NCBI RefSeq assembly: GCF_043641665.1
Contig: NC_092192.1
Location: 17,324,658-17,388,657, forward strand
Direction of reading: 5' to 3'
From: Enoplosus armatus
Lineage: Eukaryota; Chordata; Actinopteri; Centrarchiformes; Enoplosidae
DNA: 64,000 nt
Part shown: one piece after another, positions 1-64,000 of the stretch
Layout: each line of letters opens with the position of its first letter
Position numbering within the stretch: the stretch's first letter is position 1
Position numbers and translations under genes: made by a program
Notes under the pieces: model-generated
The model's input: the letters and a program-made list of their open reading frames with translations, nothing else
Told to the model about the DNA's origin: nothing
The model's database searches: none

Positions 1-854
1 AATGAGATAAGTCACCAACGTTAGAGATGAGCATACTCGATATACATTTTCATATGAAAATACTTCTTGTATTTATTGTTATTTATTCATCATCATCTGC
101 ACCAATACTGCAGACTAACATTTATGGTATAGCTGAATAAACTAATTATGTTTAAGGTACATTTTCAGTTGCAGGGGTTCTAAAGACACAAAAAAGGAAT
201 AGACCAGTCAATAAGTAAATGACTAAAAAGTTAATGGGAACCATAAAGATGTGAGCTCTGCTGAAATGAAACCAGATCCATGTCATAAAACTGTGAAGAT
301 TTAAATTAAATTAAATAACCTCTTAATGCCAGTATTTCCAGTCAAAACATTGTACAGTGCTACTGCAGTTGTGATCCACTAGATGGCTTCAGAGGCCATT
401 ACACTACAGTACACTTTGGACAATAGCAGAGACCAAATCTTTTTTTGTTGACGGTATCCTCATGGATTCTCAAGATTGCATTGTTATCATTAGACAATTA
501 AAATATTCTATCAAATTTTGGGGCATGTTTCTCCTTTGTGTGTCAGAGGTGGAGATATTTAGTAGTGATCATGTAACAGTACGTCTTAAACATCAATTCA
601 GTTTCTGTCGGCAACCTGTTATAGCATTCACATTCACACTCAGCATGACATCTTCCCACACCAGCCATAAAAACTCACATAATTAAATCATTTGCATTTG
701 AGGCCTGACAGCATCAGTGGCATGTATTGCCATCCAGACAGTGAATAATTCACCTTTCATATACTCTGACAAGGTCTTCTATATTTGATTTATTTGGATA
801 TTAGAGCTAACAGCAAGATAGTTGAGATATACTGTATTAGACATAACTACATAT

Positions 855-962
855 ATATTCATTTCTTTATTTCTTTATTTATTCATTTAAAAGGATTAAA
901 CCATTAGTTGATGTGGAAGGCACCAGCTAGTCTCCCTGGGGTCCGAACAATACATTACATTC
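855..962 (-). repeat. probable LINE 3'-tail fragment
   Basis: Read on the minus strand, the segment runs from a GGACCCCAGG-type motif through ACTAGCTGGTGCC to an AAATAAATAAAG-like tail. This layout is common at the 3' ends of fish non-LTR retrotransposon copies. No coding part remains. The family name is not certain from sequence alone. Confidence 0.4.
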
Positions 963-3900
963 ATCACACAAATTCATCTCAGAATTAATATAGTAAAGTA
1001 ATAATATAAAGGTAGGGATACAATTATGTATTATGCAAATAGAAATCTTGTATATTTATTTATCCCATGCAAAGAACATTACATGTACCAAACTCTTGCA
1101 TGTCTACTAACAGGCCTGCTCTGCAGCACGTGATAGTAATAAAGTTTGAATGAATCTATCATATTTGTAATTTGTTTTTGGGTGCACTGAGACTTTATCC
1201 ATTTGAATATATTTGCTGAGAAAATCTATAATGCAACTGCAGTCAGAGGACGTTCTCACTGATCACCATCAAACCTTTGCCTGCACTGTGGGGGAAAGTA
1301 ATTCAGACCAGTTAACACGCACTGTGATTTCTCTGGTTCCTGCAGCTACATCAGGATTCCTATGAAAGTCTAGTCATTGGGAAACATAGTGTACAATCTG
1401 CCATCATTATCCACAGCAGGTTTACACTAGAAGACTGGCCACTGTCCCTGATGCTGAAAGCCTAATTAATCGCCATCGTGTGTTGGAAGTTAACTTATCA
1501 AAATGAGCAACAGCGAACATTTCTTTTCCTTTATCAAATAAAAAGGAATGGGATTTTTAATAAATGTTTTATTAATTAATTTACTTTTAACTGACTTTAA
1601 TTGACAGGATATTCACATCTTCCAATAATCATCAAAAAAAGTAGTGTTATAAATGGTTAAAATCCCCCACTGTTCATGGCATATTTTTCCGCCCCCCCCA
1701 AAAATGCTCCCTTTTTTATGGTTTAGCTGGTGGATTCATACCAAAAGCATCTACTCACCTTTTTTGTAGCCGCACTCTAACAAAGCCCCACAAGATATAC
1801 TCTAGTGCTTTATTCATGATAACACAGGCTTTTGGATGGTATCCCTGTTAAGAGCATTATTCATATTGTATGCTACAGATGACAATGTCGTCTCTTTAAG
1901 CCATCTGTGTTGACATTTTTATCTCGGCACTTACTTTCAGAGGGAATTTAGAGCAGCAATATGCTGAGTCTTTTTCCAGCATCCTGGGACATGCTAGTCT
2001 AGATGCACCATGTTGCTTTGACACCGTGCCATGAAAAGGATAATGATTAATTTAAAAGTCCCATCTGAGCTTTACAGACCTGAGAAAGTGTATTACCACT
2101 CTTGACACATTCCAGATCAATTATACATGGGCAGAGCCATGTGGTTGAAATAATAACTTATCTGTAAGTTAATAGTTTTTAAGTTAGCATTCTGCGCACT
2201 GTGCGAGGTGAGATAACTGCTTTCAGTCCCACACATATGCTGTTGCTTGCCTGTCAACGTGGCCTACACAAGAGGAATATGGGTGGGCGAGGCAGGAAGA
2301 AGAGCTCTCCTTTCCTTTTGCTGCCCAAGGCCTCTCTATCTATAACTCAGAGGTCTCCAGCACTGCAGGGAGAAGTTTTCTGCTGTCTGCAAAACTTTAC
2401 AGTTGACCTCCTCGCCACGTTTTTTGAGCCAGTGGAGATGTTCTTTCAGTATAACGCCACGCTCAGCCAAGGAGAAAATGCACACAATAGAGGTTTGAGA
2501 GGAGCCCAGCACAGGAGGAGGGCTTTCAGTTCAATTGTTCTCCTGGGAGACCAGCAGCGACAGTGAAAACCAGTTTCACTATGGAGTGTTGTGAAATGAT
2601 TATTTTATCTTGAATGACAAAACGAGCACAAAGAGATTTTAGATCTGAATAAAATTTAAAATACGACCAACATATTAAACTTTTCAGGGGTACAGTATCT
2701 TTGAATTGATTGCACAGGATTACTGTAGTTACGTAATGTAATCTTTGTCTCCACAATAAATAGAAGGATAGAAAGTTAAACTGAAATCTCTTATTGGCTT
2801 ACCACAAAAAAACTGTATGAACCAATGTTTTGTTTGTATTTGGTAGTACCATGTCCCAGTGCAGAAGTACAATCGCGTAGTCTTAAATTATTCAATTTAA
2901 CTTTTGCACTTATGATTCAAGCATTGCAGTTTGTGGTTTAATTTTAAAGCAACATTCTTATGGCAAAGACAACACTGGCCCGCGTATCAGTTTTTCTCCT
3001 CCTGATTGGCTTCTCATGCGCCATAGTGTCTCTTTCCGTAGCTCCATGGATCACACAAAAATAGCTTTTCTAGGCTCTGACCTGGAATGCCTTTTGAGGT
3101 GTGAACAATTTTAAAGGTCTTTTATAACTGCAGTGTTTTCTTACAACACAGTAGCATACATCCATCTACTGGCTTTTCCCTTTGATAGCTCTTCCTCCAC
3201 ACTGGGTGCCACGTCCCTGCTGGTGTCAGGCAGACAGATGACATCATCAGGACAACTAGCAGCCTTTTATTACTTGGTGTGTGACAGCCTGGATGATGAC
3301 CACAGAGAATTTATCCTACTGTATCCCTTGTGATAATGTGCCATGGTGAACTTTGGCCTCTGTGCGAGAGTAAACATAGTGTGAACCATCTCTTTGGTAT
3401 ACGTATGCAGCTATCTGCATTTGTTTGCATCAGTGAACTATATCCTCTATATCCAAAAGTGACATGACCTTTTGTCACAATGTACCACTACCCTCTAATC
3501 CCCTCAGGGGGTCATTTTTCTCCCTCAACACTGTTATGCTGTCAGCTCTTATATGTGTGAACCACTGTTAGTTTACTTAAAGTGAACAGTGCCAAAGAGC
3601 TCATAAAGAGTTGCTGAAATAGGCAGGATTTGCTCATGTTTTCTTCAATATATACGAGAGGCCTACTGTAGCTGCTTTGCATTTCCTTATACTTCCTCTT
3701 AATGTTCAGATAAAATGTTTTCATCTTAAGACACTCAGCTCTTCTTTGTGTGCCCTATATACATAAACATACACATAATCATATACTTACACTGCTTGAT
3801 TATATCATATTATATCAAGGTCATACACTTCGGAGAAATCTTTCAAAACATTTTATATTTGACTATATGAGTCAATATGTCATTTATGTATTCCGAAAAA

Positions 3901-4105
3901 GTCTGCTTTGGTGCAGCTTGAGGAGATGTACGAGCAGAGGGATAAGCAACTCATGTGCAGCTCTGCTGTCACAAGCAGAGATGTTTGGGGAATTGCCCTC
4001 GCAAGCAGTGAGCTGCACTCATGCATATGGGATGAAGTGCACAGGAACACAGACTCGCTCATTCACCTTTATTGCCCAGCCACCATTGCTATGGCCAAGG
4101 GCACG

Positions 4106-4126
4106 GCAGCAGCAGCAGCAGCAGCT
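4106..4126. repeat. (CAG)n microsatellite
   Basis: About six CAG units. The open frames crossing it have no recognisable homology, so this is not taken as a coding polyglutamine or polyalanine tract. Confidence 0.7.
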
Positions 4127-4439
4127 GTTGCACAGCACCACTTTTAGCTTGCTGCGATGAAGCTTCCACAAGCACACACAAACTATGAAATGAAGCAGCA
4201 ATTCCAGAAAAATGTAATACTTACACGTGTGACATTTTTTAATTTGCCAGTTTAAAAAACATGATGATGCCAGGATGTATTCTAAGATTGCTCTTTTTGT
4301 TTTAGATGTATTTGGTGGTGAGACATCAGAGGTAATGTGATTTCTGACCTTCTAATAACAGACATCTGGATATTTAATGTGCAATGTAACATCAGCAATA
4401 CTACATCCAAATATTCTAAATATTAAAGACAACTGCATG

Positions 4440-5346
4440 AAATGTGAACATCTTTATTTAATTGTGAAAAAAACACAAAACAAATTACCTGAATAATTTT
4501 TCTTAAGTGCTGGTGAAAAAAAATAGAATCCTGAGTTTTGCCTCCAGCTTTGGTAACAGAATGTGAAACTGTGAGCAGGTGGTATACGATGTCATATCAT
4601 ATCTCAATGGCAGGTTCAACAGTGATCAATTACAGTATTCAGTCTCAAAAGGCTTTGATTAGTCATGTTTTATACATTATTGACAGAAAACTATAATGAC
4701 AAGAACAAAATATTTACACCCTCATACAGAATAAAGCAATGAAAACGTGCTTTATTCAGATTTAAAACACATTACTGTCCTTTTTAAGAGAATTCCACTT
4801 TGGGCATTGCGTTCTGCATAGCTCTTTTTCCGCAAAGAATTCCAATGAGCATCTTTGATTTGAATTGTTTTTTATTAATATAGAACATCCAGTAATCATT
4901 GATTTGGTGTTTTTGCAAATCAAAAGACACCCCGGTGTCTAGGTTAAAACTGGGCGAAGTTTGGTTGAAGTGAAAATGTTTTCTAGGTTAAATATAACCG
5001 TTGTTTCAAAAGCATTTAAATTACTATATTCTGACATCCTAGTGTTAACATAAATGTCTAGATGTCTTTTGACCTGCAAATCACCAAATCGTGTCCATTA
5101 GGCAGGTTTACCGATGATATGATGACAAGTTAAATACCAGAAACACATGCAGTTTCTGACAAAACAGTTATTTTATGTGATTATTAGGTGCAACTTCATA
5201 AACGTGTCTGTGTGTCCATCATCCAATATCCACCACGTGTAGGATGCAAAACAACATATTGGGGAGGCTATTGTGGAGGAAGTGGTTTATCAAGTCCACT
5301 AACCGCATTATGTATGCTTTGCATTGATGGAACCCTTAACAATGTT
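4440..5346 (-). other. probable tbx2a 3' untranslated region
   Basis: AT-rich sequence directly downstream of the T-box stop codon on the minus strand. AATAAA signals on the minus strand lie at 4756-4751 and 4458-4453 and are plausible cleavage sites, but the true transcript end cannot be decided from sequence. The first about 80 bases past the stop still contain an out-of-frame relic of the conserved Tbx2 C-terminal tail (5346-5268). Confidence 0.4.
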
Positions 5347-10761
<5,415 letters not shown>

Positions 10762-11288
10762 CAGGGCATCCGATCTGACAGGTCGATGCTATGAAGTCTC
10801 GGCCCCACTCGCTTCTGCGTCCAACAACAACCTTTTTTAGGAGTTGGTGAGTTTTGTAGCATGATCAAGAGATCAGTGCAAATGTTCACAATGTCTCCTG
10901 ATACTGGGGCAAAGGCAAGGATGGTCCTTAGTGTATCCACCTAGATCCACCAAGCAGAGGGCAGAGCAGCGTGGGACCATGCGCAAAGCTTGTTTTAAAA
11001 AAAAAAACTGCAGTGGCATCAAGGGGTGAGGACAGATAGAGGCAAAGGGATGGTGTTTACACCATCACACGCCTGTCCTCTCCGGCACATGGTACCCTAA
11101 TGAGCCAAATGTTTGTCCATACCAATTACAGAGCGCTGGGCGTGGAGATGTTGGGGTTAGACAGCAAGCCGGCATAAATAACATACAGCATGAATGAATA
11201 ATTAAAGTAGTATCTTTAACTATTTTAGTTATTTATAACGTTATAATAACATCAGCAAGAACGAACATAATGTTTTCTTATCTGCATT

Positions 11289-11323
<35 letters not shown>

Positions 11324-11900
11324 AATAGTATATGGTAGCCTGAAATTCAACTATTAATGATTATTATTCATTACTTGTTTTATATTTTATTCAGTTCTTA
11401 AGTACCTTAAATCTAGATTTAAGACTCATCTTTTTAGCCAGATTATTTATAGATTTTGCTTGTTTACTGTGTGTGAAGCAAATGTATGATTATAATCAAG
11501 GTATTGTTATTATTATTATTGCATCATTATTATTATTGTTATTGTTGTTGTACAGGTGATGATCATCCTGCTATTTCAACAGTCAAAACCTTCTCTTTAG
11601 GCCGGATTGTGAATTTACTGATTGTGACATTAATGGCAACTTTAAACTTTGATTCTTCTCCCTTCGCGTATCCATCTTTGGAAAAACCCCCACGATTTCT
11701 GATTAAGTGGGAATGCATGGATCTGTTAATTAAGGCGGACTTGGCGCCAGTTTGCTGGCGCCCCACAAAGGGCCAAGAGCTCTCTCCTGTCACTTCACAT
11801 TTAGGCAACTCTCCAAATCCTCAAGTTGCCTGCTCCACTTTCTTTTTTACAGGATGCAGGCAGCACTGCTTTAGCTTCTGAGAACCAGGAGAAACCGGAG
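10762..11900 (-). promoter_or_regulatory. tbx2a 5' region and upstream candidate control sequence
   Basis: Sequence upstream of the T-box start codon, read on the minus strand. The coding exon is GC-rich and the flank soon turns AT-rich. Two blocks stand out as less random: 11095-11165 (with CCAATTACAGAGCGC) and 11600-11800 (several ATTA/TTAAT homeodomain-like cores, then a perfect GGCGCCAG-TTTG-CTGGCGCC palindrome). No transcript start can be fixed, and a regulatory role is inference. Confidence 0.35.
11290..11323. repeat. (TTG)n microsatellite
   Basis: About eleven TTG units upstream of the T-box gene. A weaker TTA/TTG-rich tract follows at 11506-11551. Confidence 0.9.
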
Positions 11901-14900
11901 TTGAGAATGAACGGGACTCAAACCCAAGCATCCAAATAAAAGCAGCACTTGTTTGATGAAAGACTTCGGGCAGTTTGTCTCTTCATTTATGACAAGACGT
12001 GAATACGAGCTTTTTTTTTCTCTTTTTTTCATTTTTAGTTGAATTTGTTTTCATTCCCCACCAGCATTAAGCTGATTTGTTTGGGAAAAGCCACATTTTA
12101 ATTCAAATGAAGTTCAGCCTTTCTTGATACCTTTGTAATCGGTTTTAAATTAAATACTCCTAATTGTTGTTAAAACCTCCCTGACTTTCATTTTTACCGA
12201 TTTCCTTTGTTATGTAACTGCAAAAGATGGGCCTGATGGGTAGATCGCCTTTTATTGGGAGATTCAACAGGTTCCCCGGTAATATCAAAGGACTCTATCC
12301 CAATAGCAAAACGTGTGATTTAGTGGTCTTACGGCGTGTCTCGGCTGCCAGTCCTCATTTTAGTCCCACATGTTACACATGAATATCAGCACAATGTCTG
12401 TAGAAAACACAACTTACACCAATGTGTCCGTCTCTTAACGAGATGATGAGGACAGTTTAAATCAAGTGGCCATTTAAACATTTGTCATTTCTTGATCTTG
12501 ATCACATCGGGCAGAGTGTATTCTGTTCACATTCACAAAGAACTGAAGCAGATCATTTTGTTAACCGAAGAATTGCAAAATGATGCCCTCACACTGCCCC
12601 TTAACTAATCTGTGATTTTCATTTCTTTTTTTTAGGTTGAATTTGTAACAAATCAAATGTTTCTTCAGCGACACAGTTCACTGAAACATGAAGATGATTG
12701 TGCTGATTAAACGGCCTATAAAGTCACTGAAAATGATTGTTTTCTTGCAAAATCAGTGATAAACAGCCTACATACACTGACGGAATTGGCTTAATACCTT
12801 AGCTTGTTTGCACAACATTTCAATTCATTTTTAATCAAATTTTAATTTAAGTTTGTGAGAGTGTATTTGTACAACACTGCACACAAAAAGTAAAAAATCT
12901 CAAAGCACTTATTAATAATGTAGTCAGAGAGAGAGAGCGAGAGAGACATAAAGAGAAAAATGTAAGAATTACTGATAATATAATTCAATTAGGCAATAAG
13001 ACCAATAAAAAATCATTCCTTATACTCTGTGGTCATAAACAGAATATATAACTCTGTACAACATTTTAAAATCAGTGAATAATGATTGTTAACTTTTAAT
13101 CAGTCCTTTCCTCCCTGGGTAGACTAGAAATAAAAATAAAAAAAAGTCTGCTGTTTTTCTCATTCCTGTACCAAGAACTACAATGAGTGCAAGGTGAAGT
13201 GGAGTGCTGCTTGACAGTTACAAGGCAGGAAAGGCTGCGGATAGGAAGTGATCTCACAGGTCCCACAAATGATGAATGGCTCCCAAGATGGTGAAGGGTA
13301 ATAACTTGTAATCAAAGCCATAAGACGAGTTCAGAGAAGCATGATTGAGAGAAGACGAAGGGTGGGAAGACATCATTCCTCATTCCTTTCTGTAAATATT
13401 CACAGAAATGGCGTGCACGAGGTCTTACACAGCCATCGACAACACTGTGAAAGAAAGTTTGGCCTTGAAGAGTGGGAGTGGCGGTGGTTGGGTCTGCACT
13501 TCCTCACTCAGCGCTACTGCAAGGGATGGTCTATGATATGCCTCCATCCTTCTCTGGTGCTGCCTCGGCCGACAGCTTGAGAGAAGCGCCAGAACAGGAA
13601 GGAGGCAATCAATCCGAGTGACGGTGCACGAATTTCACCTCTTAGGTCACAGTCCACACCTGGGACAAATTCAGAAGAATGTTAGGCCAGTGGGGGTTCC
13701 TGGCAAAGTCATCCAAAGGGCAAGCCAGTAAAGTACATATCACATCTGAAGGTCGGAGAGCACTCTTAAATGACAAACGGGAGGAAGAGGACGGGAAGAC
13801 AACTGAAGTGTGGACTTAAGGCTGAGGCTGAGCAGAGAGGTCCGAGGACCTCACCTCAAGTGTTGTCTGGGCTCTGCAGTGTCTTGTTTTAATCATGACA
13901 TCATATTGGTAACGTAATAGACACAACACATGGATCTGTTTATCCTGACTGTAAGATCTAGATGCTGTTGCTTCAAAAACAGGGAGCTGCATTACCACGA
14001 AAAGGCTTATTTATGTATTCAATTATGAGTATCTTCCCTGTAATGAGCAGGAAAGACATTCAGACCCTCTACCTCCTTTTATTTTTCACTACAACATATG
14101 AATCATACGTACATCATAACAGCATATATGAAAACGACTGTCCACGCTTATCTAGAGAGATTCATGGTGGTATCACTTTCCCAGCCGAAGCTCAGACTTC
14201 AGCGTACTGAATGAGCTCCAGCAGAGTGGAATGTGGCTGTGGCTCATTACTACAAAAGGGTTAAGATGATGAACTCCATTAAAGAGCATTGCCTTTGTTA
14301 TCCTTGTTGTAATTTTATTTTCATCAATAAAGACATCCTCAGGGACACTTTTGACACTGAATACCTAAAGCGCACATTTTTGTTGTTGTGTTGGCTCGGT
14401 AGTGCAGCACATTGGATCTGAAATAACACAACTCCAATGTGGTTAAAGTGCTGACTTTAACTGCCTTCAATTTTTAATTCTTCAACTTTTCTCATCAAGG
14501 TGTCAGATCATAATTGGACAAGATAACATAGAATTAATCAAAGTCACCTTAGTGAACACTGTCTCCGGGCCCTGGCTGTAAATGTGAAGAAATGTCATGA
14601 TTTTTCAAAAATGCCTGTACATTTTATATGTACACAGAAAAACACCAACAAATGCATGTAGGGTGGAATTAGGCAGATACCCACTGATATTGAAAAGAGA
14701 TTTAATCGCTTTGAATCCAGCCCACTAGACACCCTCCATTTCAAGTGCCCCCTCTCAGATACTCTGACCAGTCTCACAGCAACACTGCTCTCCAAAAAAT
14801 CAATCAGAGTAAACAAAATTATAACACAATGTAAAGAAACATATTTGGTACAGAAACGAAAAGCCAAAACAGATTAGATGTTATCTGGGCCGAGAAAGAG

Positions 14901-17170
14901 ATTATGAGATGGCAGAATATCTCTCTACTGTCAGAGATAGAAAGCAGAGACAGATCATAACCGAGTACAGGCTCAGTGACCACAAATCAAAAATGTCGGA
15001 ATCGAAAAAGGAAGAAACAAAAAAATCATGGCAACCAAAAGAAAACAGAATATATGGTCGCTGTTGGACAGCTGAGGCTGAGACAGAGATGCACTTCCTC
15101 CAACAATTTAAAACATTCAATGAAATGAGGAACATTTACTTGATTATTTGAAAATGTATGTGAAAATAGGAACTGCACAAAAGACTTAATTTTGCGGAGA
15201 GAGAGAATATGTTTGCATTTTAGTGTGAATGGCTCGTGCGTGTATCCACTGACCTCTGGGAGAGAGACGCGTTGTCTACGAGATAAACCTAATGTTGTAG
15301 TAATGAATTTTGGGTTGCATTAACCAATTTGTGGTAGTGTGTCAAGCACAGACTCTGAGCGTCTGGGATTCCAACCTAATCTAATGACAGAGAGACAGAG
15401 ACACAACTAATCATAAAGAGAGGGCCAAGTCATTGTTTTTGCTGCAGGGACTATAAATATACAGCCCCAAATTGAATCAGGGACTAATAGACACGCTGTA
15501 AGAGACGCCAGTCAATTCTAACCATCTTACAGCCTTGTGAACTCCCAGTGCAAAGTGGCACCGGCTACAAAACGTCCAGTGGCCTTTGAATAAAAGCAGC
15601 TTTTGCTCACGTAATGGAATCAAGAAATATTTTTGCTTCCTAAACAAGTTAAACATTCGACTCATTGGTATAGCAGACAGACTTCTTATTTTGGAAATAA
15701 GCCTAATGCTTAATAGAGTTGACTCCCTGTTGAGGCACTGTTGCACCACTATGACTTTGTTTGTTTAGATTTATTGGATTTACAGGAAGACGAAGAAAGT
15801 GTTTTCCTACAAACTCATTTAGCGGGCTTTCAGATGGACTGACTAATCTAGTCTAACTATGTGTGTGGCTCTCAACTTTGAAAGCTTCTTGCATAAACGG
15901 ACGGTGTGATGTGCTTGCTTCTATGTTGTATACTGTAATTATCATAGAATTAACCTTATCGTGACAAACCTGGAGTGTTTATGCACACACTACATAGACA
16001 GTTGGACATTTTAATTGAAATATTGGCTTGAATTTCTACTATTTATGAGAACACACTGCTGTGGAGCCATGAAACCAACTTAGGATACTCAGTGAGACAG
16101 AAAACACGTTAATAATTTTGACTGAGAAAAAAACAGGTCCTGTGACTGAAGACATTATTTGCAACAAAGGTTTAGACCTTTATCCTGCGGGATGCGATGG
16201 CACTCTGGTTGCTTTGCTGCATTAGATTTGCTATTAATTATTTACCACTTGTCTTTCCAAGCCTGCCACTCCTGTGCATTTTCTGGTATCCAAAAGTGTC
16301 AGAAATCCCATCAGAGAGACGGAGACAGCCAGCAGAAGGCTTTTGTAGAGCTGCCTTTTAACTCATCTCTGTCCTGCCACACCTAAAAGTCTTTACGGAG
16401 CACCATCTTTCAGTTCTTTTGGAACTCCTAGTAGCAGTATGAGGGCTCTAAGTGTCTACTGTGCATAACAGTTTCTGTGTGCGTTTTTTCTGAAGCAGAA
16501 GGGACCTTTCATAGCCAAATAAGTCTCCCTCCCCGCCTAAAGGCATCTGACAGTGGTGGATGGGACCTGAGAGGACAAGAGGGCTCCACAACACTCAATA
16601 TTACATGACAGTCAGTGTAGCTGCGTGGCACGGAGAAAAGCACAGAGAAAAGCTACGATGTTACAGTCTCTGATTATGCTGTATGCTGTTTGTTTGTTTT
16701 TTTGCAACATTAATACACATTACTGGTGTGTAGTCTTTTAAACCTTTCTGGTGACTAACATGATTCTTAGAGAAAGTACAACAAATTGCTATGAAGTTAA
16801 ATGAGTTACAACTGGGACGTCACTGAGGGAGTGTTACCTGACTGCTGACATGCAGAAATAGCTAATTCCAACCCTCAGTGAAACCAGCGATTTGTTTGTG
16901 GTGTGTTCAATTTAAAGTTTGTTTACAACTAAATTACTGGATGTATTTATGTTGGCTACTACAGAAATGTCATACTTAAAGCTGTACTAATCGATACTTT
17001 TATTATAACAATGGGTCAAATGACTAATGTGTCATGTGAAAGGGGTCACTCGTAGTGATGAACCGACAAAGTCTTATCACCGGCCTCTGCTGTTTCCCCC
17101 AGCTCTACGGGGCATTCAAGTGTCTTCTAGCTCATTGTTTTGGTTTGGTTTTGCAGCTCCAAAATGGCCA
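11901..17170. other. gene-free intergenic stretch
   Basis: No exon, RNA gene or clear mobile element was recognised. The open frames are short, lack family motifs and are not bounded by matching splice sites. A short GA-rich tract lies at 12929-12946. Confidence 0.5.
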
Positions 17171-17174
17171 AAAA

Positions 17175-17430
17175 ATCTATTAATCTCTTGTTGCTGGAGA
17201 GGTAGAAGTTCACCTCCTGGGCACTGCCAAGGTGCCCTTGAACAAGGCACCGAACCCTGCTGCTTGGGGTGCTATCCTATGAGGCAGCCCCCTCGCTCTG
17301 GCATCTCTCCATACATTAATGCATATGTGTATAGGTCCTGTTTGTGCATGTGTGTGTTTCAGGCCTGCGTGTGTGTAAAATAACAACAGTGAAAAAAAAT
17401 TCCCCTGGAGGGATTATTAAAGTATGCCGC
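17175..17430 (+). mobile_element. SINE-like fragment
   Basis: Carries 'ggcactgccaaggtgcccttgaacaaggcaccgaaccc' and ends 'aaattcccctggagggattattaaagta', a body and tail common in teleost SINEs. The tRNA-like head is missing or too decayed to see. It is directly followed by a CTT microsatellite. Confidence 0.5.
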
Positions 17431-17431
17431 C

Positions 17432-17486
17432 ATCTTCTTCTTCTTCTTCTTCTTCTTCTTCTTCTTCTTCTTCTTCGTCTTCTTCT
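17432..17486. repeat. (CTT)n microsatellite
   Basis: About seventeen CTT units with one G interruption, abutting the 3' end of the SINE-like fragment. The SINE tail may have seeded it. Confidence 0.9.
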
Positions 17487-17718
17487 GTACAATGTGTATG
17501 ATTCACCATCTTCTATCCTATTCAGACCGACAGTGCGCTAAATCCACGTTGGGTTTATCTATATGGGTCAGCATGTATTAGCTGACCCGCCTTCATGACC
17601 CTCCTCTCAACCAGGGTTGAATGGCTTCCTTGACGCAAATTGCCTTCCTGATTCGTTGTACTGTGAGGTGCTGTGAGACCCAAAGAGAAATGTTTCAGTG
17701 GCAAATAAAACAGAGCCC

Positions 17719-18173
17719 TCATGGAAGTGCAACCACATGCTTGGTAAACAGCCAGAGACTAAACTTTCTTGTATGTGATGAGCTATTTACTGTAGCATAG
17801 CTACGTGTCACAAAAATCTTGGGCATTGTTATGTCTGTCTCCATCATACACTGCGGCGTCTGGCTGTCTCTGGCTGTCAGCTGCAGCTGACACATCAACA
17901 GTCCATTCTCCAACTCACCTTTCTGACTTTTACAAACGTTGTTGAGATACAACAAGCAACAACAACATTAGGCATTAGCTTAAGGTCAATATAATTCCTC
18001 TTCAGCAAACAACGCCAATGTCCTTTAAGTTGACCAAAAGCATTCTCAACCACCCTCCTAGCAGAACTATGGGTGGAGCCATAGTGATGATTCTGGGTGT
18101 AGCCTTTCAGCAGCTTCAGAGTTAATGCTGCATCACCTATAGAATGCACAGGAATCTCCCCCTCATCAATCAT
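17719..18173 (-). pseudogene. PIF/Harbinger transposase relic (C-terminal part)
   Basis: On the minus strand the first segment (18173-17895) reads IGDAALTLKLLKGY, then SARRVVENAFGQLKGHWRCL, LLKRNYIDLKLMPNVVVACC. This is the C-terminal DDE-transposase pattern of PIF/Harbinger (HARBI1-like) proteins, including the catalytic Glu in VVENAFG. The expected 'CVLHN.C' continuation appears in another frame at 17955-17719 (LNNVCKSQKGELENGLL), so a frameshift breaks the reading frame. The N-terminal catalytic part and terminal repeats were not found. An inactive remnant. Confidence 0.85.
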
Positions 18174-18304
18174 CTTTCATTTCTGTAAGAAAAAATGAAA
18201 TGGTGTGCCATTGTGAAATTGGAAAGCGGAAATGCTGTGGTCATATGAATGGCCATGACGTGGGTTTGACCAGCGTCCAACAGTCCAATTTGAGTGGGTC
18301 CATC

Positions 18305-18425
18305 TATACCAAATTTCATGGCAATCCATCCATTAACTGTTGAGACACCTCGCTCATCTTGGAACCATGAATGTCTGTACCAAATGTTGTCTTATATTTC
18401 ACTAGATACGTTAAAACTTTGACCC
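18305..18425 (-). repeat. dispersed repeat family R1, partial copy (reverse)
   Basis: The reverse complement reads like 'tctcaacagttaatggatggattgccatgaaatttgg', matching the start of the longer copy at 27285 ('atctcaacaactatcagatggattgccataaattttgg'). Non-coding and of unknown class. Confidence 0.6.
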
Positions 18426-18761
18426 GTTGGTTGCACTAGAGGAAAAATCAGGTGATCACCAATCTCATTATTCAGTACCGACCAATCGCTAGCATGGTTA
18501 AAAGAATGAAATCAAGGAAGGCAATGAAATCTAGAAAATCAGGGAATGAAAGGGAAAATACTATATTACTTTACAAATCATATCACTTGGTACCAAAAGT
18601 GCGGTTTTGGTGTGTTGTGAGTTGTTGTACGCAGCAGAATCATTACCTGCAACTCTACTAATTAAAGAACTGAATATTTTACTCTGTCCTTGTTGAGTTT
18701 GACTTTGCAATGTAATTGGCTGCTGGGCCATGAGCAGAATCATCTGCTCCACTCACTGTGC

Positions 18762-18762
18762 A

Positions 18763-18811
<49 letters not shown>
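18762..18811. repeat. (TG)n/(GA)n compound microsatellite
   Basis: A short TG run passes into about twenty GA units. Confidence 0.9.
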
Positions 18812-18813
<2 letters not shown>

Positions 18814-20424
18814 TAGAAATACAAACACAAACAAAGAGAAACCACCTGTTCTCTTGATATTTGTCTTATAATGTCCTACTGCAGTTTTGACTGGGAGCCA
18901 GACCTCAGTTGCGCTAAAAAAATTTGGGATGGCACTTGGGGTGGTCGATGAGAGACTGGCACCACTGTTGCCACCTCACTGCCTGAGCCCTGTTCTTGGA
19001 AAAATCTAGTCTTTCCTTTCATTTCAATTCAACAGATGCAATTCATTTGCTAATTCACCTTTCTGGCATACCAATTTTGAAGTCTATTAAGCTATTGGCA
19101 TCATTGCAGCCTTATGCTGAGTAACTTGATGGTACTGTGGTGATGAATTCTGGCGCTATCATGCACTAATTTCAGTACTTTTACATGTACCAGATGGCAA
19201 CACCAAATGGCTTACACCTGTATGCATGTGTTGGTGCATGTGTTTATTTTTATCTGTTGGCTTGGAAATGATGGTAGCAGTGCAGAGGTTGCTGAGAGAT
19301 TGGTTAAGTGCCTCCGTTGACTCGTTGGCCTGACAGACTGAAGGACTGTAGGCTGTATGGGTTTAGCTGAAAAAATGGAAATCACCACCAACTCCCCATA
19401 TGTCAGACTTGTGTACAGTAAGTTTAGCAAAATAAATTCATTCATTCATTCGTTATTGCTAATGTCCTCTGTTACTGGTTTACCACTTGCCAATATCTCA
19501 GTGCTAATTGTTTGCTCCAGACTGGTCCACTGATTTGCTACGGTAATTTTGTTTAATTCCAAAACATTTTAATCAGACAGAGAACACAGCTTTGCTAAAG
19601 GTATATCCTACAGCTTCGCTAAGTTCCATCAGACGCTGATCGAGGCTAATCACAAGGGGTCCCAAGATTAGGGCGGCAGTGGTGCAAACATTGTATCAGA
19701 CCATGGTGTGATAGAGAGAGATGAGCCAAGGAAATGCCTGATGTACCAAAGCAACTATGCTCAGACTCGGATACAATAAGATCAGAGACACAAGCGGTTA
19801 AAATTAGGTGTCTTTGTGAAGTGCCTGAGCTCCTGGTCTATTAGCGGATGAAGAGCTCATTGAACTGAAAGGACCTCAGAGTTGAGTTGTCGTCCACAAG
19901 AGTGAGATTGTGAATGGCTTATTTTCCTTGGTCTTAAGGGAATTGACTTGTAAGTATTGTATCGGATGATTTGTGTCCTTATCAGTCCTTTAATAACCCT
20001 TCTTAACTCTGCTCCACAGTTCAGGCTGCATCTGCGCTCCGGGGATTGACCATCAGTGAGTCTACATCCCCCGACAAGATTATCAGGTTCACACAAGAAA
20101 CCACTATTTCTATTCAGTCAGCCTTTGAGGATGCAATGTACAACCAAAACACACTGGCAAAAACAACATTCTATTTATCATAGATAAATGTGTATCAATA
20201 CACAAGTGTGTACTTTAAAATGCAATTCATTCAACATTGAGTTCAGGAACAGAAAGACTACTTTTCAGTGTCGCCGCTATCTAATCTTTCTCTTATTTCG
20301 TCACGACGTCTGTCAAACTTCTGTTGAATGATCTTGTCAAACTTTAAATTGGTTCCTTTCTGGGAAGTTGTCAGCTGTCACTTTAGTGCTGACTTGATGC
20401 TATTCATTACCCTCCATTACTATT
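18812..20424. other. gene-free intergenic stretch
   Basis: No exon, RNA gene or recognised element. Confidence 0.45.
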
Positions 20425-20636
20425 ACTACCCCGGGGAAGACCCAGAACACGCAGGTGGGATTGCATATCTCTAACACTGACCCTAACCCTGGCCTGGGAA
20501 CCCCTCAGAATCCCCCAGGAGGAGCTGGAAAATGTTGGTGGGCAGAGGGACGTCTGGACTACCTTGCTTCGCCTGCTGCCACTGTGACCCGGCCACGGAT
20601 AAGAGGAAGAAAATGGATGGATGGATGGACTGTTAA
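20425..20636 (+). mobile_element. Rex3-like RTE LINE, 3' end
   Basis: One plus-strand frame reads AWEPLRIPQEELENVGGQRDVWTTLLRLLPL, close to the C-terminal WERLGIP..ELEEVAGE..VW.SLLRLLPP pattern of fish RTE-type (Rex3) reverse transcriptase proteins. It is followed by a short 3' UTR and a (TGGA)n tail at 20615-20630. Only this end is present, as expected for 5'-truncated LINE insertion. Substitutions show it is inactive. Confidence 0.65.
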
Positions 20637-20722
20637 ACATCATGTTAGCACTGTCAGCATTAGAATGTTAGCATGCTGGCATTAGCATTTAGGTCAAATC
20701 AGCACTGTAAAGCCTTGTTACT
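20637..20722 (+). repeat. dispersed repeat family R1, partial copy
   Basis: 'gaatgttagcatgctggcattagcatttaggtcaaatcagcactgtaaagcct' matches the 3' part of the copy at 27285-27660. It sits directly against the (TGGA)n end of the Rex3-like fragment. Confidence 0.6.
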
Positions 20723-21859
20723 ATATTGTTCACTCTATCACAAATAAAGTCATGTCATTAGTAACTCGCTAAGCATTTCTTCCACTTAATCTCTCCTGAT
20801 TGAAAAACAGTTTGATGGATTTGAACTGTTTTGTTCTTGTCTGTGTAGCTATGTCAAGGGCATTAACGTCACTTCCATACGCAGGTCCTACTGTTGTCTC
20901 CATGCTCCATGCAACAGTGGGAAGTTTGTCATAGGAAAGCATATTTACACATGTATACACAATCCATTGTCCTTGTCATCTAGTATTATCTAATAGTGCG
21001 CCAAGATAGTATGTGAAAGCATGTTGGCACTGGACTGCAGTCCGCAGTCAGTTGCACCCTGTCACCTACACTTGGGCTACTACGCAAAAGGCTGTGCCAA
21101 TGCCAATAGCTTAATAGTCATCACAGGTTAGCTGGAGTTGGATGTGTGTGTGTGGGTTTGCGCGTGTGTGTGTTGTTTGGCTCTGTACCGCTCGATCCTG
21201 CTTTCTTTTACGGGGGGGTTGCGTTGGGTATGTGGAAGTGTTGGTGTTAAAAGCAGCAGACACACTGGCAGTGACAGAGGAGGCGTTGGACAGCTCCCAG
21301 GCTCCGGCATGTCCTCCTGCCTTCACTCTCACCTTAATCCAAACTGAAAAGACAACACATTCTAGCAATACAGACTCAGTGACTTGAGAGCTGCCCCCAT
21401 TGCCGGCAGGGAATTAGGAATGAGATGAGTCAACTGTTTCTTTTCACTTCTCCCCTCTGTGTTTTTGCATCTGTGAGCGTCTGTGTGTTTGTGCATGTAC
21501 CCAGATTTGGCGTGAACACAATGACAGAAACAGTGAAGGACAAACAGCAGCAGCAAGATCAGACACCCTCATCTCATCAAAGTAGTTCCTTTGTACAAAC
21601 ATTTACTGAACACAGGCTTTTAAGAATTAAAAAAAATGTGCATTTACCTCCTTCTTACCAGACTGACAGTAATAATTTAACTTTTGCTTATTTTCATTCA
21701 GATTTTGTTTTTCATTTAGATATGTGCGATTTATATCTGAGAATAGTACTACATGTTTCTGGTGGACAGTTTCTTTCAACACAATATTTGAAATTGTGTG
21801 TACATTCCCCTTTTCCCCCTTTCCTTAAAGAATAAAGGCCCTTGTAGTTTGCTCGTGAT
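20723..21859. other. gene-free intergenic stretch
   Basis: GT-rich patches around 21140-21175 produce overlapping open frames on both strands, without family motifs or supporting splice sites. Confidence 0.45.
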
Positions 21860-22073
21860 TTAACCTCCTAAGACCCAAGCTCTATCTTAATTTCTCTTTG
21901 CTATTTGGGCTTATTGGGACCTGATAAGTATAAAAATTAAGCATCATCTGTTGACATGATGTGGTTCTGCATACGGGGACAATTTTGAATTTCCATATAA
22001 GCAGAATTAAGTATTATGGTATAACCCAAAATGTGATGTCCACGCATGTGGATGCCAGGTCCTAGGAGGTTAA
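21860..22073. mobile_element. piggyBac-like non-autonomous element (MITE)
   Basis: A 206-bp non-coding unit (21864-22069) is flanked on both sides by TTAA (21860-21863 and 22070-22073), the target duplication used by piggyBac-type transposases. Its ends are inverted repeats: left CCTCCTAAGACCC, right end in reverse complement CCTCCTAGGACCT, 11 of 13 matching. There is no open frame, so it would depend on a transposase elsewhere. Confidence 0.75.
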
Positions 22074-25000
22074 TGAAGGTAAAACACAGTGAACGATTGT
22101 GCGGCTCTTCTCAAATCAGACACTGCATATGTGTCCTGTCCTTCAGATGGCTGCAGGGATTTAATGAACTGAAGGAGAAACAGACTGAATGCAGACTGAT
22201 TTAGCAACGTTCCTGTTTTAACCACAATAAAAGTAATTTTTTTATGCCAATTTAAATCTAGGCTACAGGCTGATAAGTGTTTGCTAAGCATTTGCTTTGA
22301 GTATTCTTTTTGCTGTTTCCTGTTTGGGCCTCTCTTCCGTAGTGCTGCCACGAAAAAATACAGCCCCAAGACTAATTTAATTTTGTTTCACTTGAAGTGA
22401 ATTGAAGACAGCATACTTCTTTATATTTTAGTCTTTCTATTTGTTTTGTGTTTGTGTCACTCTGTCAGCAAAAAGCATGTCACCACTGCATGTAAACCTT
22501 GTCTGAGGTATGATTCCAAATCCGACACATTAGCTGACATGATCTAAAATGGCACATTGATGCCAAACGTGACTCCTTAAATAATGCTATGACTCAATGA
22601 GTCTAAACAAGATAGCGGAACATTTTGATTTGCTGATGGTCCGCCAAGTCGACTTGATCCCTGGCCAAGTATTGGCTTTATTGTGAGGAATAAAGAGTGA
22701 TTATTTTATGTATTCTTGACACGCAATTTCTATTAGAGCAAAATACATTGCACCTGATTTATGAGATTAAGGTCTGCACACTGTTTAATCAGGTCAGTGG
22801 GATTACGAAAATACCTCAATGTGTTTTGTGTGAGCACTGGGTGTCAGGCGGGATAACACTTCTCACCTGTGGTTCACAGGGATGACCCTCTATGGCGTTA
22901 TAATCCGGGCTTCAGAGGTTTGATAAGGGTAAGAGCCTTATAAGCTATGGGAGGTCAGATGGATGTCTGAAAGCAATGGTAGCTCCCAAAGACACATTAG
23001 TGGAGGATTAAACACCGTCTTTTGCCATGGTTGCATATGGTGACAAAACTGCTTTAACAAAAAGAAGAGTACTCGCCTCACATACCATAAACTTCTCAGC
23101 AGGTCACCTTGGAAAGCTAATCATTGTGTCACACAATTCCACGTGGAATCTCTTTAGGTTTGACAGCTGAAAACTACACCCTACCCAAAGTTTAGGTCAA
23201 GGTTTTTCAAACATTTTAGTGCATTTCCCCCAAAATGTGCAAGCATCTTGGCTTTTGTTCTAACAAGTAAATGAAAAAAAGCCTAACTTCCGAGTGATTT
23301 TTTTCTTATCCTTTGACCAATAACAAAACATCTTTATACCTGGACATGTCAATCAGCCTTAAACCTGCCCCTAACATGTGTGAGGTGAAATAGATTTTAC
23401 AAGGAAACAACCACAGGACTTAAAGAGAGCTAAGAATCTTAGCCTCAACAAACCTCTAAATCCAGCTCCAAAATGAGAGCGTACTTGGGTGACATCTCTT
23501 ACTATATAAAGAAACGCTCATTGCCACAACAATTGTCTAAAATCATCCCAGATGGAACAGTGTAGACTTTTCTCTCTGTAGACATTTTGACTTGCTGAAG
23601 CAGAAGAGAATGGAATGCTGCCATTATTGATTTTATTATCTTTTACTGAATAGAGGCATTACAAGTAAAATTGAGGAATTAATTAAATGTAACTTGTTTT
23701 ATTGGACATTTTATATTTAAAATTGGCTTTTGTGTTTACTTTTATTAAAGTATTCACTGGAGTAATCCATTCAGCAAAGTCCATCAGGCCATAATGTGAT
23801 GGGGGGGGCATTAGTTGTGTTGTGCCACCTGAGCACTTTGACACCTGGCTCAGAATTAAATGGATTTAGTCAGATCAGCAGACAAACCGACTTTTCTCAA
23901 ACGGTTCGCTTGTTCCTGGAAAAGGGAGTGTGCCTAGAGAGATGATGATTGGGAATAAGCCACTTGAAGCCGTCTGTATCTTGCTTTTTGGGTGTCTCAC
24001 TTAAGAACAGCAAACCATCAGCTTTTGCCATCAGCTGCCTGTGAGGAATCCACATTCCCAATTTGATAATGTCTGTGATGATTTCAGGTATTTGTTTTCA
24101 TTTGCATGTCAAGAATACATTCCTAGTTGCACATAACAGCTGGTCATTTTGCCCTTACCCTATGTATTTTTTACTTTATTATTTCTTTTACGTTATTATT
24201 ATAACTATTAACCAACCACACTAGAGAATACATACAATATATGTTATATAAATATGTGGTAGTTCACGCAGACATTCTGAACCATAATTAAAAGGCAGCT
24301 TCATCTGACATTGTGGGATCTGCTAAAAAGCATCAAATTTCAGTCAGTCACCTCTAGCAAAATGTTAAACAGTAGAATTCATTCTCACCAATCTGTGTGA
24401 ATGTAATTATGTCACATACCCAATTTACTAAGTGAATGCACACAATTTTCACTTTACTGGAGTTTTAACCAATTGAGTAACATACTGCACAGAGGAAAAA
24501 TCCCTGAGCAGTATAAAGGTATTTCTCCAAATTATTTCAAAAGTGTTTTAACATCCAAGTGTACAGCAGGTCTGACATTTTTACCAAGATTGATTCACAG
24601 CCAGTGGAGTGGCTTAGTGGGAATAATCACTTCCGGAGCACACTATTAACTTATTACATTCATCCTAAATCTAGATCACCAACAGGTTTTAGTGGATTCT
24701 CTTTGCTCATGGATGCCTGTTAACAAAAAAGTTTCTTATTTTAAGCAGTCAAAAATAGCAGTATATTAAGTCAAATTGAATGAAATGATGAATGAATTAT
24801 TTGTACAATTATGAAAATGTGCTAAAATACAGAAATGACAACAATAGCAGTTATCATGATTTGGGGATTTTTGCGTATCTGTGTTGCAAACCAATTGTTA
24901 AAGTAGCTCACTGGGATGGCGAGGCTGCTCTTCATTTATAGAGGCTCTAGGGCATTCAAGGACAGAAGGAGATAAATCCAGTCCTGTTTTATACAATTTA

Positions 25001-25456
25001 CTTCTGAGTATCATACATTTCAAATTATTTCAAATGTATGATAATGTGTAATAGCATTGTTTTACCTGTTATGCTCAACAAACAACATACATTTGTTGCA
25101 TGTGAATGAAACATTGCCATTGAGCACATTGAAAAAGAAAATGACCATGTAACATAAAATATAACAAAAAAAAAGTAGCATTAAGGTCCCTTTTTGTTGC
25201 ACATAAGGTGGACATTAAGTTCACTTCATGACACTTTCTCAGATTATGTTCACTCTGTGCACATGTGTTGCAATGGCCAGAAAAGGAGTGACTTTGAGCT
25301 GCAGGCAATTGAGTGTCTCTGTGAGTTTTTGTCTACGAGCAAAAGAGTGAATAAGTGAGTGGACTGAGATATCAGGAGGAGAGAAAGAGATTGTGGAGGG
25401 AGGCGCTGTTCTTTGTGAGCAAGGCATGAAGCAGAAAGGGAAGGGGATTCCTGTCA
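22074..25456. other. gene-free intergenic stretch
   Basis: Uniformly AT-rich. No exon, RNA gene or element recognised. Confidence 0.45.
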
Positions 25457-25732
25457 GGCGGCATGGTGGCGCAGTGGTTAGCACTGTCGCATGGGAGATA
25501 AAGCTGGTTAGAGCGGGTTGGGGGTTCGGCTGCCCCCGTCATGTCGAAGTGTCCTTGAGCAAGACACTGAACCCTAAGCTGCTCCCGATGGAGACCAGCA
25601 CCTTGCATGGCAGCTCGGACACCATTGGTGTGTGAATGTGTGAGTGAATGGGTGAATGAGACTTAGCTGTAAAGCGCTTTGGGAACCGTGAAGGTTGAAA
25701 GGTGCTATATAAGTGAGATCATTTACCATTTT
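25457..25732 (+). mobile_element. tRNA-derived SINE with LINE-like tail, near full length
   Basis: The head GGCGGCATGGTGGCGCAGTGGTTAGCAC contains a box-A-like TGGCGCAGTGGTT. A box-B-like GGTTCGGCTGCC lies about 60 bases further on, as in a tRNA-type pol III promoter. The body has 'gtgtccttgagcaagacactgaaccc'. The tail is 'tgtaaagcgctttgggaaccgtgaaggttgaaaggtgctatataag', ending in 'atttaccatt', the shared 3' end of many fish SINE/LINE pairs. The newest-looking element in the window. Confidence 0.75.
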
Positions 25733-25985
25733 ATCTGTATTAGGGGTGAAGGTGCCAATCTGCCTAAATGGGTCTGATCAAAAGTGTACATTTTGAAAGT
25801 GCCCTGTCTACTGGGAAGGTCCATGTGATCACAGACCATCCAGTTTGTAGGCGTCAATGTGGAGCCAGACCTCATGACCTACCACAAAGGGTAGCCATTG
25901 TGTTGCAACAAGTCCCCCTATTCAGCAACTATTAAAAAAATCAGCTAACAATTCATCACAAGATGCCTGTAAACCACACCAGTGT

Positions 25986-26047
25986 ATATAAGCAAATCTG
26001 CCTCACCAGATTTTTACATTTCAAAGTCTGGTGAGACAGATTTGCTT
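25986..26047. repeat. near-perfect hairpin (25-bp stem, 8-base loop)
   Basis: Arm 25990-26010 and arm 26027-26047 are reverse complements at 20 of 21 positions (one C:A mismatch). Inner pairs (26011-26014 with 26023-26026, including one G:T) extend the stem to 25 bp around an 8-base loop. It could be a miniature foldback element or a pre-miRNA-like transcript structure. It is short for a typical animal pre-miRNA stem, so no RNA gene is claimed. Confidence 0.85.
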
Positions 26048-27279
26048 CCATACCAGTGCCACAAAGCATGAGAGAGGCAGAATTTAATTACAACAAGACA
26101 CTTGTCACATAAATTAGATAATAATGAAAGGAGAAAATCTGGAGAGGTCTGAGTCTAATCTTTTAAAAATAGAGTAAAATATAAAAAGAATAATTTGCAT
26201 GATGAAAATATGTATTTGATCACAATCCTGCTTGCCTTCTTTCAGGCAGAGCATGGGGAGAAAAGGAGGGCACGTCATCTCCCATCATCTGGAGAAGTCT
26301 TTCTGCTCATAGCACTTACTCTAGAGCCTCCCAAGAGTGGCAGAGGGCAAGCCATTAAAGGCCTGTTGAACACTACAGATACTGTCAGAAGGAGACAGGA
26401 GACCTGGAACGAAACAAGTTAGACAGGCTCCACCAAAGGATGTGACACTCTCACACTCTCACAGCTCTCACTGCTCCGTACTTAGAGTGTGATGGTGCCA
26501 GATGAGCATCAGGCTAATTTAGTAATCAAAATTTCATGGATCACACTTAGGGAAGATGCAAAGTTGGAAGGTAATTGTTTGTTGTATAGATTTATAGAGA
26601 CAGAAGAAAGTAGTGATCAAAACAGGTGGGTGACAAATTAAAGACAACATGAAGTGTCTAAGTTAGGAATTGGGCCACCACAAGCTGCCAGAATAGCTTG
26701 ACTTTCAGGTCTGTGACCCCTCGTGCCCTATGAGGAAGCATCTGTTTCTCCACACCTTTGTTCAGGTTTTTCATTAAAGTTCCCCTCCACTTAAAAATGT
26801 GTTTTTCTTTTTGTTCCTACAGTTGGATGTTTGAGCTTCACTGTGCAGAATGATGTGTGTGCAGAGTTTGACACTAGAAGGCTGTTTTCACATTCATCTG
26901 CTGAAGTAGGAGATGTCTTGTGTCCAGCAGAAAAGCTTTAGAAATTAACAAAATTTTCATCTTCATAGATTCTGGAATTTTCAATGAGCTAGAAGCAGTA
27001 GATGCATTTTTAAGGACTTTAATTTGGAAATTATACTTTTTATTGCAGAAGAAACATATTAGACACACATTATTGTTCCAAGCAGACTATCTGTATATAT
27101 GTTTTAATACATGTCTGGAGGTGCTCAGTCTGTGTCGGCTTGACCATCCCAGTAAACATGGTTTGGGTGATTAGAGGATGAAAGTGAAAGTTTTTCAGAC
27201 ATTAAGGTTACATCTTGTTTCTTCAACATGTACCAGATCCTATTATACAGCTCAGTTTTAACATAGAGACCCACTTCAG
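26048..27279. other. gene-free intergenic stretch
   Basis: No exon or recognised element. Confidence 0.4.
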
Positions 27280-27660
27280 TCCAGATTGAAATATCTCAAC
27301 AACTATCAGATGGATTGCCATAAATTTTGGTCCACACATTCATGTCTTCCTCAGGATGAATTGTAATAACTTTGGTCAAGGTTTCATAAAGTGCCATCAT
27401 CAGTTTAAAATTTTAATTTGGACAATGTTTTGGTTTATGACCAAATACCTGCAAAACTAATGGCATTCCCATCATCCTCAGCTGTGCTTTGTGTTTAGTG
27501 CTAATTAGCATGTTAACAACTTAAGCAATACGGTGGACATGGTAAACATTATACTTGCTAAACATCTGCATGTGTGTGTTTGCAATGTGAGCATGTTAGA
27601 ACGCTGATGTTAGCATTTAGCTCAAAGCACTGCTGCGCCTAAATACAGCCTCACAGCAGC
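27280..27660 (+). repeat. dispersed repeat family R1, longest copy
   Basis: Begins 'gattgaaatatctcaacaactatcagatggattgccata' and ends with TTAGCATTTAGCTCAAAGCACTGCTG. Other copies are at 18305 (reverse, 5' part), 20637 (3' part) and 45565 (reverse, 3' part). It is non-coding, with several TTAGCATG-type repeats inside. Class unknown to me. Confidence 0.7.
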
Positions 27661-29790
27661 ATATACTTACTGGGTTCACCCAAAGCCTTACCAGTGAAAA
27701 AGATCACAAACCAATTCTTGAAAATATCCACTCTCCCTCCCATGTCTCTGTCCCATGTGTTCTATCTCCTCGCTGAATGAGCCTCATGCAGAGTCTTCTG
27801 GGATCATTTTAAAAGTGCGAGGGATGGAGGACCAGCTGAAGCGACCCCAGCTTTGGAGCCAAATGTGATAAAAAAAAAAACCCAAAACATTTTAAATCTA
27901 TAAAACTTCCAACCACACACATATTTTTTTGTTTTAAAAAAGACAGTCAGGACTTGGTGAGGGCACGAGTGCGTGTGTGAAATCCACCATATAATCCACC
28001 TGAAATTGTTGGGGTCTGTTACATTCAGCTTCATCTTCCCCCTGAATCCATCATACTGGTATGAATATGGGGAAAAGAAAGTTTTTTTTACCTTTGGCAA
28101 TGTAAGGACTGGGGTGTCAGAAGTACCTCCTAGTTTGCTGTGATGATGCTTATTTGTAGGAAATAGGAGGAGGGGGAGAGGTGGTGGACACTGTGACGCT
28201 CCACTGGCTGATGTACAGTGACAGACTGTCTGCAGCATGAGGGGAGTGTTGCATGTTAGGCAGGTCAGCAGATGCTGGGTTGACAGTCAATAAAATATTC
28301 AAGTCAAGACACTGCTATCATGGATCTGGTGTCTGTAATGTCTCAGCAACAGACCATGGGTAAGGACAAGAAATGTGTTCCTCAAGTACAGTATGTGTAT
28401 GTCACAGGGACATCAAAAAAATTACCAGGGATGTTTTTATTCACTTTTGTGAGTTGTGAGTTATGTTTTCAAGCCCAACTTACAGCAGATGGATGGAAAG
28501 GCTGAGGGACAATCTTGTCAGCACTGGCATCATTTCTTTCAATCGACCTACAGTATAATATCAAAAAACAACACCTTTCTCGCACCTCGCTCCTGGCAGA
28601 GGTTTGGTGTAGGGGTTTCGCAGCCCGCTCTCAAACACGAGCCTTCAGCTATTTGGGCATCAAGGGAGAGAGGATGAGGAAAGCCAGCTGCAATACCACC
28701 GAAGCTGCAGAGAGAGCCTCAAGGTGGCTGTGGCCGAGGGAGGAGACGCATGGGGTCAGTCGCAGCTCGCTGACACAAGCTGAGTCACCTGGAGGAGGGT
28801 GTATGACGTTGAAAGACCTGAAACACCCAATGATTCCAGGAACCTCACTGAAGCTGTGCATCAGATGTATTTGCACACAGTATAATATTATGCCCATGGC
28901 AACACCATTCTCTTTTCAAAGAGTAAATCTTAAAACATTTTATAAATGAGGCAATTTTCCACATTAATCAAATATAATGTCAAACCATTTTTCCTGTTCA
29001 AGTGGATATATTCAGATAGTCTAATGATCCATTACTGGAACTCATTTGAGTGTGGCTTTATGCTTTCCATTGGCCAGCAACCCTTAATCTTTGGCTGTAC
29101 GTCTTCTTTAAAAATGGTAATGGAAAGGGCAAAACTCAACTCAAAGTCTGCTTACTCGCTTGTTCTGGAGCTTTTGGCCTTATCTCATCAGCAGGCGGAG
29201 TTTGCTCAGTTGTCATGGAACTGTAGATGTTAACTTTCCATTTTCGGGGCACTTTTTGATCCACTTGCTTGATGAAAAAGAAAAAAAGAAAAGGTAAATT
29301 GATTTCATGCAATGTGTCCTTGAACAAAAAAAAAAAAAGACATAAATAAGCCATTGACTGACTCACAACATTTTTTAAAGTTAAACCCAACAAATCATTA
29401 AGTTATTTTTAAACACATTTTATATAAAAAGATGATGTACTGCCATGTGTGTTTCTGACCTCGACCTGTGGAGTTTAAATAGTAGACATCAGCTTTTCTG
29501 ATGAACAAAACACGGATAGCAAATATATTGAAGAGGCCAGTTACTGTAGAGACACAACTGTTTAATCCCTTTACATTATTGCCATCTACTGGAACATAAC
29601 GTAATTGTTAAACGTAAGAAGTATTACCTCTGCATTCAAACTACACAGTAGCTGAAGGCAATATAAACACGATTCTATTAAGTTGATCAACAAAAAACAT
29701 GCTGAAGTCATTAATCATAGTCACAGTAACAGTTCCACACACTGGGCTAGATATCATTATTAACAACATAGACACCATAACAGAACCAAT
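27661..29790. other. gene-free intergenic stretch between R1 and ppm1d
   Basis: Two 144-codon open frames lie here (28238-27804 on minus, 28515-28949 on plus). Neither shows known motifs or splice-site support, so neither is called. A-rich tracts lie at 29276-29293 and 29326-29338. Confidence 0.4.
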
Positions 29791-29799
29791 TGGAAAATG

Positions 29800-31716
29800 A
29801 GAACTTTATTACAACACACAGACATTGTATATCCAGTCACTTTCAAAACATGTCACTTAGATAGTTAGTCCTGAAAACTGGCTGCAAGTACTGTAATTGT
29901 CAAAAAAACAAACCACATGCTCATTAACATCCATTACCTCTGGACACTTCACAACATACAGAGTAGGTCTGAGCATGCCAAACTCCTGAAAAACCCAATT
30001 ACTTTGCATAATAATGTACTGTACAAACTTCTATTGCATATTGACACACTGTACAAAACCAACAAACTGCTATGTAATATAAGTGAAGTACATCAACCAG
30101 GTTTAGGAGCAGGTTTAGTGTGAGTGGTAAAATGACATTGGTGTAGAACTGAAGGTGCATGACAAATGGTTGAGGCTGGGCAACAGCCATACTTACATTG
30201 ACATATCCTTAACATTCTCACCTGTTTGGGTCCCACATGTGTGAAAAGCACCTCTGACTCATGTGTGCTAAGGCAAACATGACACTTTTATGTAAAAAAA
30301 AAGAAAAAAAGAAAAAAAGAAAAGGCAAACAAATCAGCTAGAACAGTAACTGAGCTGCCGTATTAACACAAGTTAGAGCTAGATCACTTTGTAGTTTACT
30401 ATATACCATGAATTGGGCACTTCCTGTATTCGACATACGAACCACAAAAAGGTGTTTTATGTGCAGATTAAAACACAAGTTATGGATGCAAACCATACAC
30501 AGGGGAACAATATATGAGAGCAACGAGGAAGGCCTAATGGAATTGTGTTAATGCCTAGTAGAAACTTAAAATGAACTGGACAAAGGAGACTCCAACCCAC
30601 CTTCCAGGGAGGCACAGGTTTTTACATCAGTACCATTACCCAACAACCTGTACCTCTGATTGTATCATTTAAGCAAATGTACTTCTAGATAGGCCATGGT
30701 TTGAAAACAACATACAAGAGTAATTTAATTGGCCAAATCATGGACATATGCACGGGAGAGCACAGGAAAGCTGTCCAGCAAAGTACCATCAAAGGGTCAG
30801 TTCACTAAGACACACATATCTACAGTATCTACATGGATAGATACCACTAGGGTAAGTAAGAGAATATGTTTTATGTTCTTTTTTTTCGGATTTGGGTGAA
30901 CTGACCCTTTAACACCTCCTCACAAGCTATGCATAAGACACACCAATGAGCTGAGTAGCAATTGTGACCATGACAGTACATAATTAGCCACTGGTAAAGA
31001 CACAAAACAAATAATATTAAAACTTAAAAACAATACTCTCATAATTACCTCAGACCATTGCTTGTGCACCCTGCAGTATTACCACTGTCTGGGGCAAATA
31101 TTACAACTGAACAATACACCCTCAGCACTTGAATCTCAGAATCCAACATGAGATGAAAACTAATAAAAGAAACCTCTAAAAATGGCATAGTAACACAATT
31201 CATCTAAGAAGAAATTCCAAACAACTGGTCTGAGGTATTAACCCCAATCAAGGAAGAAGTGGCATGTTACAGCATCCAACAAGTCAAAGCCTCTAAAATA
31301 GATTTAATTTGATAAATATTTAAACTGGAAGATTGAATGTGTCTCAATTCTGGTGAACCGATGTTATCTCACATTGCGGTGATCTATCTTCTTCAAAATA
31401 CTTCTTTTGGATATACTATACATACTTATAAGTATGAAAATAGATTGTGTCGATTGAACGGATCTAAAATTTAAAATTTCGGCAAACACTAAAATTTAAG
31501 GAGGGGGCAGGAAGACGAGCAAGAAGAAAAAGGTCTGAACAGCAACACATTTACAATTTCAAATTTCTCACATATTTACAAAAACAAAAAGACTTTGTAT
31601 AAAAAGTATACATCTAGGAATTGTCCTGTGGCACACCTGATACATCAGCAAAGTCGACATGATGCAGAGTGTCCTTCTAGTCTCAGGGCAAACACACTGT
31701 TTCTGTGAGACAACAT
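29800..31716 (-). other. probable long 3' UTR of ppm1d
   Basis: About 1.9 kb downstream of the ppm1d stop, with no coding exon. A minus-strand AATAAA at 29810-29805 is followed downstream by a T/C-rich stretch, a plausible cleavage site. The UTR extent is inferred. A complete MITE lies inside it (30791-30911). An A-rich GAAAAAAA tract lies at 30294-30324. Confidence 0.4.
30791..30911. mobile_element. short MITE with 15-bp terminal inverted repeats
   Basis: Starts AAAGGGTCAGTTCAC (30791-30805) and ends GTGAACTGACCCTTT (30896-30910), perfect inverted repeats around about 90 bases of non-coding sequence. A clear target duplication was not seen, so the superfamily is open. A related start occurs at 6881 in the tbx2a intron. 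Confidence 0.8.
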
Positions 31717-36893
<5,177 letters not shown>

Positions 36894-37380
36894 GTTTGTG
36901 AACGCCTAATGTTAAATATCTAAGCAGTAAAAGGGCACATGTAGTTGCTAACTGTAGCTTGCAAGCTAAATTTTTGAACCGATTTTGCCGCGATTGTATG
37001 GCCGAAGGCTTCCTTCCTTTTTGTTTATCTTCTCCGAGACGTCCCGTTGTACGTAATGACGTCCAGGTTTTTTCGCCTATCCACTTCGCAACTACGCACG
37101 GCACGCCTGACTATGATCATCATGATGCTGCCTTTACTGGCGCTCGAAGACATGGGAATTACATGAAGCGATCATTACAGACCACACAAACACGACAGCT
37201 AGTCTTGAATGTGGCCCCTTTCATGACTAACTGATATCACCCTCAGCGAGTCATAGACAGCAGCTGGGATCCGCTTGAGAAGAGAACTTTGTTAAACCCG
37301 ACTCTTCAACAGATGAGGAGATCTTTACGTACATTTTGCACAGAATTCACTCCAGTATGGAACAACAACATCCAAAGTAA
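36894..37380. promoter_or_regulatory. ppm1d 5' flank, possible bidirectional promoter
   Basis: The sequence upstream of the ppm1d start is moderately GC-rich, with several CpGs (36980-37100) including TACGTAATGACGTCCAGG, which holds a CRE-like TGACGTC near 37056. On the plus strand a possible non-coding exon ends at a donor-like AAA|GTAAGC at 37376/37377. Promoter position and any divergent transcript are inference. Confidence 0.35.
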
Positions 37381-39074
37381 GCAATAACAATGTTTAATGA
37401 TTTTTCTGTGTATGGTTGTGACATATATATTGGGAAAATAGCCACAAATCACAACTGTAAATTAAGCTAACTCTTAACTCAAAACTAAGCTAAACCCATG
37501 AACTCAGTCAGACCCACAGTAATGATAAACCAATGCTCGACAGTGAAGAAGTGCAAACACTTCTTAAATTGATTGCAAGGTCTTGGTCTCAGTCAGCTTA
37601 CGTAAAAACTTTAGAGACTTGCATGCAATTTCCTCATGACGTAGTTCGGCGTTTGTGTGTCTGTACGTGTGTGTCCTGGTGATTGTGCTGTGAAACATCT
37701 CATCTCTCACGGGAGGTGCATGAAACTCCACAGCAACTGAAAATAACACATTAGCACACATATAAATCCACTGCGTGGTTCAATATCCATTGCAGCCCGC
37801 CCTAATGTTGAATGAATGTTGACAACTTGAGATACTGATTCTGCCCCAAAATTATTTGCAAAGCCAAGAAGTGTTTCAGCCTGCTGAATGTAAAGATTCA
37901 CTCAAAATCGCAATAATTAATTTCACTATGCAAAACAAAGGATTCACTTAACACCATACTTTTTGCTCTATAATTAGAATTTTAATTTAGCATGGATGTG
38001 ATGCCATGTACTGTACCTTAGTTTTTTAGGCTGGATGAGTCTAGTGTATTTTTAAAGGGAAAGGACATGGATCATGTCATAGTACATAGTACCATATAAG
38101 AAATAATAATCATAGTTTGGGTTTTATTACTGCACAATTGGTTTGTTTGCATGAGCTTTTTATCAAGTAGTGCTACAGTAACGCCAGGTGGAGGCAGTGT
38201 TAATCCAATCAGATAGCCTTAATTCTCCACCTTTACCCCCATTTTCCCCAGAAATTCAACATTAATAGTTTAAAACAAGAATTTGCACTAAATGCATGAT
38301 GATAGTACACATACATCTATTTTTATCATGAGAAAAAATTCTACTACTACATGCATCTACCATTGTGATGCATGGTCTTCATATGGAAACCACTTCACAT
38401 TCATTATCATAACACACACATACCACACACATTGTTTCAAGACTTGACAAGGTAATCCCACCTATGGTATGGGTTGTTGTGTATGTTTATGCGCTGTTAA
38501 CATGTTTGTGTGTGTGTGTGTGTAAGCATTCAATTACGCCTGAGGTCACAAGTGACAGAGTGCAAATAGTACAAGTTTGTGCAGTGTGTATGGAGATGCA
38601 TGCAGTATGTGTGTAATGCATTGCATACCTTTTTGGACCTTGTGAGATGTGGCTGTTGAGATTGCATTGAAGTTCAAAGACATTTTCAAATATTTGGTTT
38701 GCTTCGTGATGACCACCACAGAGAAATGATAAATGTTAAGAAGAAAGTGTCTTACGAGATAAACATTCTTGTATTCAAGTATTTCTCATTGCAACCAAGC
38801 AAAATCTTGAAACCTATATGCATTCCTCTCAGCACCTACTCAGCTGTGTGCTTTGCTGGTGGATTTCTCTTCTTTTAGGGAAAATCTTTACATATCTCTC
38901 TCTGTTGTGTGTGAGAAATGAGAGGCAGAGAGTGAGTGAGAGATAGAGGATACACATGCTTAAGGGGAGAAATAGGAATTTCCCTCATTATGCTTTCCCT
39001 CAGTGTCTTCATCCCTTAATACCCAAAGCTCTGACCTTGATTTTAACCCTGAAAACCCTATGTTTTAGTATCCA

Positions 39075-39148
39075 GTCTTTCTTTCTATCTTTCGTTTTCT
39101 TTCTTTTCTTTCTTTCTTTTTTCTTTCTTTCTTCTCCTTCCTTCTATC
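39075..39148. repeat. CT-rich (CTTT)n tract
   Basis: Imperfect CTTT/TTTC repeat. It explains the Lys/Glu-rich and Phe/Ser-rich open frames crossing it. Confidence 0.8.
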
Positions 39149-42100
39149 CTCTCTTTACTGTTTATGCCCATTAATAGTCTAGCCCTCAGAGAGGTCCTGT
39201 CTGCACACAGGCCATTATTACAGATGAAGAGGCAAAGTGATTTCCATGTAAATGGTGTCAGAATGTCATTTTCAAGTGAAGCTGCTGAGAAAATGAATTC
39301 CTGAAGACGAGAGAGATTACCAAGGGGCAATGACACCTGGATTGCATTCTCACAGATTCCCCATGCAGCTCTTGTATAGTGGTCCATCCATAAAAATAGC
39401 TTTGTTTGGCTCCCTGACTGTGTAAATGCCGAAGTGTCAGTCAGCCCAACCAAAGAAGAGACAGAAAAAAGGGACTCAAATATTACCATATAAATGTATG
39501 GTAATATAACCATTGGTCATTTTCTGATATGAAAAAAATATAGTTAAACTCAGTGTGTGAGTGTGTGTGTGTGAGAGAGAGAGAGCTATCTTATTGATGG
39601 TTATGGTGATTTGTTTCCTCATGGATGTACATTATGGTCAAAGTGTAATGATCAATTGGTGAGGGTATGTGTCCAGGGTAAATACATTATATTTTAACCT
39701 CAGTCCACCTCAGGGCTGGCCATTAGTCTATGTGACAGGTTCACCATACAGCTAAAGAAACAAACATTAAGACCAAGACCAATAATGGAACAGGGCAAAG
39801 AGAGGCTAGGACCAAGGGTCAACAGGTCTCTTAGACCTCAACCCAAATCTCTTTCTTTTCTGTTTTTTTAACAGAGAGAAGACACACCAGGAAAATGCCC
39901 ATTGCCAGCACTTTCACAGAGGTTAGTACAGTATGAGCTGGGAACAATCGATGAAAGGAACTAAGCATGCGCCGCATTTACCTTGAAATTTATATCTCTG
40001 TATAAATATGTAAGTCATGTCTGGAGATGATCGCTGCATATATCTACTTCATTGCCTTTTATAAATCGTGCTATTTATGCTTTTAGAAGTCCATGGGTGA
40101 TGGACAAAACATGATTAAGGATTGAATTTGTAGATGAATATGAGATATATTTCTAGATATATAAGTTATTGTCTATATCTTACGTTGTGATTGTCCTATG
40201 TATACTGTGAATACTCACTTGCATCAGTAGTGACCTTTTCCTTCATTTGATAGCTTTAAATAAATTAACTAGATTGTGCATGGGAAAATACAGTCACTGA
40301 ATGTTGCTGCTGAATTTCTTTATAAAGCTAATGTTTCAGTGTTTAAACGCAGAGGAGACAACATTAGACAGAGTGAAAGGGAAGTCCATAGAAAGGGAAC
40401 ATTTAAGAGATATCCTCCATCCTCCAAATACAAAACATTTTTATGATTTTTATGATTGGCTGTCACATACTGTCCGTCTTTGTGTATCTCACCCCAGGTT
40501 CAAACTGCAAGTGACTTGGTCGTTCTGACCAGTTAAGCAACATTCTTGCTAGAGAAGATGGTGTTTCCTCTTGAGATGATTATCTTTCCAATGTCACACT
40601 TATAAGTCTGCTCCTGTCAGCATGATAGATGACCATGATATCGACTTGAGGTTAATTCAAAACCTCACAGCACTGCTGAGTTAGATGAAGGATCTTGATA
40701 AGAGCGCTGTTGATAAGAGTGCAGTTGAAAAGAAAATTGTCTTGGGTCACACGCCCTGATGCCCCTCTACTGCAGCAACAGACTCTATACATTTTCCCAT
40801 CTTTTTCTGAGTGAGTAAGTGAGAATACGTAAAAGCCAAAGTTAAAGTTAAATGCTCACCTTTATATATGTAGAAATGCTCTTAACTTCACTGATGTGTG
40901 TTCGGGTCTGCAGTATACTGTGCAGATCTTGGGCTTGCTTTAAGTTCCCTGATTTACTGTCAGTTAAGAATAAAAAATGACTCTGGAGGTGAATATGCCT
41001 GGACATAGACTGATCTGTCCATAAATACAGGAGGAATTAGAAGACCAGCTTTTCGTGACAACAGGAATTAAACTAAACTTGTGCTGTTTGGCTGAATTGA
41101 ATATAATACAGAATTAAAGCACCTATGTATTTGCCTGATTTGTGTAATGCACTGAGCCCATCACACTGCTGCATGGTAGATGGAATTGAATAAATAGCTG
41201 CTGAGCAGTGTTGCGGATCAATTCTCCTTTTGTTACACACATCATTACACAGAAGAAGATGCGTTCATCAGTCATTGTGGACATTGTTTTCAATAAAAAA
41301 AAAAAATCAATTATTGCACAAAAACTATTAATTTGATGTGAGCACAATAAGTAATAATAGGAACATAGACAGAGGAGTGTATGAGGAGTGGGGGACGATA
41401 GGAAAGGGCACCCAATTCTAGTTCCACAAACATGCAAGTCAGGTGGACTGAAGAATCAAACATTTCTATTGGTGTAAATGTGTTTGTCTTTGTTATCTCT
41501 GTGATGAATTGGGTGCTTTCCTGCCTTGTGGCCCATGCATGCTAAGGTTCCAGCACCCCCGCTGTGTACACCTGAATAGGAATAAGCAGGAAGAAAAAAT
41601 AAATGGGCTAAAAACCATTCCAATTTCACTCAGTAAAAGAGACAGAGGCAGGCAGGTTTTGCTGCAGGTGAACACAAACCCTGTGGGAAGCTTTTCTGCA
41701 GATTGTGAACCACAATGCAGGCTTGTGTCCCCATATTGCAACAGCACACACACTGTGATTCTCTACCCACTGCTGCAAGTAGCCTGAGCCGAGATGCTTT
41801 ATTTGGAAAACCATCAAAATTTTGTCAAACCATGGGTAATCACAACTCATTTTGTTTGTCATGATAAATAATAGATAGATGAATGTTGATGCTATGTAGA
41901 CTATATATTCAAATATTCATACACTCTTATTCAGAATTTACATACATTAATATACTGGTTTACTAGTACACTTGATGGAAGCATTCAGAATAATGCCACG
42001 TATTAAATGTATAGTCCACGATGCCCCCAATGACTGAAAAAGGACAAATTGGAAAAAACATGTTCTTGTTTTTTTAATAGTCTGAGAAAAGAAAATCAAA

Positions 42101-45100
42101 ATGATAATTTTATTGTGGAAATTCACCATTGTCCTTGAGTGTGTGAGGTGTCAGGCTTAATCTGTAAGAGTAAATTGTCTGAGTGCAGCCTTAGGACCCT
42201 GAGGATATTGGACCTAGGTTGCTGCAGAGGTAGGTTTGTGATTTGTATGCACCCCATCTGATAGCGTCTCCTGGATCACAGATGGATTATTTAGGCTTTT
42301 CCTTCGGCATAGGCTCCTTCTTTTGATTATGTTCTCCTTTTTTACAGCTCCACATTGTGTCTTCTTTTCTCTTTCTGTCTCTGCTTTCATTGTTGGGTAC
42401 TTGGATGCATCAAAAACACACACTGGCAGAGATTTGGCTTTACCGGAGAAAATGGAACAGTAATGCTGGAGGAATAACCTGGAGAGGTAAGTTGTAAAGT
42501 TGTACTCAGTCATATTAGGGAGGCTTGGTTAGTGTCTTTAGTTATTTCACTATGCACATGTTTTTGGCATAGGTGGCTTCAGAGGGATTTGAATCCTTTC
42601 CCTGCTCATTGATTCACACAGGAGCAGATGCTGTCCACGTGCTGTGGTGCTGAAAGTTATTTGTGGCTAAGACAAATGTGTAGTGGATTATTTGTATTCT
42701 GATGATTGCATTTTGCCAAACAAGCAATAAGTGCAGAGTATACCTCTAATTATTTAACATTTCTCCTTCTATACATTTCCTTTGACTGATGAGAAGTTAA
42801 AAGTCAAGTTTATTTCATAAAATGATCATACAGTGTTTTACTGCACTTCACATCTTAAAGAATAAAAGCTCAGTAAACCATGACATGCACATACTGACTG
42901 ATATATGCTGAGACTGTATTATATTACATTTATACAGATAGGTAAAATACATCACAGTTTGCATTTCTACTAAATCAGCTTTTTCTTTTCTCCATGGTCT
43001 CTGCTTCTTGTTTTATTTCTCTGGCTTCTGGTTCTGAAAATCCTTCAGCGGTTTTGAAAACCCTAAAGGGATTAAGCTATGGATGTGTAACAGTTGCTAG
43101 AATTACATTCAAACAAGCCCAAACTCATATCTTAAAGGATCACTTAATCTGGAGGATTTACTTTATTTGGCTTTCCCACAAGCTCCAAAAAAACCTTTAC
43201 TGTAAATAAGAAGTTGCCCTAAAATGACTTGTTTGGTCAAATAAATGGAAAGTATGAGGTTTTTTCTTCTCAGGAAACGGTGAGGTTGTATGATGAATAT
43301 TCCTACTGTGCTGTGAATGAGAGCATTGACTGAAAAATCACTTGTTAAGTTGAGTGGAGTCAGTGGATCGAATCCTGTGGGTGGTCACTTGAGTGGTCAT
43401 CAATACCTTCTCCTTTCCTTAACACCTAGATTCTTCATCAGATCTTTAGACTGACATTAATACACCATGCTGAACATATGCAGTATTTTCTTCATTATTT
43501 GCAGATAGAAAGTTCAAATGCAGCGTACAGCAGGTTTAGTTGTCTAGGGTCTTGACGCTGACATATCAGGGTCATTCATCCTCTGGGGCCAAAGGTCACT
43601 GCCCCTTGTGGCTCGTCCATGGGATCATCTGTTACTCCTCAGGCTAGTGTTTCTCCTCCACAATGCCTACTCAGCCGACTATGACTTGTTACTGTGAGCC
43701 CTGACAGAGCTCCAGACATTGCCTCTCATACTTTTAATATCCTTTGTCTTGCTCTGATAGCCCCCGTAATGCATTATAGTGGCAGTGATGAAAGCCTGTG
43801 TTTGTCTCCCAATCCATTTCCCCAAAAGACACAGCCATATGTCAGTGATAACTGCCAGGTGTTGATAAGACCTCTTCAGTCGTACATGAGGAGACAGTGA
43901 GCCTCGTATAATGTTACAGTGACGTGATGTATGACTTTACTTGATTGACAGTAATGTATGCAGATGGTTTGTGTGTTGTGTGTACATCCAATATCTGAGT
44001 CTGGCTCAAGAGCATGAGCCTCTTCCTCCACATATCTCCCACTGTGGCCTCGATTTAGACTCCAGTTCAGTTCCTGTGTGGAATATAGTCAGTGAATCAT
44101 ACTTCCTGGTTGTGCTTTCACTCAGCATCCTGGTGGTGTTGTATTACTGAGTCTACAAAGTGCATAGAGATGCGTACAGATTTAAATAATAATAAAAATA
44201 TACCTCAAGCATGTACAAATCCTTTAGCATATTCCTGCAAACGCTACAGGTGCATTGAAATATGTCGGCTTTTCCTTGCAATTTGCGAACAATGTAAATA
44301 TGTCTGTTGAATTTAAGTATCTTTCCTGCACCTTTTGACATGGCATACCTGCTATAACATATTGCACTGCTCTTATCTGTGTCTATGAGTGCAGGGGATT
44401 GAATTTAGGAGGGAGAAAAGATGGGGGGGATGCTGAAAGCTGATTCTGTTCACGCTCCGTTGCACTCTAAAGTATGTGATCTGTCTGCTGTGGTATAGGG
44501 GGAGCTCCTGCTCTGTGTTATTGACAATATGTTAGATGGTAAGCTGTGATTATTCCCCAGTAGACAGAGGAAGGAAGGGGAAATCAGCAGTCCTGTCTCC
44601 TTTGATCTGCAGGCTCTCCCCATTAGCTCAGAGCCTGTGCAGATGACTCTCACAGATATTTTATTGTCATTTCTTTCAGTATGGGCAACCTTGGCGTGTG
44701 TTGCGTGTCAGTGCATGCAGGTGTGCATGTTTGTCCAGTCATGAGGACAGCACCTACAGTATATGGCAGAATATGATGTACTGCATTATGACCAACACAA
44801 AGTTCAATGGAAAAATGCTCTATTCATTGGACTTATACTGAATACAACAGGGCATAGAAGAGTAATATAGTATATGTTGACTACACATAGTGCTAATCTT
44901 TACATAGCGCACCCCTGACTTGCTTTATGTTGTTTTCACTAGATCCATCCCTTTCTTAGTCTTTTTTCTATCAGCTTTTAGATGTCCTGGTGTGATGTCC
45001 TGGACGTCATCAGCATATTAGGTGCCTTTTCTGTTTCACTCGTATCATTTTCCTCCCACAGGCATATTGTTAAATTACATTTTGGATTTATTATGTTTTT

Positions 45101-45264
45101 CCCCTCTAGACCCACTTTCTGCCATTCTCCTTTCTGTATTCCCCATAAGATACGTTAGATAAAACTAAACAATGCAACATTATTATTACCACCCACATTC
45201 AATATTCAGCACCCTTGCTCTTCTTCCTTGCTCATTATGTTAGTAATATATCCATGTGTAGATG

Positions 45265-45293
45265 TTTCAATATGAATGTTATTCATATTGAAA
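45265..45293. repeat. perfect 13-bp inverted repeat with 3-base loop
   Basis: TTTCAATATGAAT, then GTT, then ATTCATATTGAAA. AT-rich, so it could arise by chance or mark a homeodomain/POU-type binding site. Confidence 0.7.
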
Positions 45294-45564
45294 ATTATAT
45301 TGCTATCTAATATTATTGTTTCTGGCTTTTGAAACATCAGCATTTTTACTAGATTGGCCAAACACTGTAAAATCTCTAGTAGAGGTTATTTTACAAATCA
45401 ATCACACAAGGATTTTGAAGCTTTTATTAATATGTCAAGCCCGCATTGACCCACAAGATTCCCCGTATTGTTATAAACCCGATCCAGAATGAATTTACAA
45501 TATGACCAAATGATACATCTAAATGTCTAACAGTCTATACAGCTACTGTCTATCAGCAGCTTTG

Positions 45565-45745
45565 AGAGGCTGCACTTGGGCACAGCGGTGCTTTGAGCTA
45601 AATGCTAATATCATCATGCTAACATGCTCACAATGATCATCAGTGATGATGCTAATATGTATAATGTTTACCATGTTCACCATCTTAGTTTAGCGTGTTA
45701 GCATGCTAATATTTGCTGATTACCACTAAACACAAAGTAGAGCTG
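45565..45745 (-). repeat. dispersed repeat family R1, reverse copy
   Basis: 'agcggtgctttgagctaaatgctaatatcatcatgctaacatgctcac' is the reverse complement of the 3' part of the copy at 27280-27660. It continues through 'gtgttagcatgctaatatttgctgattaccactaaacacaaag'. Confidence 0.7.
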
Positions 45746-46219
45746 AGGCTGATCAGAATGTCATTCGTTTTTTGTTTTATTTTTGGCCATTTCATGAAGG
45801 ATTGACGACAAAAACACCATGTGCAATAACTCCTTCTCCCATTTCATATACAGAAAAGGTAGTTGCTTTCATTTTCACAAACACACAACATATCACTAGT
45901 TAGATTAATCTCAATCACAAAAGCGGCATCGCTCTGTGAACAGTATATTCACTTTTTGCTCAAGTTTTTGGCATATTTACAATGTTGGCTGTTGGTGTGC
46001 ATTTCTCCTAACAATTAAAGTGGAGCACGGAGTCCGTGGCGACAGGGTGCCAAGACATCCCAGGAATCTGGCTGTCCATCAGACAGCTAGGATGAGTTGC
46101 AAAGCTGTTTGTACCACAGATGGCTGATCAGTACAACTGACTTCCTATTTCTCTCGCCTGGCGCTGTCACTGTGTCTCATCACCATTCCCACTTGAGAGC
46201 AAGGGTGTGTTTTATGCAG

Positions 46220-46235
46220 TGTGTGCGTGTGTGCG

Positions 46236-46287
<52 letters not shown>

Positions 46288-46302
46288 TGTGTGTGTGTTT
46301 AT
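46220..46302. repeat. (TG)n microsatellite
   Basis: About 40 TG units with CG and TT interruptions. The open frames of alternating Cys-Val or Thr-His crossing it are artefacts of the repeat. Confidence 0.95.
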
Positions 46303-47096
46303 TTGTTTGGGAGGTTAGGTTGGGATGTGCAGCAGGTAAATGTGAGCATGTTCGCACGGTGTTTGACTTGGATTATGTATGAGCACATGAAATTTTGATG
46401 GAGCACTTGAACACAAAGCGTGCACATACACTGTTTTGCACAAAGCTCATAGAGAGCATGTTTGAGATGTGCTGTAGAAGCTCACTCGAGTGTTAGAATA
46501 TGATAGGAAAAGCAACACTGAAGCCATAGTAATCTGCATTCCCTCGCTATGTGTGGATTGGATCAGGCTGAAACAGACAGACTCAGAGTTTGGCTGCGTG
46601 CTCAGGGGGGGCTTCAGAGGAAAGTCCATCTGTCTTCCTCTCTTCTTTATAGTGGAATTTCACACAGGAACATGGTTGTTCATAGTGCTCGCCATCAGGG
46701 TAGATGGTGGACAAGGAGTTTGTGTGATTTGACTTTGTGAGACGAATTGTTTAAACTCCCTGAAACTATTTAATAGGACTTTATTATGCTAATAATAGTG
46801 TAATAAAAGTCTAATGTTATTATAATGTTACTTTTCTTCCTTATTGCAATAGACACAAACATTTCTTACATGTACTAATTTATAAAAACTTTCAATACTA
46901 AAATACTAATAAGTACTAGAAGCATGAAGCCAAAATAAAAGCAAAGATTGTTGCCATCTGACTAACTTCGGAGCACAGTGTATACTGATCTCTTTATCCC
47001 TCCAGCAGGTCTCAAGTTCAGTTCACGTTTTGACCACAGTGTATGTGATGTCCCAACAAGTTCGGTAATAAAGTTTCACCTGTCTCTTGGTTCTAG

Positions 47097-47234
47097 GTTC
47101 ACTAAGGCCTTCTTAAAGGCAGGCTGGGCCATTAAGGACCATGCTGGCTGTACACTCACCCATCACATTCCTTCTCATCAGCCTGCTCTGTGTCAACCGG
47201 CTACAGCAGAGCCTCGCCATGGACGCTTTATCAG
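47097..47234 (+). CDS. robo1: Roundabout receptor (robo1-like), long-form signal-peptide exon
   Basis: The coding part is 47141-47234 (31 codons plus one base, phase 1), ending at donor CAG|GTGAGA. An acceptor (CTGTCTCTTGGTTCTAG, ending 47096) precedes the start, implying an upstream 5' UTR exon. The product starts MLAVHSPITFLLISLLCVN, a signal peptide. It is joined in frame to 49360-49452. Layout and local sequence (ITFLLISLL; a later acidic-DN-GFGYKG end) match the N-terminus of the long isoform of human ROBO1, where a variable leader ends in a DN..LGYTG motif just before the SRLRQEDFPP start of Ig domain 1. Robo is a single-pass axon-guidance receptor for Slit ligands. The Ig exons lie beyond the window. 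Identity rests on about 60 residues plus gene structure, so the paralogue is uncertain. Confidence 0.65.
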
Positions 47235-49359
47235 GTGAGAACCTCCACACACACGACGTAGCAATGTCAAGACTGCACTTTCTTTATGTGTTGTTGTATT
47301 CATGTGTTGTTTGGTGTCCACTTACAAGAGCAGTCTGCACACTGCAGACTATTCAAAAGGCTGTCAGGGTTTAGGGATGTTCATTAATACAATAAGGTGG
47401 AATAACTTTCAGGCGATATGTATAGTTTTCCCCATAAAGTGGGAAATGATATTATAAAGAGGACCCACTCCCTTACTGGTAATATGGCAGCCGTTCTGAA
47501 GTCTAGAGACTTTTCAAGGTGCCACTCAGATGCCAGATTTGGGTCTGTGTGGATGAGAGAAGAATGAAGAAAGAAGACTAAATTTACCAATACTAGTGTA
47601 ACGGAACTTCAGCACCTTGTAGGTGCAGTTATGCTGTCCTCTTGTGGCTGAAAACTTTTAAGACACAGAACTCAGGATATGTATTTATTTATTTTTTGTG
47701 AAATGTCCCTGAAACAGGGAACCCCCAACTTGCTTTTAGCCTTTAGTTGAGCTCAATGTTTTTTGATTTTACCTACCTTCATTTCCCTTCTTTCAGTGTT
47801 ACAGTAATGTGTATGATGATAAATAATTTCCAAGGGTGATCATTTGAGAGGAAGTTTTGTTGTTCAAGAGGTCCAATATCTCTCATTTGATACGACGATT
47901 AACAACATAAAGTAGCATGTTTGGTTTTAAACTAAATGATTAACTTCCATATAGACACAGTCACAGTCTTAGCTTTGTTTAAGAACTTCTGAAATGTTTA
48001 CCTTTGCAACTATACAAACTTGTTGTACATTTTGGGCATTCCACCGGACATATTGATAATCAGTACAGTTATTATTTCATAGTTCTACGTGGCTTTTAAA
48101 ACCTACACTCCAACCTGATAATAAGAAAGTTAGATACGTGCCTTTGTTAGCTTATTGGCTTTAAATCCAATGGCGTGATGAAGTGGTGGCGCCCTCTAGT
48201 GGAATATTTTTAGACAATATCCATGACTATAGGCCATAGTCACAGCCAAGCACCCAGTCAGTGTGTAAAATGTGGGTAAATTAAAATGAAAACTTTATGG
48301 TTGGTGCATGCAAGCATTTGATTTATGAATATTATCGATATCTCACATCTTTCAGATTGTGTTAATCAGTGTTATAACACTTTGAGTACTCTAAACTGTG
48401 CAAAAGGTTTATTGGTTGCTCAGCTAAATTTCCATTTGCAGTCTGTAGTTTGTTGCATTAGATTAGATTAGATTAGTTTCTGCTTACACAGAAGATATCA
48501 TATTCCTTCTGCGACCAAGACGTTAATGCGTTACGTACATACACTTCACCTTCCTGTGACTGCATGATTAAATTTGATTACACCTCACGGTGTCGGCGCT
48601 CCTAGAATGTGCTTCCAGAGCAAAATGTATTCATCTAGTGGCAAGGGAAATCTCTCTTTGCCTTCATGTATTTATAAAACAACTGCAAACTAACTTTAAC
48701 TCGACGAGTCAACATCTGAATCAAATTTAAATTTAGTTTTTTTTACAATGTCAAATAAAGTTAATAAAAGCTCTTTGTTGACACAAAGGGTAGTCATACG
48801 CTGGAAAGTAATAGAATGTGTCCAGGCAGCTTATGTAAATAGTAATGTCATTGTGACTGCTGCGGTTTTTGCAACAATTTTCAGCATCTGTAGGAATCCT
48901 GTATTTCAAACAAACAAAATGACATAAAAGTATCTGCTTGCAGGACATGGGTGCATTGTTTTTTCTCCTTTTTTTTGTTTATTTATTTATTTTTTTGATT
49001 ACTCTATTCCACCACTCTCTTGATACTGAACACAGTTGCAAAAAAATAATAAATAAATAAAAGAAGAATCCTGGAAAACTTTCTTCTTTTGTCTTAGTGG
49101 TTTAAAACTGTAAAGTAAAGAAACTAAGCTATAAATCTGCCAATCCAACAAGAAACATTGAACCTAATAGTCGTATAGGGAGGTTACCATACAAGCAAGC
49201 CTGTTGTAGCCTATTCTTCCGCATGGCTGCCCCTTTAAAAGTTCCACAACATTGATCTATCAGTGAGATTTAGTTTGCTACAAAGAGACGTCCATGTTGG
49301 ACATGGACATTTTGTTTTCTTTTTAATGGTATTACCCACTGTCATTCCCATGCAAACAG

Positions 49360-49452
49360 ATACAGATAAACACAGAGGGATCCGTGAGGTCATCACCCAA
49401 ACACCTGCATCTGGACCAGCATCTGAACAAGACAACGGCTTTGGATACAAAG
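49360..49452 (+). CDS. robo1: robo1-like long-form exon 2 (pre-Ig linker)
   Basis: A 93-bp symmetric exon (phase 1 in, phase 1 out) between a pyrimidine-rich acceptor (CCCATGCAAACAG) and donor AAAG|GTACGG. It encodes a hydrophilic linker rich in Thr, Ser, Asp and Glu that ends EQDNGFGYKG, comparable with the DNDDNSLGYTG end of the human ROBO1 leader. A second AG six bases further in (49365) would drop two residues without changing the frame. It would be skipped by transcripts starting at the 53.7-kb exon. Confidence 0.65.
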
Positions 49453-52400
49453 GTACGGTCCAGGTGCTAAATGTGATTTTGCAATTCCAGTTGAAAAGAA
49501 ACAATAATCATATTTTCCTTTAACCAACCAATGAAGAGCTATCATGTAGAATCAAATCAAAGAATATACTTATTACTATATACATGTTACTTACAGCAGA
49601 TGACTCAAAATAACGTAACTCTTTTATCCAGTGCCTACGCTTTCCTTGGTTTGATCTTGTAAAAGCAGTTTTAAAGAAACGTCTGAAATAAACCTTTACA
49701 AAGCCAGCAGTCAGTAAAGTGGTGCTCCAGGATGTGCTGATTCTGTGTTTGTCCTTTGAAAGATACGATGTTGAACCCAATTCCCAGGAAAAGGACTACG
49801 TTTCCTTTTGCTGACAAAGACTCTAATACCACTTAATGCCAGTTCAGCAGCTGTAGACCTTAAGTGCTGTGTCCAAAGCCAACACAGTTCAATCCCCTCT
49901 CCCTTTTGCTTTGACATTTTATGGTAAGGGCTCTGACATGGGATGTAGAGGGATAGAACAAAGCTAAACGTTTAGGAGTTCTTCCCTATAGCCTCTATGG
50001 TTTCAGAAGATGACAAAATCAGACTTATGTGCTGCACAGTCTTTGCTGACACCTGGGGAAAATTTAAGTTAACATGAAGAAGAAAATGAGATGCTCAAAT
50101 AATGATGTTTTTGGCCTTTTATCTTTAATGGGCCCCATGCAAATGTTGTTTTTTCCTTTTACGGAATCTAAATTGGAGCTTTTACTGGCTTCCATCTGAT
50201 GTAGTTTATGTGGAGCTAATGGTTGAAAGAAGGATTCTTTAGCTGTCTGTTTTCTCTCTCAAGATAAGAAGCCTATTTTTTTTTTCATACCTAAAATCTT
50301 TGTGGCCCAGCAGGGGGAAAAAAAAAAGATGACAGTGAGATTGTGAGAAGTTGAAAGGATGCCCAAGTCTTAACGACTGATAAGACCATCCGGCCGCCAG
50401 TTCGCCTATTCGGAGGGGGATTGAGAGACATGGGCTATTGCATCAGCTTTCCCCACTGTGTTGCGGATGGTGAACATGAAGGCTGCCTCTCATTTTTTGC
50501 TTCCACACTTTGTATGACCCTGAGCAACTGTAGTGATGTGCAGTGAGAGGTGCTGACAAATAGGCGAAGATATAAACAAGTGGAGGGAAATTAAAGAGGC
50601 AACGAGCTGTCACAGATAATGGGAAATAGGGAGAGTGGAGAATCAGCATGCAAAATAAAAGCCGGCATGTGGAAAATAATGTGGTGAAAGGCACAGCTAA
50701 TGGCAGTGATGTGTTACATACGCAGCTATCCGTACGTAGATCCACACAGATCATAGAGTCCACTTGCCCGAGTCCTAAAAACCTGCATTTCACTCCCAAA
50801 AAAAACAGTCTGTATTTTTCATGGACAAAACAATCAACAGTCACTAATAGAGGACTAGCTGAGGCCAAGTTTGTTGCTCTGTAGAGATTCCAAATTATTT
50901 ATTCCTTCATAAATATTTTTGGGATTTGGCTTTGTGCTTTTTGGAGATATTTTTTCCCCTGGCTCAGGACCAACTGGAGAGCCACTTTGGAGTGAAAGAA
51001 ATAAATAAAAATAGGTCCCTCCGCTTGGCACTGTTTCCTTGAAATCCTTGCCATTTCATGTGCTGTGTTGCCATGAAGACGTGCATGTCTTTGTGTCCAT
51101 TTTTCCCCATCTGTTCTTGGAAGTATTGGTGCTGGAGATGCTTTGGATTGTGACCAATTGTGAAATGCACGATATAATTCACAAACCCTGCATTTAGCTG
51201 CACTGCACCTGTTGTTATGTTGAGGCCACACGAGCATAAAGCGAGAGCTCCACTGTTGAACCTCTATCCTCTCGTTATTTGTGCTTCCGCCCGACTGTGA
51301 TGACAGCTACTTTATTCCTGTCAGTGTTATGAAATGAGACTAATTGTGCAGTCATTACATGACCAAGACCATATTGTCCTCTAGAGTACTATGGTACTAT
51401 TGCAATCATTCAGTCTCAGCCAAGAGAGCTGCCAGAGAGTCATATAGTGGGGAAAAGAACCACCATAGCAAGATGCAGCAAATAATTAAGGCTGAATAAT
51501 AAGGGAAATGGCAAGAAATATAGCATATATACATTTCAGTGCCATTGTGTTGCTGCAAACATGTAGAATAGGGTATGGCATGGCAAGAGGGCAAAGACAG
51601 GAGAGTGGAAGGTGTTCTTAAATGGGGAAAAAAAATAGAGCGCATGTTTTATAAATGCAGACGTGCTCATGGTGGGACTGTAATTTCTCATATTTTACTG
51701 GTTGTTTACCAACTCAGCTTAGAGAACAGGCTCCATTCGGCAGAGCCACCAGTGGTCCACAATGGGCAATTAAAGGATTTGAGGCGAGAGGTCAGGGAGG
51801 GCTGGCTAAGTAAACTTTGTTCAGTCTAAATGTGACTTAAAAGACCAGAAGCGTCACTGTTTTTTTCTGTGGCATGTGAGCGAGACAGAGAGATTGAATT
51901 ATGTCTAAATGCGTAATTACCGTCTCTTTTTCTTCTGTTACTAATTTTGGTTGGACATGTGAAGGAATTGTGTACGCTTTTTATAGTGGAAATTATGCAT
52001 ATTTTTGTAGTGTCATGCAGCCTGTCTGCTTATTCCACGGGGTGTTGGAGATCTCAGTGTGGAGAGGGCAGAATTAGAACGCAAGAAGGGTTTTAACCTT
52101 ATTTCAAATCTAAAACTGAAGATGGAGAATTTGTAACCACAGTGGTTATGTTACTGAAGACATAGGGGATATGAACAGCCCAAATTGCTAAGTGGAAATC
52201 AATACAAAATGAAAAACAACATCTTAAATGAAACAATGAGCTTTTCCTATTACAATTGCCTCTCCAACAGACTGTGCTGCAGCCCTGCAGCCAGCAGAGG
52301 GAGTGCTGACCTGCTTAGACAACAAAAGACATTTCTGAGGTTCACCAGGTCGGAAATATACTGTGACTATGAACTGTAATGGATTCATCTTTCTCAATTC

Positions 52401-52660
52401 AAAATGTATGATGTTTAAGTAGAATTTCACTCCGGCTATGTGAGTATTACTTCAGCGTGTTTGATATCAAGACGTAAAATGTTAGGTGTTACATTTCTAA
52501 TGCACTTAAAATGTCATTTTATTTCCCAGTGGTATGTTGAGGGGTCAGAGGGTGAAACCGTCATTGATTTTTATCACAGAAAGAAGAAGCACAATACTGT
52601 TGCTTCCACCGGGTGTGGATGAAGGCACATTTGACTGGCTCATTAAGAACACAGTATTAT

Positions 52661-52661
52661 T

Positions 52662-52709
<48 letters not shown>
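52661..52709. repeat. (TA)n(TG)n compound microsatellite
   Basis: About ten TA units followed by about fourteen TG units. Confidence 0.95.
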
Positions 52710-52712
<3 letters not shown>

Positions 52713-53159
52713 CCTGAGCTGATCTCTTTAGGTTTTAATAAGGACACAGTGCACGTCCCTCTGTCTTGATAGGAGGATAAAAATGCTATATAAATCATTC
52801 ATCAAGGTCAAATGATGTTCACTTTCAACTGTAGACACACTTTAAAATATTAAGCACATTTTGGTTGGGGAATTCTGCAGCTCATAAAAGGCTCTTTTGA
52901 ACATATGATGGACACTCAAGACAAAGCGTTTAATTGGTGCAGCCTGGATTCTCCTGCAAGCTGCTGCCATTCACAACAGTTTGAATGATGTGACTTGATC
53001 AGTTTATATTGTTCCAGTTTGCTGTAATGTATCAGGCTGCTGCAGGCTGGAGGCTTTTGTCAGAAGGGACGAGCCTGATGCAAGTGGAGCCTCGTGTTGT
53101 GAATGTATCCCTATGCGGTTAAATGGTTCCTGACTCGCAGGAATCTCCTCTGCACAACA

Positions 53160-53721
53160 GAAAAGCCTCTGACTGGGTAGGAAAACCAAACCATCACTGA
53201 GCGCAGAGACGCACGGCGCCTCGTCCAACCAGCGCCAGTCCCACGAAACCGGATCAAAACTACGCATTTAAACCATTAAAGTGAGCGCAACTGGACGCGT
53301 CCTCTCTTTGGATCCGCGCGTCCCCGTTGAGCCGCGGAAAAGCGTCTCCTGAAGTGGAACTAACGGCGTGTCCCATCACCGATGAATCCCGCGAAGTTAT
53401 CAGCGTTTGGAAGTGAGGAGTCGTGCAGGAGCGGAGAGAATCCAAGCGGCGGTGAGTGGACTACTTCCCGAGTGGCCCGCGACGATGTCTCCGACTGACC
53501 GGAACTTTGATTTAAACAGAAACCCGCTCTCTGAGGAGCAGTTCTGAACATTGTTGTCTGCATTATTGCGGAGTTCAGGAACTCTCCTCCACCCGCCGCC
53601 GCCCCCCACCACCACCACCACCACTACCATCGGCTCTGCGGCAGAAGTTGTGATTTAGATGAAATAGACAACAAACAAAGAGCTTTCTAACTGGATTTAC
53701 ACCGTTTCCAGCTGCGCTTGA
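53160..53721 (+). promoter_or_regulatory. CpG-rich internal promoter region of the robo1-like gene
   Basis: Local rise in GC and CpG (GGACGCGTCC, GATCCGCGCGTCC, GAGCCGCGG, CCCGCGACGATG) in otherwise AT-rich intronic sequence, ending at the short-form start codon. A TATA-like box is not obvious. A (CCA)n run lies at 53609-53628. Confidence 0.5.
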
Positions 53722-53782
53722 ATGATGCCTGCCTGTCTGACGGGAATTTACTGTCTACTGGCATTTCTACAGATTTGTTCAG
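53280..53782 (+). CDS. robo1: robo1-like short-form (DUTT1-type) first exon with GC-rich 5' UTR
   Basis: The coding part is 53722-53782 (20 codons plus one base, phase 1), then donor CAG|GTATGA. The product starts MMPACLTGIYCLLAFLQICS, a compact signal peptide. Human ROBO1's short (DUTT1) form likewise has a 19-residue leader, MIAEPAHFYLFGLICLCSG, directly before SRLRQEDF. The upstream leader 53280-53721 is GC- and CpG-rich compared with its surroundings, as expected for a CpG-island promoter inside the long-form intron; its 5' limit is approximate. The two adjacent ATG codons (53722 and 53725) are in frame. The next exon is outside the window, so the intron exceeds 10 kb. Confidence 0.65.
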
Positions 53783-56700
53783 GTATGACTTGCTTAAATT
53801 ATTAATACACAGTCCTTATTTGTTTTTTTTCGGGATGAGAAGTTTCAAAATGATAGCTAATGTGCTGCATGTGTATATAAAGAGGGTATATAAGAGTCAT
53901 TTCAATAGCCATGTAGAACAGAGAGAGAAGTGAGAGAGGGGGATGAATTTGCTAAGTTTGATCCGACATGGCACCCTGCGGGTATCTCGGGTCACCGTTT
54001 CTCAGTGTAGCCAGCAGTGCCTGTATGTGGCCCCTGACCCATGCTGCTTGCAGCCTGGTTGCTGGAAGTGACCCGTCCATCTTTATGCCCCGCCACAGTC
54101 CAGTGAACCACAGCCCTTTACAAGCTGCTCTCATCACACCAGTGCAAACTAACTGCCACATTGAGAGTCCAAAGGGGACTGTCCCTCTGCACCAGTCAGA
54201 CCAGTGAGGATGTGTTATTTCCAATGGACGGATGGGGAAAAAATGCATTGGTCATGCATGGTAGATTCAGTACTAGAGAATTTATTTTTTGACATCTATG
54301 TTGGGAAATCAGACATTGTCAAACATCATGCTCACTGGGTGAAATCTGAGGCAGAGACAGAGGGGGGAAAAAAAGGGTTTGCATTATACATGGTGTGTAT
54401 CAGCCATAGGTGCTGTATTTCTGTTGGAGGGTCAAGGTTCATTGTGGGGAAAGCTAAACCAAGCATAACATTGATATAACACTGATTTTGCAGGTGGAGG
54501 TTGGGGTGTGCATCAGCAAAAAGAAAAAGTTTTTGTTGGAGTGCTGACAAAATTCTTAGTTCCCACTAGACTTCATTGGCTCGCTCGTATTTTTCTTTAG
54601 CCTTGATCACGGCTGATACTAGCCGCTGTGTCCCAGTCAAACACCTCTCAGGTGTATCCACTGAAGGAGCATCAGTGGACATTATCTCCTCCACCCACTA
54701 GGACTGAAAAGGCACACTAAAAGGCCTATTATGCGAAATAAAGTAGCATCAACTACAGTCACATAGACTAATAGCAGGTAGCTTCAGTCCAGATATTAGA
54801 TCACATTTCTTACCTATTCACCTGCTGTTGGGCAAGAGCTGGTTGAACCTGGATGAGTTTTAGAGGTCTGAGGGGCTGTAGAGGAAGAGTTTAATCACAG
54901 GCCACCAAATATACATTAGGCTGAACACCAGGGACAGTGCACCTAGTAGAGAATCAGGACTAAATCCGAGTGGATTTTTGGCTAATGTAAAGCTTCAGCC
55001 TGAAGTAGGAAACAAACAAAAAAACACAAAACTATAATTTAATTATCTTTAGCTATATCATTTTTAGAAAGGATAATCTTACAAAATGTCAGTGCATCTC
55101 TTCTTGGAACCACAGGCAAAGACACATAATAAATCACAAATGTTCAAAATTTCAAGAATCCCTCAGATTCCCTGCTGGCGCCAGTCTTATTCACTCTGTA
55201 AGACAAAGACAGCTGTCAGTAACATTAGCAGTGGCCACAGACTGAAGAAAGAACAATATGTTTTCTGGACTCAAGCTTTCATAAGTGTCTGACACTGACT
55301 GATGGCTTTATTTAGTGCCGGACTTCCTTTCTTTGACAGTATACAGGCAGATGTTTGCTACCAAGAGAACTGAAATAATTTTGCCCTCTTCAGAATACAT
55401 GTGGGTTAAACCTTATTCTTGAATGTGACACCTTCTGCAAAATTAACATATTATGATCTGTTATTTTAAGTTGTATTTATATAACACTTTCCAAACCAAA
55501 GATAATACACCAAATCCTCTCCCTAAGTTCTCTAACCAGAGCAGAAGCTGCACAATGTTAACATGTGGATATAGTGCAGCCTATTACCGACTCCTTCCTT
55601 AAATTTCAGTGGTGACTCAAAAAAGGAAAGACACTGAGGCTTGCCTATCCACATCTACAGCACACAAATGTGTATGACACCAATGTTCCAGTTCGTTGTC
55701 TCTAAATTTCCAGAACTTTCAAACTTCGTAACCATGCAATCCAGAGAGATTCAAGGGTAGGATGGAGATTTGAGCTTAAATCAGAGGTGTTGTCCTGTTG
55801 TATACTTCATAAGACCCATCAACATGTTGGGGATATTTTAATACAATTTTTTTCAGACTGCGAGCTGCCAACATAGACTTCAAGAGTCAATAAAAATAAT
55901 TTAATTGCTCCTAACCATTGCTTTATGACATGAAACCCCTTGCTGGAAGCCCACACACTAAAGAGTATTTAATCAATGCTCTTGACCACTGAACAGCGGG
56001 AGCTTCTTTCATCTTTCTTTTTTGGCCAAAGGACTAGTGCAGTGGACCAGATTTCTGACAAATTGTCACTGAGCACTGCAGTTTTTAGCCAAAATATGTG
56101 AGTTGGAAGAGGTGATAAGATGTTTGAACCTGTGAGTGTATGGGTGTTTGTCACATTCCTAATCCACCATAGATTGCAGGGATTTTTAGACATTATAGCT
56201 GGGATGACTGCCAGGCTTCCTGTCCTTGAAAATGATCCATGCTTAACAAATTGCAATCAGAATGGTTACATGCTTTTCCACCCTCCTTTTGATCAATGTA
56301 TACCAACTCACCCCCATGTATGGAAAATGGACAGTAAATAAAATCGAGCTCTTAAAGCTGGGCTGCTAAGTGACTTTATCGTACTCAGGAACCTGGAACT
56401 CCCCTTCGTTGAGTTTAATCTCTGCATAATAAATCTGCCAACGGTAATTGCATGATACATGATAATCTAAATGATGGCCATTAAAAGCATATGCTTGTGT
56501 CGAGATGGCTTTGTCCCTTTCATCCCGCAGATCTAAATTATGCGTCCCCAGAGTGATGCTGTGACTTGCCTCGCCATTCTACCTGCTTTGTTTGATGGTC
56601 TGTAAACACTGTCTAAAAGAGAAACCACGGGGAAAAAAAAAATGGCCCATCCTGTTATTCTTTGTTCTGATGGTTGTCTCACAATGTTCAGACAGAATAC

Positions 56701-59700
56701 AGGATTTGAAAGTACAGTTAACCCTATCAGTTCCGCTGGGACTGATGAGGATTAATATCTTCATAGTAACTGTACTAGCTAAGCTAATAACTAGGCTAAT
56801 TACTTTAGCAAATGGTTCTCTGAGGCTTATTTTACCTTTATAGACCCTCTCATCCATGTGTGGAGAAGTGAGTACAAGTGGGGCTCAGAGACCTGCAGAA
56901 CACAGCCTAATTCCATCACTGGTGTGTGCAGCAACCCCATAGGGAACGGTTTGACTGAGACATCTGGCTGGCCTGCTGGAGTTAGTTGTGCACAGGTCAG
57001 AGTTCACGTGTACTTACTCATGCTGCTTTGGCGACTGACACTCGTGGCTGCAAGAGGTTGACTGTTGTGACCCAAAATGCTGCACGGCACTTGTTACAGA
57101 ACGCTGGACTTTAAGTAATGATGGCTTGATTGGGGGAAGCTGGCCTGCTGTGTCGTCTCCTAAGCTAACAAGACTCCCTGCAGTCTTTGTGATGGTGACA
57201 GTGATGAGCTGAGACCCACTGCTAATGAACAGTCCTCGGCTATGGATGATGGGGCTGATAGGACATCTTTGGACACCGACGAGTATTCCTTTGTTTGTTG
57301 GATGAAATTGTCAAATTCCTTCCGTTCTTCCTTAGAAATAATGAGCTTGGAGACCAGTTTGGTTGGAAAGCATCATTAATGTTTGTTGGAACATTCCAAC
57401 ATGTGGGATAGGAATAAGAAATAGAGTTTAAAAAAAAATGTATTGAAGGTGTGGCCCCTCCCTTTTTCATTCATACTGACTGACTGAGAATCAGCTGAAG
57501 CTATTCTGTTTTTAAAGAAACACTTGCTAATTTAGCTTGTGTCTTTCATTCTTTGCTGCTGGCAGTGGCTCAGGCACTCCTTGCTTATTCAGCTTTGAAT
57601 GGCTTTGAGGTTTTAAGCAGTTTATATTTTTCTCACCCGTCCTTGGGCTCCATCAGATTGGTTTGGTCTGAGGTTTCTATCTAGACTTCGTCGGCTGTTT
57701 TTGTGTTTATATGATGAAAGAGTTGAGTCAGACGAACACCTTAAATTACGTGTTCATTGTCAAACACAGAGTGTCCACAAGAGTCGGCCCATGTACAAAT
57801 GAGGTCATGCCAAATGAACGTTGTTTGACACAGGTGTTTTTGAGGTCGTTATTACCTAAAAAAAATGCTCACGAGAACCACCAGGAACTGCTCTGGCAGA
57901 ATAACTGAGACTGTATCTCTCTTGTCTCTCAAACCTCTGAAGACGTTGCTGCAATTGTTTGATTCTGACTGAATGTGCATAAATGCATACGTAATGGTGT
58001 TAGAGTAAGCTTGTTTTTAATGCGTGTTTTCGGATTGTGTGCTGAAAGCTGTGATTCATGATTGCCCCGCTTGTTTACTCACTGGTTTCCTGTGGCGCTG
58101 TGAAGCCAAACGTGTTTGCCAGCCCTGGGGAAGGGAAGCTACTGAGAGATATAACAAGTGCCTGCGGGCCTGGAGTTCACAGGTCATCACACCTTCACAC
58201 CAGCACACACATACGCACACACTCCCACGCACACATACATGCACAACTCCTCATTGTGAGGAGGATCGATTACGATCTGTTTGCCCCACAAGGGTAGCAG
58301 GTTGCTTGCCTGAAGGATCCTCCCACACCCCTACTACTTCCTTCAACCTTTACTCATCTCTGTGAAGAAGAATCACAGCATAGTTCATTTGTTCAGTCGG
58401 TCAGCTATTTCAGTTTTTTACATTGGCAAGCTCTTATTGATGAACAATAATGTCTTCATTAGATGCAACAAAAAGTTAAACATGAATGAAAAAATATATA
58501 GTAATTAAATGCCAAAAATAACTTTTACAATGCAAGTGTAAAAGCCTGAAGCTGAGCATAAAGTTAAAATATTGAACATAAAGTTTCATGCTCACTGCCA
58601 GCTCAGTAATGCATTATTATGTGTTATTCAGGCTGATGCTTGTGTCTAAGTTTGTGTCACAGATCACATCATACTACTGTGAAAACTAAATGAAGGCTGC
58701 AGACTAACACAATGAATAAGTCTAATCTGGACCTAATATGGTTTTGCTAAATTATTTGTGACCTTAAGTTGATTTATTTTATCTTTTTAACATCTTGTGC
58801 TTGTCACCCCAATATGCTGCTTTCAATTCCTCACAAAAAAACGGTCAAGAGCACCCTGAATAGTGACGAGCTGATCTGGATAGACTAGCTTCTAAGCTCA
58901 GAAATTCCCGTGGGTTTGTGGTTTTCCCCAGGCTGTTTGTACTCCTTTGGCCTTTTGGCCTTTCCTGTTCTGAGGTCAGTGTCCAGCTATGGCTGTGTGC
59001 TGAGGCACTTTGGATAATTACTTCTGCACTCTATAGTTTTGAGAGTAATTGTGAAAACATCCCACACCTGAAGTGTGTGTTTATGAATCTGTCTCTCTGA
59101 AACAAAATGTTGTACCCATGTGACCCTACGACTTGTCCATCTGTGCTAGCAATGATTGAAGTGCTGCACTGGTTGAGTTGTGCTCTGCAGTATTCCTTGA
59201 GGATTTGGGCTTGAGAGGAATTGGGAGAATTATAATTTTGAAAGGCTTTAAAGGTCATAGTAATAGTATGACTTCAGAGATGCTTCTCAAGGTTACCTCT
59301 GTGTGAGTCATCTCCTCTCCAGCCAGGCGGATAATAATCAATAGAATCGATAAGCCAAGTCACTGGGAATTGATGCGTTCAGTTCAATTGGCCGTTAAAA
59401 TAACGAATCAAGAAAACATTTTTGAAGCGTTCAACTGGTTTGATTGGTGATTTTATGACATTAGTTTGAAAGCCTAATATTTAAATGTATTCTGACAGCC
59501 TTTATCAGGACAAATCCAAACTGAACATAGTCCTTCACTTGGCCTATCAGATCCCTGTAAGCCTTCAGAGAGATGAAGAGAGCAGGTGGATCAGCAGTCC
59601 AGTATCATGCCCTCGGGACTGACCTTGTTATTACAGGGAGAGGACCTACCTAATGTTACCTTCATTAAGCAGAGGTTGACGGTGGAATGCAGCCTCTCAA

Positions 59701-62700
59701 AGCATTTTTACATACAGCCTCATTAGCTAATGGTCGATATTAGTATTATGTAGGCATCGCATGATGTTGCACACACTATGAATGAAGATGTAAAGGGAGA
59801 TGTTGGCCAAGACAGATACCTGTAGTCTGTGAATATCAGTTTGGTGTATTCTTAGTATCTAAAGCTAATTTCTCTCGTTCAGCATGATGAACTGAAGAGA
59901 AATGTCAATCCTGTAAGAGATGTTGTGTTTAGTTTGTTTGACACGGGGATCAACAACATCTAACAAATAATGTGATATGTTCCAAGAGCTAAACCTACAG
60001 TATGTAACAAGATTATGATATGCGGTTATCTATTCCATTGTAATAATGGCCATGATTATAATATCTTAAGGTTTTTTGATTGTATTTAATCTACCATATC
60101 CAAGTGCTTTTATCATACTTTTGATGTCTCGCTGATCAGTTTATCATCTAACATTTTCCATCTGCTAATTCATATCTACGGTTTATGTAATTAAGTCTGT
60201 AGATTTTATGGTCAAAAAATAATAAAAAAATAAGGCATCTTGGATCCGGGCTGTACTTTCTTACAGTCCATTTCTCCCATGTCATGCTGGGTTACAATCA
60301 ATGCGTCCTCATACCTGCCAATGACTCCCAAAAAGATGTAGCCAAAGGCCTTCTTTTAGAAGTCCATATAACTCGGGGTTGCAGAGTGGCGTGACAGCCG
60401 ATGACATCTTATCATGTTTGATAATTGCCTCAGGTTAATGAGGGAGTAAGATGGAAATAAAGTGTGGACAGGGATAGTGTCGAGGTGTTAGAGAGAGGGA
60501 AGCACTGTGGTATCTGCAGTCTTTGGTGGCTATATGTTTTGAAATACAGTAATTAACTTGTGCACAGAATCTGTATGTTTGAACACAGAGTGGGAAAAAA
60601 AGGAAACTTCAGACAGTCATTAATCTCGCAGACATTTTGTTCCCGTAGCTTGTGATTTTCCACTTCAGTAAGAACTAAGGGAGCAGACTTACACTTTACA
60701 TCCAATCAACCAAAGTACCTGCACTGTTCTGCTCACTTCAAACAGCTGCTTTATTATGACATGCAAGACTGGTATCAAGTGTGGACTGTAGCCAGGTTTT
60801 TAAAGCTGCTTTATTCCAAACAGTGTTGGTTTGGCCTTGAGAGTTAAGGCAAACTGTTGCCTTCGGCTGTTTTTCACAAATCATTACAATTACATTAAAC
60901 CGTGTGGAACCTCTCTTCAACCAGCAGATCATCACAACATTTGCCAAGATTTAGATTTCCAGATTGAAGGCTTAGTTTTGCCGTCTTAAAGCAATTTATT
61001 AGAACACACAAAGTAACGGTTTACCTCAGAAACACAGTTAGTTTTGGTCATAATATTCATGAAAGCATAAAGAGACTTTTGGACTCATGCCCCCAATCCC
61101 AATCCACACAACATAGCAAACCAAGCTGGAAAGCTGGGCTTTAACCGTATGCCTTACGTCAACAACCAACCCCTGAGCCCCCTGCCAACATGTGTGATCA
61201 ACAGCAGCACCGCCAATGGAGCCAAATAAAAAGCTGTTCACACAGATAAATTCTCTATTTACTACCAGATGAGCAGTTTTAATCACCTTCTAAAAGTCAG
61301 TTGGAAAAAGCTTATGGAAGGGTAAGCTTTTAACTTTTCATAGAAAAAAGGATTGAAGTCTGTTCATGAACACTTCAGTCCTTCACAGCAAAAAACGGAG
61401 TGAAAAGCAATTTGTCAGGAACACAGTTGAAATGATTTCGGCCCAGTGGACGTGATTGACACGAGCAGGTTTGCTGTGAAAAAAAGAGGTCAGGATATTG
61501 TGGAGTTCCAGGAGCTGGTTCTCATCCACGCTAAACTCTGACTTCTTGACTGCTCCCCCTGCGGTGCTTCATCGCCACTTGTAGCACTTCTGCTCCCTGC
61601 AGGTCTTGTTGATAGACTAGTGTCTGAAAAAATATACGCACACTGTGTAATAATGGGATATCCCCTTATACACTGCATGTATGAATGAAGCTCTTGACGT
61701 TATGTATTAATTTGGTGATTCATATTCCCATCCTCAATTTAAGACATTAATCTTTCGAATAGGTAATGTCAAGAGGTACATTTCTATTTGTTTTGTGGCC
61801 ACTGCGTGCTGCAACTCAACTAGCAGATTGCACTATCAATAAAAAATATGTATGGTTATGTTTTGTAAGCACAGATAAAGGCCTATGATATTTCTTTTCA
61901 TGTTCAAAACGATCTTATATTGAAAATGAGGACTGTATTTTCACCAAGGTAATAATGTGGTACCAGCAGCACCACCAGCAGCACCACCAGCGGCAGCAGC
62001 AGCAGCTGTGTTTTGATAAGATTTGCATTTGGTTTCTTGGCTTGACTGCTGCCAATGTGTCAGACACCCGTTGCTGTTTTTGAAACAGTCAGACTGCTGC
62101 CTCAGGATTTGAAACCATTTTGAGAAACAACAAACTTTCTTTATAAGCAATGTCGGGTTAGTGTGTAAAATAGTGAAAAAAACACAAGTAACATGCCACA
62201 CTTTTAATAAATCTATCTTATGGTTAATACATTTTGTTACTTAATAATCAGAGAGTCTGATTGAGCTTGATTGCAAGGGAACGCAGTTAGACACCAAAAG
62301 AAGAAGTCAGTCAGACTACCTCTGATGTGGACAGAGAGGCACGTGTATGTGCATTTGTAAATATTCTTTATCCTGCAGAAAGTCTTTGTGCACAGATATA
62401 TCCAAGAAGCACACGGAAGTGAAACAGCTCAGATGGCTGGACATCAGTATCACAAGAGGGCGGGATGTGCTTGGCAGTCAGCATTTCGCTTCCTTTGTTT
62501 TTACTTTGGGCAGGGTATGCTATGCTAAGCTAATATCCCATGGCTCCAGCTCCATACTTGATAGTGAATGGTATCAATCTTCTCATTGAACCCTCAGTGT
62601 CAAACTATTCCTTGCAAGTCAGATGTAAATGTAGTCCAACTAGAAGGGTATTAATAGCGTTGAACCAGTATTTGCCTATTCTCACATAGTGGGGGTGAAT

Positions 62701-64000
62701 TGTAGCGCTAAGTGAGAACCATCTTCCTCTTCAACTACACAGGTTATTAACAATGCCAGCGCTAACCTATAATCTCCTGTGGCTGAATGTACCCTCTTAT
62801 TAATGTCCTCTTGGACTATTCAGCTAATGCTATGATTGCTTTTAGTGTCAACACAGTCCAAAAACATCCAGGGCTGTGGCCACTCATTCTGCCTCTTCAT
62901 TACAGAAGCAGTAACTGAGAGGCAAATCTGAGCTTGTTTCTGTCTCTGAATTCCTGTGCCTGTTAATATTGAGATATTGTCAAACACAGTACGTGTGTGT
63001 GTCTGTGTCTGCATGCATGCCTGTCTGAAGTGGGACTTCGGTAACCAGAATAAGTCCTGTGTGTGGGCTTCAGTTTTGTAGATGAGTTTGGTGCTCACGG
63101 CAAAGTCTCTCTCCCTTCACAGTGTGACAGTCCGTTCACATCTGGGCTGCCACTACCAGGGGCGCAATTAAGACTGAAAATAAATGTAGGTCATGCAGAC
63201 ATGCACTTTGTGACATGCAATGACACAGCATGAAGCTAATGTAATATTAATGTATTAATTCAGTTGGTGTAGCAGAAAACGTTTTAAGTGACAGTTTTAC
63301 AAGCTACAAGCCTCAAGGAAACATGATAAACTACAGATGCTCAAACATCAGTACATCATGCCGTCTGCAGAATACACTAACTTTTAACTGATGAGGATAA
63401 GGCAGCTGTATCAAATTAATAACATTAATTAAGAGTGGATGTTTTTTCTTTGATAATAATAATAAACTGCCTCTATGCGACTTCAGTGTCTGTCTATATT
63501 CATGGGAAGTTTGACTTTCGAGCTCTGCGTGAGTGATAATCAATGGCCTGTACAGCCACTTTACTTTCCACTGAACATTTAATGGAGTGAGGATAAGCCT
63601 CTCAGATGGGCTGCTGGCCTTTCCAGGCAGTTGTGCTCCTATGGTGTTTCTCATCACAAATACAGGAGGTAAGCTGCTTGCCCCTCGGCTTAACTGTTCA
63701 TATGTCAAAGCAATATACGGTATATAGTCAGTATATAGACAGCAAAACGTGTAGAGTATGCTGACAATATCTGACATAATTAGGTATTACCAGTAAACAG
63801 TATTAGCATAGCTGGGAATATGCCATGCGCACTTGACCAGCAGTTCAGTTTAATGTCATGTGTGAGCGAAACAAAACATTCCAACGAACTAAAGCAACAA
63901 AAGGTCATTGGATTCTTACAAATTACAGGAATATAAGATGAAATATGGCGTATGTTTGGCCCTCTATGTTTGCTTTTGGTTTGACCAGTGCTTGTGTGTC
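53783..64000 (+). other. start of a large robo1-like intron
   Basis: More than 10 kb with no recognisable Ig-domain exon. Large first introns are typical of ROBO1/2. The open frames are short and without family motifs. A CAG/CCA-rich tract lies at 61963-62008, a CA-rich tract at 58195-58240, and an 18-bp palindrome TGTTGGAACATTCCAACA at 57384-57401. Confidence 0.45.
61963..62008. repeat. CAG/CCA trinucleotide tract
   Basis: Interleaved CAGCAGCAC-CAC units ending in CAGCAGCAGCAG. The Ala/Gly-rich minus-strand frame over it is a repeat artefact. Confidence 0.85.

Follow-up and report, generated by a model that had tools for sequence, protein, structure and literature searches.

The analyzed window, meaning the whole stretch of 64,000 nucleotides under study, corresponds to C21:17324658-17388657 within the 580-Mb genome of Enoplosus armatus. 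Genes of the tbx2/3 type and the ppm1d type are recognizable inside it, located on the strand opposite to three small leader exons. Almost certainly, the window contains the 5' end of one of the two robo1 genes of teleost fish, furnished with two alternative leaders. The three plus-strand exons described in the first-pass annotation were recovered with the same coordinates, AG/GT splice sites and phases (1, 1-1 and 1).

Leader exons and the downstream receptor gene

The first exon of the long-form leader (47097..47234, plus strand) is preceded by the acceptor TTGGTTCTAG, ends at the donor CAG|GTGAGA and comprises a short 5' untranslated part followed by coding sequence from the ATG at 47141 (31 codons plus 1 nt, phase 1 end), which specifies the signal peptide MLAVHSPITFLLISLLCVNRLQQSLAMDALS. 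Since the acceptor ends at 47096, the exon probably starts at 47097; the splice site also suggests that a non-coding exon, which was not located, comes before it. In mammalian ROBO1, the coding part of the long form is preceded by a non-coding first exon, as described in excerpts of PMC4751651. The second exon of the long-form leader (49360..49452, plus strand, 93 nt) is symmetric (1-1), flanked by the acceptor GCAAACAG and the donor AAG|GTACGG and open in the phase-1 frame. Its product is a short tail at the N-terminus of the long form, with DNGFGYK|G as last residues, so that the joined long leader reads MLAVHSPITFLLISLLCVNRLQQSLAMDALS-DTDKHRGIREVITQTPASGPASEQDNGFGYK-G. The ending G-Y-x-G is thus present in the window, x being K here and T in human.

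The DUTT1-like leader exon of the short form (53722..53782, plus strand) is located downstream of the long leader. It consists of an ATG-initiated reading frame of 20 codons plus 1 nt, terminates in phase 1 at the donor CAG|GTATGA and encodes the leader MMPACLTGIYCLLAFLQICS-G, ending in C-S-G. Positions 1-71600 were scanned for CpG-rich stretches in sliding windows of 300 nt applying thresholds of 0.50 for GC content and 0.65 for the observed/expected CpG ratio. Eight stretches exceeded these values, and 53001..53750 (GC 0.59, CpG o/e 1.3), where the short form begins, was the sole one between those at ppm1d (36301-36900) and at the Ig1 exon (71201-71550). The short form likely has its proximal promoter and 5' untranslated region here. 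A distal promoter could not be placed by the 300-nt scan, which detected no CpG-rich stretch from ppm1d to 53 kb.

By eye, an acceptor-like sequence, CCGTTTCCAG, was noticed ending at 53711, 10 nt ahead of the short-leader ATG, as was a donor-like GCG|GTGAGT at about 53452. Based on these two sites, the short form may possess a spliced 5' untranslated region. The same sites are compatible with a single distal promoter combined with alternative splicing, under which the 53.7-kb exon, equipped with an ATG, would be an alternative exon inside the transcript, possibly entered via the CCGTTTCCAG acceptor. Both the CpG-rich stretch at 53001-53750 and the separate starts TSS1 and TSS2 of mammalian ROBO1, as given in parts of PMC6389290, favor a second promoter instead, and the one-promoter arrangement is considered very improbable.

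The gene to which these leaders are joined was sought by extending the window rightward by the next 200 kb, window numbering being retained. To the right of 64 kb, the first-pass annotation had foreseen a phase-1 exon encoding SRLRQEDFPPRIVEHP, and such an exon is present on the plus strand at 71281-71607, 7.3 kb beyond the window end. This Ig1 exon (the SRLRQEDF exon) shows 89% identity to human ROBO1 in tblastn and starts in phase 1 behind the acceptor CCCTCAAG|GG; therefore, any phase-1 leader ending in G completes a glycine codon (GGG). The locus is compact, both leaders lying at most 24 kb from the Ig1 exon.

Spliced alignment resolved the receptor body into 27 exons from 71281 to 122477 (approximately 122.5 kb) in one open frame, whose openness is no independent evidence, as the procedure penalizes stop codons. 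Encoded are Ig1-5, Fn1-3, the transmembrane segment and most of a ROBO1-type cytoplasmic tail. The last two aligned pieces (125491 and 126078) were weak and appeared spurious; they were removed from the gene model. Over the whole body, identity amounts to 951/1495 for human ROBO1 versus 685/1297 for ROBO2. The Ig1-4 part scored nearly equally against the solved chains of ROBO1 (734.1 bits) and ROBO2 (730.1 bits), so the assignment to robo1 depends on the remaining body and on the relatives. For the Ig and Fn part, identities to the human sequences were 581/798 (ROBO1) and 495/795 (ROBO2). The cytoplasmic part is decisive, with 335/636 identical positions and a score of 1297 for ROBO1 versus 163/440 and 252 for ROBO2. 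Furthermore, a robo2-type gene (Ig1-4: 310/389 to ROBO2, 281/389 to ROBO1) lies tail-to-tail with robo1 on the minus strand, from 202.8 to about 133.9 kb. Tail-to-tail ROBO1/ROBO2 clusters are reported for the vertebrates tabulated in PMC6389290, as far as the relevant excerpts of that article indicate.

Ranking against chance and leaders on the proteins of relatives

Candidate exons were ranked by alignment score to the human ROBO1 leaders. The long form, ROBO1a, corresponds to NM_002941 and DUTT1/ROBO1b to NM_133631. The pool of open AG..GT candidates of phase 1-1 comprised 9403 sequences (1270 + 1274 + 3439 + 3420) from both strands of 264 kb, minus about 0.3 kb at the Ig1 exon. Within this pool, 49360-49452 ranked 1/9403 with a score of 27, the best unrelated candidate reaching 18. 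The signal exon at 47141-47234 ranked 1/696 on the plus strand of its own 71 kb (score 15). Better-scoring signal-exon candidates were encountered elsewhere, namely 16 on the opposite strand of the same stretch and 26 and 28 in the 192-kb controls. The short-form exon 53722-53782 ranked only 18/696, scoring 13 compared to 23 for the top candidate. By alignment ranking, the middle (1-1) exon alone is convincing, and the two signal-peptide exons are not exceptional. The latter were accepted because of the robo1 body downstream and the near-identical or identical leaders found on robo1 proteins of other fish.

These proteins were retrieved with the long form (residues 1-230), which matched 3404 database proteins, and with the short form (residues 1-48), which matched 2320; most matched entries are predicted models, and the figures refer to the best 120 of each search. 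The long leader of the window shares 50/63 residues (about 79%) with Siniperca chuatsi P0002 and 48/63 with Sander lucioperca X1. In the case of the short form, all 48 query residues were matched by Sander P0204, Etheostoma P0075 and Perca P0085 among the best 120 of 2320, which includes a leader identity of 21/21, junction glycine counted, in Sander lucioperca, Etheostoma spectabile and Perca flavescens. Two robo1-like proteins of Sander lucioperca, P0007 (X1, long) and P0204 (X2, short), possess identical bodies of 1545 residues and differ only in the leader. Two further long/short groups with identical bodies occurred among 308 records: one in Columba (P0126 and P0201 with P0272) and one in Falco (P0147 with P0278, which originate from different Falco species). 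The comparison with fish Robo1 isoforms proposed in the first-pass annotation therefore turned out positive (Siniperca 50/63, Sander X2 short leader 21/21). Likewise, its reading of the exons as long and DUTT1-like leaders of one robo gene is borne out by the robo1 body downstream together with both leaders on fish proteins.

The matches also bear on the possibility that the leader exons belong to another secreted or membrane gene, for example as a neighbor's signal exon, and resemble ROBO1 by chance. In line with this, each signal-peptide exon is weak on its own when aligned to the human leaders; the recognizable genes of the window, of the tbx2/3 and ppm1d types, are on the other strand. However, identical leaders, or leaders agreeing at 50/63 positions, are fused directly to the SRLRQEDF body in fish robo1 proteins, and a second robo1 copy on C8 exhibits the same exon order. 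Ownership by another gene is considered extremely improbable. A carbonic anhydrase or other signal-peptide gene as owner of the exons is ruled out by the SRLRQEDF exon and the protein matches.

Simple patterns, the long class being defined by endings of the type Y-T/K/R-G or V-K-G, divided the best 120 of the 3404 long-form matches into 91 long leaders, 14 short leaders and 15 with neither. Ten of these 15 unclassed records, all of them UniRef-only, start without a recognizable leader. Another, Channa P0095, has the first signal exon joined straight to Ig1, a connection that is possible because the skipped exon is symmetric. The assumption that gene finders would miss such leaders was mostly wrong, since 105 of these best 120 of 3404 records carry one. 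Related fish already show this layout as isoforms in their NCBI models. Fish and tetrapods alike are listed with long and short forms, and the proposed great age of both leaders in vertebrates is thereby supported for bony vertebrates.

A second robo1 copy and the end of the 1-1 exon

Searching the Enoplosus armatus genome with Ig1-2 yielded seven robo-like Ig1 exons, located at C21 17395940 (plus; the robo1 gene of the window), C21 17527147 (minus), C8 9419503 (plus), C8 9695367 (minus), C21 22326923 (plus), C21 22398146 (minus; 52% only) and C8 11738107 (plus). The pair C8 9419503/9695367 is likewise arranged tail-to-tail. It is regarded as a robo2/robo1 pair co-orthologous to that on C21 and derived from the teleost genome duplication, because teleosts are reported to possess robo1a/b, robo2a/b and robo3a/b (PMC4011710, relevant passages).

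Upstream of 9695690 on the minus strand of C8, the order of 1-1 exon, short leader and Ig1 exon is that of the window. The 1-1 exon, TGVAQDGDTEGATPAPTTEHEDDNSLGYT|G (C8 9727163-9727074, minus), scored 65 to the human exon, with 14 for the best unrelated of n=884 candidates, and keeps DNSLGYTG. The short leader, MMSPTSIGFVFLLGILHVCS|G (C8 9711800-9711740, minus), scored 35 to the leader of the window, with 22 for the best unrelated of n=414. The approximately 18 kb upstream of the C8 1-1 exon yielded no canonical long-form signal exon, 0/208 candidates being similar. A further leader exon, MQASEAG.. (C8:9745276-9745130, minus), is joined to the 1-1 exon in NCBI models. In addition, a 91-residue frame runs into the C8 1-1 exon; unlike the MQASEAG.. 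exon, it was not seen on NCBI models. A blastn comparison of the two robo1 copies for non-coding conservation gave nothing that was retained, as matches outside the Ig1 exon were disordered or multiple and probably represent repeats. For the robo2 genes, short ROBO2b-like leaders were obtained upstream of Ig1 at 206534-206480 (window numbering) on C21 (MGPLQYLFLCGLLYTQTD|G, minus, rank 1/582 candidates) and at C8 9407460-9407514 (MGPLAFILVAGLLYFQVD|G, plus, rank 1/400 candidates). A search of the 61 kb preceding the C21 robo2 and the 40 kb preceding the C8 robo2 yielded no ROBO2a leader, and a Robo3A leader was not located either.

In order to compare the endings of the tail, the best 120 of 3404 records were grouped by receptor body and not by leader, giving 74 of the window type and 46 of the C8 type; P0047, P0048, P0051, P0055 and P0057 are nearly equidistant from both groups and were assigned by score. 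This set, ranked by likeness to the window protein, is no fair sample. Counts were limited to leaders of at least 45 residues, that is 45 of the C8 type and 49 of the window type among these best 120. All 45 C8-type leaders end in GYTG, and 42/45 in DNSLGYTG. Window-type leaders end in YKG in 43/49 cases, in GYRG once, in GYTG twice and otherwise in three. The two window-type leaders with GYTG are those of P0028 (Diretmus) and P0051 (Salvelinus), the grouping of the latter being ambiguous, and P0041 and P0052, two of the three with other endings, carry DNSLGYT further inside. Moreover, 84 proteins, tetrapods judging by their names, matched the long leader of a lizard protein (P0063, residues 1-62) used as query. 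DNSLGYTG was present in 82/83 new tetrapod records from this list, which is biased by having been retrieved with the lizard long leader itself.

Mean pairwise identity in the GYTG-ending group was 0.36 for the first 25 residues and 0.81 for the last 20 residues of the leader; the corresponding values of the YKG/YRG-ending group were 0.41 and 0.54. As the groups were defined by leader ending, the last-20 figures arise partly by construction. As judged from these alignments, signal peptides are far more variable than the end of the 1-1 exon. The first-pass statement that little leader sequence is conserved applies to the signal peptides and fails for the end of the 1-1 exon, for which tetrapods and the C8-type fish copy show strong conservation.

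What the tail of the long form does is an old question. Excerpts of PMC3411717 describe that hypoxia lowers above all the N-terminally longer ROBO1 form in endothelial cells; its authors regarded the function of the two forms as unknown and considered that the extension might affect ligand affinity. A literature text search for the letter string DNSLGYTG returned no paper, which is a weak test of novelty. Tentatively, and with more doubt than confidence, DNSLGYTG, positioned just before the Slit-binding Ig1, might be more than a spacer and serve a function confined to the long ROBO1 form, nearly fixed in tetrapods and in one teleost copy and relaxed in the copy of the window (T to K); the fish copies may have split the task of the long form. 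Part of the conservation at the tail end could be due to splice-site constraint instead of protein function. Because one fish copy retains this end and the other has changed it, a residue-level handle on the role of the tail is available.

Two proposed starts for one receptor and comparison with known systems

Based on the exon structure, it is proposed that two alternative transcription starts supply one receptor. From the distal start, 47097-47234 would be spliced to 49360-49452, and the latter to the Ig1 exon at 71281; the mature long receptor would carry a tail of about 35 residues ahead of Ig1. From the proximal, CpG-rich start, 53722-53782, which encodes just a signal peptide, would be spliced directly to the same Ig1 exon, so that the mature short receptor would begin at about SRLRQEDF, without the tail. 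Every leader ends in phase 1 and contributes the G of the GGG junction glycine. The N-termini of both mature forms correspond to predicted cleavage sites, and in this species each leader is presumably served by a separate promoter. The main role of the arrangement would be that a single Slit receptor can be expressed from two promoters, depending on cell or stage. In mammalian ROBO1, TSS2 is the distal and TSS1 the proximal of two starts, and these differ in expression in human data, according to sections of PMC6389290.

From a window devoid of any receptor body, the first-pass annotation had correctly predicted which exon and gene would follow downstream, the phases and the logic of the isoforms. 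Both putative ROBO1 starts of a fish were read from raw sequence, from which we infer their use as promoters. The short distance from the first leader to Ig1 (24 kb) would make both presumed promoters testable in one construct.

The arrangement is no new device but a fish version of the known ROBO1 long/DUTT1 pair. As in human and mouse ROBO1, either a signal exon plus a 1-1 tail exon or a short signal exon is spliced in phase 1 to SRLRQEDF, the putative proximal promoter is located between the long leader and Ig1, and the gene is tail-to-tail with ROBO2. In contrast to human ROBO1, whose starts are about 0.75 Mb apart according to parts of PMC6389290, the fish leaders are at most 24 kb from Ig1; moreover, the leaders of the window have diverged in sequence, and their tail ends in GYKG instead of the human GYTG. 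The X1/X2 pair of Sander lucioperca likewise has two leaders on one body, with the short leader identical at 21/21 positions, and differs from the window only by ordinary divergence of the long leader (48/63). The C8 robo1 of the same genome shares the order of 1-1 tail exon, short leader and Ig1 but differs in retaining DNSLGYTG and in its extra MQASEAG.. leader exon. A 1-1 tail exon is not known for ROBO2a/ROBO2b or Robo3A/Robo3B. Alternative promoters are reported for ROBO2 and ROBO3 in excerpts of PMC7010700 and PMC5028924, respectively, and the two robo1 leaders resemble the pairs ROBO2a/ROBO2b and Robo3A/Robo3B in that alternative promoters would place alternative N-termini on one receptor.

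Leader exons of the second robo1 copy

Within the second robo1 copy of the Enoplosus armatus genome, located on contig C8, a further leader exon (MQASEAGMAGGRMPLLLLVVLAEVLSGLCLPGDGSGKYKGSWRWKGDRS) was identified on the minus strand at 9745276-9745130 (locus L032); it shows approximately 88% identity to the start of the database protein P0089. Exons resembling it are spliced onto the symmetric 1-1 exon in the NCBI models P0089, P0099, P0106, P0113 and P0120. Since such models join its counterpart to the 1-1 exon, this copy probably possesses three alternative leaders. Furthermore, an open frame of 91 residues featuring its own ATG and a hydrophobic core (C8:9727344-9727074, minus strand; locus L030) continues uninterrupted into the 1-1 exon of the same copy. 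This frame may have arisen by chance, may reflect an intron that is either retained or only 60 nt long, or may mark an additional start.

Neighboring and related genes

Within the window, exons of a PP2C phosphatase gene were observed at 31717-36905 (minus strand), two of three frames matching Pfam PP2C; we take this gene to be ppm1d. Its CpG-rich start (36301-36900) is oriented toward the robo1 long leader, and a two-way promoter common to both genes is possible. Moreover, exons at 7296-10788 (minus strand) belong to a tbx2/3-type T-box gene, matching the Pfam T-box and TBX2-3 repressor domains.

Elsewhere in the genome, three further robo-like Ig1 exons are located at C21:22326923 (plus), C21:22398146 (minus) and C8:11738107 (plus), showing 88%, 52% and 86% identity, respectively, to human ROBO1 Ig1. 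They probably represent robo3 copies and a robo4-like gene.

Alternative first exons in birds

In the bird robo1 models P0168, P0170 and P0178, a different, MATTVTPVTPSAALVLFPT-like first exon is spliced to the 1-1 exon, which therefore seems to accept several alternative starts across lineages.
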